A stretch of 64,000 nt of DNA. Origin: Flavobacterium sp. 20NA77.7. GTDB lineage: Bacteria > Bacteroidota > Bacteroidia > Flavobacteriales > Flavobacteriaceae. Shown here piece after piece: positions 1 to 64,000 of the stretch (position 1 is the stretch's first letter; the number at the start of each line of letters is the position of its first letter). Location of the stretch: contig NZ_CP133721.1 of the NCBI RefSeq assembly GCF_031326205.1, forward strand, positions 744,001-808,000. Reading direction: 5' to 3'. The notes under the pieces are model-generated. The model saw only the letters and a list, made by a program, of their open reading frames with translations. It was not told the origin of the DNA and made no database searches. Made by a program: the position numbers and the translations under genes.

Positions 1-2150
1 TAGGTGTATATCAATATAAAAATGGACAACTAACTAAGTTTGTAACAGATATTGATACGCAAATTCAACAAAGTAATATTTATAGTAGTCAATTGTTATC
101 CGATGAGAGTATTGCATTAGGATCCATTTCAAATGGTATTTTTATTATTTCAAAAGAGGGAAAAAAAATATATCATATTACCCAGAATTCAGGCTTAAGT
201 AATAACACAGCACTTTCGTTATTTGAAGATTTAGATAAAAATTTATGGATTGGATTAGATAATGGTATTAATTGTATTAATTTAAAATCTCCTATTAATA
301 GTTATTTAGATAATACGGGTGTTTTAGGGGCTATTTATGCTGCCGTAACTCATAACAATAAATTATATATTGGAACCAATCAAGGACTTTTTTATAAAAA
401 TTTAAATTCGGCTGACAAATTTGAGTTTGTGCCAAATACAAAAGGTCAAGTATGGTCACTATTTACTTTTCAAGATACCCTTTTTTGTGGCCATGATTCA
501 GGTACTTATGTAGTGAATGGGGCTATTGCAAATTTAATTTTTTCAGGTTCGGGAACATGGAAATTTGAGCCGTATGGAGGGAATAACAATTATATTTTAC
601 AAGGCAATTATAATGGTATTTCAGTACTAGAAAAAAGGAATAATAAATGGGTGTTTAAAAATAAAATACAAGGTTTTGATTATTCTTCTAAACATTTTGA
701 AATTATTGGTAAAAACGATGTTTATGTTAGTCATGAATATAAAGGGGTTTATAAATTTACTATCGATAATTTAATTTCAAAAGCTACAAATATTTTAAAA
801 TTTAAAAACCCTAAAAAGGGTAAGAATGCGTGTTTAGTTAAGTATAATAATTTTATTTATTATGCTTCAAAAGAAGGTGTTTTTAAATTAAATAATACAA
901 CTAAAACCTTTATTAAAGATAAATCTTTAAGTTCGATGTATCAAAATGATGAGTATGTTACTGGAAAAATGATTGTTGATAATTCAAATAAGCTTTGGTT
1001 TTTTACTAAAAATTATATTCATTATTACTCCTACGGAAAATTGTCTACGGAATTAAAGAAAAATAGTTTACCTATACCGTCTTCTCTAACAAATTCAATG
1101 CCCGGTTATGAAAATATTTTACAATTAGAAAATAATAAATACTTAATTGGTACTACTGATGGATTTTACATCCTAAAAAATGATGATTTTAAGTTTACTA
1201 ATTATAAAGTTTCTATAATGCGAATTGCTAACACTATTGGCAATTCAAAACCTATTAATATACCTATAAACGGTGAAGTAAAATTATCCCATGATCAAAA
1301 CAATCTAACATTTTATTTTACTGTTCCAGAATATGACAAATATATTAATGCTGAATATCAGTATAAATTAGACGGTTTTACTGATGAATGGAGTGAATGG
1401 TCATTTAATTCACAAGTAGTTTTTAAAAATTTGCCCGCAGGAGATTATACCTTTAGTGTAAGAGCTAAAGTTGCAAATTCAATTACAGATAATATTGCTA
1501 CTTTTTCTTTTGAAATTCAAAAGCCATGGTATGCCAGTACTTTAGCTAAGTTATTATATTTTGTACTACTCATAATATTAGGTTTTTATATTCATAAATT
1601 TTATACTCAATATCATGAAAAAAGACATCAAAAAATTATTGCAGAAAATAATATTTTGTTAGAGCTTAAAGAATTAGAAAATGAGCAGAAAATAATGAAG
1701 ATTAAGAATGAACAATTAATTCAAGATGTTGATAAGAAAAATAAAGAATTAGCTGTTTCTACGATGAATCTTATCAAAAAAACAGAACTTTTGAATATTA
1801 TAAAAAGCGATTTAAAAAACTCATCAGATAGTACAACAAATAGAAGCATTAAATCTGTAATTACTACAATTAATAGGAACGTTAAAGAAGAAAACACTTG
1901 GAATGTATTTAAAGAGGCATTTGATAGTGCTGATAATAATTTTTTAAAGAAGGTAAAAGAAAGTCATCCAATTTTAACCCCTAATGATTTGAGGTTATGT
2001 GCGTATCTTCGATTAAATTTATCATCTAAAGAGATAGCTCCATTACTTAATATTTCAGTTCGAAGCATTGAAATAAAACGCTATCGTTTGCGTAAAAAAA
2101 TGAATTTACCTCACGAAATGGGATTAGTTGAGTATTTACTAGCTATTTAG
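1..2150 (+). CDS. Y_Y_Y/LuxR-type transmembrane regulator (5' truncated)
   Basis: This is the end of a one-component membrane sensor-regulator. The frame is open back to base 3, so the TTG at 93 is only an internal codon and the real start lies before the window. Visible parts in order are beta-propeller-like repeats with motifs such as NLWIGLDNG and LYIGTNQGLF, a triple-tyrosine (Y_Y_Y) domain around nt 1280-1500, one membrane helix around 1535-1605, a coiled coil to about 1770, and a C-terminal LuxR/GerE-like helix-turn-helix around 1975-2147 (LSSKEIAPLLNISVRSIE). No histidine kinase or receiver domain is seen, so this is not a hybrid two-component system. It lies co-directional and just upstream of glucan-degrading genes, so it probably senses a glucan product outside the cytoplasm and controls that locus. 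The ligand is inferred. Confidence 0.85.
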   Translation, partial: GVYQYKNGQLTKFVTDIDTQIQQSNIYSSQLLSDESIALGSISNGIFIISKEGKKIYHITQNSGLSNNTALSLFEDLDKNLWIGLDNGINCINLKSPINSYLDNTGVLGAIYAAVTHNNKLYIGTNQGLFYKNLNSADKFEFVPNTKGQVWSLFTFQDTLFCGHDSGTYVVNGAIANLIFSGSGTWKFEPYGGNNNYILQGNYNGISVLEKRNNKWVFKNKIQGFDYSSKHFEIIGKNDVYVSHEYKGVYKFTIDNLISKATNILKFKNPKKGKNACLVKYNNFIYYASKEGVFKLNNTTKTFIKDKSLSSMYQNDEYVTGKMIVDNSNKLWFFTKNYIHYYSYGKLSTELKKNSLPIPSSLTNSMPGYENILQLENNKYLIGTTDGFYILKNDDFKFTNYKVSIMRIANTIGNSKPINIPINGEVKLSHDQNNLTFYFTVPEYDKYINAEYQYKLDGFTDEWSEWSFNSQVVFKNLPAGDYTFSVRAKVANSITDNIATFSFEIQKPWYASTLAKLLYFVLLIILGFYIHKFYTQYHEKRHQKIIAENNILLELKELENEQKIMKIKNEQLIQDVDKKNKELAVSTMNLIKKTELLNIIKSDLKNSSDSTTNRSIKSVITTINRNVKEENTWNVFKEAFDSADNNFLKKVKESHPILTPNDLRLCAYLRLNLSSKEIAPLLNISVRSIEIKRYRLRKKMNLPHEMGLVEYLLAI

Positions 2151-2393
2151 TACCTTGTTTTTTATGCGCAATAAACTATACATTACCTTAACAATTAGTA
2201 TGTTGTTATCTAAGAACGTATTTTTTATTATTCAATGAAGGCTTTCTATTTAGCTAATTTTAGCTTTACAGAGGATGTTTCTGGGTTGTATATTTTTTGT
2301 AGAGGTTAATTATCATATATCGGAACAAATATTACTTTAATTTTATAAAATCAATTAAATTAAACAAGTATTCACAAAATTTAATAGTAACAA

Positions 2394-5300
2394 ATGAAGA
2401 AAATCATTTTATTAGTTTTTTTATCTTATTCAACACTTTCCTTTTCTCAGGCAGATAAAGTAATAGTTGAAAATAGTAATTCTCGTTTTAAACTTAAAGT
2501 CAATGGAAGTGATTTTATTATAAATGGAATGAACTGGGATTATTTTCCAATTGGTACAAATTATAATTATAGTTTGTGGAAACAATCAGATGGTTTTATT
2601 CAACAAGCACTTGACCAAGAAATGAGTTTGTTGCAAAACATGGGGGTAAATACTATAAGAGTTTATACGGGTATACCAAAAAAATGGATAGAATATGTTT
2701 ATAATAAGTATGGTATTTATACTATGTTAAACCATTCTTTTGGCCGATATGGATTAACTATTGATGGAAATTGGACGCCTAATACGGATTATTCTAATAC
2801 AAAAACCAAAACCCTTTTATTAAAAGAAGTTGCAGAATTAGCTAATGAATATAAGGATACTAAAGGTTTATTGTTGTTTTTATTAGGTAATGAAAACAAC
2901 TATGGATTGTTTTGGGATGGTGCAGAAACAGAAAATATTCCTGTTGATGAACGTAAATCTACATTACGTGCTAAAGCAATGTATAAATTGTTTAATGAAG
3001 CCTCGTTAACAATAAAATCTATTGATACGAATCATCCAGTTGCGATTTGTAATGGTGATTTATTATTTTTAAATATTGTAGCTCAAGAATGTAAAGATGT
3101 TGATGTTTTTGGAACAAATGTATATAGAGGCCAATCTTTTGGAGATTTATTTCAACGAGTTAAGCAAGAATATGGAAAACCAGTTTTATTTACAGAATTT
3201 GGTTCGGATAGTTACAATACAAATACTAATTCTGAAGATCAATTAGCGCAAGCAACCTATTTAAAACAAAATTGGAGTGAAATTTACGAAAATGCCGCAG
3301 GACTAAATAAGGCTGCAAATTGTATTGGTGGATTTACTTTTCAGTTTAGTGATGGATGGTGGAAATATGGACAAACTAAAAATTTAGAAATTCATGATGA
3401 TATGGCTTCTTGGTCTAATGGAGGGTATCAATTTGATTTTGTTTCGGGCGAAAATAATATGAACGAAGAATGGTTTGGTATTTGTGCTAAAGGTAAAACT
3501 AATGCCAAAGGATTTTATGAATTGTTCCCAAGAGCATCTTATTATGTATTAAAAGAAGTGCATAAATTTAATCCACTTGAAAATGATTGTAATTTAGAAA
3601 AATTAAAAAAACATTTTAGTTCTATTAATATTATAGACGCAGTGTTAAAAGCGAGAAGTGATAAAGCATCTTTAGGTACTAGTGAAAATGAAATTTTAAA
3701 AATAAGTAATTTAAGAGCAGAATTTACAACATTTAATACTGGAGGTAGTTTATTGACAACTCCAATCCAATCGAATCCAGAAACAACATCATACCCAAAT
3801 AAATTAGGTTTTGACTACATGCAATCCTATTATATAGGTGTTGAAGCAAACCCAACTTCAAACATGAAAGCAAATGTAAATGTTAACATTTTGGGGCATG
3901 TTGCAGAAAATCCAATAAATGAAATTTTTTATGAAAATAGAGGTAGAGTACAAAAATTAGTAACTGAAAATGGAACTGTTGTTCAATCAGATGTGAACAG
4001 AGTGCAAGTTTACAATGCATCCTATAGTTGGAATGAAAAACACTTTAATTTAAGAGGGTTTTATAGAACTGGTCATTACCATTGGGGTTACGAAGGAGAC
4101 TTTTTTGCACTTTATCCAGAGGCAAATTATGGTCCAAATTTAGATATGTATAACGGAGAAATTTCAGGTTTTGAAATCGATGGAAAAAAAGAAATTTCAG
4201 GATTAAAAGCCGCATTTGGTCCACAACTTTGGTGGGGTGCAAATCCAGCATTTTTACTTAAGTATACTAAAAAAATTGGCAAATTTGACGCTACAGCAGT
4301 TTATCATGAAGATATAGATAAAGCCGCTGCTGCATTAACATCAATAGCTATTCCAATGCCAAAAACCAGAAGAGCTACAATTCATTTTAAATCAAGTTTT
4401 GGAAAACTTAATTTAGATTTTGGAGGTATTTGGGGCGGTCAACCACTAAATGGAAGAGTTTTTCAATTTGCAGTTCCTACTAACAACACATATACTATTT
4501 TTGATGATAAAGTGAAAAGTAGTGATAATTTTGGAGGTAAAGCAAAAATAACGTATTCAGGAGGAAGATTTAATTTCTATGCACAAGGAGCAATAATGGG
4601 ATTAGTTGCGAATGGTGGTGCTGATAATACACAAACATTTACAGGTTGGAGACTAAAAGATAGTGGAAGTGGAAATCAAACAAATTTTTTAACTGGATTT
4701 ACATATACAATTGGGAAATTACAAATTGCGCCAAATTTCTTATGGCAAAAACCACTAGTTGATGCAATGCCAAATGATGTAAATGCTCCTGGTAGATTAA
4801 GAAACATTCTTGATGATCCTTTTGTAGTAAGAGTAAATAGAGAAACGATTGGAGGAGAACTTTTACTTACGTATGATCCAACTCCAGCAACATGGATGTA
4901 TGAATGGGACAATGATAGATCAGAGGATGCTAAATTTGCATTTAGTTCAGGATTTGTTTTTAGACATTTACCTACGACTCAAGATGCAGCAATCGGTTTT
5001 TTAAGTAATAGAACCTCTTTTGCATTTGCTAAATCTGCACCAGTACACGATTTATGGGAATCAAACACCAGAATTGTTTCAAAAATTAATTCAGAATTTG
5101 GAATGATAGCTAATGTTTATTTTGGAAATGCTCAAGCAAATGGAAGCGATACTAGATTAATTCAGCGAATGGGTGCTGATTTAAGATTAATTTACAATAA
5201 ACTAAAATTAGTTTCTTCAGTAAAAGTTAACGATTGGGGCCCTTATGATTATCATAGAGATTTTAATTTAACGTATCCACTTCAATTGTCTTTTGATTTA

Positions 5301-5516
5301 TCAACTACATTGGGTAAACCAGACTGGTTTATTTTACCAAATACTAAAATGGGAATTATGGGAATATGGCGTTCGTTAGATCAATATTCACCACGATATT
5401 TGCCTAATCAAACTGCAACAATTTATGATACAGAACCAATTATTAGTCCTGTTGGGTTTAATAAAGGTATTGAGTGGGAAATTAGAACGTACATACATAT
5501 TAATATTGGTAAATAA
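2394..5516 (+). CDS. Clan GH-A glycosidase fused to a probable outer-membrane beta-barrel
   Basis: The 1040-residue protein starts with a signal peptide (cleavage near SFSQ, residue 19). Residues about 25-390 look like a GH2/GH5-type TIM barrel: the acid/base Glu167 sits in LLGNENNYG and the nucleophile Glu268 in LFTEFGSD. From about residue 470 to the end the sequence becomes a series of amphipathic strands with aromatic girdles, many Gly and Tyr, and short turns (for example FNLRGFYRTGHYHWG and LNLDFGGIWGG). This resembles an outer-membrane porin-like barrel more than an accessory carbohydrate module. It heads a run of beta-glucan genes, so its substrate is probably a beta-1,3-glucan or an oligosaccharide from it. 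The glycosidase assignment is firm. The barrel and the substrate are inferences. Confidence 0.8.
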   Translation: MKKIILLVFLSYSTLSFSQADKVIVENSNSRFKLKVNGSDFIINGMNWDYFPIGTNYNYSLWKQSDGFIQQALDQEMSLLQNMGVNTIRVYTGIPKKWIEYVYNKYGIYTMLNHSFGRYGLTIDGNWTPNTDYSNTKTKTLLLKEVAELANEYKDTKGLLLFLLGNENNYGLFWDGAETENIPVDERKSTLRAKAMYKLFNEASLTIKSIDTNHPVAICNGDLLFLNIVAQECKDVDVFGTNVYRGQSFGDLFQRVKQEYGKPVLFTEFGSDSYNTNTNSEDQLAQATYLKQNWSEIYENAAGLNKAANCIGGFTFQFSDGWWKYGQTKNLEIHDDMASWSNGGYQFDFVSGENNMNEEWFGICAKGKTNAKGFYELFPRASYYVLKEVHKFNPLENDCNLEKLKKHFSSINIIDAVLKARSDKASLGTSENEILKISNLRAEFTTFNTGGSLLTTPIQSNPETTSYPNKLGFDYMQSYYIGVEANPTSNMKANVNVNILGHVAENPINEIFYENRGRVQKLVTENGTVVQSDVNRVQVYNASYSWNEKHFNLRGFYRTGHYHWGYEGDFFALYPEANYGPNLDMYNGEISGFEIDGKKEISGLKAAFGPQLWWGANPAFLLKYTKKIGKFDATAVYHEDIDKAAAALTSIAIPMPKTRRATIHFKSSFGKLNLDFGGIWGGQPLNGRVFQFAVPTNNTYTIFDDKVKSSDNFGGKAKITYSGGRFNFYAQGAIMGLVANGGADNTQTFTGWRLKDSGSGNQTNFLTGFTYTIGKLQIAPNFLWQKPLVDAMPNDVNAPGRLRNILDDPFVVRVNRETIGGELLLTYDPTPATWMYEWDNDRSEDAKFAFSSGFVFRHLPTTQDAAIGFLSNRTSFAFAKSAPVHDLWESNTRIVSKINSEFGMIANVYFGNAQANGSDTRLIQRMGADLRLIYNKLKLVSSVKVNDWGPYDYHRDFNLTYPLQLSFDLSTTLGKPDWFILPNTKMGIMGIWRSLDQYSPRYLPNQTATIYDTEPIISPVGFNKGIEWEIRTYIHINIGK

Positions 5517-5532
5517 TTTAATTTATATTAAA

Positions 5533-6930
5533 ATGAAAAAAAATAAAAATCTATTAGTAAATTCATGGTATTTACTTTTTGTAATGTTTTTTAATTTGAG
5601 CTGTGATAGAGAATTATCAGAAGATGCACAACTAGCAACATTTTCTAAAAACCCAAATGTATTCATCGATGAATTCAGCGCAGGCTTAGGTTATGGTGCA
5701 TTTTCAGGTTCTAAGTATAGCGCGTTTTCTGTTGATACTCAAGTAAAATATCAAGGTACCTCATCAATGCGTTTTGATGTCCCTAATGAAGGAGATCCTG
5801 CTGGAAGTTATGCAGGAGGAGCTTTTATAGATCAAACAGGGAGAAATCTTACTGAGTACGATGCATTAACATTTTGGATTAAATCGTCACATGCAGCTTC
5901 CTTGAATGAAATTGGTTTTGGTATGGACTTTGGTCAAAATAAGTTTAGAGTTACATTAGAAAATGTAAGTATAAATACAAATTGGCAAAAGGTTATTATT
6001 CCTATACCAGACGCTTCTAAATTGACAATTGAAAAAGGAATGTTTTGGTATTCTGAAGGACCTGAGAATGGTTTAGGGTACACATTTTGGATAGACAATG
6101 TTAAATATGAAAAATTAGGAACAATTGCTCAAGGCGCTTCACTTATTTTAAATGGTTCAAACGTAACTCAAACAACGTTTGTTGGAATGGAAACTAATAT
6201 AACAGGTGTAAAAGCAACATTTAATATGCCAAACGGAGTAAATCAAAATTTGACTATTAGTCCAGCATATTTGAATTTTACATCATCAAATCCAAATACC
6301 GCTACTGTTAATTCTTCAGGAGTTGTAAGTTCTATTAATGCTGGTACTTCTGTAGTTACTGCAAATTTTAATGGTGTACCTACAACAGGTAGTATGACAA
6401 TTAATTGTTTAGGAACTTTTACACCAGCACCAACACCAACTAGAAATCAAGCGAATGTCATATCCGTTTTTTCAGATACTTATTCAAATATTCCAGTGAA
6501 TTATTATAACGGATATTGGCAACCCTGGCAAACAACTACATCTAACGATTTTACAGTTCAAGGAAATAATGTTCTGCATTATACAAATTTTAATTTTGTA
6601 GGCATCGAATTCAGCTCACCAACTGTTAATGCTACTAATATGACACATTTACATATTGATGCATTCATACCAGGTACAATTGCGCCAGGAAGACAACTTA
6701 GAGTAAAAGTTGTAGATTTTGGGGCAAATGGTGTTTTCAGTGGTGGGGATGATACTAGTCATTCTACCACATTTACAGTGCCTACTTTAGTTTCGCAATC
6801 ATGGATACCAATTGATATTCCATTCACAGCAATGTCTGGACTTTCAGGTAGAGCGCATTTAGCTCAAATCATTTTAGAAGGTGGTGATGGTTCTTCTATT
6901 TATATTGATAATGTTTATTTATACAATTAA
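5533..6930 (+). CDS. Surface glycan-binding lipoprotein (CBM-like and Big_2-like domains)
   Basis: A 465-residue lipoprotein. ATG 5533 was chosen because it gives a proper type II signal peptide with lipobox Cys24 (FFNLSC). The frame extends upstream to 5425, but that would overlap the preceding gene and bury the signal. After the signal there is a beta-sandwich domain (about residues 35-195) like CBM-type carbohydrate-binding folds, ending in WIDNVKYE. A bacterial Ig-like (Big_2-like) domain with the TVNSSGVVSSINAGTSVVTA pattern follows, then a second sandwich ending IYIDNVYLYN. No catalytic motif is seen. It sits 16 bases after the GH-A gene and 11 bases before a GH16 gene. The likely role is binding glucan at the cell surface, as SusE/SusF-type proteins do in related loci. 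Confidence 0.75.
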   Translation: MKKNKNLLVNSWYLLFVMFFNLSCDRELSEDAQLATFSKNPNVFIDEFSAGLGYGAFSGSKYSAFSVDTQVKYQGTSSMRFDVPNEGDPAGSYAGGAFIDQTGRNLTEYDALTFWIKSSHAASLNEIGFGMDFGQNKFRVTLENVSINTNWQKVIIPIPDASKLTIEKGMFWYSEGPENGLGYTFWIDNVKYEKLGTIAQGASLILNGSNVTQTTFVGMETNITGVKATFNMPNGVNQNLTISPAYLNFTSSNPNTATVNSSGVVSSINAGTSVVTANFNGVPTTGSMTINCLGTFTPAPTPTRNQANVISVFSDTYSNIPVNYYNGYWQPWQTTTSNDFTVQGNNVLHYTNFNFVGIEFSSPTVNATNMTHLHIDAFIPGTIAPGRQLRVKVVDFGANGVFSGGDDTSHSTTFTVPTLVSQSWIPIDIPFTAMSGLSGRAHLAQIILEGGDGSSIYIDNVYLYN

Positions 6931-6941
6931 TTAAATATACT

Positions 6942-7757
6942 ATGAAATATTTACATAATTATAAGCTAGTACTATTTGTTACATTCATTTCACTACTAAT
7001 TTTTTCAAATTGTTCTACAGACGAAAAACAAACTGTTACTACGATGCATGAATTAGTTTTTCAAGATGAATTTAATACAAATGGAAGTCCAAATTCTAAT
7101 TTTTGGAATTATAATATTGGAACAGGAACTAATGGTTGGGGAAACAACGAGTTACAATATTATACAAGTAGACCAGAAAATATACAAATTGTGAATGGTA
7201 ATTTAAAAATTACGGCAAAGCAAGAGTTATATATGGGATCGGGTTATACTTCAGCAAGAATTTTTTCAAAAAATAAAATTGAACAAAAATACGGAAGAAT
7301 TGAAGCTCGAATTAAGTTGCCTCTTGGAAAAGGTCTTTGGCCTGCATTTTGGATGCTAGGAGCAGATTCTGATATGGTTAGTTGGCCACAATGCGGCGAA
7401 ATTGATATTATGGAATATTTAGGTAATAGTCCTACACAAGTTTTTGGTACTGTTCATGGACCAGGATATTCAGGTGGCCAATCAATATCAAAAACATATA
7501 CATTGACAAATAGCAGATTTGATACTGAATTTCACATTTTTGGAATTGAATGGGGCGAAAATTACATCAATTATTATGTAGATAATGTTTTATACAATCA
7601 GATTACACCTGCAGATGTAACAGGTGAATGGGTATTTAACAAACCTTTTTATCTCATTTTAAATGTTGCTGTTGGTGGCAATTTACCAGGTTCGCCAAAT
7701 AGCCAAACGAGTTTTCCACAATCAATGTTAGTTGATTATGTAAGAATATATAAGTAA
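6942..7757 (+). CDS. GH16 endo-beta-1,3-glucanase (laminarinase), lipoprotein
   Basis: A 271-residue single-domain glycoside hydrolase family 16 enzyme. The lipobox ends at Cys24 (IFSNC), so it should be membrane anchored and probably surface exposed. The family signature E-x-D-x-x-E is intact: Glu153 (nucleophile), Asp155 and Glu158 (acid/base) in GEIDIMEYLG. GLWPAFWMLG just before it and the C-terminal LILNVAVGGNLPG are typical of laminarinases rather than agarases or carrageenases. It should cut beta-1,3 (or mixed-linkage) glucan into oligosaccharides for the GH3 enzyme encoded next. The gene is part of a tightly packed run (11-bp and 34-bp gaps). GH16 membership is certain by motif. The exact linkage preference is inferred. 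Confidence 0.9.
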   Translation: MKYLHNYKLVLFVTFISLLIFSNCSTDEKQTVTTMHELVFQDEFNTNGSPNSNFWNYNIGTGTNGWGNNELQYYTSRPENIQIVNGNLKITAKQELYMGSGYTSARIFSKNKIEQKYGRIEARIKLPLGKGLWPAFWMLGADSDMVSWPQCGEIDIMEYLGNSPTQVFGTVHGPGYSGGQSISKTYTLTNSRFDTEFHIFGIEWGENYINYYVDNVLYNQITPADVTGEWVFNKPFYLILNVAVGGNLPGSPNSQTSFPQSMLVDYVRIYK

Positions 7758-7791
7758 CCTACATCATAATAATTATATCTATTAAAAAATA

Positions 7792-10086
7792 ATGAAATCT
7801 AAGTCAAATATATTATCTATACTTTTCTTATACTATATTGTTGTTGGTTGTAGTGTTTCCAAGCCTATTAAAATAAATAATAATGCAAATACAACTATTG
7901 AATTTAAAGTTGATTCAATAGTTAATATAATGACATTAGATGAAAAAATTGGCCAATTAAATCAATACAATGGGTTTTGGGATATTACTGGGCCATTGCC
8001 AAAAGACGGTCAAGCAGCACAAAAATATGATCATATTAAAAAAGGATTAGTTGGATCTATGTTAAATGTTAAAGGATTTAAAGATGTATATGCCCTTCAA
8101 AAAATAGCGGTTGAACAAACTAGATTGGGAATTCCATTACTTTTTGGTTTTGATGTGATTCATGGTTATAAAACAATTAGTCCCATTCCTTTAGCAGAAG
8201 CTGCAAGTTGGGATTTGATAGCAATAAAAAAGTCCGCTCAAATTGCTGCAGAAGAAGCAGCATCAGTAGGGATTAATTGGACATTTGCTCCTATGGTTGA
8301 TATTTCTCGAGATGCCAGATGGGGTAGAGTTATGGAAGGAGCTGGAGAAGATTCCTTTCTTGGAAGTAAAATTGCTGAAGCCAGAGTTAATGGATTCCAA
8401 GGAGATTTAAAATCAACTAAAAACATTTTAGCTTGTGCAAAACATTTTGCTGGTTATGGATTTGCAGAATCTGGAAAAGATTATAATACAGTTAATGTAA
8501 GTAATGAATTATTACATAATACAATTTTACCACCCTTTAAGGCAGCTCTTAATGCAGGTGTAAAAACATTTATGAATTCATTTAATGAGTTAAATGGAAT
8601 TCCAGCTACTGGAAATAGGTATTTACAACGAGATTTATTAAAAGGAGAATGGAATTTTGATGGTTTTGTAGTATCAGATTGGGGCTCAATTAACGAAATG
8701 ATTGTTCATGGGTATGCAAAAGACAGTAAACACGCTGCAGAACTAGCTATTAATGCAGGTTCAGATGTAGACATGGAATCATATGCTTATGTAGAAAACT
8801 TGAAAGCATTAATAAAAGAGGGAAAAGTAAGAGAACAAACATTAAATGAGTCAGTTCGAAGAGTATTAAGGGTAAAATATGAACTTGGTTTATTTGACAA
8901 TCCATACAAATATTGTAATGATTCTATTGAAAAAGTTACATTAGGTAAAACCGAATTTCAAGAAGGAGTTTTAGACATTGCAAAAAAATCAATAGTTCTA
9001 TTAAAAAACGAAAACAACCTACTGCCATTAAAAAAATCAGGTCAAAAAATTGCATTAATTGGCGCTTTAGCATCTGATAAAACAAGCCCATTGGGTAGCT
9101 GGCGAATTGCAGCAGATGAAAATTCGGCCGTTTCTGTTTTAGAAGGAATGAAAAACTATCCTAATAATGAATTAAAATATGCCAAAGGCGCAGATGTTGC
9201 AATTGGGAGAACCGAATTTATGTGGGAAACACTCATAAACAACGTTGATACTTCTGGATTCAGTGAAGCAATTGAAAATGCTAAAAAAGCAGATGTTGTT
9301 ATTATGGTGTTAGGTGAACATGGTTTACAATCAGGTGAAGGAAGAAGTAGAGCAGATATTGGATTGCCGGGTGTACAACAACAGTTGTTAGAGGAAGTTT
9401 ATAAAGTAAATAAAAATATTGTCTTAGTTTTAACTAACGGAAGACCTTTGGCAATTCCTTGGGCTGCAACACACATTCCCGCAATTATAGAAACTTGGCA
9501 TTTAGGAACGCAAAGCGGGAATGCAATTGCTCAAGTTCTTTATGGTGATTATAACCCAAGTGGTAAGTTACCAATGACTTTTCCTAGAAATGTAGGTCAA
9601 GTGCCAATTTATTATAATTATAAAAATACAGGAAGGCCAACAATGAGTGAACCAGATAGTGTTTTTTGGTCACATTACATAGATGAAAAAAACACACCGT
9701 TATTTCCATTTGGATTTGGATTAAGTTATTCAAATTTTGAATATTCAAATATTACAGCATCAAAAAATATTTTAGAATCAAATCAATTTATTGAAGTAAG
9801 TGTAATGTTAAAGAATAATAGTTCAGTTCCTGGAAGAGAAGTTGTTCAGTTATATACTAGAGATATGATTGGAAGTTTGACAAGACCCGTTAAAGAATTA
9901 AAAGGATTTGAATTAATTGATTTAGGCCCTTTTGAATCAAAAAGAGTTACGTTTAAAATTGATGAAAAAATGTTGGCTTTTTACACTGCAAATAATAAAT
10001 GGGAAACAGAAGAAGGTTTGTTTAAAGTATTTATTGGAGGTAGTTCAGATGCAAAATTAGAAACAGAAATATATTTTAAAAAATGA
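7792..10086 (+). CDS. bglX: GH3 beta-glucosidase, lipoprotein
   Basis: A 764-residue glycoside hydrolase family 3 exo-enzyme removing glucose from the non-reducing ends of beta-glucan oligosaccharides. A lipobox ends at Cys20 (YIVVGC). The N-terminal TIM-barrel domain contains KHFAGYG and the nucleophile Asp296 in GFVVSDWGS. The alpha/beta sandwich domain contains the GEGRSRADIGLPG loop, where the acid/base is usually found. The C-terminal fibronectin III-like domain (VSVMLKNNSSVPGREVVQLY) completes the BglX architecture at a normal length. Its stop codon overlaps the next start in ATGA at 10083-10086, so it is translationally coupled to the secreted GH16 enzyme. Together with the two GH16 enzymes it would complete laminarin breakdown to glucose. 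Confidence 0.92.
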   Translation: MKSKSNILSILFLYYIVVGCSVSKPIKINNNANTTIEFKVDSIVNIMTLDEKIGQLNQYNGFWDITGPLPKDGQAAQKYDHIKKGLVGSMLNVKGFKDVYALQKIAVEQTRLGIPLLFGFDVIHGYKTISPIPLAEAASWDLIAIKKSAQIAAEEAASVGINWTFAPMVDISRDARWGRVMEGAGEDSFLGSKIAEARVNGFQGDLKSTKNILACAKHFAGYGFAESGKDYNTVNVSNELLHNTILPPFKAALNAGVKTFMNSFNELNGIPATGNRYLQRDLLKGEWNFDGFVVSDWGSINEMIVHGYAKDSKHAAELAINAGSDVDMESYAYVENLKALIKEGKVREQTLNESVRRVLRVKYELGLFDNPYKYCNDSIEKVTLGKTEFQEGVLDIAKKSIVLLKNENNLLPLKKSGQKIALIGALASDKTSPLGSWRIAADENSAVSVLEGMKNYPNNELKYAKGADVAIGRTEFMWETLINNVDTSGFSEAIENAKKADVVIMVLGEHGLQSGEGRSRADIGLPGVQQQLLEEVYKVNKNIVLVLTNGRPLAIPWAATHIPAIIETWHLGTQSGNAIAQVLYGDYNPSGKLPMTFPRNVGQVPIYYNYKNTGRPTMSEPDSVFWSHYIDEKNTPLFPFGFGLSYSNFEYSNITASKNILESNQFIEVSVMLKNNSSVPGREVVQLYTRDMIGSLTRPVKELKGFELIDLGPFESKRVTFKIDEKMLAFYTANNKWETEEGLFKVFIGGSSDAKLETEIYFKK

Positions 10087-11786
10087 GAATCCGTACGTCA
10101 CTAATTTTTAAATATATATTTTTATGTTTCAGTTGTACAATGTATGCACAAGTGGATATTGTTTATTCAGATTTAGTTTGGTCAGATGAATTTGATGGGA
10201 CAGGGGCAATTAATTCAGTAAATTGGCATCATCAGACTCAATTACCTGCAGGAGGTAATTGGTTTAATGGAGAAGAACAACATTATACCAATTTAATGTC
10301 TAATTCGTATGTTCAAAATGGAAATTTGCATATAGTTGCAAAAAAAGAAAATTTTACGGATCAAGGAATAACGAAACAGTATACCTCAGCTAGATTAAAT
10401 TCAAAATTTGCATTCAAATATGGTAGGGTTGATGTCAGAGCAAAAATTCCTTTAGACCAAGGCACTTGGCCAGCAATTTGGATGTTAGGAAAAAATGTCA
10501 ATGAAGACGGTGCTTTTTTTGATTCAAATTTCGGAACTACTAGTTGGCCCGCTTGTGGTGAAATAGATATAATGGAACACGGAATTACATCATCACAGCC
10601 TGTAAATTATATTCAAAGTGCCATTCATACACCTTCTTCATACGGAAGTACAGTTAATATTGGCGGAACTCTTGCTGCTGATTTAGCTAATCAATTTCAT
10701 ATTTATTCTATGAATTGGTCACCAAATCAAATATCGTTTCTACTTGATGGCATAGTTTTTTATACGTATAACCCATCAAATAAAAATGCTTTAAACTGGC
10801 CTTTTGATTTAGAACAATATGTATTATTAAATATTGCTATGGGAGGAGTAGCTGGGACAATAAATCCGAACTATACACAAAGTGAAATGGTAATTGATTA
10901 TGTTCGAGTGTATCAAAACACTCAAGTCGACACACAACAACCTGCAGGATTTAGTGTTACAACAGGAACACTTACTAGTTCAAGTATAGAACTATTACTT
11001 AATGGATCGGATAATTCTGGTAATGTTATTTATACAATAACCTATGGGGCTAATACAGTTACAACTACTGGTACATCTGGCATTCAAAAATCTTTAGTTA
11101 TACCAAATTTAAACCCCAATACAACCTATACATTTACAATAACCGCAGCCGACCAATCTGGTAATTTAGCTGCTAATAATCCTCAACAAGTAACAGCTAC
11201 AACATTAGGTTTTGTAGGATGTACAGGAACAAGCTCAACAGCACAAATAGGTGCTTTTTCTACAGGATACACCTACAGTTTTGAAACAATAGGTAATTCT
11301 GTAAAAATTATTTTTCAAATGTTGGATACAGACAAAATTGGTGTAGTAGCTTATTTATGGAAACAAAACCCTTTTACAGAATACCCAATGACAAATGTTT
11401 TTGGGACAACATTTTCATATGTGCTAACTAATCAACAAATTGGTTCTTCAATAACATATGCTGTAAAGTTTGCATATGCAAACGGTATGTCTGTAACACA
11501 ATACATAAGTTATACGGTAGGAAGTAATTGTGCGCTTAATCTAACTAATTTTGCTAATACAAAAATTAAATTATTTCCAAATCCCACAAATGAAATACTT
11601 AATTTTAACTCTGAAATTAATATAAATAGAGTGGAGGTGTACTCTTTATTAGGTAGTAAAATTTGTGATTGTAGTTTTACAACAGATTCAATAGATGTAT
11701 CTAGCTTGTTAAATGGGGAGTATATCTTTATTATTTATGGTAGTGAAAATGAAATTATATTTTCAGATAAAATAATTATCAATTAA
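10083..11786 (+). CDS. Secreted multidomain GH16 laminarinase with T9SS sorting domain
   Basis: A 567-residue secreted enzyme. A Sec signal peptide ends near MYAQ (residue 23). A GH16 catalytic domain (about 28-280) has the full motif Glu160-x-Asp162-x-x-Glu165 in GEIDIMEHG. A fibronectin III domain (about 283-375) follows, then a Cys-flanked beta-rich module (about 380-485) that I cannot name. The last 75 residues form a type IX secretion type A sorting domain with the LFPNPTNEILNF motif and a KIIIN end. The protein should cross the outer membrane by T9SS and be attached or released there. It is the last gene of the glucan run, coupled by a 4-base overlap to the GH3 gene. Compared with the smaller GH16 lipoprotein it is probably the enzyme that first attacks polymer. 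Confidence 0.9.
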   Translation: MRIRTSLIFKYIFLCFSCTMYAQVDIVYSDLVWSDEFDGTGAINSVNWHHQTQLPAGGNWFNGEEQHYTNLMSNSYVQNGNLHIVAKKENFTDQGITKQYTSARLNSKFAFKYGRVDVRAKIPLDQGTWPAIWMLGKNVNEDGAFFDSNFGTTSWPACGEIDIMEHGITSSQPVNYIQSAIHTPSSYGSTVNIGGTLAADLANQFHIYSMNWSPNQISFLLDGIVFYTYNPSNKNALNWPFDLEQYVLLNIAMGGVAGTINPNYTQSEMVIDYVRVYQNTQVDTQQPAGFSVTTGTLTSSSIELLLNGSDNSGNVIYTITYGANTVTTTGTSGIQKSLVIPNLNPNTTYTFTITAADQSGNLAANNPQQVTATTLGFVGCTGTSSTAQIGAFSTGYTYSFETIGNSVKIIFQMLDTDKIGVVAYLWKQNPFTEYPMTNVFGTTFSYVLTNQQIGSSITYAVKFAYANGMSVTQYISYTVGSNCALNLTNFANTKIKLFPNPTNEILNFNSEININRVEVYSLLGSKICDCSFTTDSIDVSSLLNGEYIFIIYGSENEIIFSDKIIIN

Positions 11787-11815
11787 AAAAAATATTGATA
11801 AAAATTTAAATAAAA

Positions 11816-11848
11816 TTTGCTTTTTCAAAATATTTAACATTATATTTG
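11816..11848 (+). promoter_or_regulatory. Promoter of the ECF sigma factor gene
   Basis: TTG at 11816-11818 and TATATTTG at 11841-11848, 22 bases apart, match the Bacteroidetes housekeeping promoter. The start codon is 84 bases downstream of the -7 element, leaving an A/T-rich leader. Confidence 0.65.
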
Positions 11849-11932
11849 CTTATTAACTGCAAAAAACAAGGCTTATAGTATAAAAATACTTTTTAGAAAT
11901 TTTATTGTCCCAAACAACTAAAAGGTATAACT

Positions 11933-12520
11933 ATGGCTAATCATGTTCAAACTTCAGACGCAGTTTTAGTAAGAAACTATTGTAATGGCGATGAATCGGC
12001 ATTGTCTATTTTAATTTCAAGACATCAAGCAAAAGTATATGGATTTATATATGCTAAAATAGGCAATCGCGATATAAGTGATGATATTTTTCAGGATACT
12101 TTCATTAAAGTAATTAAAACCTTAAAAGCAAATACGTATAATGAGGAAGGTAAATTTTTACCTTGGGTAATGCGTATTGCGCATAATTTAACAATCGATT
12201 ATTTTAGACATGCAAAAAAGATGCCTTTTCAACGTGAAACTGACGAATATAGTATTTTTAACTTTATGTCAGATTCATCTTTAACTATTGAAGGTCAAAT
12301 TATTGAGGGTCAAATTGAGTCAGATGTGCAAAAATTAATAGAATCTTTGCCAGAAGACCAACAAGAAGTGTTGAAATTACGCTATTATGATGATTTAAGT
12401 TTTAAAGAAATTGCAGATTTAACAGGCGTGAGTATTAATACAGCTTTAGGTAGAATGCGCTATGCTGTAATTAATTTAAGAAAAATAGTAGAGAAAAATA
12501 ATATAGTTTTGACTAACTAA
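11933..12520 (+). CDS. ECF-type RNA polymerase sigma factor
   Basis: A 195-residue sigma-70 family protein of the extracytoplasmic-function type. Region 2 (about residues 25-95) contains DISDDIFQDTFIKVIKTL and the promoter-melting stretch LPWVMRIAHNLTIDYFR. Region 4 (about 135-185) contains LPEDQQEVLKLRYYDDLSFKE and the recognition helix TGVSINTALGRMR. There is no adjacent anti-sigma gene with a membrane helix and no FecR, so it does not look like the sensor-coupled type. A 60-residue protein follows after 9 bases. It has its own promoter and is separate from the glucan run. The regulon cannot be read from the sequence. Confidence 0.9.
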   Translation: MANHVQTSDAVLVRNYCNGDESALSILISRHQAKVYGFIYAKIGNRDISDDIFQDTFIKVIKTLKANTYNEEGKFLPWVMRIAHNLTIDYFRHAKKMPFQRETDEYSIFNFMSDSSLTIEGQIIEGQIESDVQKLIESLPEDQQEVLKLRYYDDLSFKEIADLTGVSINTALGRMRYAVINLRKIVEKNNIVLTN

Positions 12521-12529
12521 TACAATAAT

Positions 12530-12712
12530 ATGAAAGGTGTTTCGTTATATAGTTTTAATTCAACCTATATGGCAAAACTTTACACTAAAAAAAAATCTGA
12601 AGTGCAAGACTTACTACCTAGTAAAACAACCGTAAATTTTATTTTGAGTTATTCGAAAGCTTTAAAAATGGTAAAAGTGGGTAGGCTTACCTTTGAAAAT
12701 CTTTCTAATTAA
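12530..12712 (+). CDS. Small protein of unknown function following the sigma factor gene
   Basis: A 60-residue basic protein with no signal peptide or membrane segment. It begins 9 bases after the sigma factor stop, and the pair is closed by a strong terminator, so the two genes are almost certainly co-transcribed. The central part (AKLYTKKKSEVQDLLPSKTT) is charged, and the rest could form one long helix. An internal ATG at residue 14 is a possible alternative start. I recognise no domain. The tight linkage suggests a role connected with the sigma factor, but that is only context. Confidence 0.6.
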   Translation: MKGVSLYSFNSTYMAKLYTKKKSEVQDLLPSKTTVNFILSYSKALKMVKVGRLTFENLSN

Positions 12713-12714
12713 AG

Positions 12715-12743
12715 AAAATGCCTCAAAAAAATTGAGGCATTTT
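12715..12743. terminator. Bidirectional terminator
   Basis: AAAATGCCTCAA and TTGAGGCATTTT form a perfect 12-bp stem around a 5-base A-rich loop. It lies between the convergent small gene and nth and can serve both. Confidence 0.85.
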
Positions 12744-12750
12744 ATTATTT

Positions 12751-13386
12751 TTACTTTATTAGTTCTTTTCTTCCAATTGTTTTCGAAATAATATCCTTTT
12801 CTAAGTTCCAACCACGTGCAGGAGAATATTCGCGGCCGTACCAAATGATTTGTAAATGTAAATCATTCCAGCAGTCTTTTGGAAATATACGTTTGGCGTC
12901 TTTTTCTGTTTGTAGGACATTTTTACCATTAGACAACCCCCATCGATACATTAAACGGTGTATATGTGTGTCCACGGGAAATGCAGGAACTCCAAATGCT
13001 TGACTCATGACTACACTAGCTGTTTTGTGTCCTACTGCGGGTAACGCTTCTAATGCTTCAAAACTTTGAGGAACCTCACCATTGTATTTGTCAATTAATA
13101 TACATGATAAACCATGAATTCCTTTTGATTTCATGGGTGATAATCCACATGGTCGAATAATTTCTTTAATTTCTTCCACACTCATTTTTACCATGTCATA
13201 AGGATTATCTGCTTTTGCAAAAAGTAAGGGTGTAATTTGATTTACACGCACATCTGTACATTGCGCAGACAAGAGTACAGCTATAAGTAGGGTATAAGGG
13301 TCTTTATGGTCTAAGGGTATAGGAATTTCAGGATATAATTCTTTTAACGTATTTATAACAAATGTTACTTTTTCCTTTTTATTCAT
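12751..13386 (-). CDS. nth: Endonuclease III, DNA glycosylase/AP lyase, without iron-sulfur ligands
   Basis: A 211-residue base excision repair enzyme that removes oxidised pyrimidines and nicks abasic sites. The helix-hairpin-helix LPAVGHKTASVV carries catalytic Lys121, and the catalytic Asp139 is in FPVDTHIHRLMYRWG. Those features and the length fit Nth. The C-terminal four-cysteine cluster (C-x6-C-x2-C-x5-C) of E. coli Nth is missing: the corresponding segment reads YGREYSPARGWNLEKD. The protein therefore should not hold the 4Fe-4S cluster. I believe this is shared by relatives in the group. It is convergent with the sigma factor pair and divergent from the peroxiredoxin gene, with a CAAATTTA (TAAATTTG on the minus strand) element at 13415-13422. 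Confidence 0.9.
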   Translation of the reverse strand: MNKKEKVTFVINTLKELYPEIPIPLDHKDPYTLLIAVLLSAQCTDVRVNQITPLLFAKADNPYDMVKMSVEEIKEIIRPCGLSPMKSKGIHGLSCILIDKYNGEVPQSFEALEALPAVGHKTASVVMSQAFGVPAFPVDTHIHRLMYRWGLSNGKNVLQTEKDAKRIFPKDCWNDLHLQIIWYGREYSPARGWNLEKDIISKTIGRKELIK

Positions 13387-13432
13387 TTTTCTACTTTTAT
13401 TGCTTAACTTTAAACAAATTTAAACTAAAAAT

Positions 13433-13885
13433 ATGACACATTTAAAAATAGGTGATCAAGCTCCAAATTTTTCTGGAGTAGATCAAAATGGCAAAGAACA
13501 TACTTTAGCGGATTATAAAGGTAAAAAATTAGTAGTCTTTTTTTATCCGAAAGCCAATACGCCAGGTTGTACGGCTGAAGCATGTGATTTAAGAGATAAT
13601 TATGAGCGTTTTAAAGCGGCTAATTATGAGTTATTAGGAGTTAGTGCTGATACTATTAATGCTCAAAAAAAATTTGAGGAAAAATATAATTTCCCTTTTG
13701 CATTACTTGCCGACGAAGATAAATCAGTAATTGAAGCTTTTGGTGTTTGGGGCCCGAAAAAATTTATGGGCAAGGAATATGATGGTATTCATCGTACAAC
13801 TTTTGTTATTAATGAAAATGGAGTACTAACGGATATTATTACCGATGTGAAAACAAAAGCGCATGCTGCTCAACTATTAAAATAA
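13433..13885 (+). CDS. bcp: Thioredoxin-dependent thiol peroxidase (Bcp/PrxQ peroxiredoxin)
   Basis: A 150-residue cytoplasmic peroxiredoxin reducing hydrogen peroxide and alkyl hydroperoxides. The peroxidatic Cys46 lies in the PxxxTxxC context PKANTPGCTAEACDLRD, and the second Cys51 five residues on is the resolving cysteine typical of PrxQ/Bcp. Length and the C-terminal FVINENGVL pattern are normal. Transcribed away from nth across a 46-bp gap, so an oxidative-damage pair shares an intergenic region. A strong terminator follows directly. Confidence 0.93.
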   Translation: MTHLKIGDQAPNFSGVDQNGKEHTLADYKGKKLVVFFYPKANTPGCTAEACDLRDNYERFKAANYELLGVSADTINAQKKFEEKYNFPFALLADEDKSVIEAFGVWGPKKFMGKEYDGIHRTTFVINENGVLTDIITDVKTKAHAAQLLK

Positions 13886-13916
13886 AAAAAAATCCCGATT
13901 ATTCGGGATTTTTTTA
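13884..13916. terminator. Terminator after bcp
   Basis: AATCCCGA-ttat-TCGGGATT (13891-13910), preceded by an A tract and followed by a T tract. It can act in both directions between bcp and the convergent 485-residue gene. Confidence 0.85.
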
Positions 13917-13917
13917 T

Positions 13918-15375
13918 TTATTCTGCTAATTCTTTTTCTTTTTGATAACCAAATAAATGGTCGCGTTTTATAATATCTGCTACTCCTTCTGGTAACATCT
14001 GTTCCCAACCTGGTTCGTTTTTGGTAATTTTTTTCAACACACTTCTAGAGAAAATTTCTAGAATTTTTTCATCGTATAATTTTATATCAACCACTTTGCC
14101 GTTAAACTTAAAGAATTTATACAATTCTTTCATTCGAGGATGTACTTTTAAATTATCTGAATCAATAATTGCTCCTGTTTCAGCATCTTTCATTGGATAT
14201 AGATATACTTTTAAATCACGGTAAAATAATTTACCAAAAGCTTCTAGTATACCTCCTGATAAATGGCGGTAGTATTTTTCATCAAAAATATCAATCAAAT
14301 TACTTACTCCCATGGCTAATCCCATTCTAGATTTAGTAAAACTTGAGAAATATTCAACCACTTTAAAATATTCTTGAAAGTTTGATATCATTACCGTTTG
14401 TCCTAATGAACACAGTAATTCTGCACGATCAAGAAAATCTCTTTCGTCAATTTCGCCTTCAGCTTTTAAGTTTGAAAGTGTAATTTCAAAAACAACAAAA
14501 GTATTTTCTTTATCTACTTTATTTTCTTGTATAAACATTTCATAAGATTGTTTATACATGTCCATATTTACTTTCGTAACAGGTCTAAAACTTCCTCTTA
14601 GTGCAAGGATGTTTTTTTTGTAAAGCACGGCGGCTGGGAGTATATTTTTGCCATCTGGGTTAAACATAACCGCATCTGTCATGCCATTTTTTACTAGTTG
14701 CAAACTCATTAAACGATTATCTACATTTGCAAAACGCGGGCCTGAGAAGTTGATGGTGTCAATCTCAAGTTGGTCTTTGTCTAAATGGTCATATAAATAA
14801 CGTAATAATTTTTTAGGATCGTTATGTTTGTAAAAAGCACCATAGATTAGATTTACACCTAAAATACCTAAGGTTTCTTGCTGTAAACGAGCATCATTTT
14901 CTCTAAAACGAATATGAAGTATAATTTCGTTGTAATCTTCGTCTGGTTCGACTTGAAATTTGATTCCAACCCAACCGTGGCCTTTAAATTGTTTTGCAAA
15001 ATCAATCGTTGCTACCGTATTCGCATAGCTGAAAAACATCTTATGCGGATGCTTATCTCTCTTTAGGCGTTGTTCTATTAACATTACTTCATGAGACAAC
15101 ATTTTACGTAAGCGACTTTCTGTTACATATCTGCCGTCATTTTCAATACCATAAATAGCATCACTAAAATCTTTATCGTAAGCAGACATCGCTTTTGCTA
15201 TAGTACCTGAAGAAGCCCCAGCTCTAAAAAAGTGTCTTACAGTTTCTTGTCCTGCACCAATTTCAGCAAAAGTACCATAGATATTTTCGTTGAGGTTGAT
15301 TCGAAGCGCTTTATCTTTTATTGACGGAACTTGCTCAATTTGCTTGTCTCCTCTCAATTTTATTTCAGTTGTCAT
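13918..15375 (-). CDS. Conserved protein of unknown function (485 aa)
   Basis: A soluble 485-residue protein without signal peptide or membrane helix. The N-terminal part contains NIYGTFAEIGAGQETVRHFF and GASSGTIAKAMSAYDK. Later stretches include HGWVGIKFQ, LHIRFRENDARLQQETLGIL and HPRMKELYKFF. The Gly-rich GAGQETVRHFFRAG segment could bind a nucleotide or phosphate, but no family motif I can name is present. I recall homologues in public annotations with inconsistent names, such as an adenylyltransferase, and found no motif supporting any of them. The size and sharp motifs suggest a conserved enzyme. It is monocistronic, convergent with bcp and divergent from the metallo-hydrolase gene. Confidence 0.75.
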   Translation of the reverse strand: MTTEIKLRGDKQIEQVPSIKDKALRINLNENIYGTFAEIGAGQETVRHFFRAGASSGTIAKAMSAYDKDFSDAIYGIENDGRYVTESRLRKMLSHEVMLIEQRLKRDKHPHKMFFSYANTVATIDFAKQFKGHGWVGIKFQVEPDEDYNEIILHIRFRENDARLQQETLGILGVNLIYGAFYKHNDPKKLLRYLYDHLDKDQLEIDTINFSGPRFANVDNRLMSLQLVKNGMTDAVMFNPDGKNILPAAVLYKKNILALRGSFRPVTKVNMDMYKQSYEMFIQENKVDKENTFVVFEITLSNLKAEGEIDERDFLDRAELLCSLGQTVMISNFQEYFKVVEYFSSFTKSRMGLAMGVSNLIDIFDEKYYRHLSGGILEAFGKLFYRDLKVYLYPMKDAETGAIIDSDNLKVHPRMKELYKFFKFNGKVVDIKLYDEKILEIFSRSVLKKITKNEPGWEQMLPEGVADIIKRDHLFGYQKEKELAE

Positions 15376-15465
15376 TTTTTATTTTATCAAGTAAATAAAT
15401 ACGGGCAATTGATTAATTATGAAGCAAAGTTAATAAATAATACAGTTTTAAAAAGGCTATTTTGT

Positions 15466-15473
15466 TATTTTTG
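15466..15473 (+). promoter_or_regulatory. -7 element upstream of the MBL-fold hydrolase
   Basis: TATTTTTG matches TAnnTTTG, 90 bases before the start codon at 15564. A well-placed TTG is not evident, so confidence is limited. Confidence 0.35.
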
Positions 15474-15563
15474 TAAAAATTTAACGTAGAGAAGTAAGTA
15501 AGAGCAAATTGTATAATATGGATATGTTTTTACATTTAAATAATTATAACTAGTTAACAGCAT

Positions 15564-16328
15564 ATGAAAGTTTATTTTTTAGGTACAGGTACATCTCAAG
15601 GAATTCCCGTAATAGGGAGTAAACATTCTGTTTGTTTAAGTGCTGATCCTAAAGATAAAAGGTTGCGTGTTTCTGTTTGGATTCATGATGTTGATTTTTC
15701 AATAGTCATTGATTGTGGTCCAGATTTTAGACAGCAAATGCTAACGAGTAATTGTCAGCATCTAGATGCCGTATTATTTACACATGAGCATGCTGATCAT
15801 ACGGCAGGATTGGATGATATTCGACCGTTTTATTTCACGCAAGGGGCTATTCCTATTTATGCCCATGAGCGTGTTTTGAAAAATTTGGTTAAACGATTTG
15901 ATTACATTTTTGAAACTGAAAATAAATATCCAGGTGCACCGTCTGTTGTGCCAATTGAAGTAAAAGAAAATCAACCCTTTAGTTTAAAAAATAAGCAAAT
16001 TGAGCCTATTACTGCCTTGCATGGAGATTTACAAGTTTTTGGCTATAAATTTACTGATTTTGTTTATTTAACCGATGTAAAGCAAATGGATTCATTTGAA
16101 ATTGAAAAAATAAAAGGGGTTAAGCTTTTGGTTATTAATGCATTACGTTATGAGCCCCATACTACACATTTTAACATGGAGGAAGCAATAAATTTTATAC
16201 ATTTGGTGCAACCCAAGAAAGCTTACCTCACACATATTAGTCATTTGATGGGATTTCATGAAGAAGTTCAACAAAATTTACCCAAAAATGTGTTCTTAGC
16301 TTACGATAATTTGGAAATTGAAATTTAA
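15564..16328 (+). CDS. MBL-fold metallo-hydrolase (PhnP/phosphodiesterase-like)
   Basis: A 254-residue cytoplasmic metallo-beta-lactamase-fold hydrolase. The two-metal motif HxHxDH is intact at residues 74-79 (LFTHEHADHTAGLDD). The N-terminal LGTGTSQGIPVIG and the late LTHISHLMGFHEEV supply further conserved elements. The opening motif and length place it with PhnP / cyclic phosphodiesterase-like enzymes that cut phosphodiester substrates. Which one cannot be told here. It is followed after 22 bases by two small envelope genes in the same direction, which may form an operon with it. Confidence 0.85.
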   Translation: MKVYFLGTGTSQGIPVIGSKHSVCLSADPKDKRLRVSVWIHDVDFSIVIDCGPDFRQQMLTSNCQHLDAVLFTHEHADHTAGLDDIRPFYFTQGAIPIYAHERVLKNLVKRFDYIFETENKYPGAPSVVPIEVKENQPFSLKNKQIEPITALHGDLQVFGYKFTDFVYLTDVKQMDSFEIEKIKGVKLLVINALRYEPHTTHFNMEEAINFIHLVQPKKAYLTHISHLMGFHEEVQQNLPKNVFLAYDNLEIEI

Positions 16329-16350
16329 TTTTGACTAAATATTTACTTTT

Positions 16351-16830
16351 ATGAAGCGAAGTTTTTTATTGTATGGATTTTTATTTTCTGTTCTCATTAA
16401 TATTTTTCAATATGTGAATGCGACAAGAATATTGAACAAAAGTGAACAAGTTGTACAGCATAGTAAGAAGCAAGTCAAAATAGCTAGAGATTCAATAAAA
16501 TTAGTAAATGAGCAAAACTTTTTTTCATTGGAACAAAATGAAGAGGCGCAAGATTATTTTCATCCTGCCGATTTTATGAAAGTAAAGGCTAAAGTTCAAG
16601 AAGATATAAACGAATTGAATACAGCAAAGAAGGGCAATAAATTAGTGCCTTATGAACCTATTAATGGGGCAAATTTTATTATTGATAAAGTAAATTTTTT
16701 AAATCATAGATGGCTTATTGCTAATTACTCTGACGGAACAGTTTGGGGAGAAGTATTGGTTAAGTATTTTCATAATGAAAATAAACCAACAGATTTTGAA
16801 ACTATTGAAACCGTAATGTATACAAAATAA
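16351..16830 (+). CDS. Membrane-anchored protein of unknown function
   Basis: A 159-residue protein with an N-terminal hydrophobic segment (LLYGFLFSVLINIFQYV) that should anchor it in the inner membrane, followed by a charged, partly coiled-coil region (about residues 28-60) and a periplasmic beta-rich domain ending WGEVLVKYFH. I recognise no family. Two bases separate its stop from the next start, so the two products are probably made together. A hydrolase name should not be transferred to it from neighbours. Confidence 0.65.
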   Translation: MKRSFLLYGFLFSVLINIFQYVNATRILNKSEQVVQHSKKQVKIARDSIKLVNEQNFFSLEQNEEAQDYFHPADFMKVKAKVQEDINELNTAKKGNKLVPYEPINGANFIIDKVNFLNHRWLIANYSDGTVWGEVLVKYFHNENKPTDFETIETVMYTK

Positions 16831-16832
16831 GA

Positions 16833-17339
16833 ATGCATAAAATGAAACAAATAAGCTTACTTTTTATAGTTATTGCAAGTTTTTATTCTTGTGATTATAT
16901 ATTAAAATCACCATTTGGTTCAGATAATGAAATGGTAGTTTTGGATTCACTTCGCAAAAATCAAGTAATTGATGATTCAAATGAGCATGGATGTGAAATA
17001 AAAGCAGGGTATAAGTGGTCAAATTTACAACAAAAATGTATTCGTGTTTTTGAAGAAGGCTATCGTCTTACATCCGTATCAAAAGACACATTAGGGAATG
17101 CTAAAAATGCCTATTTTTTTATTCAAGAAGATAGTCTACAAGCGGAAGTCTTTTTACCAGATTCTAAGGAATCATTTATTTTAGCTCGTGAAGACAACTC
17201 CGAAAGTTTTATGTTTAAGGATTTTGAACTAAAAGCAAAAGGAGGTTATTCACTTTTATACAATAATAAAGTCCTTTTTAAACCAGCATTAGCGGTTGAC
17301 AGAAAAGTTATTGAAAGTGATGAACAAGAGGAAAAGTAA
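16833..17339 (+). CDS. Small lipoprotein of unknown function
   Basis: A 168-residue lipoprotein: signal peptide KQISLLFIVIASFYSC with lipobox Cys20. The start at 16833 is given. An internal ATG at 16842 (three codons on) yields an equally good signal peptide and may be the real start. The mature part is acidic, contains a short Cys pair (HGCEIKAGYKWSNLQQKC) and no recognisable domain. It lies two bases after the membrane-anchored protein gene, pointing to a shared envelope role. Confidence 0.65.
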   Translation: MHKMKQISLLFIVIASFYSCDYILKSPFGSDNEMVVLDSLRKNQVIDDSNEHGCEIKAGYKWSNLQQKCIRVFEEGYRLTSVSKDTLGNAKNAYFFIQEDSLQAEVFLPDSKESFILAREDNSESFMFKDFELKAKGGYSLLYNNKVLFKPALAVDRKVIESDEQEEK

Positions 17340-17345
17340 TTACAT

Positions 17346-17987
17346 TTACTCCTGTTCCAACCATGTTTTAAAATCCCAAAAATTTTGAGGAGCTACACCA
17401 TGACCTACAGGATATTCTTTGTAAGTAATAGTTAAACCTAATTTTTCTAAATAAGGTTGTGTTTTTCTTGCCCATTCCACTGGAATGACTTGGTCAACTG
17501 TTCCGTGAGAGGCAAAAAAGCCTAAATGATGCATCGTGTTTACATCGAAAGTATCAGGTAATAGTTGTTCATTTAAATAGCCACTTAGCGCCACAATACG
17601 TTTAATTTTTTCAGGATAATGAAAAGCTACACCATAGCTTAAAATGGCACCTTGACTAAAACCAATTAGATTTACGTCAGAGGGATTAATAGGAAATTTT
17701 TCCGTGATTTCGTTTATAAAATCAGCAATTAACTGAATAGAAGTTTTAGCTTGTTCATTATCAGAAAATTTGTTTTCATCTGCATCAAAGTTTATGGCAT
17801 ACCAAGCAAAACCATATCCGTCTAAATTGTATGGCGCTCTTGCCGAAATAATATAATAATTTTCAGGTAGTTGTGAAGCAAATGAAAATAAATCTTCTTC
17901 ATTACTGCCATAGCCATGAAGCAAAAGTAAGGCAGGATTACTAGCTAGAATTTCTTTTGGTTCTTTGACTAAGTAGTGTAAGTTCAT
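17346..17987 (-). CDS. Alpha/beta-hydrolase (carboxylesterase/phospholipase family)
   Basis: A 213-residue cytoplasmic serine hydrolase of the abhydrolase_2 (carboxylesterase/phospholipase) family. The catalytic triad is visible: nucleophile Ser111 in GFSQGA, Asp165 in HGTVDQVIP and His196 in YPVGHG. The N-terminal LLLHGYGSNEEDL supplies the oxyanion hole. It probably hydrolyses short acyl esters. It is the last gene of a minus-strand run with a small membrane protein (1-base gap) and the dihydroorotase homologue, and converges on the lipoprotein gene with only 6 bases between them and no clear terminator. Confidence 0.88.
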   Translation of the reverse strand: MNLHYLVKEPKEILASNPALLLLHGYGSNEEDLFSFASQLPENYYIISARAPYNLDGYGFAWYAINFDADENKFSDNEQAKTSIQLIADFINEITEKFPINPSDVNLIGFSQGAILSYGVAFHYPEKIKRIVALSGYLNEQLLPDTFDVNTMHHLGFFASHGTVDQVIPVEWARKTQPYLEKLGLTITYKEYPVGHGVAPQNFWDFKTWLEQE

Positions 17988-17988
17988 C

Positions 17989-18300
17989 TTATAAACTTTT
18001 AAATATTTTTTGTGCTAGATTTCCAATTACTGGAATTGAAATCATTTTATACTGTGTAACACTATATATACCGATACATTTTAAGGATAATGAAAGGGTC
18101 CAAGTGATGATTCTAAAAGTAGTATTATCATGTTGTAAATTCATAAAATTTAAACATAGTATAATACTTGTAATAAAAACTGCTTGTCTTAAATGAAAAG
18201 AAATGAAACTGTCTTTTTTTTCACTATTTATAGCAGCTGCTATAATTACTCCAATTATTCCAAAATATGCTACAAGAGCACCAAAAACTATTTTCTTCAT
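17989..18300 (-). CDS. Small integral membrane protein (DUF4870-like)
   Basis: A 103-residue membrane protein with three to four hydrophobic segments (FGALVAYFGIIGVIIAAAI, FITSIILCLNFM, ITWTLSLSLKCIGIYSV). The stretch SFHLRQAVFITSII is typical of small DUF4870-like membrane proteins, so that family is my best guess. Its start overlaps the stop of the upstream dihydroorotase homologue by one base, and the esterase follows after one base, so all three are one transcription unit. No function can be assigned. Confidence 0.65.
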   Translation of the reverse strand: MKKIVFGALVAYFGIIGVIIAAAINSEKKDSFISFHLRQAVFITSIILCLNFMNLQHDNTTFRIITWTLSLSLKCIGIYSVTQYKMISIPVIGNLAQKIFKSL

Positions 18301-19547
18301 TAGATTTGAATCGAATTAGTGTTAATTATCCCATAGACTTCACCTTTCATCTTTTTTCCTAACATGATAGCGTTTTTTGACAAAGACATTATATTTTTTG
18401 ATTCAAAAATCCAGTGCGTATCAGGATTAAATAATGTTAATTTTGCTTTTTGACCTATTGCAATTTCAGGTTTTTCATTTAAAAATTGGTGCCCATTTGT
18501 TAATTTTTCAATACTTATTTCAAGAGGTACGACTTGATTTAAAGCGCCAAATATGCTTTCTAAACCGATGGAACCATAAGCAGATAAATCATATTCAATT
18601 CTTTTATTTTCAATATTTACAGGACAATGGTCAGAAGTAATTACGTCAATGCTTCCATCTTTGACACCTTCAATCAAAGCTAATCTATCTTGTTCACTAC
18701 GAAGAGGAGGATATACCTTAGTGTCCGTATTAAAATCAGTGATTTCATTTTCGTTCAAAACTAAATTATTTATGGATACGCCACACGTTATACTTAATCC
18801 TTTTGATTTTGCTTCTCTAATCAATGCAACAGATTCAGCACAAGATATTGTAGGCACATGCATTTTACCCCCTGTATAGTTTAATATGGCTATATTTCTA
18901 GCTAACTCAACTAGTTCTGCGAGTGCAGGAATCCCTTTCATTCCTAATTTAGTACTAACAACACCTTCGTTTACAAATCCTTTTCCTTTAATATCTTTAT
19001 TCATTGGAAAAGCAAAAACTAATCCGTTAAAGTCTTGTGTATATTGTAAAGCAATTTTAAGTAAATTAGCGTTTGTAAGTGATTTTTTGTAATCTCCAAA
19101 AGCAATTGCTCCGGCATTTTTCATATCAAACAATTCAGCTAATTCATTTCCTTCTGCATTTTTTGTTAAAGTTCCCACAAGGTGAAGTTGTGTAGCTTGC
19201 CCTAATCCTTTGTTTTGTATCAAATGTATTACTGCCTGATTGTCAATCGAAGGATTCGTATTAGAATGTACAAAAACATCTGTAAAACCACTTTTAGCAG
19301 CAACATGCAACCCGTTTTTTATCGTTTCTGTTGTTTCAAAACCGGGTTCGCCAAATACTACTTGCGTATCAACCCACCCAGTAGATACATGAAGATTTTC
19401 TTTTTCAATTGTTGTATAACCTTCTTTGATTGCTAAGTTTGTACCAATTTTTGATAGCACACCATCAGTAATTTCAATATCCACTTTTTGGTTATTAAAT
19501 GGATTGTTTTTTTCAATGATAGTAGCGTTTTTTAGAACTATATTCAT
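18300..19547 (-). CDS. Dihydroorotase homologue lacking metal-binding histidines
   Basis: A 415-residue amidohydrolase-superfamily protein clearly related to class I dihydroorotase (pyrimidine synthesis, carbamoyl-aspartate to dihydroorotate). However, the metal motif DxHxHxRxPG reads VDTQVVFGEPG here, so both histidines are lost (Gln62, Val64) and the substrate-binding Arg becomes Gly66. The later HxxH is HVPT, and the final ATDHAPH becomes TSDHCPV. Such ligand-free homologues are known as non-catalytic partners of aspartate carbamoyltransferase in some bacteria. An annotation as active dihydroorotase would be unsafe. It heads the run with the membrane protein and the esterase and follows the BatA/VWA gene by 25 bases. 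Confidence 0.8.
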   Translation of the reverse strand: MNIVLKNATIIEKNNPFNNQKVDIEITDGVLSKIGTNLAIKEGYTTIEKENLHVSTGWVDTQVVFGEPGFETTETIKNGLHVAAKSGFTDVFVHSNTNPSIDNQAVIHLIQNKGLGQATQLHLVGTLTKNAEGNELAELFDMKNAGAIAFGDYKKSLTNANLLKIALQYTQDFNGLVFAFPMNKDIKGKGFVNEGVVSTKLGMKGIPALAELVELARNIAILNYTGGKMHVPTISCAESVALIREAKSKGLSITCGVSINNLVLNENEITDFNTDTKVYPPLRSEQDRLALIEGVKDGSIDVITSDHCPVNIENKRIEYDLSAYGSIGLESIFGALNQVVPLEISIEKLTNGHQFLNEKPEIAIGQKAKLTLFNPDTHWIFESKNIMSLSKNAIMLGKKMKGEVYGIINTNSIQI

Positions 19548-19572
19548 ACGTTTATTTTTTTTAGCTTTTCAA

Positions 19573-21498
19573 CTATTTTTTTAGTTTTTGGATTAGTAGT
19601 TCAGTAATTAAGAAGAGTAGCGTGGCGAGGATAAAAAATCTCCAAATTTCGGTATCAGAACGATTAGAATGTATGTCATTAAAAAATGTTGAAATTGAAT
19701 TTACTTCAGTACAAGCATCAAAATAAGTTTCGTTTACGGTTTCTAAATTACTCTCAGATCGAGGATAATTAAAGCTTATATTATTTAAAATTTCTTTGTC
19801 TTTCCTTACTTGATAATTACCCGCTATTTCAGGATAATTTCCAAATGTAAGTTTTATTTTAGTGTTTAATATTTGCTGCATTGGAATAAAACTAGACGAG
19901 GCATTTGAAACCGTTAACACATTGTCTTTAGCAATAGTTTCGTTTATGCTATATGAATTAGATTCTCCAATAGTAAAGGCCGTTAGTCCTGAACTCAAAT
20001 TATGTTGCCCCATGTTGAAAAAAGTAGGGACAATTAAAGGAGCATTTTGAAAATTAGTGATTTCTTTACTTAATGCTGAAGTAAACACATATAGATTTCC
20101 TATTCTATTTGTAAGATGTCCCAGAAATATTGATTTATCTTCATATTGAAGTACCGATGTAGCTGTACCAATTGTACTCCAAGAGTTGTTAACTTTTGGG
20201 TATTGAAAATTTGTTACTTTTTTTTCAAATACATTTTGGTAAATAGGATGATTATAACTGATAGTTGTTATTTTTTTTTCAGCGTTCTTTTCGTTAAATT
20301 GAAGCGTACCAAAAACTTTTAAAAAGGAATTGTAGCTAAGTTTATCGCCATTTGAGTCAGGAATAAAGATGATTATGCCTCCTTTGTCATAATAATTTTT
20401 TAATGTGGTAAGTAGAGCTGAAGATACCGACGGTAGTTCGTTTAACACTAACGCTTCTTGATTTTCAATAGCACTATACTTTAATTGTTTTACTTCAGTT
20501 TGAGTATAATTAAATTCATCTTCGGTATAAATTTTTCTTAAAAAGTTGCATTTAGCTACATTTCCTATAGCTAAAATAGAAGTTTTATTAGGCTTTGTTA
20601 TACTAAAATAATAGGTGTTGTCATAGGCTAGTGATTGGTCTTCGATTTGCACATACCCATGGAAATTTGATTTCGGAATAGTAAACGAAATTTCTTTCTG
20701 TAATTTTTCCTTAGAAAGTAATGCTTTTGCTAAAAGTTTATTGCCATTATATAATGAGATAGGCAAATCATTTATGGGGTTACCAAAATATTTTAATGTA
20801 ATTTTTAGCTTATAAAATTGGTCTAAAACTTCACTTATACTCACATTTTCGATAGCTGTATTTTCCTTTTTTACAGCAGTTAGCGGTTGGAAATATATAT
20901 TTGAATCGGTATGTAAATTAGGGGTTAGTTTATTTTTTAAACCTACAGCATCTGAAATAAATAAGATGTCTTTTGGTACCCCGGTTTTTTTAGCTTGTAT
21001 TTTAGCAATAAGACCCTGCGGATTAAAAGGGGTTGATGAATATGTTATATTTTGCAAATCGGACTGTACGCTTTTAATATCAGTATCATAAAAGGCATTG
21101 TCATTTGTTAGTATCGATAATTGTTGATTTTCGGGCGTATTTTCTAAAATTTCTTGAATAGTTCTTTTAAGTAATTCCCCTTTGTTTCCTTTAGCTTGCA
21201 TAGAAAAAGAATTGTCTAGTACAATTACCAATTCGTTATTTTGTTTAGTAGCCTCTGTAGCTTTAAAATAAGGTTGAGCAAAAGCAATAATTAGGGCTGT
21301 AAGTAAGCATAAGCGTGTAGCAAGCAACAACCATTTTTTTATTTTTGAGCTCTTTCTCGTTTGAATCTCAATTTCTTTAAGTAGCGCTACATTTGTAAAA
21401 TACTGTTTTTGGAATCTTCTTAATTGGAATAAATGTACCAAAATAGGCACAATTAGCAGGAATAAAAAATATAAAATTTCAGGATGTTTAAACTCCAT
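19573..21498 (-). CDS. BatA-domain VWA membrane protein
   Basis: A 641-residue inner-membrane protein. It opens with a BatA-type domain: helix EILYFLFLLIVPILVHLFQL, the short cytoplasmic LRRFQKQYFTNVALLKEI, then a second helix near residues 58-80. A von Willebrand factor A domain follows with a MIDAS-like motif in VIVLDNSFSMQAKG. A long periplasmic region leads to a C-terminal helix (FFILATLLFLITELLIQ). This architecture is common in Bacteroidetes and distinct from the aerotolerance operon BatA/BatB proteins, which carry little beyond the VWA domain. Its role is unknown; metal-dependent protein interaction at the membrane is likely. It is probably transcribed with the dihydroorotase homologue downstream. 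Confidence 0.82.
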   Translation of the reverse strand: MEFKHPEILYFLFLLIVPILVHLFQLRRFQKQYFTNVALLKEIEIQTRKSSKIKKWLLLATRLCLLTALIIAFAQPYFKATEATKQNNELVIVLDNSFSMQAKGNKGELLKRTIQEILENTPENQQLSILTNDNAFYDTDIKSVQSDLQNITYSSTPFNPQGLIAKIQAKKTGVPKDILFISDAVGLKNKLTPNLHTDSNIYFQPLTAVKKENTAIENVSISEVLDQFYKLKITLKYFGNPINDLPISLYNGNKLLAKALLSKEKLQKEISFTIPKSNFHGYVQIEDQSLAYDNTYYFSITKPNKTSILAIGNVAKCNFLRKIYTEDEFNYTQTEVKQLKYSAIENQEALVLNELPSVSSALLTTLKNYYDKGGIIIFIPDSNGDKLSYNSFLKVFGTLQFNEKNAEKKITTISYNHPIYQNVFEKKVTNFQYPKVNNSWSTIGTATSVLQYEDKSIFLGHLTNRIGNLYVFTSALSKEITNFQNAPLIVPTFFNMGQHNLSSGLTAFTIGESNSYSINETIAKDNVLTVSNASSSFIPMQQILNTKIKLTFGNYPEIAGNYQVRKDKEILNNISFNYPRSESNLETVNETYFDACTEVNSISTFFNDIHSNRSDTEIWRFFILATLLFLITELLIQKLKK

Positions 21499-21603
21499 TT
21501 TGAAAAAAGATTTTTCAAAAGTACGAAAAAATATTTTTTTATGGAATACTTTTTACAAGAAGTAATGTTTAACAACTAAATTGTAAAGTTCAAGGAACAT
21601 AAA

Positions 21604-22947
21604 TTACCTTTTTTTACGTTTTGCTGCTCGTTTTTTCTCCACAGCTCTATTTCTTGGTGCTGTTTTTCTTGGTGTTCTTTTTCCGGGACCCCCTAAATTT
21701 ACTTTTTTATTTTTATCAGATTTTTCGTGAAATGCTTCTCCGCCTTCTTTTTTGGGTCTTTTCAGTAAAAACTTTACTTTTTTATGGTCCTTTTCAAACT
21801 CTAACCTGCGTTCTTCTATATGTACTTCTTCAGGGATAGGTAATATAGTAACTTCTTTTTGCATTAAGACTTCCGTTTCAATAAAATCTTCTTCTTCTTT
21901 TGGTACAATAAAACTTATGGCAATACCTTCTTTGTCTGCACGGCCGGTTCTACCAATTCGGTGTATATATTGCTCTGAAGTTTCTGGAAATTGAAGATTA
22001 ATAACGTGTGTAATATCCGAAATATCTAATCCACGTGCCATTATATCTGTAGTAACAATACCACGTAATTCACCATTTTGAAATAATTCCATGGTATTTA
22101 AACGATAATTCTGCGTTTTATTAGAATGAATAGCGCCAAATTGATCTGGAAAATCTTCTTCAAGACTTTCTAGAACAAAATCAGCTAATCGTTTACTATT
22201 AACAAAAATTAAAATTCTACTGTATGCATCATCTTCTAAAAAATGTTTTAGCAGATTAATTTTTGTTAAAAAATTTGGAACATGATATACCCTTTGTTCA
22301 ATTTTTTCCAAAGGTGTTCCGCTAGGTGCTAAAGATACTTCTTCGGGAAATTCAAAATATTCGTCTAGTATTTCGTCTACTTCTTCTGTCATAGTAGCAG
22401 AAAACAATATATTTTGTCTTTTAGCCTTCATCATTGATAAGATTGAGGTAAGCTGCACTCTGAAACCTAGATTAAGAATTTCGTCAAATTCGTCAATAAC
22501 TAATTTTTGAACTGTATCAAATCGCAAAACATTATCTAAGGCTAAATCCATTACTCTTCCGGGTGTCCCTACTACAATATCTAAACCTTCATAGATGTTT
22601 GCTTTTTGTGTATTGATGTTTACCCCACCATATACTGCTAATGAGCGAACACTCATGTATTTTGTGAGTTTTTCAATTTCTTCATGTACTTGCACCACTA
22701 ATTCGCGAGTAGGTACTAAAATTAACACTCTTGGCGTATCTATTTTTTGAAATTTCCATTGTTTTAATAGCGGTAATAAATAAGCAAATGTTTTTCCCGT
22801 TCCTGTTTGTGCAATAGCCATAACATCTCTACCCGAAAGAATTACAGGTAAAGCTTTGACTTGAATAGGAGTAGGGTGAGTGAACCCTAATTCGTCAATA
22901 GCCTTTTGTACAGAAAGAGGAAGTTGTAGATGTTCAAATATTACCAT
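21604..22947 (-). CDS. DEAD-box ATP-dependent RNA helicase
   Basis: A 447-residue RNA helicase with both RecA lobes. Visible motifs are the Q motif (FTHPTPIQVKALP), Walker A AQTGTGKT, PTRELV, motif II as DEFD (VIDEFDEIL) in place of DEAD, SAT (FSATMTEE), and motif VI HRIGRTGR. A basic tail from about residue 390 ends KKRAAKRKKR, as in RhlE/DeaD-like helicases that bind structured RNA in ribosome assembly or cold adaptation. Its promoter on the minus strand is clear: TTG (22992-22994 complement) 20 bases from TATCTTTG (22964-22971 complement), only 17 bases before the start codon. Confidence 0.92.
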   Translation of the reverse strand: MVIFEHLQLPLSVQKAIDELGFTHPTPIQVKALPVILSGRDVMAIAQTGTGKTFAYLLPLLKQWKFQKIDTPRVLILVPTRELVVQVHEEIEKLTKYMSVRSLAVYGGVNINTQKANIYEGLDIVVGTPGRVMDLALDNVLRFDTVQKLVIDEFDEILNLGFRVQLTSILSMMKAKRQNILFSATMTEEVDEILDEYFEFPEEVSLAPSGTPLEKIEQRVYHVPNFLTKINLLKHFLEDDAYSRILIFVNSKRLADFVLESLEEDFPDQFGAIHSNKTQNYRLNTMELFQNGELRGIVTTDIMARGLDISDITHVINLQFPETSEQYIHRIGRTGRADKEGIAISFIVPKEEEDFIETEVLMQKEVTILPIPEEVHIEERRLEFEKDHKKVKFLLKRPKKEGGEAFHEKSDKNKKVNLGGPGKRTPRKTAPRNRAVEKKRAAKRKKR

Positions 22948-22963
22948 TATATAGAAATTTAGG

Positions 22964-22994
22964 CAAAGATAGGCATTGCTATTCTGAGAAGCAA
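22964..22994 (-). promoter_or_regulatory. Promoter of the DEAD-box helicase gene
   Basis: On the minus strand TTG, 20 bases, TATCTTTG. This fits the TTG-N17-23-TAnnTTTG consensus and leaves a very short leader. Confidence 0.6.
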
Positions 22995-23070
22995 TCTTTT
23001 AGTCTGTTTCTTCATGAGTCACATAGAAGCTATCCTATTCAATTTATAAAAAAACTATCGAATTTACACG

Positions 23071-23078
23071 TATATTTG
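23071..23078 (+). promoter_or_regulatory. -7 element upstream of mnmD
   Basis: TATATTTG, a perfect TAnnTTTG, 16 bases before the start codon. The TTG element is not obvious, so the leader would be short, about 10 bases. Confidence 0.5.
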
Positions 23079-23094
23079 TTCTTTATTTTTAACA

Positions 23095-23769
23095 ATGAAT
23101 CACGAAATTATCATTACAAAAGACGGCTCCACATCTTTATTTCTTCCTGCATTAAATGAAACCTATCATTCTAGGTTTGGTGCTATACAAGAGGCTGAAC
23201 ATGTTTTTATCAAAAACGGTTTAGAAACGTATGTGAATAAGTGCAATGCAAATCAGGTAAACGTATTAGAAATAGGCTTTGGCACAGGTTTAAATGCTTT
23301 GATGACAATTTGTGCTGCAGAATGTCTGACAATTAGTATTAATTATGTTGCAATTGAAGCGTTTCCTGTTCCAAGTGAACTACTGAAACAGCTAAATTAT
23401 CCATCCTTGTTAGAAATGAATAATCAACTTGAAAATTTTACTAAGTTGCATGCTGTTTCTTGGGAACAAAAGCATAAAATTAGTTCTTCATTTGTACTAA
23501 CAAAATATCAAATGTTATTTCAAGATATTGATTTTGAAGCTACTTTTGATGTTATTTATTTTGATGCATTTGGATTTGATGTACAACCTGAATTATGGAC
23601 GGAAACATTATTTGAAAAAATGTTTAAAGCATTAAGATCTAATGGGATATTGGTAACATATGCTTGCCGAACTGTAATTAAAAAAAACATGTTAGCTGTC
23701 GGTTTTGAAGTCGAAAAATTACCTGGCGCACCAGGAAAAAGGGAAATGCTAAGGGCGTTTAAAATTTAA
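23095..23769 (+). CDS. mnmD: tRNA 5-methylaminomethyl-2-thiouridine methyltransferase (MnmD)
   Basis: A 224-residue SAM-dependent methyltransferase of the MnmD type (DUF752), methylating the aminomethyl group at the wobble uridine U34 of certain tRNAs. The opening TKDGSTSLFLPALNETYHS is the family signature, and it binds SAM through LEIGFGTGLNAL. The catalytic acidic motif DVIYFDAFGFDVQPELWT is intact. It is the stand-alone methyltransferase and lacks the FAD-dependent MnmC oxidase domain found in the E. coli fusion, as is usual in this phylum. Transcribed away from the helicase. Confidence 0.88.
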   Translation: MNHEIIITKDGSTSLFLPALNETYHSRFGAIQEAEHVFIKNGLETYVNKCNANQVNVLEIGFGTGLNALMTICAAECLTISINYVAIEAFPVPSELLKQLNYPSLLEMNNQLENFTKLHAVSWEQKHKISSSFVLTKYQMLFQDIDFEATFDVIYFDAFGFDVQPELWTETLFEKMFKALRSNGILVTYACRTVIKKNMLAVGFEVEKLPGAPGKREMLRAFKI

Positions 23770-23840
23770 ATAAAAATTAACATTTTGTTGAATTGTATCA
23801 CTAAAAAAAGAAGTAAATTAGCAGTATTAATAGATGAATT

Positions 23841-24038
23841 ATGCCAAGACAAGTTTATTTGTATACCAAATCGATACTTGAACGAGTAAGTTTTGATGCA
23901 AAATTATTTTGCAAAGAGTTAGAGAAAGCAACTCGAATGTTGCTTCCTTATGAGATTGACCAACTAAGAGAATGGCTGCTTAGTTTTACACAAGAAAAAC
24001 CCGAATTAAGGCAATGTATGGTTTACATAGAGAATTAA
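23841..24038 (+). CDS. Small conserved-looking protein of unknown function
   Basis: A 65-residue protein (start MPRQVYLYTKSILERVSF) with no signal peptide, predicted mostly helical (LFCKELEKATRMLLPYEIDQ). It sits 71 bases after mnmD in the same direction and is closed by a perfect terminator, which supports its being expressed. Coding is plausible from its position between two genes and the absence of a competing frame. I do not recognise a family. Confidence 0.55.
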   Translation: MPRQVYLYTKSILERVSFDAKLFCKELEKATRMLLPYEIDQLREWLLSFTQEKPELRQCMVYIEN

Positions 24039-24040
24039 AC

Positions 24041-24072
24041 AAAAATCCCCAATCATAAGATTGGGGATTTTT
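24041..24072. terminator. Bidirectional terminator
   Basis: AAAAATCCCCAATC-ataa-GATTGGGGATTTTT is a perfect 14-bp stem between the convergent 65-residue gene and the OmpA-family gene. Confidence 0.9.
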
Positions 24073-24093
24073 AGTATATAACATTGTAAATTA

Positions 24094-24927
24094 TTATTTA
24101 CCCATATTTTTCATTTCGGTTTCAATCATGTCGTAGAATTGGTCAATTTTAGGCATAATGATAATACGTGTTCTTCTGTTTTTTGCACGATTTTCAGCAG
24201 TATCATTAGTTGTTAATGGAACAAAATAACTTCTACCTGCAGGAATTAATTGTTTAGGGTTTACACCTAAATCTTTTTGTAATACACGAACAATCGAAGT
24301 TGCACGTTTAACAGATAAATCCCAATTGTCTACTAAAACAGTACTTTTAATAGGAATATTATCGGCATGACCTTCTACCATACATTCAAAATCTGGTTTG
24401 CTATTAATTACTTTAGCAACTTTAGCTAATACTGATTTTGCTTTATCTCCAACTTCGTAGCTACCTGATTTAAATAATAAATTGTCAGCAATTGAAATCA
24501 TAACTACTCCTTTTTCTACATTAATATTAATGTCTGGATCGTTAATTCCAACTTCACGTTTTAAACTTGTCACTAAAGCTAATGTAACACTGTCTTTTTT
24601 TGTTAACGCATCTTGCAAACGAGAAATTTTTAAATCTTTTTCTTTTAAACTTTCTAAAGATTTCTCTAAATTTTCAGCTCCTTTCATAGTAAGAACAGTG
24701 AGCTCTTTGGAACTATTGATGAGGTTTTCATTATTTTTTTGTAAATAATCAACTTGTTTTAAAGATGCTTCTTTTTCAGCCAAACATTTGTTTAATTGAA
24801 CAGTTGCACTATTTAATAAATCTTGAGTTTCTTTTTGTTTTGCTTCTAATAAACCAAATTTCTTTTTAGAAACGCAAGAACCTAATACGAAAGGAAGGGC
24901 TAGGGATAAAACTACAATTTTCTTCAT
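24094..24927 (-). CDS. OmpA-family lipoprotein (peptidoglycan-binding)
   Basis: A 277-residue outer-membrane lipoprotein: signal KKIVVLSLALPFVLGSC with lipobox Cys17. Residues about 25-110 form a long coiled coil (KQKETQDLLNSATVQLNKCL). The last 130 residues are an OmpA/MotB peptidoglycan-binding domain with the conserved AENRAKNRRTRIIIMPK. It has no N-terminal beta-barrel, so it resembles Pal-like or YiaD-like tethers rather than OmpA itself. A minus-strand TAAATTTG lies at 24945-24952, 17 bases before the start codon, with TTG candidates 17 and 22 bases further out. Confidence 0.88.
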   Translation of the reverse strand: MKKIVVLSLALPFVLGSCVSKKKFGLLEAKQKETQDLLNSATVQLNKCLAEKEASLKQVDYLQKNNENLINSSKELTVLTMKGAENLEKSLESLKEKDLKISRLQDALTKKDSVTLALVTSLKREVGINDPDININVEKGVVMISIADNLLFKSGSYEVGDKAKSVLAKVAKVINSKPDFECMVEGHADNIPIKSTVLVDNWDLSVKRATSIVRVLQKDLGVNPKQLIPAGRSYFVPLTTNDTAENRAKNRRTRIIIMPKIDQFYDMIETEMKNMGK

Positions 24928-24944
24928 TTGAATACTATTTTTTG

Positions 24945-24977
24945 CAAATTTACATATAAAAAATCATGCCAAAACAA
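24945..24977 (-). promoter_or_regulatory. Promoter of the OmpA-family lipoprotein gene
   Basis: On the minus strand TAAATTTG (24945-24952 complement) preceded by TTG at 24970-24972 (17-base spacing) or 24975-24977 (22-base spacing). Confidence 0.5.
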
Positions 24978-24993
24978 TATTTGGATTAAAAAA

Positions 24994-25992
24994 TTAACAT
25001 TTTAAACGCGTAAAATATTTTTTTTGCAGGATAAAATAACTCCAAATTATGTTTTTATGTAGATAATAAGTATTGAGTTGCGTTTTTTCGCGCTTATTTA
25101 AATAGATTTTTAGCAATTTATAAAATGCAAAATGGGCATTTAGTATTGCTAAAGTATGTTTTCCTCTACCTTGAACTAAAAATTGAATTCCTGCAATTCC
25201 ATCTAAGCACAATCTTGAAAAAAGAATTGGAACGAGTTTGTTTTTAGGTAAATTTTTAGTGAGCATCAGTAATGAATTTCTAAAATTTAGAAATGTTTTT
25301 TTAGGATTTGCCTCATTTAATGTAGCTCCACCTACATGATATACAACTGATTTTGAAGTGTACATTGCTTTATAACCTAGATTGTAAGCACGCCAACAAA
25401 GATCAATTTCTTCTTGGTGTGCAAAAAAATCAGCATCAAAACCTTTTAACTCTTCAAAGACTCTTTTTCTAATGAATAAACAAGCTCCGGTAGCCCAAAA
25501 AATAGAAACTTCGTCATTATATTGCCCGTTATCTTCTTCTAATGTATCAAACAATCTACCTCTGCAATACGGATAGCCCAAAGCATCAATATAGCCTCCT
25601 GCTGCACCAGCATATTCAAAATGCGTTTTCTCTTTGTAGTCAAGTATTTTTGGTTGAATAATTGCTGTTTCTGGTTGATTGTCAAAAAGTTCGATGATTC
25701 GATCTAACCAATTTTCTGTAACCTCTATGTCTGAATTAACTAAAGCAAAATAGGGTTCTTCCACAGCTTTAAGTGCTTGATTGTATCCTTTTGCATAGCC
25801 ATAATTATCTTTATTCTGAATTATTTTTATTGCAGGAAATTCATTTTTAAGTACATCTAGTGAATCATCAGTAGAGGCATTGTCAGCTACATAAATAGTA
25901 GCCTCATTCGAATAGCGAAGTACCGAAGGTAAAAAGGTTCGTAATAATTGCGTACCGTTCCAATTTAAAATGACTACTGCTACTTTTTTCAT
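24994..25992 (-). CDS. Family 2 glycosyltransferase (rhamnosyl/N-acetylglucosaminyl type)
   Basis: A 332-residue GT2 enzyme transferring a sugar from a nucleotide donor in envelope polysaccharide synthesis. The N-terminal VVILNWNGTQLL and VADNASTDDSLDVL bind the nucleotide, and the DXD-equivalent appears in FALVNSDIEVTENWL. Later parts contain CWRAYNLGYKAMY and a hydrophobic stretch near the C-terminus (LSRLCLDGIAGIQFLV) that may contact the membrane. It is similar to rhamnosyltransferase-type members, but the sugar is unknown. The start overlaps the stop of the HsdR_N-like gene by one base, so the two are co-transcribed. Confidence 0.88.
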   Translation of the reverse strand: MKKVAVVILNWNGTQLLRTFLPSVLRYSNEATIYVADNASTDDSLDVLKNEFPAIKIIQNKDNYGYAKGYNQALKAVEEPYFALVNSDIEVTENWLDRIIELFDNQPETAIIQPKILDYKEKTHFEYAGAAGGYIDALGYPYCRGRLFDTLEEDNGQYNDEVSIFWATGACLFIRKRVFEELKGFDADFFAHQEEIDLCWRAYNLGYKAMYTSKSVVYHVGGATLNEANPKKTFLNFRNSLLMLTKNLPKNKLVPILFSRLCLDGIAGIQFLVQGRGKHTLAILNAHFAFYKLLKIYLNKREKTQLNTYYLHKNIIWSYFILQKKYFTRLKC

Positions 25993-26438
25993 TAATTTAA
26001 GTTTTCTGGAAGTTCGTGTAAGAAAATATATTTTTGGTTCTCAAAATCCATTTGGCAAAAATAATGATTTAATCCATTGGTAACCATTAAATAAGAAGCT
26101 TGTAAGGTAAAATTATAACGTGCTATTTGATCAAATGTATCTTGTGTAATGGAAACGGAGGGCGCCTTACACTCTACAATTAAGAAAATAGAACCATCAG
26201 CTCTAAACACAACCAAATCATATCGTTTTTTCATTCCATTAACAGCAACTACTTTTTCAACATTTATATGTGATTTTGGATAATGTTTTTCGTGTAACAA
26301 AAAATGAATCACATGTTGCCTTACCCATTCTTCTGGAGTAAGCAAGATGAACTTTTTTCGTATTTCATCAAAAATGTAGTGTTTATTTTCACTATTTTTG
26401 AACCGAAAGGAATAGTTTGGAAAATTCAAATTTTGCAT
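25992..26438 (-). CDS. HsdR_N-like (PD-(D/E)XK) nuclease-fold protein
   Basis: A 148-residue protein matching the isolated N-terminal nuclease domain of type I restriction R subunits. The PD-(D/E)XK elements are visible: Asp in KRYDLVVFRADGSIF and ECK in FLIVECKAPSVSIT. There is no methylase, specificity or helicase gene nearby, so it is not part of a restriction system, and its job is unknown. The ATG at 26438 was chosen because the sequence MQNLNFPNYSFRFKNS looks like a natural start. The frame extends to 26471, close to divergent holA. Coupled by a one-base overlap to the glycosyltransferase gene. Confidence 0.75.
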   Translation of the reverse strand: MQNLNFPNYSFRFKNSENKHYIFDEIRKKFILLTPEEWVRQHVIHFLLHEKHYPKSHINVEKVVAVNGMKKRYDLVVFRADGSIFLIVECKAPSVSITQDTFDQIARYNFTLQASYLMVTNGLNHYFCQMDFENQKYIFLHELPENLN

Positions 26439-26499
26439 GGTCAAAAATAAAGAAATAAAATCAACTGCCAACTATTTACACTATTCTGAAAATTAAAAC

Positions 26500-27504
26500 A
26501 TGACGGACGTACTAAAAATTACCAATGACATTAAGTCTAGAAATTTTAAACCCATCTATTTTTTATGTGGGGAAGAACCTTATTATATAGACAGGATTAC
26601 TGAATTTATTGAAGAAAATGTGCTTACAGAAGATGAGCGCGCTTTCAATCAGGTTGTTTTATATGGTAGAGATAGTACAATTGAAGAAATTGTAGGAACG
26701 GCAAAACGTTTTCCTATGATGGCAGACTACCAAGTTGTGGTAGTTAAAGAAGCTCAAAATTTAGCTAAAAATATGGACAAATTAGAGGCTTATGTACAAA
26801 ATCCACAGCTTACAACTATTTTAGTCTTTGCCTATAGAGATAAACCAGATGCTCGAAAAAAAATATTTAAATTATTAAAAGATAAAGGCGTATGGTTTGA
26901 GAGTAAAAAATTATATGAAAATCAAGTCCCCGATTGGATAATTAAGGTATTAAAAGGGAAAAATTACGGTATTGAGCCTAAAGCAGCGGCAATGTTAGCT
27001 TCGTTTTTAGGAACAGATTTAGCCAAAATTAATAATGAATTAGAAAAATTACGCATTATTTTCCCCACAGGACATGTTTTTACGCCTAAAGACATCGAAG
27101 TTAATATTGGATTTAGTAAAGATTATAATATTTTTGAATTAAAATCTGCATTGGCATTAGGAAATCAAGTGAAAGCGTATGCCATTATCAATCATTTTTC
27201 TCAAAATCCTAAAGAGCACCCACTTGTAGTTGTTTCAAGTCAATTGTTTGCTTTTTTCTCTCAATTATTAATTTTTCATGGTCTAAAAGATAAATCAAAG
27301 GCTAATGCAGCAAAAGCGATTGGAGTAAATCCTTATTTTATAGAGGAATATTTTACAGCAGCCCGAATTTATCCCATGAAGAAAGTAAGTAGAATTGTAG
27401 AAAAACTTCGAGATATTGACGTAAAAAGTAAGGGAGTTGGTACAGTGAGTAGTTCGGATTATGATTTAATGAAAGAGTTATTGGTAACCATTTTCATGAA
27501 CTAA
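26500..27504 (+). CDS. holA: DNA polymerase III subunit delta
   Basis: A 334-residue clamp-loader subunit that opens the sliding clamp at replication forks. The N-terminal domain includes PIYFLCGEEPYYIDRI, typical of HolA, followed by FPMMADYQVVVVKEAQN (Walker B-like region). The C-terminal helical domain includes YNIFELKSALALGN and a region near LFAFFSQLLIFH that packs in the loader collar. There is no Walker A, as expected for this non-ATPase subunit. It is divergent from the HsdR_N-like gene and precedes a small membrane protein gene. Confidence 0.9.
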   Translation: MTDVLKITNDIKSRNFKPIYFLCGEEPYYIDRITEFIEENVLTEDERAFNQVVLYGRDSTIEEIVGTAKRFPMMADYQVVVVKEAQNLAKNMDKLEAYVQNPQLTTILVFAYRDKPDARKKIFKLLKDKGVWFESKKLYENQVPDWIIKVLKGKNYGIEPKAAAMLASFLGTDLAKINNELEKLRIIFPTGHVFTPKDIEVNIGFSKDYNIFELKSALALGNQVKAYAIINHFSQNPKEHPLVVVSSQLFAFFSQLLIFHGLKDKSKANAAKAIGVNPYFIEEYFTAARIYPMKKVSRIVEKLRDIDVKSKGVGTVSSSDYDLMKELLVTIFMN

Positions 27505-27542
27505 ATTTTATCACGATATTTGCCACTCAAAAACAGAAAAAA

Positions 27543-27722
27543 ATGATGAATAAAAATACAGTATTAGGCATTGCAACGTTTATTATGCTAGTCATGGGGC
27601 TTGTTTTAGTTGGATTAGCTGTTTATCGCTATGCAGATGTAGCTGGTTGGGGGTTTGGAGCAGTTGGAATAGGATTTTTCGCTATTGCATGGGTTTTTAA
27701 TGCGTTGAAAGGAAGAGTGTAA
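27543..27722 (+). CDS. Small two-helix membrane protein upstream of ettA (59 aa)
   Basis: A 59-residue protein, too short for many gene callers, with two hydrophobic helices (VLGIATFIMLVMGLVLVGLA and FGAVGIGFFAIAWVFNAL) joined by a short loop, and a basic C-terminus (KGRV). Two ATGs are adjacent at 27543 and 27546. I think it matches a small membrane-protein family seen beside ettA in Flavobacteriaceae (I recall the label CAL67264), but I could not check that. The gene ends 18 bases before ettA, so the two are very probably co-transcribed, which may mean a connection with translation control at the membrane. Confidence 0.7.
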   Translation: MMNKNTVLGIATFIMLVMGLVLVGLAVYRYADVAGWGFGAVGIGFFAIAWVFNALKGRV

Positions 27723-27740
27723 TAAAATAATATACAAAAT

Positions 27741-29432
27741 ATGTCAGACGATAAGAAAGTAATATTTTCGATGTCTAGAGTAAGTAAAACGTACTCTAGT
27801 TCAAATAAAACGGTATTAAAAGATATTTATTTAAGTTTCTTTTATGGAGCCAAAATAGGTATTTTAGGTTTAAATGGTGCAGGTAAGTCATCATTATTAA
27901 AAATTATTGCTGGAGTAGATAAAAATTACCAAGGTGATGTAGTTTTTGCGCCTGGTTATACTGTTGGCTATTTAGAACAAGAGCCTCAATTAGATGAGTC
28001 TAAAACGGTAATAGAGATTGTTAGAGAAGGTGCTGCAGAAATTTTTTCACTATTAGAAGAATTTAATAAAATCAATGATGATTTTGGTTTACCTGAAGTG
28101 TATGAAGATGCCGATAAAATGCAAAAATTAATGGATCGTCAGGCTGAATTACAAGACAGAATAGATGCTTGCGGTGCTTGGGAAATTGATAATAAATTAG
28201 AAGTAGCTATGGATGCACTTCGTACACCTGAAGCAGATACACCTATTAGTGTTTTATCTGGAGGAGAAAAACGTCGTGTAGCGTTATGTCGTTTACTTTT
28301 ACAACAACCAGATGTTTTGTTACTTGATGAACCAACCAACCATTTAGATGCAGAATCCGTTTTATGGTTAGAACAACATTTGCAACAATATGCAGGAACG
28401 GTAATTGCTGTAACGCACGACCGTTATTTTCTTGATAATGTTGCTGGTTGGATATTAGAATTAGATAGAGGAGAGGGTATTCCTTGGAAAGGTAATTATT
28501 CTTCATGGTTAGACCAAAAAGCGAAACGATTAGAACAGGAAGAAAAACAAGCTTCAAAACGTAGAAAAACACTTGAACGTGAGTTAGATTGGGTGCGTCA
28601 AGGAGCAAAAGGACGTCAAGCCAAACAAAAAGCACGTTTACAGAATTATGATAAGTTATTAAATGAAGATCAAAAAGAACTAGACGAAAAATTAGAAATT
28701 TATATTCCTAATGGTCCGCGTTTAGGTACAAATGTAATTGAAGCTAAAGGAGTTGCTAAAGCTTTTGGCGACAAACTTTTATATGATGATTTAAATTTTG
28801 TATTACCACAAGCCGGTATTGTGGGTATTATTGGTCCAAATGGAGCTGGAAAATCAACCATATTTAGAATGATAATGGGAGAAGAAAAACCAGATGGCGG
28901 GTCATTTACTATAGGTGATACGGTTAAAATTGCCTATGTAGATCAATCACATAAAAATATTGATGTAGAAAAATCAATTTGGGAAAACTTTTGCGATGGC
29001 CAAGAATTAATTATGATGGGAGGCCGTCAAGTTAATTCAAGAGCGTATTTGTCACGTTTCAATTTTGGTGGAAGTGACCAAAATAAAAAAGTAGCTACGC
29101 TGTCAGGAGGAGAAAGAAATCGACTTCATTTGGCTATGACATTAAAAGAGGAAGGCAATGTATTGCTGTTAGATGAGCCTACAAATGATTTAGATATTAA
29201 TACCTTACGTGCGCTGGAAGAAGGATTAGAAAATTTTGCTGGTTGTGCCGTAATTATTTCTCACGATAGATGGTTTTTAGATCGAGTTTGTACCCATATT
29301 TTAGCTTTTGAAGGCGATTCTCAAGTGTATTTCTTTGAGGGTAGTTTCTCTGAATATGAAGAGAATAAGCGTAAGCGTTTAGGTAAAGAAGTTACACCAA
29401 CACGTATTAAATATAAAAAATTAATTAGATAA
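27741..29432 (+). CDS. ettA: Energy-dependent translational throttle protein EttA (ABC-F)
   Basis: A 563-residue ABC-F ATPase without membrane segments. Two nucleotide-binding domains carry Walker A GLNGAGKSSLL and GPNGAGKSTIF, signatures LSGGEKRRVAL and LSGGERNRLHL, and Walker B LLLDEPTNHLD and LLLDEPTNDLD. The inter-domain linker with ELDWVRQGAKGRQAK is the EttA-type linker that contacts the ribosomal P-site tRNA. EttA gates the first peptide bond according to the ATP/ADP ratio. A perfect terminator follows. The 59-residue membrane protein gene precedes it. Confidence 0.93.
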   Translation: MSDDKKVIFSMSRVSKTYSSSNKTVLKDIYLSFFYGAKIGILGLNGAGKSSLLKIIAGVDKNYQGDVVFAPGYTVGYLEQEPQLDESKTVIEIVREGAAEIFSLLEEFNKINDDFGLPEVYEDADKMQKLMDRQAELQDRIDACGAWEIDNKLEVAMDALRTPEADTPISVLSGGEKRRVALCRLLLQQPDVLLLDEPTNHLDAESVLWLEQHLQQYAGTVIAVTHDRYFLDNVAGWILELDRGEGIPWKGNYSSWLDQKAKRLEQEEKQASKRRKTLERELDWVRQGAKGRQAKQKARLQNYDKLLNEDQKELDEKLEIYIPNGPRLGTNVIEAKGVAKAFGDKLLYDDLNFVLPQAGIVGIIGPNGAGKSTIFRMIMGEEKPDGGSFTIGDTVKIAYVDQSHKNIDVEKSIWENFCDGQELIMMGGRQVNSRAYLSRFNFGGSDQNKKVATLSGGERNRLHLAMTLKEEGNVLLLDEPTNDLDINTLRALEEGLENFAGCAVIISHDRWFLDRVCTHILAFEGDSQVYFFEGSFSEYEENKRKRLGKEVTPTRIKYKKLIR

Positions 29433-29434
29433 TA

Positions 29435-29458
29435 AAAAAGGGCCTTAAGGCCCTTTTT
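29435..29458. terminator. Terminator after ettA
   Basis: AAAAAGGGCC-TTAA-GGCCCTTTTT, a perfect stem, symmetrical so it also serves the convergent transporter gene, whose stop codon lies on its edge. Confidence 0.9.
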
Positions 29459-30323
29459 ATTTTTCTACTAACGAGTAAGTAATTAATCCTATTGCAAGTA
29501 GTGAAAGCACAATTCCTAGATAATTCCAACGATTCATTTTTTCTTTAAAAATTAAAATTCCAACAAGACTGCCTAGTATAATTACACCCATATTCATACT
29601 TGCAAATACTGTGGAAGGACTAGTAGATAAAGCTTGATGTGCTTTGATGTAAAGAGAAATATTACCAAAGTTTAAAAGTCCCACACCAATGCCCCATGAA
29701 ATTACTTGTTTGTTGAATGTTTCTTTTTGTTTGATGAGGTAATAGCCCGAAATAAAAAAAGAAATGAGAAATGCACCCGGAAAAACCAAAAATAATATTT
29801 CCGTGAATTGTAATTCTTTTAAACTGGCCACTTGTTTAAATAATATATCAATACTTCCAAAACCAAGTAAGACAAGAAGTAAGAAATACCATTTCTTGTT
29901 TGTTTCATTTTCAGTATTTTTTTTGCGATAAAAAGATAGAAAAATAGCCATAAAAGCCAAAATAACACCTATCCATTTGTAGTTGTTAAACGTTTCTTTA
30001 AGAATAAAAAACGAAAAAAAAAGAGGTAAAAATAAGGACATTCTTTGTGCAATGTCTGTTTTTACAATACCACTGTATGTAATAGCTTTAGCCTGAAATA
30101 TAAATACAATGGGTAATAACAAGCATAATGAAAGGACAATACTAGTTGTTGAAAAACTTAAACCATTTTTAAGTTTTGGCTCGTATAACAATATTGTCAT
30201 TACCCAAGCTACAAAATAATTAATATTTATAATTTGGTAAAAACTATATCCCATTTTTTTGGCTAATTTCAATAAAATTCCAACAGTTACGCTACAAAAA
30301 ATACTTAAAATTACATAAACCAT
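29457..30323 (-). CDS. EamA-family (DMT) transporter
   Basis: A 288-residue inner-membrane protein of the drug/metabolite transporter superfamily, with about ten hydrophobic helices in two EamA halves. Characteristic pieces are LFFSFFILKETFNNYKWIGV in the first half and VFASMNMGVIILGSLVGIL then IFKEKMNRWNYLGIVLSLLA in the second. The substrate cannot be read from the sequence. The gene is monocistronic and faces ettA across the shared terminator. Confidence 0.85.
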   Translation of the reverse strand: MVYVILSIFCSVTVGILLKLAKKMGYSFYQIININYFVAWVMTILLYEPKLKNGLSFSTTSIVLSLCLLLPIVFIFQAKAITYSGIVKTDIAQRMSLFLPLFFSFFILKETFNNYKWIGVILAFMAIFLSFYRKKNTENETNKKWYFLLLVLLGFGSIDILFKQVASLKELQFTEILFLVFPGAFLISFFISGYYLIKQKETFNKQVISWGIGVGLLNFGNISLYIKAHQALSTSPSTVFASMNMGVIILGSLVGILIFKEKMNRWNYLGIVLSLLAIGLITYSLVEK

Positions 30324-30359
30324 TTCGAATCGATTTTAGATGCAATAATACAAAAAAAG

Positions 30360-30484
30360 ACTGTCTAAAAAGTCGAAAGTTTGTCATTTCGAACAAAGGG
30401 AGAAATCACACAACACTGATTATGAGATTCCTCCTGACGTCGGAATAAGAAATTAAAAGTTAATATTTTTACTTTTAGGACAGC
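30360..30484. repeat. Inverted-repeat-bounded intergenic element (MITE/REP-like)
   Basis: About 125 bp, bounded by CTGTCTAAAAAGT (30361-30373) and ACTTTTAGGACAG (30471-30483), an inverted repeat matching at 11 of 13 positions. Inside is a second imperfect palindrome: GTCATTTCGAAC...GGAGAAATC pairs with GAGATTCCTCC...GTCGGAAT. It has no coding capacity. The inner sequence GTCATTTCG resembles interspersed repeats common in this phylum. A partial relative occurs at 39455-39497. Confidence 0.6.
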
Positions 30485-30496
30485 TTAATTAGAATA

Positions 30497-33400
30497 TTAG
30501 TTTTTGTTTTCAATCCATTTTCTGGCATTCACAAAGGCTTCCAACCACGGTGAAACTTCATCTTTTTGACCTCTATCTGGGTAATTTGCCCAATTCCAAG
30601 GGAAAGTAGAACGCTCAATATGTGGCATCATCACTAAATGACGACCCGTTGTGTCGCATAGCATCGCAGTATTATAATCCGAACCATTTGGATTGGCAGG
30701 ATAGCCTTCATACCTATATTTTGCAACAATATTATATTGATTTTCTGGCATTGGCAAATTGAATTTTCCTTCACCGTGCGAAATCCAAACTCCTAAAATA
30801 GCACCTTCTAATGTAGAAAGCATTACCGAGTTGTTTTTCTGAATTTTAACCGAAGTAAAGCCACTTTCGTGTTTGTTAGAATCGTTGTGTTTCATTTTTC
30901 CGTGCACTTCGTGTTCAGGATTAATCAGTTCTAATTCCATCATTAATTGGCATCCGTTACAAATTCCTACAGAAAGTGTATCCTCTCTTTTAAAGAAGTT
31001 CTTTAAAGCGGTGTTTGCTTTTTCATTGTATAAAAAGGCACCTGCCCAACCTTTAGCAGAACCCAACACATCTGAATTAGAAAAACCACCCACAGCACCA
31101 ATAAATTGAATGTCTTCTAAAGTTTCACGTCCCGAAATTAAATCGGTCATGTGAACGTCTTTTACATCAAATCCTGCTAAGAACATCGCATTTGCCATTT
31201 CTCGTTCAGAATTACTTCCTTTTTCACGAATAATGGCAGCTTTTGGTCTTGCACCAGCAGGAATTACAGGTAATTTACCATCAAATTGAGATGGAAATGT
31301 AAATTGTAATGCTTGTTTATCAAAATTCTCAAAACGTTCGTTGGCTTTTCCGTTTTTAGTTTGTTTTTGATCTAATAAATAAGATGTTTCAAACCAAGTT
31401 CTTCTGGTTTCAGTTATCGAGAAGTTAAACAAATCATTAAAATTAGTAATAGAAACTAAATCACCTTCGGTCACGGTTCCAATTTTATGTATCGTTATAC
31501 CGTTAGCTTTAAATGTAGCTTCAACTTCGGCATCAGCTTGAAAAACCACTCCAATATTTTCATTGAACAAGGTTTTAATAGCATCGTTTTCACCTAATAC
31601 AGTTAAATCATACGTTGCTCCTAAACCTACTTCTGCAAATGACATTTCTAATAAAGTCGTAATCAAACCACCACTACCAATATCGTGTCCGGCTTTTATT
31701 TTTCTGTCTTTAATTAACTCTTGTAAGGTGTTGAATGCTTTTTTGAAAAACGCAGCATCTTTTATAGTTGGTGTTTCAGTACCAATTTTATTTTGCGTTT
31801 GATAAAAAGAAGAACCTCCTAATTTAAAAGTATCTTGTGATAAATTGATGTAGTAAATTGCTCCGCCATTTCGTTGTAAAATAGGTTCCACTACTTTAGT
31901 AATATTCGAACAATTTCCAGCTGCCGAAATAATAACCGTTCCTGGTGCAATTACTTCGTCATTTGGATATTTTTGTTTCATCGACAAGGAATCTTTTCCT
32001 GTTGGAATATTGATTCCCAATTCAATAGCAAAATCCGAACATCCTTTTACTGCTTGATACAAACGGGCATCTTCACCTTCGTTTTTACACGCCCACATCC
32101 AGTTTGCCGATAAAGAAACCGAAGCTAAACCGTCTTTTAATGGTGCCCAAACTAAATTTGAAAGCGATTCTGCAATGGCATTTCTACTTCCTGCTACCGG
32201 ATCAATTAAAGCCGAAATAGGAGCGTGCCCAATAGAAGTAGCAATTCCTTCTTTTCCTTTATAATCTAAAGCCATTACACCCACATTATTTAAAGGCAAT
32301 TGTAACGGACCTGCACATTGTTGTTTGGCAACTTTTCCACCTACACAACGGTCTACTTTATTGGTTAACCAATCTTTACAAGCTACTGCTTCTAATCGTA
32401 AAACTTGATTTAAATAAGTTGGAATTTCACTTGCTTTATATTCCGAATTGCTGTAATTTCTATCTATAGTAGTATCTGTCATTATGGTTTTTGGCGAACT
32501 TCCAAAGAAGTCTTCCAAGGCATAATCCATTGGTTTTAATCCCGTTGATTTGGATTGAAATGTAAAACGATGGTCGTTGGTTACATCTCCCACTTCATAC
32601 ATTGGAGAGCGTTCTCTATCCGCAATGCGTTGTAACGTTTCAATGTCTTTTTGTCCAATAACCAATCCCATTCTTTCTTGCGATTCGTTTCCGATAATTT
32701 CTTTTGCAGAAAGGGTAGGATCGCCTACAGGCAATTTATCTAAATCAATTAAACCTCCTGTTTCTTCTACCAATTCCGATAAACAATTTAAATGTCCACC
32801 CGCACCGTGGTCGTGAATAGAAACTATTGGGTTGTTATCACTTTCCACCAATCCACGAATGGCATTGGCGGCACGTTTTTGCATTTCTGGATTGGAACGT
32901 TGGATGGCATTTAGTTCAATTCCTGAACCAAAAGCACCTGTATCGGCTGAAGATACTGCAGCTCCACCCATTCCAATTCTATAATTTTCACCACCCAGAA
33001 TGACAATTTTATCACCTGCAGTTGGATTCTTTTTTTTCGCTTGGTCTAATTTTCCATACCCAATTCCACCTGCTTGCATGATTACTTTATCGTAACCTAA
33101 TTTTCTACCATCTACAGCTGAAGTACTCGATTTGGAAACTGAGGCACTCGAAGTTTCTTCGTGTTCAAAAGTTAAAATAGAACCAGTAATTAAAGGTTGT
33201 CCAAATTTATTTCCAAAATCGGATGCACCGTTTGAGGCTTTAATTAAAATATCCATTGGTGTTTGGTAGAGCCATTCTCTTTCATTCATAGCTTTTTCCC
33301 AAGGGCGATTTTCAGCTAAACGAGAATAAGATGTCATATACACTGCTGTACCTGCTAAAGGCAACGACCCTTGTCCGCCAGCTAAACGGTCACGAATTTC

Positions 33401-34201
33401 TCCTCCCGAACCCGTTGCGGCTCCGTTAAAAGGCTCAACAGTTGTTGGGAAATTATGTGTTTCTGCTTTTAACGAAAGTACCGAATCAAATTCTTTTTCT
33501 TCGTAAAAATCGGGTTTGTCAGCACTTTTTGGTGCAAACTGTGTTACTTTCGGACCTTTAACAAAAGCCACATTATCTTTATAGGCTGAAACAATTTCGT
33601 TTGGATGTGTTTCAGATGTTTTTTTGATTAATTTGAATAAAGATGTCGGTTGTTCTTCACCATCAATAATAAATGTTCCGTTGAAAATTTTATGACGGCA
33701 GTGTTCTGAATTGGCTTGTGAAAAGGCAAAAATTTCAGAATCGGTTAATTTTCTTCCTAATTTAGTAGAAAGATTGTTTAAATAATCAACTTCTTCATCG
33801 CTCAATGCTAAACCTTCTGCTTTGTTGTACGATGCGATATCGTCAATTTCTAAAATAGTTTCAGGTTGAATATTAATTGTGAAAATATCTTGATGTAATT
33901 CTGTATACTTTTGAAACAACATTGGATCAAAATCATTGAAATCAATCGATACTTTTTCGAATTCTTCAATTCTGATAATTCCTGAAATACCCATATTTTG
34001 AGTAATTTCAACAGCATTAGTACTCCAAGGTGTAATCATTGCGGCACGAGGTCCAACAAAAAAATCCGCAAGTACGGATTTTTCTATTTTATGTGCGTTG
34101 CCAAAAAGCCAATTTAATTTAGAGCAATCTTCTGTCGATAAATTAGTTTGCGTTTGTATCGCAAAAATAGTGTTGGATTGGTTTCCGAAGAAATGAATCA
34201 T
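30497..34201 (-). CDS. purL: Phosphoribosylformylglycinamidine synthase (single-chain PurL)
   Basis: A 1234-residue single-chain FGAR amidotransferase catalysing the fourth step of purine synthesis. The N-terminal and FGAM synthetase domains include [12 protein letters not shown] and [19 protein letters not shown]. The C-terminal glutaminase domain holds the nucleophile Cys in [14 protein letters not shown] and the His/Glu pair in the last 70 residues ([14 protein letters not shown]). Length and domain order match the large proteobacterial/Bacteroidetes form, not the split PurLQS form. A good minus-strand promoter lies at 34269-34299. The gene is monocistronic. Confidence 0.95.
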
Positions 34202-34268
34202 TGTGTAGTTATTTTTAGTTCTTGGGACTGAAAAATAGTCCGTATTAGTTGTGTTGTTGTTTATAGTG

Positions 34269-34299
34269 CAAATTTATTTTAAAATGTTTGAACAAACAA
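34269..34299 (-). promoter_or_regulatory. Promoter of purL
   Basis: On the minus strand TTG (34297-34299 complement), 20 bases, TAAATTTG (34269-34276 complement), about 67 bases before the start codon. Confidence 0.6.
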
Positions 34300-34349
34300 A
34301 AAATACCTTTAAAGATACTAACAAAAAAGCTCCATTTATTAACGATGTT

Positions 34350-35903
34350 TTAGTTAAAAATGATGTAATTATAGGCTCCCATATCTGTTGAACCAGTTCG
34401 AGGTTTGTTCAAAATATCATTAAATGTAGAAAAAGTTGGATTTGCACTTCCCTTAGCAGCGGATTGTTCGCCAATGATGAATTCATTTGTTGGCGTGTTT
34501 TTAAAATAAGGTTTGTTTGTTGTTGAATTTGTTCCGATAATACAATTTATAAATTTAGGATTTGTAGCGAATTGATACAATGCATTAGATCCATATTGGT
34601 TGTTGCTGTCAAAAAATTTAATCAAACAATTTGTAAATTGATAATTGAAAGCCATACCATTTTTTTGCAAGGCTAAACTCAAATTAGCACTTCCGTAAAA
34701 AATACAGTTTTTAAAATTTGCTGTTTCTAAAGGTGTAGGCACATTATTAATCTTATCATCGCTCACTACCAAACACGTTTGATTTGGCGTACTCCAATAA
34801 TTAGCAAAAGTACAATGTGTAAAATCATATTTCCCACCAAATGTACAGGCTAAACTAGCTTGTCCACAATTGTTAACCACCACATTTTTACCAGTAATAT
34901 TTCCTGTTCGGGCAAGAATACCTACATTGGTACAATTGTAAATTTGAGTGTTTTTTAGGTCAAGAGTAGGTATATTTGTTCCGTCATTGCCTGAAATTAA
35001 TAGCCCAACAGTAGCATTTTTAATCGTTAAATGGTCAAGAGTATTGTTTTTACTTCCTGGAAGAAACCAAATTGTACCCCATTGTCCTGCTACATCTCTG
35101 TACTGAGGCTCTAATCTATCGCCTTCAAAAATGACTTCATTTTCAAGCGCATCTGTGGTTGAATGGTTTCCATTGACAACTAATGAAGCATTTTCTGAAA
35201 CGATTAACCCCGAATTAGCATGAAAATGTACACGCGCCCCAGCATCAACGGTTAAGGTTTGATTTCCGGGAATTTTGGCATATCCATAGATAACATAAGG
35301 TTTTGTATTTGTCCAATGTAATTCATTTCCATTTATAGGGTCAGATGTGCTTAAATTACTTCCTGTAATAGTTATTGGGTTATTGTTTGCATCTACACCC
35401 AATTGAATTTGCTCATAGGTATAATTAGCTGAGCTGCCAGAACGAGAGGGATAAATAAAATAAGCATCTTGAATTAAAGTTACCAATTCTACTTTTTGAA
35501 AGTTGGTGAAATCGCCAAATTGGATTTGATCTGTATATAAAAAATCAGCAGGATTAGCATCTGCAATCGATGAGGTCATTTCTACAAAAATAAATAAACT
35601 ATCATTTGCTAGTAATTCTATATTTTCAAATTCTTTTCCAGACAATCCGTCAACCATAAGACGGTATTTTGATGCTTGTCCTTTTGCTAATCGTACTTTT
35701 GGAATGGCAATGTTTTTATTGGTTTTATTGTATACTTTTAAGGTATAGGTGCTAGATCCAATATTGGAAAATACAGTATCTAAATAAACGGTATCCTTTG
35801 AAAACGCTAAATTTCCAATAGAAGGTTCAAAGGTAAATTCACTTCTACAAGAGCTTAGTATAACTGTTGTTAAAAGAATTAGAAAAATAAAAAAATTGCG
35901 CAT
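34350..35903 (-). CDS. Right-handed beta-helix lipoprotein of unknown role
   Basis: A 517-residue lipoprotein (signal RNFFIFLILLTTVILSSC, lipobox Cys19). Residues about 25-230 are a beta-rich domain with DTVYLDTVFSNIGSSTYTLK, an Ig-like pattern common in Bacteroidetes surface lipoproteins. From about 230 to 480 runs a right-handed parallel beta-helix with repeating short strands (LDHLTIKNATVGLLISGND, LKNTQIYNCTNVGILARTGN). The C-terminal RTGSTDMGAYNYI is typical for such helices in polysaccharide-active or adhesive proteins. No catalytic motif is seen, so a lyase function is not claimed. Its start is divergent from the thioesterase gene. Confidence 0.75.
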   Translation of the reverse strand: MRNFFIFLILLTTVILSSCRSEFTFEPSIGNLAFSKDTVYLDTVFSNIGSSTYTLKVYNKTNKNIAIPKVRLAKGQASKYRLMVDGLSGKEFENIELLANDSLFIFVEMTSSIADANPADFLYTDQIQFGDFTNFQKVELVTLIQDAYFIYPSRSGSSANYTYEQIQLGVDANNNPITITGSNLSTSDPINGNELHWTNTKPYVIYGYAKIPGNQTLTVDAGARVHFHANSGLIVSENASLVVNGNHSTTDALENEVIFEGDRLEPQYRDVAGQWGTIWFLPGSKNNTLDHLTIKNATVGLLISGNDGTNIPTLDLKNTQIYNCTNVGILARTGNITGKNVVVNNCGQASLACTFGGKYDFTHCTFANYWSTPNQTCLVVSDDKINNVPTPLETANFKNCIFYGSANLSLALQKNGMAFNYQFTNCLIKFFDSNNQYGSNALYQFATNPKFINCIIGTNSTTNKPYFKNTPTNEFIIGEQSAAKGSANPTFSTFNDILNKPRTGSTDMGAYNYIIFN

Positions 35904-35977
35904 ACGATTATTTTGTTCGGTAAATATAACGATAAAAGTAGAATTTTGGTATGTTTACATTTCAAAAACATTATTTG

Positions 35978-35985
35978 TAACTTTG
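35978..35985 (+). promoter_or_regulatory. -7 element upstream of the thioesterase-menF pair
   Basis: TAACTTTG fits TAnnTTTG and lies 15 bases before the start codon at 36001. A properly spaced TTG is not evident. Confidence 0.4.
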
Positions 35986-36000
35986 TCAAAAAAAAAGAAC

Positions 36001-36423
36001 ATGGTATCAAAGGAAGAAATGCTACAATTATGTAATCAATGGTCTAAAAACACCTTAATGGAAACGTTAGATATTGAATATATCGATGCTGGAGAAGATT
36101 TTCTAAAAGCGCAAATGCCTGTAAATTCCCGTGTACATCAACCTATGGGATTATTACATGGTGGTGCTACAGTTGCGCTAGCAGAAAGCGTGGGTAGTGC
36201 TGCTTCATTAATGTTCATTAATCCTGAAAAACAAGAGGTTAGAGGTATCGAAATTAGCGCTAATCATGTACGCTCAAAACGTGAAGGTGTGGTATATTGT
36301 ACGGCAAAAATTCTACATAAAGGAGCTAGCATTCATTTATGGGAAATTAAAATTGTTGATGAACAAGACCGTTTAATTTCATTATGTAAATTAACAAATA
36401 TGATTTTATCCAGAAGACAATAA
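36001..36423 (+). CDS. Hotdog-fold thioesterase (PaaI/MenI-like)
   Basis: A 140-residue hotdog-fold acyl-CoA thioesterase. The family signature HQPMGLLHGGATVALAESV contains the usual catalytic acid and the glycine-rich helix start. ATG 36001 was chosen because it begins a typical compact domain (MVSKEEMLQLC). The frame extends upstream to 35896 through the divergent promoter region, which is not credible. Its stop overlaps the next start by one base, coupling it to isochorismate synthase. By that context it is probably the 1,4-dihydroxy-2-naphthoyl-CoA thioesterase of menaquinone synthesis. By sequence alone a phenylacetate-type thioesterase is also possible. Confidence 0.8.
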   Translation: MVSKEEMLQLCNQWSKNTLMETLDIEYIDAGEDFLKAQMPVNSRVHQPMGLLHGGATVALAESVGSAASLMFINPEKQEVRGIEISANHVRSKREGVVYCTAKILHKGASIHLWEIKIVDEQDRLISLCKLTNMILSRRQ

Positions 36424-37451
36424 TGCCCATTTTTGAGAAAATAGAACAGTGTTTAATAGCGCAAAATCCTTTTGTAGCTTATTTAAAGCCTAATGAATTA
36501 ACATGCAATTTATTGGTGCAAAAAGACGCTGATTTAAAGTTGTTTTCAGGACAATCGGGATTTGTTTTTTTTCCTTTTGATAAAGGAGATAAAGTAGTTA
36601 TCCCTTTTGAAGAGGCAGATTTTTCTCAAGGAATTATCGAGAAAAAACATTATAATTTAGTTTCTGATATCTCAAGCAGTCAAACGGATAAAGTCGTTTT
36701 TGAACAGTTGGTTTCAAACGGAATTGAAGCTATAAAAAAGGGTGAATTTGAGAAAGTAGTTTTATCGCGAAAAATTGTTTTAAAGAAACAACTTTCAGTT
36801 TTAGAGACCTTTCAGAATTTAATTTCGACCTATTCATCCGCTTTTCAGTATTTGTTTTTTCATCCCAAATTAGGTTTATGGATGGGAGCAACACCGGAGC
36901 AATTAGTTAAAATAAACCAGCAACAATTGGAAACGGTAGCTTTGGCAGGAACTAAATTGTATTCAGAAGAAGTAAAATGGACTCAAAAAGAAATTATAGA
37001 ACAAAAAATTGTAACTGATTATATAGTTTCAAACATTGACAAAAAGGTAGAAAATATAAAAGTTTCTGGTCCAAATACAACTAAAGCAGGAAATTTAGCC
37101 CATCTTAAGTCTATAATTACGGGACAATTACCTTCAGATAATTTTGCTATGACTTTGATTGAAAATTTGCATCCAACACCTGCTGTTTGTGGAGTTCCTA
37201 AAAATGTGGCACAATCCTTTATACACAATCATGAAGGCTATGACCGAAAGTACTATACTGGATTTTTAGGTGAATACGCCATAGCAGGTTCTACAAATTT
37301 ATTTGTAAATTTACGCTGTATTGAGATAGAGGAAAAGGCCGTAACTATTTACGTTGGTTGTGGGATTACTGGTGACAGCATTCCTACTAACGAATATATA
37401 GAAACAGAAAACAAATCGATGACGATGCGAAATGTTTTAGTAACAAAGTAA
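36423..37451 (+). CDS. menF: Isochorismate synthase
   Basis: A 342-residue chorismate-binding enzyme converting chorismate to isochorismate, the entry to menaquinone. The conserved core includes EKVVLSRKIVLKK, ETVALAGTK, HLKSIITGQL, HPTPAVCGVPK and YTGFLGEYAI, the last being part of the Mg/chorismate site. The pattern fits isochorismate synthases better than anthranilate or aminodeoxychorismate synthases, because there is no glutaminase partner. It overlaps the thioesterase stop by one base. It could serve siderophore synthesis instead, but no such genes are adjacent. Confidence 0.88.
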   Translation: MPIFEKIEQCLIAQNPFVAYLKPNELTCNLLVQKDADLKLFSGQSGFVFFPFDKGDKVVIPFEEADFSQGIIEKKHYNLVSDISSSQTDKVVFEQLVSNGIEAIKKGEFEKVVLSRKIVLKKQLSVLETFQNLISTYSSAFQYLFFHPKLGLWMGATPEQLVKINQQQLETVALAGTKLYSEEVKWTQKEIIEQKIVTDYIVSNIDKKVENIKVSGPNTTKAGNLAHLKSIITGQLPSDNFAMTLIENLHPTPAVCGVPKNVAQSFIHNHEGYDRKYYTGFLGEYAIAGSTNLFVNLRCIEIEEKAVTIYVGCGITGDSIPTNEYIETENKSMTMRNVLVTK

Positions 37452-37464
37452 AAAATAAAAAGTT

Positions 37465-37561
37465 ATGAAATCGCCATTAACAAGAAGTTTGTGCAAGCAA
37501 ACACCAACAAATAAAAGCGATAACATATATGACCGCTAACAAATTAACTTTTACATATATG
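37465..37561 (+). repeat. Leader repeat, copy 1 (before bshB1)
   Basis: Sequence running up to and including the bshB1 start codon that recurs before dnaJ (55118-55211). The best conserved part, from 37515 to 37561, matches the other copy at all but a few positions with one indel. It contains two copies of ACATATATGA (37523-37532, 37553-37562), the second overlapping the start codon. Upstream an ATCGC...GCGAT inverted repeat brackets about 45 bases. Confidence 0.7.
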
Positions 37562-38275
37562 AAATTAGATATAGTAGCTTTTGGGGCTCATCCCGATGAT
37601 GTAGAATTAGGCTGTTCAGGAACTATTGCTAAAGAAATTTCTCTTGGAAAAAAAGTAGGCATTATTGACTTAACTCGTGGCGAATTAGGTACTCGTGGTT
37701 CAAAAGAAATAAGAGAGCAAGAAGCCACTGCTGCAGCGCAACTATTAGGTATTTCTTGTAGAGAAAATTTAAATTTTAGAGATGGTTTTTTTGTAAATGA
37801 CGAAGCGCACCAACTCGAAATTATTAAAAGAATTCGTAAATACAAACCAGAAATTGTATTGTGTAATGCTATTGATGACCGACATATAGATCACGGTAAA
37901 GGAAGTAAATTAGTGAGTGATGCTTGTTTTTTGGCAGGCTTAACTAAGATAGAAACGGAATTAGACGGACAAGTACAAGATGCTTGGCGCCCAAAAGTTG
38001 TGTATCATTACATACAATGGAAAACCATTGAACCTGATTTTGTGGTAGATATTACTGGTTTTATGGATAAAAAATTGGAAGCTGTTTTTGCTTACGGTTC
38101 GCAGTTTTATACTGAAAATTCTAACGAACCTGAAACACCTATTAGCTCTAAAAATTTTATTGAAAGCATTAAATACCGTGCTCAAGACCTTGGAAGACTT
38201 GCAGGCGTAGCCTATGCCGAAGGTTTTACAGTAGAAAGATATGTGACAGTCAATTCGTTAGGGGATTTGAAGTAA
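37559..38275 (+). CDS. bshB1: Bacillithiol biosynthesis deacetylase BshB1
   Basis: A 238-residue zinc-dependent N-acetylglucosaminyl-malate deacetylase, the second step of bacillithiol synthesis. The PIG-L/LmbE signature GAHPDDVELGCSGTI gives two metal ligands and the catalytic Asp. DDRHIDHGKGSKL gives the third ligand region. ATG 37559 starts MKLDIVAFGAHPDD, which is the natural family start. An upstream in-frame ATG at 37529 belongs to a repeated leader element. The companion genes bshA and bshC are not in the window. Confidence 0.9.
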   Translation: MKLDIVAFGAHPDDVELGCSGTIAKEISLGKKVGIIDLTRGELGTRGSKEIREQEATAAAQLLGISCRENLNFRDGFFVNDEAHQLEIIKRIRKYKPEIVLCNAIDDRHIDHGKGSKLVSDACFLAGLTKIETELDGQVQDAWRPKVVYHYIQWKTIEPDFVVDITGFMDKKLEAVFAYGSQFYTENSNEPETPISSKNFIESIKYRAQDLGRLAGVAYAEGFTVERYVTVNSLGDLK

Positions 38276-38292
38276 AAAAAAATAAAAAACCT

Positions 38293-38322
38293 TTGCAGGA
38301 TAGTTGGAAACAATTATATTTG
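38293..38322 (+). promoter_or_regulatory. Promoter of tRNA-His
   Basis: TTG (38293-38295), 19 bases, TATATTTG (38315-38322). This is a perfect match to the flavobacterial consensus, about 40 bases before the tRNA. Confidence 0.8.
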
Positions 38323-38362
38323 CACTCGCAAATGGAGCTCTGCTTCGGTTGTACAACAAATG

Positions 38363-38436
<74 letters not shown>

Positions 38437-38441
38437 CAAAG

Positions 38442-38466
38442 CCCTACAGCAATGTAGGGTTTTTTT
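38442..38466 (+). terminator. Terminator after tRNA-His
   Basis: CCCTACA-gcaa-TGTAGGG followed by seven T residues. Confidence 0.88.
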
Positions 38467-38489
38467 GTTTTTATATGTTTTTTTCTTAG

Positions 38490-38497
38490 TACTTTTG
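38490..38497 (+). promoter_or_regulatory. -7 element almost on top of the recombinase start codon
   Basis: TACTTTTG (TAnnTTTG) ends 5 bases before the ATG at 38503. Transcription from it would begin at or near the start codon, giving a leaderless message, and would make the in-frame GTG at 38497 unusable. Confidence 0.45.
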
Positions 38498-38502
38498 TGT
38501 CT

Positions 38503-39408
38503 ATGGCAAATTGGACGACCTATATTAATGAATATCAAAATTACCTCAAATTGGAGCGGGGTTTGTCTATAAATACCATTGAAAATTATTCTTTTGACAT
38601 AGAAAAGTTGACTGCCTATTTAACTGAAAATCAAATTGATGTTTCGCCCATAACCATTACGGAAGAGCAAATACAAGGGTTTATTTATCATATTGCTTCA
38701 TTGGTTAATCCTCGCTCACAATCACGCATTATTTCTGGTTTAAAAAGTTTTTTTACTTATTTGGTTTTTGAGGAATATAGAAAAGATATGCCAATGGAAC
38801 TTATTGAAGTGCCTAAAACAGGTAGAAAATTACCCGATACGTTATCTACTGAAGAAATTGATTTATTAATAGGCGCTATAGATTTGACTTCTATGGAAGG
38901 CGAACGAAATAAAGCTATGTTAGAAACCTTGTACAGTTGTGGACTTCGTGTTTCAGAATTAGTAACTTTAAAAATATCCGATTTATTTTTTGAGGAAGGT
39001 TTTATAAAAATTACAGGAAAAGGAAATAAGCAACGTTTTGTACCTATTGGGTCCTCTACTCAAAAGTTTATTACTATTTATAAAGAACAAGTGAGAAGCC
39101 ATATTACTATTCAAAAAGGATATGAGGACACGTTATTTTTAAACAGACGTGGCAAGCAATTGACACGTGCCATGGTGTTTACTATTATTAAAGATTTAGT
39201 CAAAAAAATAAACCTTCAAAAAAACATAAGTCCGCACACGTTTAGGCATTCTTTTGCTACGCATTTACTTGAAAACGGTGCCGATTTGCGTTCAATTCAG
39301 TTAATGTTAGGCCACGAGTCCATTACCACGACTGAAATTTACATGCATTTAGATCGTAAGCATTTGGCACAGGTCATGGAAACGTTTCATCCGAGGGGTA
39401 GTAAATAA
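38503..39408 (+). CDS. xerD: Site-specific tyrosine recombinase XerC/XerD type
   Basis: A 301-residue tyrosine recombinase of the chromosome-dimer resolution type. The N-terminal SAM-like domain (about 1-90) precedes a catalytic domain. Catalytic residues are visible: Arg in CGLRVSELVTL, Lys in GKGNKQR, HxxR in HTFRHSFATHL, His in MLGHESITTT and the nucleophile Tyr in EIYMHLD. ATG 38503 was preferred over a GTG two codons upstream. It is not associated with an integrated element, so a housekeeping XerD-like role at dif is likely. Whether it is XerC or XerD cannot be told by eye. Confidence 0.88.
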   Translation: MANWTTYINEYQNYLKLERGLSINTIENYSFDIEKLTAYLTENQIDVSPITITEEQIQGFIYHIASLVNPRSQSRIISGLKSFFTYLVFEEYRKDMPMELIEVPKTGRKLPDTLSTEEIDLLIGAIDLTSMEGERNKAMLETLYSCGLRVSELVTLKISDLFFEEGFIKITGKGNKQRFVPIGSSTQKFITIYKEQVRSHITIQKGYEDTLFLNRRGKQLTRAMVFTIIKDLVKKINLQKNISPHTFRHSFATHLLENGADLRSIQLMLGHESITTTEIYMHLDRKHLAQVMETFHPRGSK

Positions 39409-39411
39409 AAA

Positions 39412-39438
39412 AAACACTAACGTTTTGCTAGTGTTTTT
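39412..39438. terminator. Terminator after xerD
   Basis: AACACTA (39413-39419) and TAGTGTT (39429-39435) form a stem with a 9-base loop, followed by T residues. It can also serve the convergent mutase gene. Confidence 0.75.
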
Positions 39439-39454
39439 GCTTTTAAATTATGTG

Positions 39455-39497
39455 ATTTAGCTTTGCTGAACTTACGTTTCTCTTTTGTCGAAATGAC
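39455..39497. repeat. Fragment of a GTCATTTCG-type intergenic repeat
   Basis: The segment TTTCTCTTTTGTCGAAATGAC (reads GTCATTTCGAC on the minus strand) lies between the xerD terminator and the mutase stop. It resembles the inner part of the inverted-repeat element at 30360-30484 and looks like a decayed half of the same family. Confidence 0.45.
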
Positions 39498-39506
39498 AAC
39501 GAAAAA

Positions 39507-41627
39507 TTAATCCTCTAGTAAAACTTCTAAAATACTAATTGCTGCTTCGCTAATTTTAGTTCCAGGACCAAAAACGGCTACAGCACCTGCATCAAATAAA
39601 AATTGGTAATCTTGAACAGGAATTACGCCACCCACAATGACCATTATATCATCTCGACCATATTCTTTTAATGCTGCTATCACTTGTGGTACTAAGGTTT
39701 TGTGTCCTGCGGCTAAAGAAGAAACACCTAAAATGTGAACATCGTTTTCAACAGCTTGTTTGGCAGCTTCTTGAGGCGTTTGAAATAGTGGTCCAATGTC
39801 TACATCAAAACCTACATCGGCATAGCCTGTAGCAACAACTTTTGCGCCACGATCATGGCCATCTTGTCCCATTTTTGCAATCATAATACGCGGACGACGA
39901 CCTTCTTTCTTCGCGAATGCGTCGGCTAATTGTTTTGCTTTTTCAAAACTTTCGTCATTTTTTATTGCTGCACTATACACGCCACTTACTGATTTAATTT
40001 GTGCTTTATATCTGCCGAAAACAACTTCTAGTGCATCACTTATTTCTCCTAAGGTTGCTCTATTTCTTGCTGCTTCTACCGCTAAAGATAATAAATTTTC
40101 TTCACCTGTTTTAGCAGCTTGAGTTAATTTTTCTAAACATGCTTTAACTTTGGCAGTATCTCGAGAAGCTTTGATTTGTTCTAAACGTTCAATTTGTTGT
40201 TTGCGCACCATTTGGTTATCCACATCTAAAATATGTAAGGGATCTTCTTTTTCCAAACGGTATTTATTTACCCCTACAATAATATCTTGACTGCTATCAA
40301 TACGTGCTTGTTTGCGTGCGGCTGCTTCTTCAATACGTAATTTTGGAATTCCGGCTTCAATGGCTTTCGTCATGCCTCCTAATTCTTCTACTTCTTGAAT
40401 TAAAGCCCAAGCCTTTTCTGCAATTTCTGCGGTCAAACTTTCTACATAATAGCTTCCTGCCCAAGGGTCAACGGTTTTACAAATTTTAGTTTCTTCTTGT
40501 AAAAAGATTTGAGTATTACGAGCAATTCGAGCCGAGAAATCCGTTGGTAAGGCAATGGCTTCGTCTAAGGCATTTGTGTGAAGTGATTGTGTGCCGCCAA
40601 AAGCTGCTGCTGCCGCTTCGATTGTGGTTCGCGCTACGTTATTAAAAGGATCTTGTTCGGTTAAACTCCATCCCGAAGTTTGACAATGTGTTCGTAATGC
40701 TAGTGATTTTTCGTCTTTTGGATTGAATTGTTTCAATAGTTTTGCCCAAAGCATTCTACCGGCTCTCATTTTGGCAATTTCCATAAAATGATTCATTCCA
40801 ATTGCCCAGAAAAAGGATAGGCGAGGAGCAAAGGTATCAATATCCATTCCTGCAGCTAATCCAGTGCGAATGTATTCTAAACCATCTGCCAACGTATATG
40901 CTAGCTCAATATCTGCTGTAGCTCCTGCTTCTTGCATGTGATAACCCGAAATGGATATCGAGTTAAACTTTGGCATATTTTTACTCGTATATTCGAAAAT
41001 ATCGGCTATAATTTTCATCGAAGGTGTGGGCGGATAGATATACGTATTACGTACCATAAATTCTTTCAGAATATCATTTTGAATGGTACCTGATAATAAA
41101 TTAGGACTAACGCCTTGCTCTTCGGCTGCCACAATATAGAAAGCCATAATGGGTAAAACCGCACCATTCATAGTCATTGACACCGACATTTCATTTAATG
41201 GAATTTGGTCAAAAAGCACCTTCATGTCTTCTACTGAATCAATGGCAACACCTGCTTTTCCAACATCGCCCACCACACGTTCATGGTCAGAATCGTAACC
41301 ACGGTGTGTCGCTAAATCAAACGCAACGGATAACCCTTTTTGTCCAGCAGCAAGATTTCTTCTGTAGAATGCGTTACTTTCCTCTGCGGTTGAAAATCCG
41401 GCATATTGTCGAATGGTCCAAGGTCTTCGAACGTACATAGTGGCATAGGGGCCGCGAAGATTAGGTGCAAAACCAGCTCCAAAACCAAGGTGTTCTAAAT
41501 ATGAGATGTCTTCTTTAGAATAAGTTGGTTTTACTTCAATATTTTCGGCAGTTGTAAATGAGTTTGGAGAAACTTCTAATTTCTGACTTTTAACTTCTAC
41601 CTTTAAATGTTGTATATCTTTTCTCAT
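39507..41627 (-). CDS. scpA: Methylmalonyl-CoA mutase, large (catalytic) subunit
   Basis: A 706-residue B12-dependent mutase interconverting succinyl-CoA and methylmalonyl-CoA. The N-terminal TIM barrel includes [38 protein letters not shown] and the active-site stretch [20 protein letters not shown]. The C-terminal cobalamin domain holds the DxHxxG motif in [15 protein letters not shown], with the lower-ligand His. Length and motifs are normal for the catalytic chain. Its start is two bases from the stop of the small-subunit gene, so the pair is an operon. It links propionate and odd-chain or branched substrates to the TCA cycle. Confidence 0.95.
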
Positions 41628-41629
41628 GA

Positions 41630-42994
41630 CTATTGCTCTTGAGCTAATCGTTCTTGTTCTACTTTTTCTGCCAATCGTTTTTCAATAATTGGAGTGATTA
41701 ATGTTTTCCTAGCGTTTTGTTTTACGAAAGGGAATAATTCCAACTCATTTTTCATTCTGTCGTTTTGATTAGGATATTTATTTGTTCCTATTAAAACTTC
41801 TTTTCCTGTATCAAAAAGTTCTTGTTCTTTTTGTGCACTTTCGTTTATTTTTCTTTGGATAGTTCCTTCAATGAGTTGGGTAATCAAACCGCCATTTGCT
41901 TCAATATCTTTAAATAGTTCTAGTGCTTTTTCGGCCAATTGTTCGGTTAGCGTTTCAATATAATAGGCACCATCTGCAGGATTATTGACTTTATCAAAGT
42001 AACTTTCATTTTTGAGAATCAGTAATTGATTTCTTGAAATTCTATCACCAAATTCATTGTCTTTATGATAAATGGCATCGTAGGCTAAATTTGCTACTTC
42101 ATCAGCTCCGCCCAAAATAGCAGCCATACATTCTGTTGTGGTGCGCAACATATTTACATTATAATCATACAATGTTTTGTTGCGTTTGGTTGGTGTTGCA
42201 ATAATAGTACAATCAAAATTGTGGTTGTACTCTTTTGCTAATGTATTGAATAAGAGTCTTAAAGCTCTTAGTTTTGCAATTTCAAAGAAGTAATTTGTTC
42301 CTATTGCAACCTCAATAGTTATAGGCTGATTTAGGTTTAAAATTCGATTAAAATATTCATTTACATGTGCTAATGTATAAGCTAGTTGCTGTACACTAGT
42401 TGCACCCGCATTTTGATACGTTTGTGTATTGATGTTTATAAATCCGTTTGTTTCTTTTGAAGCGAGGATGTTTAATGCATCAAAATCATTGTTACTAGTA
42501 TTAAACCAGTTACCTTCTTTAGCTAATTGACCTATTGGGTCAAGGAGTATGATGCATTTAACTTTGTTTTTGAGTGCAAATTCATTGATTTGATCACAAA
42601 AAGAAACGGATAAAAAGGGTAAATTAAAGTAATATGTTATCGACTCAAACGGTAAATTTTGCATTAACTCCGCAAGTACACAATTTTCATTTTCAATAGT
42701 AAAATAAATACTTTCTGCACCTCGCTTTAGTGTATCAAGTGCTTTTGCATTTGATTTTGCTATATCGTGCACAAATATTTTTTGCAGAATTTTAAAACTA
42801 TTGGCAGATTTTGATGAAGTCATGCTGTCTTTAGTTTCATCAGCATGATAAAAAGGCTTTACTTTGATGCCATCTGGGGATTCCCATATAAGTGTTTCGT
42901 TATAATCGGCGCCTTTTAATTCAAATTGAATTTGTTGTTTCCATTGTTTTGAAGAAACGGGTTCAAATTCTGAAAAAAGTTTGTTTGTACTCAT
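41630..42994 (-). CDS. mutA: Methylmalonyl-CoA mutase, small subunit
   Basis: A 454-residue non-catalytic subunit paired with the large chain downstream. It retains the TIM-barrel fold ([51 protein letters not shown]) but lacks the cobalamin-binding DxHxxG domain, ending soon after [15 protein letters not shown]. That matches MutA-type small subunits, though it is shorter than those that keep a degenerate B12 domain. ATG 42994 ([18 protein letters not shown]) was chosen over the frame extension to 43048, which would run through a conserved structured intergenic element. Confidence 0.9.
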
Positions 42995-43024
42995 TATATA
43001 TGGGTTTTGTGCAAAAAAAGTCTT

Positions 43025-43100
43025 AAATAGCCCTGATGGTAGCGGCATCTCCCGATTTTATGAGGGAATATAGCGAACAGCAGGACAAGTTGTCCTATTT
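43025..43100 (+). ncRNA. Structured intergenic RNA candidate (possibly Flavo-1-like)
   Basis: The sequence between mutA and the FtsB-like gene has the layout CCCTGATGGTAGCGGCAT, a TCCC...GGGA hairpin, ATATAGCGAACAGCAGG, then AGGACAAGTTGTCCT followed by a T-rich run. CCTG pairs with CAGG around the inner hairpin, and the last palindrome resembles a terminator. I recall this arrangement as a recurrent flavobacterial intergenic motif, probably the Flavo-1 RNA of Rfam, but could not check it. Its plus orientation points away from mutA and into the end of the FtsB-like gene. Confidence 0.45.
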
Positions 43101-43457
43101 ATTTTTATTTTTGGCTTCTAGTATACTATCTTTCTCTTTTTCTTCTTCAAATTCAACGATGTAAATATCTTCACTGTCTTTTTTCATGTAATATTTTTCT
43201 CGTGCATATTTTTCGACCATATTATCATTTTTTAAGTGCTGAATTTTGATGCTATCTTTTCCAATTTCAGACTGATAATAAGCTTTATTGTCTTCTAATT
43301 CATCGATTTGTTTGTTTAACAGCCTATGTTCTAAGTAAGAATAGTTGTCTAGAAAAAGCATCCAAATAATGAAAATGACGAGTATCAAATAGTACTTGTT
43401 ACTTAAAAACCGTAAAAAGGGGTATTTTTGGATAAGTAGTTGGAATTTTTTAAACAT
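43095..43457 (-). CDS. Septum formation initiator (FtsB/DivIC-like)
   Basis: A 120-residue single-pass membrane protein. One helix (YYLILVIFIIWMLFLDNYSY, about residues 22-41) is followed by a periplasmic coiled coil (LLNKQIDELEDNKAYYQSEI) and the short conserved region KYAREKYYMKKDSEDIYIV. This matches the FtsB/DivIC family that joins FtsL and FtsQ in the divisome. Its start overlaps the uridine kinase stop by one base, so both come from one transcript, an arrangement I believe is common in relatives. Confidence 0.85.
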   Translation of the reverse strand: MFKKFQLLIQKYPFLRFLSNKYYLILVIFIIWMLFLDNYSYLEHRLLNKQIDELEDNKAYYQSEIGKDSIKIQHLKNDNMVEKYAREKYYMKKDSEDIYIVEFEEEKEKDSILEAKNKNK

Positions 43458-44068
43458 TACTTGTCAATTCTTTGATTAATAACCGCTCTAACCACATCTA
43501 TAGCCACTGTATTGTATTTGTCATTTGGAATGATAATGTCTGCAAATGCTTTGGTGGGTTCAATAAATTGTTCGTGCATTGGTTTAAGTGTGCTTTGATA
43601 TCTATTTAACACTTCTTCCATGTCACGTCCGCGCTCTGCAATATCTCTTTTTAATCTACGAATTAAACGTTCGTCTGAATCGGCATGTACAAATATTTTA
43701 ATATCAAATAAATCTCTTAATTCTGGATTAGTAAAAATTAAAATACCCTCAACAATCATTACTTTTCGGGGATGCGTAATAATAGAATCATCGGTTCTGT
43801 TATGCGTTACGAAAGAATATACGGGTTGTTCAATAACATTTCCTGCTTTTAACTCTTTAAGATGTTGTACTAATAATTCAAAATCAATAGCTCTTGGATG
43901 GTCAAAATTAATTTTTGTACGTTCCTCATAACTTAAATTACTCGTTTCCTTGTAGTAGGAGTCTTGGGAAATAATACCTACTTCTGTTGAAGGTAATTCA
44001 TTCATAATTTGGTGTACAACAGTTGTTTTGCCACTTCCAGTACCACCAGCAATTCCAATTATTAGCAT
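43457..44068 (-). CDS. udk: Uridine kinase
   Basis: A 203-residue pyrimidine ribonucleoside kinase phosphorylating uridine and cytidine. Walker A is GIAGGTGSGKTTVV. The substrate region includes SQDSYYKE and NFDHPRAIDFELL. VMIVEGILIF and RRLKRDIAERGRD are also typical. Cytoplasmic salvage enzyme. A minus-strand TATATTTG sits at 44092-44099, 23 bases before the start codon. It is followed by the overlapping FtsB-like gene. Confidence 0.93.
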   Translation of the reverse strand: MLIIGIAGGTGSGKTTVVHQIMNELPSTEVGIISQDSYYKETSNLSYEERTKINFDHPRAIDFELLVQHLKELKAGNVIEQPVYSFVTHNRTDDSIITHPRKVMIVEGILIFTNPELRDLFDIKIFVHADSDERLIRRLKRDIAERGRDMEEVLNRYQSTLKPMHEQFIEPTKAFADIIIPNDKYNTVAIDVVRAVINQRIDK

Positions 44069-44191
44069 ATTTTACTAAATTTTATGAGAAGCAAATATAG
44101 AAATTATATTTGTTGAATTTTATCATTTCGGTGTAAAAAAAGGAATATTTTGCTAGTTTGATATAGACATAAAAAAAAGCAAAATTTAGTT

Positions 44192-44220
44192 TTGAATGTT
44201 TAAATATAGTTTTATATTTG
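44192..44220 (+). promoter_or_regulatory. Promoter of tRNA-Pro
   Basis: TTG (44192-44194), 18 bases, TATATTTG (44213-44220), 45 bases before the tRNA. No comparable promoter precedes either GIY-YIG gene, so read-through from here may feed the whole array. Confidence 0.75.
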
Positions 44221-44265
44221 CAACCTGCTTAGCTGAAAAACTATAATAATTCACTATAGCATTTG

Positions 44266-44340
44266 CGGGGTGTAGCGTAGCCCGGTTATCGCGCCTGGTT
44301 TGGGACCAGGAGGTCGCAGGTTCGAATCCTGCCACCCCGA
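44266..44340 (+). tRNA. tRNA-Pro (anticodon TGG)
   Basis: A perfect acceptor stem CGGGGTG/CACCCCG. The anticodon stem CCTGG/CCAGG has loop TTTGGGA, giving anticodon TGG. T arm is GCAGG-TTCGAAT-CCTGC. A73 is followed by CA rather than CCA. The 3' half of this gene (from GGTCGCAGG at 44312) is repeated twice downstream at exact 348-bp intervals. Confidence 0.95.
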
Positions 44341-44345
44341 CAAGA

Positions 44346-44375
44346 AATCCTTTCCAATTTGGAAAGGATTTTTTT
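44346..44375 (+). terminator. Terminator after tRNA-Pro (array copy 1)
   Basis: AATCCTTTCC-aattt-GGAAAGGATT followed by a T tract. The stem is perfect. Confidence 0.88.
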
Positions 44376-44389
44376 ATTTTGGTTAACTT

Positions 44390-44650
44390 ATGTTTTACGT
44401 TTATATTTTATATTCAAAAAAACTGGATACTTATTATGTAGGCTCTACATCTCAGACAGTAACTCAAAGGTTGCAGAAACATTTGAGCAATCACGCTGGA
44501 TATACCTCAAAAGCTAAAGATTGGGAAATAGTTTATTGTGAGGAATACTCTTTAAAAACAGTTGCATTAAAGAGGGAAAATGAAATTAAGCGTTGGAAAA
44601 GTAAAATCAAAATTAAATTTTTGATTGACGGATTATCGCGTCCCGATTGA
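44390..44650 (+). CDS. GIY-YIG nuclease family protein, array copy 1
   Basis: An 86-residue single-domain GIY-YIG endonuclease (UPF0213/YhbQ-like). The domain motif appears as YVYILYSKK...YYVGST, the catalytic Arg is in VTQRLQKHL and the metal-binding Glu in ALKRENEIKRWKSK, so it looks intact. The last codons (GLSRPD) run into a tRNA-like sequence: the bases encoding them include TTATCGCG, which is also found in tRNA-Pro just before its anticodon stem. The gene begins only about 15 bases after the tRNA terminator and has no clear promoter. Family members are usually stand-alone. Here the gene is one element of a tandem duplication. Its target is unknown. Confidence 0.88.
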   Translation: MFYVYILYSKKLDTYYVGSTSQTVTQRLQKHLSNHAGYTSKAKDWEIVYCEEYSLKTVALKRENEIKRWKSKIKIKFLIDGLSRPD

Positions 44651-44688
44651 AATCGGGAAGGTCGCAGGTTCGAATCCTGCCACCCCGA
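44633..44688 (+). pseudogene. tRNA-Pro-like 3' fragment, copy 1
   Basis: Begins TTATCGCG like the D-arm 3' part of tRNA-Pro. A TCCCGATTGAAATCGGGA hairpin stands in the place of the anticodon arm. The exact T arm and 3' acceptor strand follow (AGGTCGCAGG... to CACCCCGA). The 5' acceptor and D strands are absent, so it cannot fold as a full tRNA. Confidence 0.8.
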
Positions 44689-44693
44689 CAAGA

Positions 44694-44723
44694 AATCCTT
44701 TCCAAATTGGAAAGAATTTTTTT
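44694..44723 (+). terminator. Terminator, array copy 2
   Basis: The same stem as copy 1 with two changes (CCAAATTGG, AAAGAATT). One alters the loop and one creates a C-A mismatch, so it should be weaker. Confidence 0.6.
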
Positions 44724-44737
44724 ATTTTGGTTAACTT

Positions 44738-44998
44738 ATGTTTTACGTTTATATTTTATATTCAAAAAAACTGGATACTTATTATGTAGGTTCTACATCT
44801 CAGACAGTAACTCAAAGGTTGCAGAAACATTTGAGCAATCACGCTGGATATACCTCAAAAGCTAAAGATTGGGAAGTAGTTTATTGTGAGGAATATTCTT
44901 TAAAAACAATTGCATTAAAAAGGGAAAATGAAATTAAGCGTTGGAAAAGTAAAATCAAAATTAAATTTTTGATTGACGGATTATCGCGTCCCGATTGA
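44738..44998 (+). CDS. GIY-YIG nuclease family protein, array copy 2
   Basis: The second 86-residue copy, offset by exactly 348 bp. Relative to copy 1 it has five base changes in the gene, three silent and two conservative (Ile to Val in WEIVYC, Val to Ile in KTVALK). All catalytic residues remain (YVYIL...YYVGST, the Arg in QRLQKH, the Glu in KRENEIKRW). The high share of silent or conservative changes suggests both copies are under some constraint. It again ends in GLSRPD over tRNA-like sequence and is followed by a tRNA-Pro 3' fragment and terminator. Confidence 0.88.
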   Translation: MFYVYILYSKKLDTYYVGSTSQTVTQRLQKHLSNHAGYTSKAKDWEVVYCEEYSLKTIALKRENEIKRWKSKIKIKFLIDGLSRPD

Positions 44999-45036
44999 AA
45001 TCGGGAAGGTCGCAGGTTCGAATCCTGCCACCCCGA
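44981..45036 (+). pseudogene. tRNA-Pro-like 3' fragment, copy 2
   Basis: Identical in layout to the fragment at 44633-44688: TTATCGCG, the CCCGATTGAAATCGGG hairpin, then the T arm and acceptor 3' strand of tRNA-Pro to CACCCCGA. Confidence 0.8.
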
Positions 45037-45041
45037 CAAAA

Positions 45042-45071
45042 AATCCTTTCCAATTTGGAAAGGATTTTTTA
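45042..45071 (+). terminator. Terminator, array copy 3
   Basis: AAATCCTTTCC-aattt-GGAAAGGATTT with a T tract. Here the stem is perfect again, closing the array. Confidence 0.85.
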
Positions 45072-45128
45072 TTTTTATTACATTCTAGTAATTACTTTGT
45101 ATATTTACCCTATCTATTTATCTATTAT

Positions 45129-45548
45129 ATGAAATCAATTTTTTATTCTTTAGTATTTATTTTGCTTGTATCTTGTCAGTCTAAACCAAGTCAAGAAGAT
45201 TTTACCCATTTTAATGGATATTGGGAAATAGATCAAGTTGTATTTCCTGATGGAACTAAAAAAGTATATCAGGTTAACGAATGGATAGATGTATTTGAGT
45301 TGAAAGAAAATAAAGGATGGAGACAAAAAGTGCAACCTCAAGTGGATGGTAAATTTATACAAAATGATTTGAAAGAAAGTTTACAGATTATTGATAGCAA
45401 CGATTGTTATTATTTAAAGACAAAAGCTACCTATACATCTTGGATAGAAAAAATTGTTTCAGTTTCAAAAGATGCATTTACGCTAGAGAACGATGCTAAA
45501 ATAAAGTATCACTACAAACGATTTGTGCCGTATGCAAAACGTAAGTAA
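45129..45548 (+). CDS. Small lipoprotein of unknown function
   Basis: A 139-residue lipoprotein, signal KSIFYSLVFILLVSC with lipobox Cys16. ATG 45129 gives this signal. The frame stays open upstream to 44973, but that part would translate the tRNA-Pro fragment and is not real. The mature protein is a small beta-rich domain (FNGYWEIDQVVFPDGTKKVY ... YYLKTKATYTSWIE) resembling a lipocalin-like sandwich. No residues point to a function. It is followed after 15 bases by the DUF721 gene in the same direction. Confidence 0.75.
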   Translation: MKSIFYSLVFILLVSCQSKPSQEDFTHFNGYWEIDQVVFPDGTKKVYQVNEWIDVFELKENKGWRQKVQPQVDGKFIQNDLKESLQIIDSNDCYYLKTKATYTSWIEKIVSVSKDAFTLENDAKIKYHYKRFVPYAKRK

Positions 45549-45563
45549 ATAATAGTTTACTAT

Positions 45564-45857
45564 ATGAAACGATTTAACGACGACTATACTATAGGGGATA
45601 TCATGAAAGAGTTTATTAAAGAAAGTAAACTCGAAAAAGGGCTAGATGTGGTTCAAGTAAAAGAACTATGGGCTAGTCTTATGGGGCCCACAATCGTAAA
45701 TTATACTACTCAAGTAGACTTCTATAAAAACATACTATATGTGACACTTTCTTCGGCTGTTTTAAAACAAGAATTAGCTTTAGGTAAACAAAAAATTATT
45801 GATTTAATAAATAAAGAATTACAAAAAAAATTAGTTAAAGATTTAATATTCAGATAG
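45564..45857 (+). CDS. DUF721 (DciA-like) protein
   Basis: A 97-residue protein of the DUF721 family, related to DciA, the ancestral loader of the replicative helicase DnaB. Typical features are the N-terminal helix (IGDIMKEFIKESKLEKGLD), the motif VKELWASLMGPTIVNYT and the KH-like end with VTLSSAVLKQELALGKQKI. The length is that of the single-domain form found in Bacteroidetes. It lies 15 bases after a lipoprotein gene. Whether it truly loads helicase here is inferred from the family. Confidence 0.75.
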   Translation: MKRFNDDYTIGDIMKEFIKESKLEKGLDVVQVKELWASLMGPTIVNYTTQVDFYKNILYVTLSSAVLKQELALGKQKIIDLINKELQKKLVKDLIFR

Positions 45858-45869
45858 ATAGATTTATTA

Positions 45870-45950
45870 TTTAAATTTAATCTAAATAAATTTGTTTCTT
45901 ATTTAGACTCATTATATATTTGCATTTTAATTTTAAATGAGTCTAAATAA
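45870..45950 (+). promoter_or_regulatory. Siderophore receptor promoter with inverted-repeat operators
   Basis: The promoter is TTG (45892-45894), 20 bases, TATATTTG (45915-45922). It is framed by a perfect 15-bp inverted repeat, TTATTTAGACTCATT (45899-45913) and AATGAGTCTAAATAA (45936-45950). A third related box, TTTAAATTTAATCTAAATAA, lies at 45870-45889. The repeated TCTAAATAA/TTATTTAGA half-sites look like binding sites for an iron-responsive repressor (Fur or DtxR type). The last half-site abuts the start codon. Confidence 0.65.
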
Positions 45951-48146
45951 ATGAAATTAGCAGTTGTAGTAAGTATTAGTTTTTCATTTTTCGGGTATAC
46001 CCAAACATCAAATTTAACTTCGTCAGATGTTTTACCCTATACACTTAATGATACCCTAAAAAAAGTTAAAATTATTGAACCGGTGATTATTCAGTCAACA
46101 GTTCAGGGAAAAACCATTACGATTGGTAAATCAGATATAAAACCTATTGATTTACCACAAAGTATTCAAGTAATTGATGGTAAAATTATTGAACAACAAC
46201 AAGCTATTCGTTTGAGTGATGTGATAAAAAATGTTAATGGGGCTTATGTAGGTTCGGCTCGAGGAGGTGCCCAAGAATCGTTTTGGTCAAGAGGATATGA
46301 TATGTCTGCCAATAATATGTTTAAAAACGGGTTTAGAGTAAGTAGTGGTTCGATGCCAGAAGTTGCTTCTTTAGATCAAGTAGAATTCTTAAAAGGAAGT
46401 TCGGCTTTATTGTATGGAAATGTAGCACCAGGAGGAATTTTAAATTTGGTTACCAAATCCCCCTCTTTTGCTCAAGGAGGTGCTATTTCTTTTCAAGCGG
46501 GTAGTTATGACTATTATAAACCAACAATTGATTTTTATGGTCCTTTGAGCAAATCGGTTGCTTATCGATTTGTTTCTTCTTATGAAAATTCAAAAAGTTT
46601 TAGAGATGTAGTTGCAAGAAAACGAATTTACATCAACCCGTCTGTGTTATTTAAATTAAATGAAAAAACAACTATTGTGCTTCAAGCGGATTATTTAAAG
46701 GATAATTGGACTCCCGATTTTGGAACAGCAGCTATTGGACAAGACATTGTTAACTTACCTAGAAATACTTATTTAGGCGTAAGATGGTCAAATGGGTTGA
46801 CAAAACAAGCCACATTTACAAATCAAATTTCGCATCAAATTAATGCTAAATGGAAATTTAATGCGAATACATCCTATCAATATTATAGTAGATTTTGGGA
46901 AGGTACAGAACGCATTCAACCCTCTGCAAATGGTACACTTACAAGACCTTTAGGGAAAAACAATACTGATGAGACTATTTTAGCTCAGCAATTCAATTGG
47001 CAAGGGAAATTTCAAACTGGAAAAATTAAACATCAACTTTCAACAGGAGTTGATTTAGAATATGCCAAAGTAAACGTTGATACTTATGTCTTTAATCCAG
47101 TTACATATGATGTGGTATCCATTTATAATCCTACTTCTTATGAAAATGATCATGGAATTCCATCGAGTATTCAGACGAAGATTGTAACTACAAAAACAAA
47201 ACGTTTTGGTGCCTATTTACAAGATTTGATGAGCTTAACTTCTAAGTTAAAAGTTTTAGCAGGGTTACGATGGTCTTGGCAAGAATCTCAAGCTACTACG
47301 TATAATTATTTGGCAAACGTGTATACACCAGGAAATGATCCCAATCCTATTCAAGATCCAAAAAGACTAGACAAGGCTTTTTCTCCAAAAATTGGATTCG
47401 TTTTTCAACCCAAAGAAAACATGTCGTTATTTGCAAGTATTGCTAATTCATTTACACCAAATACAGGAGTGGATATTTATAACAACACTTTAGCGCCTTC
47501 AATAATTGATCAATATGAAATTGGGATTAAGAAAGGATTTTGGAATACTAAATTAACTACAAATATTAACTATTATTACATTGTAAATAATAATTTAGCT
47601 CAAATAGCTGAACTAAAAGCGGATGGAACTATCAATACAAATACAAATGTAAAAGCACTTTCGGGGCAAACTGTAAGTAAAGGAATTGAACTAGATATTG
47701 TAGCTAAACCTATTATTGGTTTACAACTATTAGCAGGGTATAGTTATAACGATATGCGATATACAAAAACGAGTGGCGCAACAGGCAGTTTTATTGAAGG
47801 GGATCGATTAGTGCGAACACCACAAAATACTGCAAATTTTAGTGTGTTTTACACTATAGAAAACGGAAAATGGACAGGATTCTCTGTTGGTGCATTAGCA
47901 AGTTATACAGGAAGCAGATTAGGAGGCTGGAATAATACTAACGGGCAAACTATACCAGACCGAACAATTCCTGTAAGCGATTATACTACTATTGATGCTT
48001 CAGTAGGTTATACTTGGAATCAGTTTTCTATTTTGTGTAAAATGTCTAATATTGCAAATACATTAAATTATACGGTGCATGAAAATTACAGTATTAACCC
48101 CATTGCTCCAAGACAATTTTTAACAACGATTAAATATAAATTTTAA
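45951..48146 (+). CDS. TonB-dependent siderophore receptor
   Basis: A 731-residue outer-membrane receptor for ferric siderophores. The mature protein opens with a plug domain (LPQSIQVIDGKIIEQQQAIR, LSDVIKNVNGAYVGSARGG, ALLYGNVAPGGILNLVTKSP). A 22-strand-type barrel follows and ends in the usual aromatic residue (FLTTIKYKF). There is no N-terminal carboxypeptidase-regulatory-like domain and no SusD partner, so it is of the iron-uptake class and not a polysaccharide importer. The neighbouring operators and the PepSY gene two bases downstream support iron acquisition. The specific siderophore is unknown. Confidence 0.92.
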   Translation: MKLAVVVSISFSFFGYTQTSNLTSSDVLPYTLNDTLKKVKIIEPVIIQSTVQGKTITIGKSDIKPIDLPQSIQVIDGKIIEQQQAIRLSDVIKNVNGAYVGSARGGAQESFWSRGYDMSANNMFKNGFRVSSGSMPEVASLDQVEFLKGSSALLYGNVAPGGILNLVTKSPSFAQGGAISFQAGSYDYYKPTIDFYGPLSKSVAYRFVSSYENSKSFRDVVARKRIYINPSVLFKLNEKTTIVLQADYLKDNWTPDFGTAAIGQDIVNLPRNTYLGVRWSNGLTKQATFTNQISHQINAKWKFNANTSYQYYSRFWEGTERIQPSANGTLTRPLGKNNTDETILAQQFNWQGKFQTGKIKHQLSTGVDLEYAKVNVDTYVFNPVTYDVVSIYNPTSYENDHGIPSSIQTKIVTTKTKRFGAYLQDLMSLTSKLKVLAGLRWSWQESQATTYNYLANVYTPGNDPNPIQDPKRLDKAFSPKIGFVFQPKENMSLFASIANSFTPNTGVDIYNNTLAPSIIDQYEIGIKKGFWNTKLTTNINYYYIVNNNLAQIAELKADGTINTNTNVKALSGQTVSKGIELDIVAKPIIGLQLLAGYSYNDMRYTKTSGATGSFIEGDRLVRTPQNTANFSVFYTIENGKWTGFSVGALASYTGSRLGGWNNTNGQTIPDRTIPVSDYTTIDASVGYTWNQFSILCKMSNIANTLNYTVHENYSINPIAPRQFLTTIKYKF

Positions 48147-48148
48147 AC

Positions 48149-48697
48149 ATGAACGCACAAACTATCAGAACTATTCATCGAGATTTTGGTTATTTTTATT
48201 TAGGACTTATTATCTCATTTGCTTTATCAGGTATTATGATGAATCACAGAGACCATTGGCATCCAGAAAAGTACACTATTGAAAATAAATCTATTCAAGT
48301 AAAACTGCCGCATGAAGATGATTTAACTGAAAAATATGCTGAAAATTTAGCTAAAGAGATTGGAATAACAGATAAGTTAAAACGTCAAATGGTTAAAAAA
48401 GGAAATTTCAGAATGATGTTTGAAAATACTGAAGTCGAAATTGAATTGAAAACAGGTAAAGGTGAGATTACTTATTTTAAGAAAACACCAATAATTAGTC
48501 ATTTAATGAAATTACATAAAAACACATCAAACTGGTGGATTTATTATTCTGATGTTTTTGGCTTATGTTTAATTACTATTGCTTTAACAGGAGCCATGAT
48601 GATAACTGTGGGTAAAAATACATTTAAGAAGAGAGGTTGGAAACTTGCTTTAGCAGGAATAGTATTTCCGTTATTGTTTTTAATATTATTTGCTTAA
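48149..48697 (+). CDS. PepSY-associated membrane protein (iron-uptake partner)
   Basis: A 182-residue inner-membrane protein. The N-terminal helix (FGYFYLGLIISFALSGIMM) precedes NHRDHWHPEKY, a periplasmic PepSY-like segment, and two further helices (SDVFGLCLITIALTGAMMIT, and the final hydrophobic stretch ALAGIVFPLLFLILFA). Its start is two bases after the siderophore receptor stop, so they form one operon. By analogy with PepSY-TM proteins beside ferri-siderophore receptors it may help reduce or release iron, but that role is inferred. A strong terminator closes the operon. Confidence 0.8.
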   Translation: MNAQTIRTIHRDFGYFYLGLIISFALSGIMMNHRDHWHPEKYTIENKSIQVKLPHEDDLTEKYAENLAKEIGITDKLKRQMVKKGNFRMMFENTEVEIELKTGKGEITYFKKTPIISHLMKLHKNTSNWWIYYSDVFGLCLITIALTGAMMITVGKNTFKKRGWKLALAGIVFPLLFLILFA

Positions 48698-48704
48698 ATA
48701 ACAC

Positions 48705-48736
48705 AAAAAAAACCGCTTAATCTAAGCGGTTTTTTA
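48705..48736. terminator. Bidirectional terminator
   Basis: AACCGCTTA-atc-TAAGCGGTT stem with flanking A and T tracts, between the iron-uptake operon and convergent ndk. Confidence 0.9.
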
Positions 48737-48754
48737 TTTTATTAATTTTTTAAA

Positions 48755-49174
48755 TTAGAATTGCTCTCTTCTTGCAAAGTGGAAAGCACCCTCAATAGCT
48801 GCATTTTCATCAGAGTCAGAACCGTGAACGGCATTTTCTCCAATTGATGAAGCATATTTTTTACGAATTGTTCCTTCTGCTGCCTCTGTTGGATTTGTAG
48901 CGCCAATTAACGTTCTAAAATCTTCAACAGCATTTTCTTTTTCTAAAATGGCTGCTACAATTGGTCCTCTTGTCATGAATTCAACTAATTCGCCAAAGAA
49001 AGGTCTTTCGCTGTGAACAGCATAAAATTTCTGTGCGTCAGCTACTGTTAATTGTGTTAATTTCATTGCTACAATTCTGAAACCACCTTCAGTAATCATA
49101 TTTAATATTCCACCAATGTGTCCTTTTTCAACAGCATCTGGTTTAATCATTGTAAAAGTTCTGTTCGTTGCCAT
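48755..49174 (-). CDS. ndk: Nucleoside diphosphate kinase
   Basis: A 139-residue NDK, balancing nucleoside triphosphate pools. The start [18 protein letters not shown] is the family N-terminus, and the active-site His sits in the family signature near [12 protein letters not shown]. It has the usual length for the short bacterial form. Monocistronic, with a minus-strand TACTTTTG (49204-49211) 29 bases before the start codon. Convergent with the iron-uptake operon. Confidence 0.95.
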
Positions 49175-49272
49175 AACGTTTTATGTGTTTTTTAATTTGG
49201 GTGCAAAAGTAAGCATTTTGTTTTAGGGGTAAAATTTTATCTAAAAATATTTACATAAAATTTAAAAATAGA

Positions 49273-49680
49273 TTATTTTACAATTACTCCTTTTTTATTT
49301 ATACAAGGGACTTCTACAAATGCATGCTCATTTATTGTATTGGTTCTAAATGTGTATGTTTTATCATACAGCATGTTGTCTATAAAGTAGGTAACTGCAA
49401 ATTCGTTATTGAGTTGCAAAACATTGTTTTCTAAAAGTTCAATTTTTACATAGCTAAATGGTTCAACTTCTTTAAAGACGTGTCTAAAAGTACCTGTTTT
49501 GCGTTGTTCTCCATTAAGTAGACCATACGCTCTAGATACCACAATAGCCATTTCTAATTTGTGTTCACTATCGTTAATTAAATACGCATACCATGTTTGT
49601 TCCATAAAATCATCGTTCCATTCTTTAATGGCTGCTACATATACGTTTTCAACTTTAGGGATTTCAATGTCTTTTTGCAT
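49273..49680 (-). CDS. Conserved-looking protein of unknown function
   Basis: A 135-residue soluble protein with several hydrophobic strands (NVYVAAIKEWNDDFMEQTWY, FAVTYFIDNMLYDKTYTFR) and no signal peptide. I recall that homologues in this group are sometimes named as a phenylalanyl-tRNA synthetase subunit, but no synthetase motif is present, so I leave it unnamed. Its start overlaps the DUF2807 gene's stop by one base, so the two are probably expressed together. Confidence 0.65.
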   Translation of the reverse strand: MQKDIEIPKVENVYVAAIKEWNDDFMEQTWYAYLINDSEHKLEMAIVVSRAYGLLNGEQRKTGTFRHVFKEVEPFSYVKIELLENNVLQLNNEFAVTYFIDNMLYDKTYTFRTNTINEHAFVEVPCINKKGVIVK

Positions 49681-50519
49681 TATTTTTCTTTTTTGTAAAG
49701 CGTAGCCGTATTTGTAAATTGAATTAAATTAATTTTTGGCTCTCCATGAATATCAATTTCACATTTACCACTTGCTGATATTTCAGCGTTCATAGAAGCA
49801 TTAATACTGCATTTTGTATAGCCTTCTGCAAGTAATTGTAAATTTTTAGCTGTAAATTTTTTAGCTGTAAGGTGACTGTTGTTGTATAGCCTCATCGTTG
49901 CTATTTGTGCATCTCCTTCAATTTCGGCGCGTGCTTTTTGATACAAATCAATCTTAGTTTCAGTCGCATTTACTAATGCTTTTATTTCCGCTTCTTTATC
50001 TAATTGTAATGTTATTTTTTCAGAAGTGACATTGATTTCAGCTGTGGCTTTATCATGTAAAACGAGCATAAAATCAGTTGATTTACTATTTAAAAACGAC
50101 TTTGACTTATCATAATTAGTGATTTTTACTTTTTGTAAATCTAAACTTGCTAAAGCATTTATTTTCGTCTCGTTTTTCCCAATAATAGTCTTCAAACTAT
50201 CGTTGTAATTAATACGGATAGCATACTTTTTTGCACTTACAACTTCTTTTGATGCGCTAATTTTTAATGATTTTCCATCAGTTATGAGTTGAACTGTTTC
50301 GTGTAAGTTATCATCGGCTTCAATTTCTACTGAAGGGGTGTTGTTTTTAACCAAAAAAACTTCAAAATTATCTCCAATTTCAAGCTGTTGGAATTCTTTA
50401 ACTTCTTTTAGCGTTACAGTTACAATTTTTGAGCCTTTGATTTTTTCTTTCTGTTGAGCAAAACTTAGAAAAAAACCAAAAACAAGTAATACAAGTGCAT
50501 AGTTATTTTTGTTCATCAT
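49680..50519 (-). CDS. Head-GIN (DUF2807) domain protein, exported
   Basis: A 279-residue exported protein with signal peptide NYALVLLVFGFFLSFAQ. ATG 50519 or 50516 (adjacent codons) is chosen. A longer frame to 50555 would put codons before a natural signal. The mature domain repeats short beta strands with Asn/Ser/Lys turns (DFMLVLHDKATAEINVTSEK, LTAKKFTAKNLQLLAEGYTK), the DUF2807 (putative auto-transporter adhesin, head-GIN) beta-helix pattern. The function is unknown. Its neighbour after a small peptide gene is the PspC/PadR pair, which suggests envelope homeostasis. Confidence 0.75.
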   Translation of the reverse strand: MMNKNNYALVLLVFGFFLSFAQQKEKIKGSKIVTVTLKEVKEFQQLEIGDNFEVFLVKNNTPSVEIEADDNLHETVQLITDGKSLKISASKEVVSAKKYAIRINYNDSLKTIIGKNETKINALASLDLQKVKITNYDKSKSFLNSKSTDFMLVLHDKATAEINVTSEKITLQLDKEAEIKALVNATETKIDLYQKARAEIEGDAQIATMRLYNNSHLTAKKFTAKNLQLLAEGYTKCSINASMNAEISASGKCEIDIHGEPKINLIQFTNTATLYKKEK

Positions 50520-50543
50520 AGTATGTTTAATAAGTACAAATAT

Positions 50544-50573
50544 AAAAAAAAACACCAGTGATTTACTGATGTT
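50544..50573 (-). terminator. Terminator after the small peptide gene
   Basis: On the minus strand AACATCAGT-aaatc-ACTGGTGTT then a T tract, ending just before the DUF2807 gene's start region. Confidence 0.7.
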
Positions 50574-50582
50574 TTCTGATAT

Positions 50583-50657
50583 TTAAAAAATACTTTCTAT
50601 GAATTGAATAACTAGTTTGACAGTAAATTCAATAATTTTTACGATGAATTGTATCAT
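50583..50657 (-). CDS. Candidate 24-residue hydrophobic peptide
   Basis: A very short frame that would encode an amphipathic helix with repeated pattern (IQFIVKIIEFTVKLVIQFIE). It has two Lys and two Glu against a hydrophobic face. It lies between the PspC and DUF2807 genes and is directly followed by a good terminator, which argues that a transcript ends here. No strong promoter match is seen (TACATTTA on the minus strand is close). It could be a membrane-active peptide, a toxin or an artefact. Coding status is uncertain. Confidence 0.3.
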   Translation of the reverse strand: MIQFIVKIIEFTVKLVIQFIESIF

Positions 50658-50749
50658 ATTTATAGTATTTGAGGTAACTTATTTATACAATGTAAATGTA
50701 CGATTTTTTTCTATTACATGTATTAATTACCATTAAATTTATGTTAAAA

Positions 50750-52441
50750 TTAACGATGAGATTTTCTAACTTCAGTATTGATTATTTCTTTACCATTCAC
50801 TTTTACGCTTACTTTTTCAATACTGTCTTTAATAGTTGTTGGTTTTACTACGTTTTCATTACCTAAAACTTCTCCTGAAACGGTTTCTATTTCAATATCT
50901 TTGTTTTCATCTGATGGACAATTTAAACAATCTAATTCTCCATTATTTACTTTGTATAAGTAACCTTCAGGGCCATACAAATTGTCAAAATCTGAATTAT
51001 GGCCATTTAAATAATATTCTACATTTTTATTTGGAAAATAGACAATGCCTTCTGGTAAGTACAAGTAAATATGTACTTGTTGGTTTCTGAATTTGCTACT
51101 AGCTGCAGTAATAAAATAATTGTCAAGTACTAATTCTTTGTTTTTAAAACTAAAATGATACTTAATTTTTTCTGCTCTGCTATTTGCTTCATTGAAATTT
51201 TTACCTTGAGCTGTTCGTTCTACAATAATAAATGGTTGTAATTTATCGGTCTTTTTTAAATGAATATTTACGTTGTTTGAATAAATAATTTCATTTTTTG
51301 AAGAATCTTGAGTTATCATTAAATCTGTTCTGTGCTCAATATTCTTTGAAAAGAAATCATTGTTTACAAATTTAATTGCCAATGTATCTTTTGCAGAAAG
51401 AGGTAAAAATTCTTTTTTAACTGCTTTTCCATCATGACTGAGTTCGGTAGCATATTTAATTCCTATTATTGTTAAGGCTACTAATGCAAAAATCCATAAG
51501 GCTAAAAGCGTATATTTTACATAGTTTCCAATAGATTTTGTATGAGGTATTAATAATTTAAGGCCTAGCAATACAAAAAAGAATAAAGGTATGCCAAAAG
51601 AAAGCAATAACAATAAACCTTGTCCCCATAGTGGTACATCAAAATTAAATGGGGTATGAATGTTTTCTTGTAACATTACTTCAGGTAAAGAAGAAGAAAA
51701 TATTAATACTACAGAGGCTATAATAATTGCGATAAAAGTAAGTGTTGAAATTAATACAATGAAAAACCCAATAGCTTTACCAATTCCTTTAAAAATCTCA
51801 GTAATTACTTCACCTGCAGTTGAACTTATTTTTTTGTGGTCTAACGTGTTTATTTTATCTGTAAATTCATTAAATCCTTCTTTGACTTTTTTCTCAATAT
51901 TTGAAATATTGATGGGTTGTCCTTTCATTTCTAGTTTTTGAGTAGTTGTAATGGCTTCTGGAATTAATATCCATAGAATGATGTAGACAAAAAATCCCGT
52001 TCCGAAACCAAACAATAAAATCACCATAATAATTCTAAGCCAAAGTGGATCTACACCTAAATAATGACCTAATCCAGAAAGTACTCCTCCTACTAAAGCA
52101 TTGTCTTTATCTCGGTATAATTTTTTAGAGTTATATGGGTATTCAAATGTGTTATCTGTTGAAGAAGAGGCTTGTTCATCTTCAATTTTATAATCTTCAG
52201 GTTGTCCCATAATAGTAATAATTGCTTCTACTTCTAACAGCCCAATAACTTGTTTGTTTGTTCCCAATTTTTCTTGAAACAATTCCGCAATTCTATTTTC
52301 AATGTCTTTAATGATTTCTTCTCTTCCTTCAGGAGATAAAGAACGTTTAACCGCTTGTAAATAGTTGTTTAACTTGTTGTATGCATCTTCGTCAATATGA
52401 AAGAAGAAACCGCCTAAATTTATACTAGTTGTCTTATTCAT
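50750..52441 (-). CDS. PspC-domain membrane protein
   Basis: A 563-residue inner-membrane protein. Residues about 1-90 form a soluble head (NLGGFFFHIDEDAYNKLNNY), followed by the PspC domain (KLYRDKDNALVGGVLSGLGH, GVDPLWLRIIMVILLFGFG) with two helices. Further helices (IGFFIVLISTLTFIAIIIAS, LLLLLSFGIPLFFFVLLGL) and a long periplasmic domain (about 350-563) follow. PspC domains sense or respond to envelope stress in Gram-negative bacteria. It is transcribed six bases after a PadR-family regulator, which probably controls both. Confidence 0.85.
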   Translation of the reverse strand: MNKTTSINLGGFFFHIDEDAYNKLNNYLQAVKRSLSPEGREEIIKDIENRIAELFQEKLGTNKQVIGLLEVEAIITIMGQPEDYKIEDEQASSSTDNTFEYPYNSKKLYRDKDNALVGGVLSGLGHYLGVDPLWLRIIMVILLFGFGTGFFVYIILWILIPEAITTTQKLEMKGQPINISNIEKKVKEGFNEFTDKINTLDHKKISSTAGEVITEIFKGIGKAIGFFIVLISTLTFIAIIIASVVLIFSSSLPEVMLQENIHTPFNFDVPLWGQGLLLLLSFGIPLFFFVLLGLKLLIPHTKSIGNYVKYTLLALWIFALVALTIIGIKYATELSHDGKAVKKEFLPLSAKDTLAIKFVNNDFFSKNIEHRTDLMITQDSSKNEIIYSNNVNIHLKKTDKLQPFIIVERTAQGKNFNEANSRAEKIKYHFSFKNKELVLDNYFITAASSKFRNQQVHIYLYLPEGIVYFPNKNVEYYLNGHNSDFDNLYGPEGYLYKVNNGELDCLNCPSDENKDIEIETVSGEVLGNENVVKPTTIKDSIEKVSVKVNGKEIINTEVRKSHR

Positions 52442-52447
52442 GAGTGT

Positions 52448-52777
52448 TTAGTTTTTAGTTGTGATTATGTTTACAGCATCAGATAATTCTTTCCAAGTGC
52501 CATTTAGTTCATTTAAAAATTCTTTACCTTCATCGGTTAGGCCATAATATTTTCTTGGTGGACCAGAGGTAGATTCTTCCCATCTATAGATAAGAAGCCC
52601 GTCATTTTTTAATCGAGTAAGTAGAGGATAAATCGTACCTTCTACAACTAACAATTTTGCGTTTTTCAAGGTGTCTAGTATTTCAGAAGTGTAAGCATCT
52701 TTTTCTTTTAATACAGAAAGAATGCAAAACTCCAAGACACCTTTTCGCATTTGTGCTTTTGTGTTTTCTATATTCAT
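52448..52777 (-). CDS. PadR-family transcriptional regulator
   Basis: A 109-residue winged-helix repressor. The PadR signature is clear: KGVLEFCILSVLKEKDAYTS, the wing and recognition helix VVEGTIYPLLTRLKNDGLL and SGPPRKYYGLTDEGKEFL. It heads the operon with the PspC gene, so it is most likely an autoregulator of that envelope-stress pair, as in related two-gene cassettes. A CAAATATA (TATATTTG on the minus strand) lies at 52850-52857, 73 bases before the start codon. Confidence 0.88.
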   Translation of the reverse strand: MNIENTKAQMRKGVLEFCILSVLKEKDAYTSEILDTLKNAKLLVVEGTIYPLLTRLKNDGLLIYRWEESTSGPPRKYYGLTDEGKEFLNELNGTWKELSDAVNIITTKN

Positions 52778-52972
52778 ATTATAAACATGTTTTTTTAATC
52801 ATTATTTTCAAAAAATGTATTACTTTTTATAATAAGTTATTTTCTTATGCAAATATATATCTAAAAACAAGTACATTGTATTACATAGTACTAATAATTA
52901 ACATAATTTTAACATTTAGAATGTTTTATTTCAACCTTAATTAATTTGTATATTTACCAAAAATATAGCCTT

Positions 52973-53431
52973 ATGACGTTAACACCTAGCAAAGTAAACC
53001 TTTTTACCTTTTTTAAATTACCTGCTGCTTTTTGGTCAGGTGTTCGTGTAAAAGTTTTAAATGAAAACGAATGTCACGTAAAAGTTAAGCATACTTGGTT
53101 TACTCAAAATCCTTTTAAATCTATGTATTTTGCTATTCAAGCAATGGGGGCCGAGTTGAGCACAGGCGCATTAGTAATGTATCATGTGAAAAAAAATGAG
53201 GGGAATATTTCTATGTTAGTGGCTCAAAATAAGGCGGTATTTACCAAAAAAGCAACTGGAAAAATAATATTTACTTGTCAACAAGGACAATTAGTAGCTG
53301 AAACAATAGAAAAAGCATTGGTCACAAAAGAAGGGCAAACAATTTGGCTTACTTCCATAGGTCAAAATGAATTAGGCGAGCAAGTTTCTGAAATGCAATT
53401 TGAATGGACCATTAAAGTGAGAGCCCACTAA
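52973..53431 (+). CDS. DUF4442 hotdog-fold protein (thioesterase-like)
   Basis: A 152-residue protein matching the DUF4442 (YiiD_C-like) hotdog fold: FFKLPAAFWSGVRVKVLNEN, WFTQNPFKSMYFAIQAMGAE, LSTGALVMYHVKKN. ATG 52973 (MTLTPSKVNLF) is preferred over the frame extension to 52946. The fold usually gives acyl-CoA thioesterase activity, but the catalytic acid expected in thioesterases is not obvious here. It lies alone between the PadR gene and a sugar-nucleotide-epimerase-like gene. Confidence 0.75.
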   Translation: MTLTPSKVNLFTFFKLPAAFWSGVRVKVLNENECHVKVKHTWFTQNPFKSMYFAIQAMGAELSTGALVMYHVKKNEGNISMLVAQNKAVFTKKATGKIIFTCQQGQLVAETIEKALVTKEGQTIWLTSIGQNELGEQVSEMQFEWTIKVRAH

Positions 53432-53484
53432 ATTTAACAAATGTTAAGTTTAGTTAATTTAAAATATTTCGAGTTATTTGTTTG

Positions 53485-53492
53485 TAATTTTG
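53485..53492 (+). promoter_or_regulatory. -7 element upstream of the TIGR01777 gene
   Basis: TAATTTTG matches TAnnTTTG and lies 15 bases before the start codon at 53508. Confidence 0.4.
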
Positions 53493-53507
53493 GTTAAAAC
53501 AAAAAAA

Positions 53508-54416
53508 ATGACCATTTTAATAACAGGTGCTACAGGTTTGGTAGGAACTGAACTAGTACATAATTTGCTAGCGGAAAATCATACTATACACTATTTAACG
53601 ACTTCAAAACATAAATTACTTCAAGAAAAAAATTATAAAGGATTTTATTGGAATCCAACTACACAAGAAATAGATGTAAATGCTTTTGACCAAGTTGACG
53701 CAATTATACATTTAGCGGGTGCATCAGTAGCTAAAAAATGGACTTCTGCTTATAAAAATGAAATACGTACAAGCAGAATTGAATCTACGCAATTACTTTT
53801 TAAAACCTTACAAACAATTCCACATACTATAAAACAAATTATTACAGCATCCGCAATAGGTATTTACCCATCGAGTTTAGAAAAAATTTACCACGAAACG
53901 GATACTCAAGTTGAGGCTTCATTTTTAGGAGAAGTGGTTGAAAGCTGGGAAAATGAAGTAACTAAGTTTGAAACATTAGGAATTTTAGTGGTTAAAATTA
54001 GAATAGGAATTGTGTTGGCTAAAAATGGAGGGGCTTTACAGGAAATGATTAAGCCTATAAGAATGGGTTTTGGTGCGGCTTTAGGTTCAGGGAAGCAATA
54101 CCAAAGTTGGATACATATTCAAGATTTAGTAGCTGTTTTTAAGTATGTTTTACTACATCATAAACAAGGTGTTTATAATGCAGTAGCACCTTATCCTATC
54201 ACAAATAGTGCTTTAACTAAAGCGATTGCTAGAGGTTTAAATAAACCCCTTTTTCTTCCATCTGTACCTACATTTATACTGAAAATTTTATTGGGTGAAA
54301 TGCATGTTATTGTTACGAGTAGCCAGCATGTTAGTTGTATGAAGTTATTAGATGAAGGTTTTCAGTTTAAATATGCATCAATTGATAAAGCCCTTCAACA
54401 CTTACTTAAGTCATAA
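53508..54416 (+). CDS. TIGR01777-family epimerase-like protein
   Basis: A 302-residue short-chain dehydrogenase/reductase-like protein (YfcH/TIGR01777 type). The Rossmann start ILITGATGLVGTELV binds NAD(P). Later motifs DAIIHLAGASVAKKWTSAYK, ITASAIGIYPS and KIRIGIVLAKNGGALQEM are family hallmarks. ATG 53508 is the natural start of the Rossmann strand. The frame extension to 53478 would add a poor leader. Substrates in this family are mostly undefined. It is monocistronic. Confidence 0.85.
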   Translation: MTILITGATGLVGTELVHNLLAENHTIHYLTTSKHKLLQEKNYKGFYWNPTTQEIDVNAFDQVDAIIHLAGASVAKKWTSAYKNEIRTSRIESTQLLFKTLQTIPHTIKQIITASAIGIYPSSLEKIYHETDTQVEASFLGEVVESWENEVTKFETLGILVVKIRIGIVLAKNGGALQEMIKPIRMGFGAALGSGKQYQSWIHIQDLVAVFKYVLLHHKQGVYNAVAPYPITNSALTKAIARGLNKPLFLPSVPTFILKILLGEMHVIVTSSQHVSCMKLLDEGFQFKYASIDKALQHLLKS

Positions 54417-54485
54417 CTAGGCTGAGTTCTAAAATTTAGAATGCCTTTTGATTTTGTTTTTTTAACTATTTTGCATTATTAATTC

Positions 54486-54524
54486 TGACAATGTGTCATT
54501 TTTTAAATATTGGCAATACATTTG
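54486..54524 (+). promoter_or_regulatory. grpE-dnaJ promoter with a palindrome
   Basis: TGACA-atg-TGTCA (54486-54498) is a perfect 5-bp inverted repeat located 18 bases before the -7 element TACATTTG (54517-54524). It occupies the -33 region where a heat-shock repressor or an alternative factor could bind. The start codon of grpE is at 54560. Confidence 0.5.
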
Positions 54525-54559
54525 CAGTTCACAATAAAACAAAAAATAAAAACAAAATC

Positions 54560-55099
54560 ATGAGTCAAGACCAAGGAGAACCTATAGAAAAAGATACGAT
54601 TCAAGAGCAACAACCTGTTGAACCTCAAGAAGTAGAAACACCAGAATTATCTTTAGAGGAGCAATTACAAGAGCAATTGGCACAAGAAAAAGATAAATTT
54701 TTACGTTTATTTGCAGAGTTTGAAAATTATAAAAAACGAACGACCAAAGAACGTATCGATTTATTTAAAACCGCAGGTCAAGAAGTTTTACAAGCTATGC
54801 TACCTGTTTTAGATGATTTTGATAGAGCTTGGGTCCAAATTTCACAGTCAAATGATGAAGCCTTAGTAACAGGCGTGTCATTAATTCACGATAAATTAAA
54901 AACCACTTTAGCAAGTAAAGGTTTAGAAATAGTAGAACTCAAAGCGGGCGATGAATTTAATGCCGATTTTGCAGAAGCTATTACACAAATACCAGCTCCA
55001 TCTGAAGAGTTGAAAGGAAAAATAGTTGATGTAATAGAAAAAGGATATAAATTGGGAGATAAAATTATTCGTTTCCCAAAAGTAGTAATAGGCAGTTAA
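54560..55099 (+). CDS. grpE: Nucleotide exchange factor GrpE
   Basis: A 179-residue GrpE that releases ADP from DnaK in the heat-shock chaperone cycle. The N-terminus is acidic and low-complexity (EPIEKDTIQEQQPVEP), then a long helical dimerisation region runs through LAQEKDKFLRLFAEFENYKK, and a beta domain follows (GKIVDVIEKGYKLGDKIIRF). ATG 54560 (MSQDQGEP) is the expected start. A frame extension to 54491 runs through the promoter. It is followed 109 bases later by dnaJ. dnaK is not in this window. Confidence 0.92.
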   Translation: MSQDQGEPIEKDTIQEQQPVEPQEVETPELSLEEQLQEQLAQEKDKFLRLFAEFENYKKRTTKERIDLFKTAGQEVLQAMLPVLDDFDRAWVQISQSNDEALVTGVSLIHDKLKTTLASKGLEIVELKAGDEFNADFAEAITQIPAPSEELKGKIVDVIEKGYKLGDKIIRFPKVVIGS

Positions 55100-55117
55100 A
55101 AACAGAAACAGCTACCC

Positions 55118-55211
55118 ATGAAATCGCTCATTTCATTTGATTTGCAAATTTTAATCTAAATTATTAAGCGATTACATATATGACCGCTAAAAAATAACTT
55201 TTACATATATG
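55118..55211 (+). repeat. Leader repeat, copy 2 (before dnaJ)
   Basis: A near copy of 37465-37561. Conserved stretches are ATGAAATCGC at the left end, AAGCGAT, ACATATATGACCGCTAA and TAACTTTTACATATATGA, with one indel and diverged middle. The right end again overlaps the downstream start codon. Confidence 0.7.
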
Positions 55212-56330
55212 AAAAAAGATTTTTATGAATTATTAGGAGTAAGTAAAAATGCTTCTCCAGACGAGATTAAGAAAGCATATCGAAAAAAAGCCATAGAGTT
55301 TCACCCAGATAAGAATCCAGGAGATAAAGAAGCCGAAGAAAATTTTAAGGCGTGTGCAGAAGCTTATGAAGTATTAAGTGATTCCGATAAAAAAGCAAGA
55401 TATGATCAATATGGTCATGCTGCTTTTGAAGGCGGCGGTGGAGGATATGGAGGTCATCATATGAATATGGATGATATTTTCAGTCAATTTGGGGATATTT
55501 TTGGAAGTGCTTTTGGAGGCGGAGGCTTCGGAGGTTTTGGCGGAGGCGGAGGTCAACGAAGAATGAAAGGAAGCAATTTAAGGATTAAAGTAAAATTAAC
55601 ACTTGAAGAAATTGCAAATGGTGTTGAGAAAAAAGTAAAAGTAAAACGTAAAGTTCAAGCACCAGGTGTTACCTATAAAACATGTTCTCCGTGTAATGGA
55701 AGTGGACAAGTTTTAAAAGTTACCAATACTATTTTAGGAAGAATGCAAACGGCAACCACTTGTCATTCTTGTCATGGAGCAGGCCAAATGATAGATTCAA
55801 AGCCTTCGCATGCCGATGCGCAAGGATTAATTACTGAAGAAGATACAGTATCCATAAAAATTCCTGCAGGTGTAGTAGATGGCATGCAATTAAAAGTGTC
55901 TGGTAAAGGAAATGAAGCGCCAGGTAAAAACAGTATTCCGGGAGATTTAATTGTAGCTATTGAAGAAATAGAACATGAGTTTTTAAAGAGAGAGGGCGAA
56001 AATTTACATTATGATTTGTATATCAGTTTTGCTGAAGCAGCTTTAGGTGTTTCTAAAGAAATAGATACAGTTTCAGGAAAAGTAAGAATAAAATTAGAAG
56101 AAGGCATACAGTCAGGGAAAATTTTACGCTTAAAAGGCAAAGGGGTTCCAAGTATCAATTCATATAGTAGCGGCGATTTATTAGTACATATTAATGTTTG
56201 GACACCAAAAGAATTAAATAAAGAACAAAAAGCATTTTTTGAAAAAATGTTAACAGATGAAAATTTTATTCCAAAACCAGAAAAATCGGATAAATCATTT
56301 TTTGAAAAAGTAAAAGATATGTTTTCTTAA
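55209..56330 (+). CDS. dnaJ: Chaperone protein DnaJ
   Basis: A 373-residue DnaJ. The J domain (about 1-70) has the HPD motif in [16 protein letters not shown], then a Gly-rich linker ([14 protein letters not shown]), then a cysteine-rich zone and the substrate-binding C-terminal domains. Only two CxxCxGxG motifs are present (CSPCNGSG and CHSCHGAG) instead of four, with the expected remainder replaced by [18 protein letters not shown], so it can bind only one zinc. I believe this reduced form is normal for the family in this group. It follows grpE and is preceded by the same leader as bshB1. Confidence 0.92.
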
Positions 56331-56357
56331 ATGAAAATTTTTTATACAAATATGAAT

Positions 56358-56389
56358 TCCCATCCTTTTAAAAAAGGGTGGGTTTTTTA
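56358..56389 (+). terminator. Terminator after dnaJ
   Basis: CCCATCCTTTT and AAAAGGGTGGG form a stem (one T-G pair) followed by six T residues. Confidence 0.85.
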
Positions 56390-56442
56390 TGTAACAATTT
56401 TTGTACATTAGTGACTAATATTTTAATTAAACATTTGTATTC

Positions 56443-57366
56443 ATGCGCAATATATTAGAAGTAAAAAACGTGGTCAAGAAGTATGGTGAATACACCGCTT
56501 TGAACGCTATTTCTTTACAAGTACCAGAAGGTAGTATTTATGGTTTATTAGGTCCAAACGGAGCTGGAAAAACTTCATTAATTAGAATCATCAATCAAAT
56601 TACGTTACCTGATTCAGGTGAAATTTTGCTTAATGGCGAAAATTTAAATCCTGACCATGTGTCTATTATCGGTTACATGCCTGAAGAAAGAGGTTTGTAT
56701 AAGTCTATGAAAGTAGGAGAGCAATGCTTGTATTTAGCTCAACTAAAAGGACTTTCAAAAGCTGATGCAAAAAAACAATTAAAATATTGGTTTGAAAAAT
56801 TTGAAATACAAGGTTGGTGGGACAAAAAAATTCAGGAGTTATCAAAAGGTATGGCGCAAAAAGTGCAATTTATTGTAACGGTATTACATCAGCCCAAATT
56901 GTTAATTTTAGACGAGCCATTTTCGGGATTTGACCCTGTAAATGCGAATTTAATTAAGGATGAAATTATCGAATTAAATAAAAAAGGGACATCTATTATT
57001 TTTTCTACACATCGCATGGAAAGTGTGGAAGAAATGTGTGATCATATTGCATTAATTCATCAGTCAAATAAATTGATTGAAGGAAAATTATCAGATGTTA
57101 AAAAACAATTTAGAACAAATACATTCCAAATAGGAATTCTAACAGAGAATGTTGAAGGTTTAATGCTTGCCCTAACCAAAAATTTCACAGTCGGGCAAAC
57201 GGATTTCAAATCATTAAACGACGAATTAAAATTAGAAATCCAAATAGGTACACACACTACAAATGAGTTATTGCAAATTTTACTCGCGTTTGGACAAATT
57301 ACTCATTTTGCTGAAAAAATTCCTAGTGTTAACGATATTTTCATTCAAACAGTTAGCGGTAATTAA
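56443..57366 (+). CDS. ABC transporter ATP-binding protein (NatA-like)
   Basis: A 307-residue ATPase. Walker A is GLLGPNGAGKTSLIRII, signature LSKGMAQKVQF (lacks the classical SGGQ, as in many NatA-like proteins), Walker B LLILDEPFSGFD and the switch His in IFSTHRME. A C-terminal extension (about 220-307) is typical of this family. It pairs with the following permease gene after 53 bases. Such pairs export sodium, drugs or lipids. The substrate is not visible. Confidence 0.88.
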   Translation: MRNILEVKNVVKKYGEYTALNAISLQVPEGSIYGLLGPNGAGKTSLIRIINQITLPDSGEILLNGENLNPDHVSIIGYMPEERGLYKSMKVGEQCLYLAQLKGLSKADAKKQLKYWFEKFEIQGWWDKKIQELSKGMAQKVQFIVTVLHQPKLLILDEPFSGFDPVNANLIKDEIIELNKKGTSIIFSTHRMESVEEMCDHIALIHQSNKLIEGKLSDVKKQFRTNTFQIGILTENVEGLMLALTKNFTVGQTDFKSLNDELKLEIQIGTHTTNELLQILLAFGQITHFAEKIPSVNDIFIQTVSGN

Positions 57367-57419
57367 TAGAAAATAAAAGCAACTAATTCAGATTTAGAAT
57401 TAGGTAAAAAAGATAAAAA

Positions 57420-58718
57420 ATGAATAAATTAAATTTAATTATACAAAGAGAATTTATTGCAAAAGTGCGCAATAAATCGTTTATCGTAATGACTTTCTTA
57501 AGTCCATTATTATTTGTGGGAATGGCATTTTTGATTAGTTACTTAGCCAATATGAATAAAGATTCAGTCACTGAAATTGCTGTTTATGATAAGGCGGGTT
57601 TATTAAAAAATCATTTTAAAAGCGATAAGCATACAAAATATATTGATATTTCTACCATGCCTTTAAAAATAGCCAAGGATACAGCAAAAGCAAGTTATGA
57701 AGGATTAATTTACGTGCCAAAAGTGTCAAAAATCCAAGATTTAAAAGCAAAAGTTGAATATATTTCAGATGAAAGTCCAAGTATAGATTTTATTGAAACA
57801 ATTGAAGATATTGTAGATTCAACCCTTACACAAGAAAATTTTAAAACATCAGGAATTGATACCAAAGCAATTGAGAAAGCTACTGTAAAATCTGAATTAA
57901 AACTTTCAAAATATTCTGGAGATGAAAGCCTTAAAGGATTAAACGAAATAAAAGTAGCTATTGGAGGATTTTTTGGTTATTTAATCATGATGTTTATTAT
58001 CATTTATGGCAATTTTGTAATGCGTAGTGTCATTGAAGAAAAAACAAATCGTATTATAGAAATTGTCATTTCATCTGTAAAGCCCTTTCAGTTAATGATG
58101 GGAAAAATTATTGGTACATCATTAGCGGGTATATTACAGTTTTTAATTTGGGCAATTGTAGGCGGAGCATTATTTTTTATGGCTTCTTCTTATTTTGGCA
58201 TGGAAATGTCTGGATCAACAGCTAAAGTGGCCGAAGCGGCTCAACAAGCGCAAAAAATGAATGTGTTGAATGACTATTTAGTTGAAATACAAAATTTGCC
58301 TATTGCAACCTTATTGAGTTGTTTTATCATTTATTTTATTGGAGGCTATTTTTTATACAGTTCTTTTTACGCGGCTATTGGGGCAGCAGTAGATTCAGAA
58401 ACAGATTCGCAACAGTTTTTATTGCCTATTATCATGCCTTTAATGTTAGGTGTGTATATTGGCTTTTTTACTGTAATTAATGATCCACATGGTACAGTTG
58501 CAACTGTTTTTTCAATAATTCCCTTAACTTCGCCTATTGTTATGCTGATGCGCATTCCGTTTGGTGTACCATTTTGGCAATTAGGATTATCTGTCTTGTT
58601 GCTATTTGGAACGTTTTTTGTTGTAGTTTGGGCAGCAGCTAAAATATATAGAGTTGGTATTTTAATGCATGGTAAAAAACCAACTTGGAAAGAATTATAT
58701 AAATGGTTGAAATATTAA
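57420..58718 (+). CDS. ABC-2-type permease (NatB-like)
   Basis: A 432-residue membrane permease. A cytoplasmic start (IIQREFIAKVRNKSFIVMTF) leads into helix 1, a large extracytoplasmic loop (about 45-180) and five or more C-terminal helices: FFGYLIMMFIIIYGNFVM, SLAGILQFLIWAIVGGALFF, LLSCFIIYFIGGYFLYSSFY, IIMPLMLGVYIGFFTVI. This is the ABC-2/NatB architecture and matches the ATPase gene just upstream. It acts as a homodimer or with the ATPase dimer. Direction of transport is probably export. Confidence 0.87.
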   Translation: MNKLNLIIQREFIAKVRNKSFIVMTFLSPLLFVGMAFLISYLANMNKDSVTEIAVYDKAGLLKNHFKSDKHTKYIDISTMPLKIAKDTAKASYEGLIYVPKVSKIQDLKAKVEYISDESPSIDFIETIEDIVDSTLTQENFKTSGIDTKAIEKATVKSELKLSKYSGDESLKGLNEIKVAIGGFFGYLIMMFIIIYGNFVMRSVIEEKTNRIIEIVISSVKPFQLMMGKIIGTSLAGILQFLIWAIVGGALFFMASSYFGMEMSGSTAKVAEAAQQAQKMNVLNDYLVEIQNLPIATLLSCFIIYFIGGYFLYSSFYAAIGAAVDSETDSQQFLLPIIMPLMLGVYIGFFTVINDPHGTVATVFSIIPLTSPIVMLMRIPFGVPFWQLGLSVLLLFGTFFVVVWAAAKIYRVGILMHGKKPTWKELYKWLKY

Positions 58719-58785
58719 AAAGAGTTTATCAGTTTAATAGGTCTATTATAATCCATTTAAACGAATAAACAGTTAACCTAAAAAA

Positions 58786-59949
58786 ATGAGTAAAATCCTT
58801 ATTATAGAAGACGAAGCAGCTATTCGAAGAGTATTAACTAAAATACTTACCGAAGAAAATGATTCGTATAAAGTTGAAGAAGCAGAAGATGGTTTGCAAG
58901 GTTTAGAAAAAGTCAAAAATGAAGATTATGACTTAATTCTTTGTGATATTAAAATGCCTAAAATGGATGGTGTTGAGGTGCTGGAAGCCGTTAAAAAAAT
59001 CAAACCTGAGATTCCTGTGGTAATGATTTCAGGGCATGGAGATTTAGATACCGCTGTAAATACGATGAGATTAGGTGCCTATGATTATATTTCTAAACCT
59101 CCAGATTTAAATAGATTATTGAATACTGTTCGAAATGCTTTAGACAAAAAACAGTTAGTAGTAGAGAACAAAATCTTGAGAAAGAAAGTTTCTAAAAACT
59201 ATGAAATGATAGGCCAGAGTGAAGCTATTTCTCACATAAAAGCAATGATTGAAAAAGTAGCTCCCACAGAGGCTAGAGTGTTAGTTACAGGATCTAATGG
59301 AACAGGAAAAGAATTAGTTGCTCACCAATTGCATCAACAAAGTAATCGCGCTGCTCAACCCATAATTGAAGTAAATTGCGCTGCTATACCTTCTGAATTA
59401 ATTGAAAGTGAATTGTTTGGCCATGTAAAAGGCGCATTTACATCTGCAGTTAAAGATAGAGCAGGAAAGTTTGAAGCAGCACATGGCGGAACTATTTTCC
59501 TAGATGAAATAGGAGATATGAGTTTGCCCGCTCAAGCTAAAGTTTTAAGAGTTTTGCAAGAGAATTTGATTCAACGTGTGGGTGCCGATAAAGATATTAA
59601 GGTTGATGTTAGAGTAATTGCTGCCACAAATAAAGATTTAAAAAAAGAAATAGAAGAAGGAAGATTTCGTGAAGATTTATATCATCGATTAGCAGTAATA
59701 TTAATCAAAGTTCCTGCTCTAAATGACAGAAGAGAAGATATACCAGAATTAATCCGTTATTTTTCAATAAAAATTTCTGAAGAACAAGGAATAGCGGTAA
59801 AACATTTTTCAGTCAATGCTATTTCTTTGTTACAAGAATATGATTGGACAGGAAACATAAGAGAGTTAAGAAATGTAGTAGAACGACTTATTATTTTAGG
59901 CGGAAATGAAATTTCTGAACAAGATGTAAAATTATTCGCAAGTAAATAA
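58786..59949 (+). CDS. Sigma-54 activator-like response regulator without DNA-binding domain
   Basis: A 387-residue NtrC-type protein. The receiver domain (about 1-120) has acceptor Asp54 in [13 protein letters not shown], and the AAA+ domain (about 145-385) has Walker [11 protein letters not shown], Walker [12 protein letters not shown] and the arginine-finger region. Two points are odd. The sigma-54 contact motif GAFTGA reads GAFTSA ([14 protein letters not shown]). The protein ends at QDVKLFASK, right after the AAA+ C-terminal helices, so the Fis-type DNA-binding domain is missing. I believe such short forms recur in Bacteroidetes. No histidine kinase lies beside it. Confidence 0.88.
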
Positions 59950-60018
59950 ATTTGATAAACGGTAAAAGATAATGGGTAATTGGTTACCTATTGCCTTTTG
60001 CCCATTACCATAGAAAAA

Positions 60019-60630
60019 ATGCAATTAAAAAAAATAAATCCACACCTTCAGCAAGCATTAGTAGAACTAGGATTAGTAGAAGCAAATGAAATCCAAGAAG
60101 AAACATTTTCCGTTATTAAAAGTGGTGCTGATGTAGTTGTTCAAGCTGAAAAAGGCACGGGAAAAACCACTACGTTAGTACTTAACGTAATTCAAAAGTT
60201 GGAAAAAGCACATCTGCTTTCACCGCGTGCCTTAGTATTTTCAGAAAATAAGGAACGTGTTTTAGAACTAGAAGAGCGCTTTAAGCAATTCGCAAAATAT
60301 ACCGATTTACGTATCTATGCAGTACATGATAAAAGTGATTTAGATTATGACAAAAATCAAATTTCTGTTGGAATTGACATTTTGATTGGCACTCCAACAC
60401 GATTAAATGATATGTTTAGTACAGCAGGATATGATGTAAATCAATTAAAAATGTTTGTTGTTGACGATGCAGATGCAATTGCAAAAGTAAGATTAGAGGC
60501 AAAAATTAAAAGAATTTCAGACAGCATAGCTAAAACACAACGAATACTTTTCTGTGAAGTTATTTCAGAACGTGTAGAGTCTTTGGCCGACCAAATTATG
60601 GTTGAGCCACTTTTTTTTGAAATGGATTAA
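60019..60630 (+). CDS. One-lobed DEAD-box-like protein
   Basis: A 203-residue protein with only the first RecA lobe of a DEAD-box helicase. It has a Q-motif-like start (VEANEIQEETFSVIKSGADV), Walker A AEKGTGKTT and a degenerate motif II DDAD (VVDDADAIAK) in place of DEAD. The helicase C-terminal domain with motifs IV-VI is absent, so it cannot act as a normal helicase. ATG 60019 (MQLKKINPHLQQAL) is chosen because the 59980 extension is a low-quality leader. It may be a regulatory or RNA-binding remnant. Its order beside the ABC-F gene may be meaningful, since both relate to ribosomes. Confidence 0.75.
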   Translation: MQLKKINPHLQQALVELGLVEANEIQEETFSVIKSGADVVVQAEKGTGKTTTLVLNVIQKLEKAHLLSPRALVFSENKERVLELEERFKQFAKYTDLRIYAVHDKSDLDYDKNQISVGIDILIGTPTRLNDMFSTAGYDVNQLKMFVVDDADAIAKVRLEAKIKRISDSIAKTQRILFCEVISERVESLADQIMVEPLFFEMD

Positions 60631-60665
60631 TTAGCAATAATCATACAAAAACCGAATATAATCAA

Positions 60666-60695
60666 TTGTCTAATTGACTAATTCAGCTATATTTG
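60666..60695 (+). promoter_or_regulatory. Promoter of the ABC-F gene
   Basis: TTG (60666-60668), 19 bases, TATATTTG (60688-60695): a perfect match. The start codon is 64 bases downstream. Confidence 0.7.
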
Positions 60696-60722
60696 CACCT
60701 TTCAAAAATTTAGTAACTCGTT

Positions 60723-60754
60723 TTTATAACTTTTTACTTTTATAACTTTTTACT
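60723..60754 (+). repeat. Two-unit tandem repeat in the ABC-F leader
   Basis: TTTATAACTTTTTACT occurs twice head to tail (60723-60738, 60739-60754), ending five bases before the start codon. It lies in the transcribed leader if the promoter at 60666-60695 is used. Confidence 0.7.
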
Positions 60755-60759
60755 TCAAA

Positions 60760-62394
60760 ATGATTACAGTTAATGATGTTGCCGTAGAATTTGGCGGAAC
60801 CACTTTATTTAGTGAGGTTACTTTTGCAATTAATGAAAATGATAAAATAGCCCTCATGGGTAAAAATGGTGCAGGAAAATCAACTTTATTAAAAATAGTT
60901 GCAGGTGAAAATAAACCTACACGTGGCGGAATTTCGGCACCAAGTGATGCTGTAATAGCTTATTTACCACAGCATTTATTAACGGCCGATAATTGTACTG
61001 TTTTAGAGGAAACTTCTAAAGCGTTTGCGGATGTATTGAACATGAAAAAGGAAATAGATTCGCTTAACGAACAATTAACTACTCGTACCGATTATGAAAG
61101 TGATGCCTACATGAAATTGATAGAGCGTGTTACGGAACTTTCTGAAAAGTTTTATTCTATTGAAGAAGTAAATTATGAAGCTGAAGTAGAAAAAGTATTA
61201 AAAGGATTAGGGTTTGAAAGAGAAGATTTTACTCGTTTAACTTCTGAATTTTCAGGCGGATGGAGAATGCGAATTGAATTGGCAAAAATACTATTAAAAC
61301 AACCTGATTTAATACTTCTAGATGAACCAACAAATCATTTAGACATGGAAAGTATTCAGTGGTTAGAAGATTTTCTAATTAATCAGGCTAAAGCGGTAAT
61401 GGTTATTTCGCACGATAGAACGTTTGTAGATAATATTACAAATAGAACTATTGAAGTAACGATGGGCCGAATTTATGATTATAAAGCTAAATATTCCGAT
61501 TATTTAGAATTGAGAAAAGATAGAAGAATACACCAACAAAAAGCCTATGATGAGCAACAAAAATTTATTGCAGAAAATCAGGCATTTATTGAGCGTTTTA
61601 GAGGAACTTTCTCCAAAACAGAGCAAGTGCAATCTAGGGTTCGTATGTTGGAAAAACTAGTCTTAGTTGAAGTTGATGAAGTGGACACATCCGCATTAAA
61701 ATTAAAATTCCCACCTTCGCCACGTTCAGGTCAATACCCAGTAGTTGTTGAAGCATTAACTAAACAATATGGAGACCATGTCGTGTTTAATAATGCGAAT
61801 ATGGTTATTGAAAGAGGACAAAAGGTAGCCTTTGTGGGTAAAAATGGGGAAGGAAAATCAACTATGATAAAAGCTATTATGGGAGAAATCGACTATGATG
61901 GCGGGAAAATAGAGATAGGGCATAACGCTCAAATTGGATATTTTGCACAAAATCAGGCAGCATTATTAGATGGAGAATTAACCGTTTTTGATACTATTGA
62001 CAGAATTGCAGTAGGAGATATTCGTACGAAAATTAAAGATATGTTAGGCGCTTTTATGTTTAAAGGCGATGACATTCAAAAGAAAGTTAAAGTACTTTCA
62101 GGGGGTGAAAAAACGCGTTTAGCAATGATAAAATTGTTACTAGAACCTGTGAACGTGTTAATTTTAGATGAGCCAACAAATCATTTAGATATGAAAACCA
62201 AAGACATTATTAAAGATGCTTTACGTGATTTTGATGGGACGTTAATTTTAGTGTCACATGACCGTGATTTCTTAGATGGTTTAGCTCAAAAAGTGTTTGA
62301 ATTTGGTAATAAGCGTGTCAAAGAACATTTTGAAGACATTAAAGGCTTCTTGGCTTACAAAAAAATGGAATCCTTAAAAGAAATTGAAAAATAA
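60760..62394 (+). CDS. ABC-F family ATPase (Uup/YbiT-like)
   Basis: A 544-residue ABC-F protein, two ATPase domains and no membrane segments. Walker A GKNGAGKSTLLKI and GKNGEGKSTMIKA, signatures FSGGWRMRIEL and LSGGEKTRLAM, Walker B LILLDEPTNHLD and LILDEPTNHLDM. The inter-domain linker holds IERFRGTFSKTEQVQSRVRM. It differs from EttA in linker sequence and has a shorter tail, fitting the YbiT/YheS-like group that acts on ribosomes. It is the second ABC-F gene of this window. Confidence 0.9.
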   Translation: MITVNDVAVEFGGTTLFSEVTFAINENDKIALMGKNGAGKSTLLKIVAGENKPTRGGISAPSDAVIAYLPQHLLTADNCTVLEETSKAFADVLNMKKEIDSLNEQLTTRTDYESDAYMKLIERVTELSEKFYSIEEVNYEAEVEKVLKGLGFEREDFTRLTSEFSGGWRMRIELAKILLKQPDLILLDEPTNHLDMESIQWLEDFLINQAKAVMVISHDRTFVDNITNRTIEVTMGRIYDYKAKYSDYLELRKDRRIHQQKAYDEQQKFIAENQAFIERFRGTFSKTEQVQSRVRMLEKLVLVEVDEVDTSALKLKFPPSPRSGQYPVVVEALTKQYGDHVVFNNANMVIERGQKVAFVGKNGEGKSTMIKAIMGEIDYDGGKIEIGHNAQIGYFAQNQAALLDGELTVFDTIDRIAVGDIRTKIKDMLGAFMFKGDDIQKKVKVLSGGEKTRLAMIKLLLEPVNVLILDEPTNHLDMKTKDIIKDALRDFDGTLILVSHDRDFLDGLAQKVFEFGNKRVKEHFEDIKGFLAYKKMESLKEIEK

Positions 62395-62396
62395 TA

Positions 62397-63059
62397 TCAA
62401 TCTAGACTTTCTATAAGCAGCAAATGCCCTTCTTTATGCGAAATTTGAACAATTCCATCTTCAGAAACATGATTGCTACTGCCTGTTCGAAGTCCTAATT
62501 CAAGTTCTTCATTTTGAAGCACATAAAATAAGTTTTCTGTAGTAATTCCTGTTACTTTCCCAATTGGGATTAAAGATAGAATAGTATTTTTAGTATACCA
62601 TTTTGTAAATTGATTAGGGAGTAAATGGATTTTGGAATGATCATCAAAAATTACTATTTTAAGTTGCTCTCTATATTGAACAATAGTAGTTAAATTAACT
62701 AGCGTATGGTCAGCTCGTTTACCAGTCGCCCAAACTACATTTACGGCTTTATGTCCTTTTTCTATTAAAAAATCAAAGGCTTTTTCTAAATCGGTTTTGT
62801 CTTGATTGGGTGTGTGAATAATTTCTAAAGGGAATTGCTCATTCTTGTAAATATAAGGGTCAAATTCTCTATCAAAATCTCCTAAAATTACATCTATTTT
62901 TATTCCTAATTGTATAGCACGTTCTACAGCGCTGTCTAATACAATAACATAAGGCGACCATTCTAGGAGTTGGCCAAGTAATTCTTCACTACATGACGCA
63001 CCATTAGCTATAATTAATGCAGGTTCTTGATCATCGCGAACAATGTGATGTGAAGACAT
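62397..63059 (-). CDS. thiN: Thiamine diphosphokinase
   Basis: A 220-residue enzyme that pyrophosphorylates thiamine to the cofactor TPP. Motifs: the N-terminal IIANGASCSEELL, the catalytic GDFDRE in VILGDFDREFD, DKTDLEKAFDFLIEKG, GKRADHTLVN and the C-terminal GLRTGSSNHVS region. The order of GDFD, TDLEKA and GxRxDH is diagnostic of this family. It is two bases from the convergent ABC-F gene with no space for a terminator. Monocistronic by position. Confidence 0.88.
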   Translation of the reverse strand: MSSHHIVRDDQEPALIIANGASCSEELLGQLLEWSPYVIVLDSAVERAIQLGIKIDVILGDFDREFDPYIYKNEQFPLEIIHTPNQDKTDLEKAFDFLIEKGHKAVNVVWATGKRADHTLVNLTTIVQYREQLKIVIFDDHSKIHLLPNQFTKWYTKNTILSLIPIGKVTGITTENLFYVLQNEELELGLRTGSSNHVSEDGIVQISHKEGHLLLIESLD

Positions 63060-63126
63060 AAATTATTTTTTACTTCAAAGTTATGAGTTGTATTTTAAGT
63101 ATCCAATTTTTCAAAAAGAATTTCAA

Positions 63127-63951
63127 TTATTGAACGGTATATTCTTTTACATCAACTTCAGACAATCTAAAATACCCTAATGCATAATCTTCAGAATTTG
63201 TAGTATTTACAATGTTGCCTTTTACTGTAGCAGGAGGCGTGCTAAAAGGACCATTGCTTAAGCCTCCTGAAACGCCAATTAAAATATTCATATAATTAAA
63301 ATAGCTTTGAGAGATGCCGTGTAGCGTAAATTTTATATGTTGTCCTGTCGCTATATCTTGCCCAAAAATTAAAGAAAACATAGGATTACCATTGGTGAAT
63401 TCGTCATTAAAAACACCATATAAGGGGTAAGGTCTGAAAGGAACTTGATACTGTTCTAAATAAAAGTTTGCTTCGTTTGGGTTGTCCAAAAAATTATATT
63501 TTAGTTCGATTTGATTTCCTGTAAAACCAGCATTATTACGTTGCTCCACAGTTGTAATAGTTGGCACAGCATATAATTTATCAGTAGCAGTATAGTTTTT
63601 ACCATTGTAAGATACAAATAATGTATAGGTTCTATTGATTGCAGGAACAAAATTAGAACACACATATTTTCCCGTATTTGGTACTTCATTAAAAGTAAAT
63701 ACAGTTCCATTTGAATCAACTACGGTTACATTTGCGCCATTTGCCGCAGGAACGGTGTTAGCATAATAACTACCAGTAGTACTCAGGTAAATGGTTTGTT
63801 CATTACCTAATGTCCCTTTTTGCCATTTTAAAGAAGCATCTATAACCAGTCTTGGTTCACCAGATTCTAAATTAACATTTATCACCTCTTCACAACCTGC
63901 TAAATTGAAACAAATACAAAGTGCGACTAGATATTTTATATATGTAAACAT
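63127..63951 (-). CDS. DUF4249 lipoprotein
   Basis: A 274-residue lipoprotein (signal KYLVALCICFNLAGC, lipobox Cys20) followed by EEVINVNLESGEPRLVIDAS, the DUF4249 signature. The family is a beta-sandwich protein found only beside TonB-dependent receptors in Bacteroidetes, and the end of such a receptor is visible immediately upstream on the same strand. It is probably an outer-membrane partner of that receptor. The substrate is unknown. Confidence 0.85.
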   Translation of the reverse strand: MFTYIKYLVALCICFNLAGCEEVINVNLESGEPRLVIDASLKWQKGTLGNEQTIYLSTTGSYYANTVPAANGANVTVVDSNGTVFTFNEVPNTGKYVCSNFVPAINRTYTLFVSYNGKNYTATDKLYAVPTITTVEQRNNAGFTGNQIELKYNFLDNPNEANFYLEQYQVPFRPYPLYGVFNDEFTNGNPMFSLIFGQDIATGQHIKFTLHGISQSYFNYMNILIGVSGGLSNGPFSTPPATVKGNIVNTTNSEDYALGYFRLSEVDVKEYTVQ

Positions 63952-63962
63952 AGTACTATTTT

Positions 63963-64000
63963 TTAAAATTTAAAATTATAGGTAACGCTTGGTACCATAC
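63963..64000 (-). CDS. C-terminal end of a TonB-dependent receptor (partial)
   Basis: Only 11 codons plus the stop are in the window. They read MVPSVTYNFKF and stop, the typical outer-membrane barrel ending with a final Phe. Position 12 bases ahead of a DUF4249 gene, whose family is normally paired with such receptors, supports the call. Confidence 0.6.
   Translation of the reverse strand, partial: MVPSVTYNFKF

Follow-up and report, generated by a model that had tools for sequence, protein, structure and literature searches.

Here we describe a family of short units, anchored on tRNA genes and found across the Bacteroidota, which are probably minimal selfish elements that spread by nuclease-stimulated recombination. 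The autonomous unit consists, in order, of a terminator, a GIY-YIG nuclease gene of the SLX1/UPF0213 lineage, a partial tRNA in which one stem-loop has been exchanged for a hairpin, and the tRNA 3' end. The invaded tRNA itself stays intact, and the hairpin-marked copy stands beside it. The founding example lies in a 64-kb stretch of DNA, hereafter the window, which comprises bases 744001-808000 of a single-contig 2.33-Mb genome. An earlier note on the window, made from its sequence alone, had recognized the repeated units but overlooked the hairpin swap, the units that lack the nuclease and the mirror arrangement in which units precede tRNA genes.

Results

The tRNA-Pro locus of the window

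In the window, an intact tRNA-Pro gene is followed by two direct copies of a 348-bp unit (Table 1). Copies of the tRNA 3' segment, GGTCGCAGG...CCCCGAC, begin at 44312, 44660 and 45008, at spacings of 348 and 348 bp, and exactly 7 of the 348 positions are different between the two units (44312-44659 and 44660-45007). Between the two nuclease genes there are three synonymous and two amino-acid changes. The start positions, the spacing and the seven differences had been given in the earlier note and proved exact, and its description of each unit, in which a terminator and a GIY-YIG nuclease gene precede a restored 3' end of the tRNA, was confirmed. The inverted repeats 3' of all three tRNA ends are followed by T runs. 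Each partial tRNA-Pro reads, in order, the D-arm fragment TTATCGCG, the hairpin TCCCGATTGAAATCGGGA, and then a variable loop, a T arm and an acceptor strand of normal form. Sequences of the form TCCCG(2-14)CGGGA occur three times in the window, against 0.03 expected; two are the unit hairpins, and the third is a terminator-like site at 13893.

Table 1. Features of the tRNA-Pro locus, in positions of the window
Feature	Position	Strand	Support
Intact tRNA-Pro(TGG)	44266..44341	+	ARAGORN; Rfam tRNA 69.1 bits
tRNA 3' segment (end of the variable loop, T arm and acceptor), copy 1, within the intact tRNA	44312..44341	+	
Terminator-like inverted repeat, copy 1	44342..44374	+	
GIY-YIG nuclease gene, unit 1, 86 aa	44390..44650	+	ORF; Pfam PF01541
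D-arm fragment TTATCGCG, unit 1, overlapping the ORF end	44633..44640	+	
Hairpin TCCCGATTGAAATCGGGA substituting for the anticodon arm, unit 1	44641..44658	+	
Rebuilt tRNA-Pro 3' part (T arm and acceptor strand), copy 2	44659..44689	+	
Terminator-like inverted repeat, copy 2	44690..44722	+	
GIY-YIG nuclease gene, unit 2, 86 aa	44738..44998	+	ORF
D-arm fragment TTATCGCG, unit 2	44981..44988	+	
Hairpin TCCCGATTGAAATCGGGA substituting for the anticodon arm, unit 2	44989..45006	+	
Rebuilt tRNA-Pro 3' part, copy 3, adjoining the flank with the lipoprotein gene	45007..45037	+	
Terminator-like inverted repeat, copy 3	45038..45070	+	

Six neighbour proteins were scanned against Pfam, and five gave matches (uridine kinase, DivIC, methylmalonyl-CoA mutase, DciA and a TonB receptor), the sixth having none. 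No integrase or transposase was found among these six, and no ORF of integrase size lies inside the 348-bp unit.

A hairpin in place of a tRNA arm

In the family, the downstream tRNA copy typically has one stem-loop swapped for a TCCCG...CGGGA hairpin, most often the anticodon arm (positions 27-43) and less often the T arm. A strict remnant, with at most 1 mismatch in 12, was found in 85 of the 120 linked units with enough sequence; the other 35 include decayed copies and copies with an interrupted T arm. A stem of at least 5 bp is present in 82 of the 85 strict remnants, a count that comes from an automatic pick and includes a few chance stems, and the stem starts with TCCCG in 56 and with TTCCG in 11. 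When each remnant was compared with its own tRNA (n = 86), it rejoined the tRNA at positions 42-44 in 39 cases and at 54-63 in 29, two-hairpin copies included. Left matches of 6 nt or more were present in 54 remnants, 26 of which depart from the tRNA at 26-28. It is because these rejoining (42-44) and departure points prevail that the anticodon arm is identified as the one most often replaced. Units of the Asp, Asn and Phe types are mostly altered in the T arm instead. Three remnants (the second copy of L101, L108 and L146) have no trace of the arm concerned. A second hairpin, within the T loop, is seen in a subset of the Val and Pro units. Such T-loop hairpins were noted in L037, L043, L072, L091, L138 and L139, in some of them followed by CAAGCT- or TRAACT-like bases.

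The hairpin pairs covary. Among the 115 remnants anchored on TYCCG...CGGRA, 97 have C-G as the Y-R pair, 17 have T-A and 1 has a mismatch there. The next two pairs are Watson-Crick in 110/115 and 101/113 remnants, against shuffle means of 77.1 and 53.2 (0/2000 shuffles), and the third inner pair in 38/74, against a mean of 32.0 (65/2000 shuffles), the tests being inflated by the relatedness of the remnants. Because the length of the hairpin loop varies, a folded strand would be favoured over a fixed duplex site. An ordinary terminator was considered for the hairpin and rejected, as no T run follows it in the remnants; a T run does follow many other TCCCGA..TCGGGA palindromes that were inspected in the window's genome. 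Palindromes of the form TCCCGA(0-12)TCGGGA number 37 in that genome, against 2 in the reversed control, many of those inspected resembling terminators and a few lying elsewhere. The hairpin is the cis feature common to nearly all of the unit forms inspected.

The nuclease

The window's first nuclease ORF matches the Pfam GIY-YIG family (PF01541) at E 7.8e-16, and the Tyr, Arg and Glu conserved in the catalytic domain of the superfamily are present, Y5, Y16, G18, R27, H31 and E63 being invariant in 21 sequences. Intact members are mostly 80-95 aa in length, and no extra DNA-binding domain was seen in them. Profile matches in the PDB at E ≤ 0.1 comprise seven distinct sequences, two of UPF0213 and five of SLX1. 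The nearest is 1zg2 (UPF0213; E 6e-13), the best SLX1 match has E 1.3e-4, and 1ywl was also retrieved; the profile is closer to SLX1/UPF0213 than to I-TevI, UvrC or the GIY-YIG restriction enzymes. A conserved C-terminal Asn is described, in a 2006 GIY-YIG survey, as typical of the UvrC/HEase lineage (PMC1564403), and no invariant or nearly invariant Asn was found in the 21 sequences. According to their abstracts, SLX1 and ANKLE1 are GIY-YIG nucleases of branched DNA. Where the family departs from the SLX1/UPF0213 lineage is in the stand-alone, vertically inherited habit of the latter, for it has empty and occupied sites, tRNA linkage and arrays.

In 77 between-locus pairs with 0.15 < dS < 1.5, which are non-independent, omega has a median of 0.18 and a maximum of 0.35, with no value above 1; from this median we conclude that the nuclease is under purifying selection and is therefore kept functional. 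Tandem copies are often near-identical, and some copies are broken. No family among the PADLOC models matched up to E 1, and a PHROG homing endonuclease matched only at E 0.008.

Units without a nuclease and mirror units

Searching 60 genomes for the hairpin joined to a T arm gave 39 matches, against 1 in the reversed control. Compared by eye, 27 of these lie in nuclease arrays and 12 outside them. Units of 80 bp that follow a tRNA-Ala account for eight of the 12; they lie in four rRNA operons of one genome (G022; L212-L215), the spacers of which hold 3, 2, 1 and 2 copies of this hairpin/tRNA-Ala 3' unit; within this one genome, then, unit copy number varies. The remaining nuclease-less matches are found behind tRNA-Thr and tRNA-Arg, together with two upstream copies beside tRNA-Val. 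Mirror units also occupy the upstream side of intact tRNA genes: G609 has three in tandem, G608 one and G347 two, and in G220 a mirror unit with a nuclease occupies this position; in G008 there is one unit on each side of a tRNA-Ala. A stricter, tRNA-Val-type pattern was matched in 7 of 148 genomes of the phylum and 0 times in the control. Mirror units count against a simple 3'-end model, because such a model does not predict them.

All eight G022 units score above the Rfam tRNA threshold (32.9-37.6 bits, against 29), and among 20 other loci the threshold is passed by the remnants of L007, L034, L101 and L126 and by one upstream copy in L078; a few remnants are called as tRNA by ARAGORN. These scores are what would be expected if the hairpin-bearing partial tRNA were a transcribed tRNA mimic, with the GIY-YIG protein acting on RNA or forming part of a toxin-antitoxin-like pair. 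The same account would draw on pairing that persists across loops of differing length, which a folded single strand would be expected to show, and on the mirror units just upstream of tRNA genes, which are probably transcribed. We nevertheless consider it unlikely: neither the window's partial copies nor most of the remnants at the 20 other loci match the Rfam tRNA model, terminator-like repeats stand between the tRNA and the nuclease gene, and the nearest solved relatives of the protein are UPF0213 and SLX1, SLX1 being a DNA nuclease.

Empty and occupied orthologous loci

A downstream-flank search of 299 genomes of the genus yielded 30 loci; in six of them, besides the window's own, the two flanking genes are present together with a tRNA-Pro or a unit. 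The gene order at this locus is uridine kinase, tRNA-Pro, lipoprotein, DciA. The site is empty in G226, G113, G062 and G245, where nine GIY-YIG queries gave no match (in G245, about 250 nt past the tRNA was covered). It is occupied in the window, in G104, which has a unit, and in G189, which has the end of one. A duplication private to the window's genome is ruled out by the relatives with units. Species differ in the orientation of the tRNA-Pro gene that lies between the genes for uridine kinase and the lipoprotein, which is inverted in some of them but not in others (L184, L186 and L188, compared with the window, L183 and L185).

Between the empty allele of G062 and the occupied allele of G104, the terminator is identical and the 300 nt upstream are 94.7% identical; downstream, identity is 74% in the intergenic stretch and 88% in the next gene. 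What G104 has in addition is one 346-bp unit, with a nuclease from another subfamily, and the tRNA end and terminator are present twice in this allele. In G189, the flank past the last tRNA end resembles that of the empty G113. A second case concerns a tRNA-Ala: G008 is occupied, by a unit whose nuclease has a stop codon, and has an upstream mirror copy as well, and in G006 the downstream side has no unit and the upstream side reads N. Presence and absence at a fixed site, with the target tRNA gene intact, is one trait expected of a homing endonuclease element.

The earlier note had postulated a minimal nuclease cassette at a tRNA end, variable in presence and in copy number, and both kinds of variation were found, the first in these orthologues and the second in arrays of 2-6 copies elsewhere. 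It had also called for a search for similar units at other tRNA genes, and these turned up at tRNAs of nine amino-acid types. The outcome that it had named as pointing to a mere local duplication, namely the same two copies in every relative and none elsewhere, did not occur. As for the homing-type cleavage near the T arm that it had raised as a possibility, it is the anticodon arm and not the T arm that is most often altered.

Distribution in the Bacteroidota and linkage to tRNA genes

A protein match at E ≤ 0.001 was obtained in 39 of 60 relatives, in which arrays of 6, 5 and 3 copies, spaced at 350-392 bp, were seen. A protein-pattern scan of named genomes gave 591 pattern matches, at least 484 of them confirmed. 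The best 80 loci were kept, all of them from Bacteroidota as far as their titles tell, and hold 81 single copies or arrays, 32 being arrays. Among these best 80 loci, 75 copies or arrays have at least 150 nt of upstream sequence; 63 of the 75 lie no more than 260 nt behind a tRNA gene, one of these links being an uncertain ARAGORN call, and 59 lie no more than 110 nt behind one. When 240 distinct GIY-YIG places were scored, the clade was tRNA-linked at 124 of 179 (one link, to tRNA-His in L281, is doubtful) and the stand-alone groups at 0 of 61 (0/21 for UPF0213-like proteins and 0/40 for the other group). The 55 clade members with no tRNA call close upstream are at contig ends, displaced or decayed. 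The linked units are distributed over many families and genera.

In a tree of 195 proteins, built by a quick method on 90 columns and with many forks left open, linked and stand-alone proteins are separated by a split of 99% SH-aLRT, with one linked/stand-alone change, and the tRNA types are clustered (48 changes over all labels, against a shuffled mean of 125.7). At E ≤ 1e-13 the profile finds members in 167 of 296 genomes and 91 of 139 genera of the phylum, which are upper bounds, as stand-alone relatives may pass this threshold. Among the best 30 phylum loci, which include the window and one locus sampled earlier, 26 are tRNA-linked and 10 are tandem; a remnant (allowing up to 2 mismatches in 12) is present in 21, with a stem in 19 of the 21.

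No vehicle for the units is evident from annotated phages, among which the nuclease had no match, or from two viral contigs of IMG/VR that carry relatives. On one IMG/VR contig (L150, bases 1-252), a tRNA-Arg-type unit is located at the extreme end of the predicted viral contig. Plasmid matches (14 records) are distant proteins of rhizobia and Azospirillum; one such relative lies between the genes for a GlxA-family regulator and htpG, in a record whose annotation table has no RNA genes. Elsewhere in the window's genome, a broken GIY-YIG copy without a recognizable remnant is found behind a tRNA-Val (L003; G000:C1:1094886-1098092). Arrays of tRNA-Pro type with different nuclease subfamilies occupy what is apparently the same tRNA-less place in G005 (L006/L039) and G007 (L036), with a tRNA-Pro end fragment at the start of each.

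Integrase islands at unit-bearing tRNA genes

In G606, G608 and G609 (L329-L333), tyrosine-integrase islands lie inside the anticodon arm of unit-bearing tRNA-Val genes, and their integration has moved the units 8-50 kb away. An intact tRNA-Val precedes the displaced fragment by 8-50 kb, in the same strand of the same contig, and close to the fragment there is a gene for a tyrosine integrase. The island ends begin within the native anticodon arm and are without the hairpin. Displaced units that start inside the anticodon stem, at five loci, were considered as a sign of the nuclease cut site, an idea that was discarded because in these three genomes they are island ends. The other two loci are L096, the two pieces of which lie at the ends of contigs, and the tRNA-Pro unit L114.

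That islands use the same tRNA-Val genes speaks for the idea that the units serve the host, by protecting or marking the tRNA gene (for example against tRNA-using integrases) or by tuning tRNA dosage, with the nuclease kept for the benefit of the host. Purifying selection on the nuclease and the broad spread in the phylum also agree with a host function. However, islands in the unit-bearing tRNA-Val of three genomes mean that protection is at best incomplete, the units are patchy among relatives, and neither the lack of a PADLOC match nor the broken copies fit such a role, which we judge improbable.

Plain tandem duplication in place, of a tRNA 3' end with a resident and immobile nuclease gene, would account for the many near-identical tandem copies, and since tRNA-adjacent terminators are often duplicated together with the tRNA end, some arrays probably did grow in this manner. 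As a general explanation it is largely refuted by the empty and occupied orthologous sites and by the same layout at other tRNA genes, of nine amino-acid types and in many families and genera. The existence of a nuclease clade dedicated to tRNA-linked units, and of a like hairpin swap in most remnants, makes it more doubtful still, and we give it very little credence. Least credible of all is passive hitch-hiking at the attachment site of an integrase, in which case integrases located elsewhere in the cell would have produced the repeats as att sites: a regenerated tRNA with a 3' fragment is indeed the layout of tRNA-directed integration, and true integrase islands do occur at the same tRNA genes, but a unit of about 350 bp is too short for an integrase, the inspected units carry a GIY-YIG nuclease or no ORF, and the hairpin that replaces a tRNA arm in the units is missing from the island ends.

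Discussion

A proposed model for nuclease-driven spread

As judged from sequence comparison, the units are best described as a putative nuclease-driven selfish element, related in kind to known ones, a designation that stops short of a proven homing element. In the scheme that we propose, the nuclease would cut the tRNA gene, perhaps at a hairpin or cruciform made by a tRNA arm, and the break would be repaired from a unit by way of the common tRNA 3' end, such that the unit is inserted and the tRNA still works. The hairpin copy may be the element's own end or, alternatively, an uncuttable version of the target. Tandem arrays could arise by repeated copying or by unequal recombination between the repeated tRNA ends, and units without the nuclease could be non-autonomous or deletion derivatives. 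Weighing against the scheme are the 55 of 179 clade members for which no tRNA was called nearby upstream and the 35 of 120 linked units in which the strict rule finds no remnant.

Kinship with SLX1, the replacement of a stem-loop and the paired hairpin together point to a tRNA arm, folded at the DNA level, as the probable object of recognition. Comparison of the occupied and empty alleles found the upstream tRNA to be identical in the occupied G104 and the empty G062 and the downstream copy to be altered; because the two tRNAs are the same, an occupied locus would not be obviously immune if the whole target lay within the tRNA. We tentatively advance a further reading, one that falls short of being our expectation, in which the units form a new class of mobile element. 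Here the hairpin-marked partial tRNA would itself be the moving or duplicating unit; a minimal GIY-YIG nuclease of the SLX1 lineage, turned from DNA repair to parasitism, would recognize it in folded form as DNA, and units with and without the nuclease would have spread on either side of tRNA genes within one phylum, always leaving an intact tRNA.

The units illustrate how an element might harbour at an essential gene without breaking it, and they could re-explain many small proteins annotated merely as 'GIY-YIG nuclease family protein'. The hairpin swap constitutes a conserved structural rule. No account of tRNA-anchored GIY-YIG units in Bacteroidota appeared among the top results of our literature search, the scope of which excluded subscription journals and preprints, so this is weak evidence of absence.

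Relation to known systems

At about 350 bp, the units would rank as very small autonomous parasites of bacterial chromosomes. They resemble the REP/REPIN sequences and their RAYT transposases in being short hairpin elements with enzyme-bearing and enzyme-less forms and a single small enzyme; RAYTs, however, belong to another enzyme family, and these elements are not known to be tied to tRNA genes. With tRNA-directed tyrosine-integrase islands they share a regenerated tRNA 3' end and a displaced 3' fragment, but such islands need an integrase and carry large cargo, whereas the units are about 350 bp with a GIY-YIG gene.

UPF0213/SLX1-like proteins are nearest by profile and likewise have a minimal GIY-YIG domain. 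That family is portrayed, in the 2006 survey, as conserved and inherited vertically, with a few exceptions (PMC1564403), unlike the tRNA-anchored, multicopy and patchy family of the window. The same text derives the selfish homing and restriction members from a UvrC-related lineage and raises as an interesting question whether other members are molecular parasites (PMC1564403). The units are strong candidates for parasitic GIY-YIG members of the SLX1 lineage, and the question as worded there is now testable.

Mobile ORFs of fungal mitochondria, with a foreign C-terminus, are described for the atp6 genes of Allomyces and Glomus (PMC3630166). As in the units, an endonuclease gene sits in a host gene and carries a copy of its 3' end, the native 3' end persisting as a remnant (PMC3630166). 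The hosts are, by contrast, protein genes, and the excerpted account makes no mention of hairpin replacement or tandem arrays (PMC3630166).

SegB of phages T4 and T6, as presented in the available sections of its report, is a free-standing GIY-YIG homing endonuclease that cuts within tRNA genes and drives tandem amplification (PMC13096335). A GIY-YIG nuclease gene beside tRNA genes and tandem amplification are common to both systems (PMC13096335). SegB is, however, phage-borne, and those sections report neither a regenerated tRNA end nor a hairpin-swapped tRNA copy (PMC13096335). By our own reading, the SegB motif RAWTSGAAC given there is the reverse complement of GTTCSAWTY, a T-arm-like sequence (PMC13096335).
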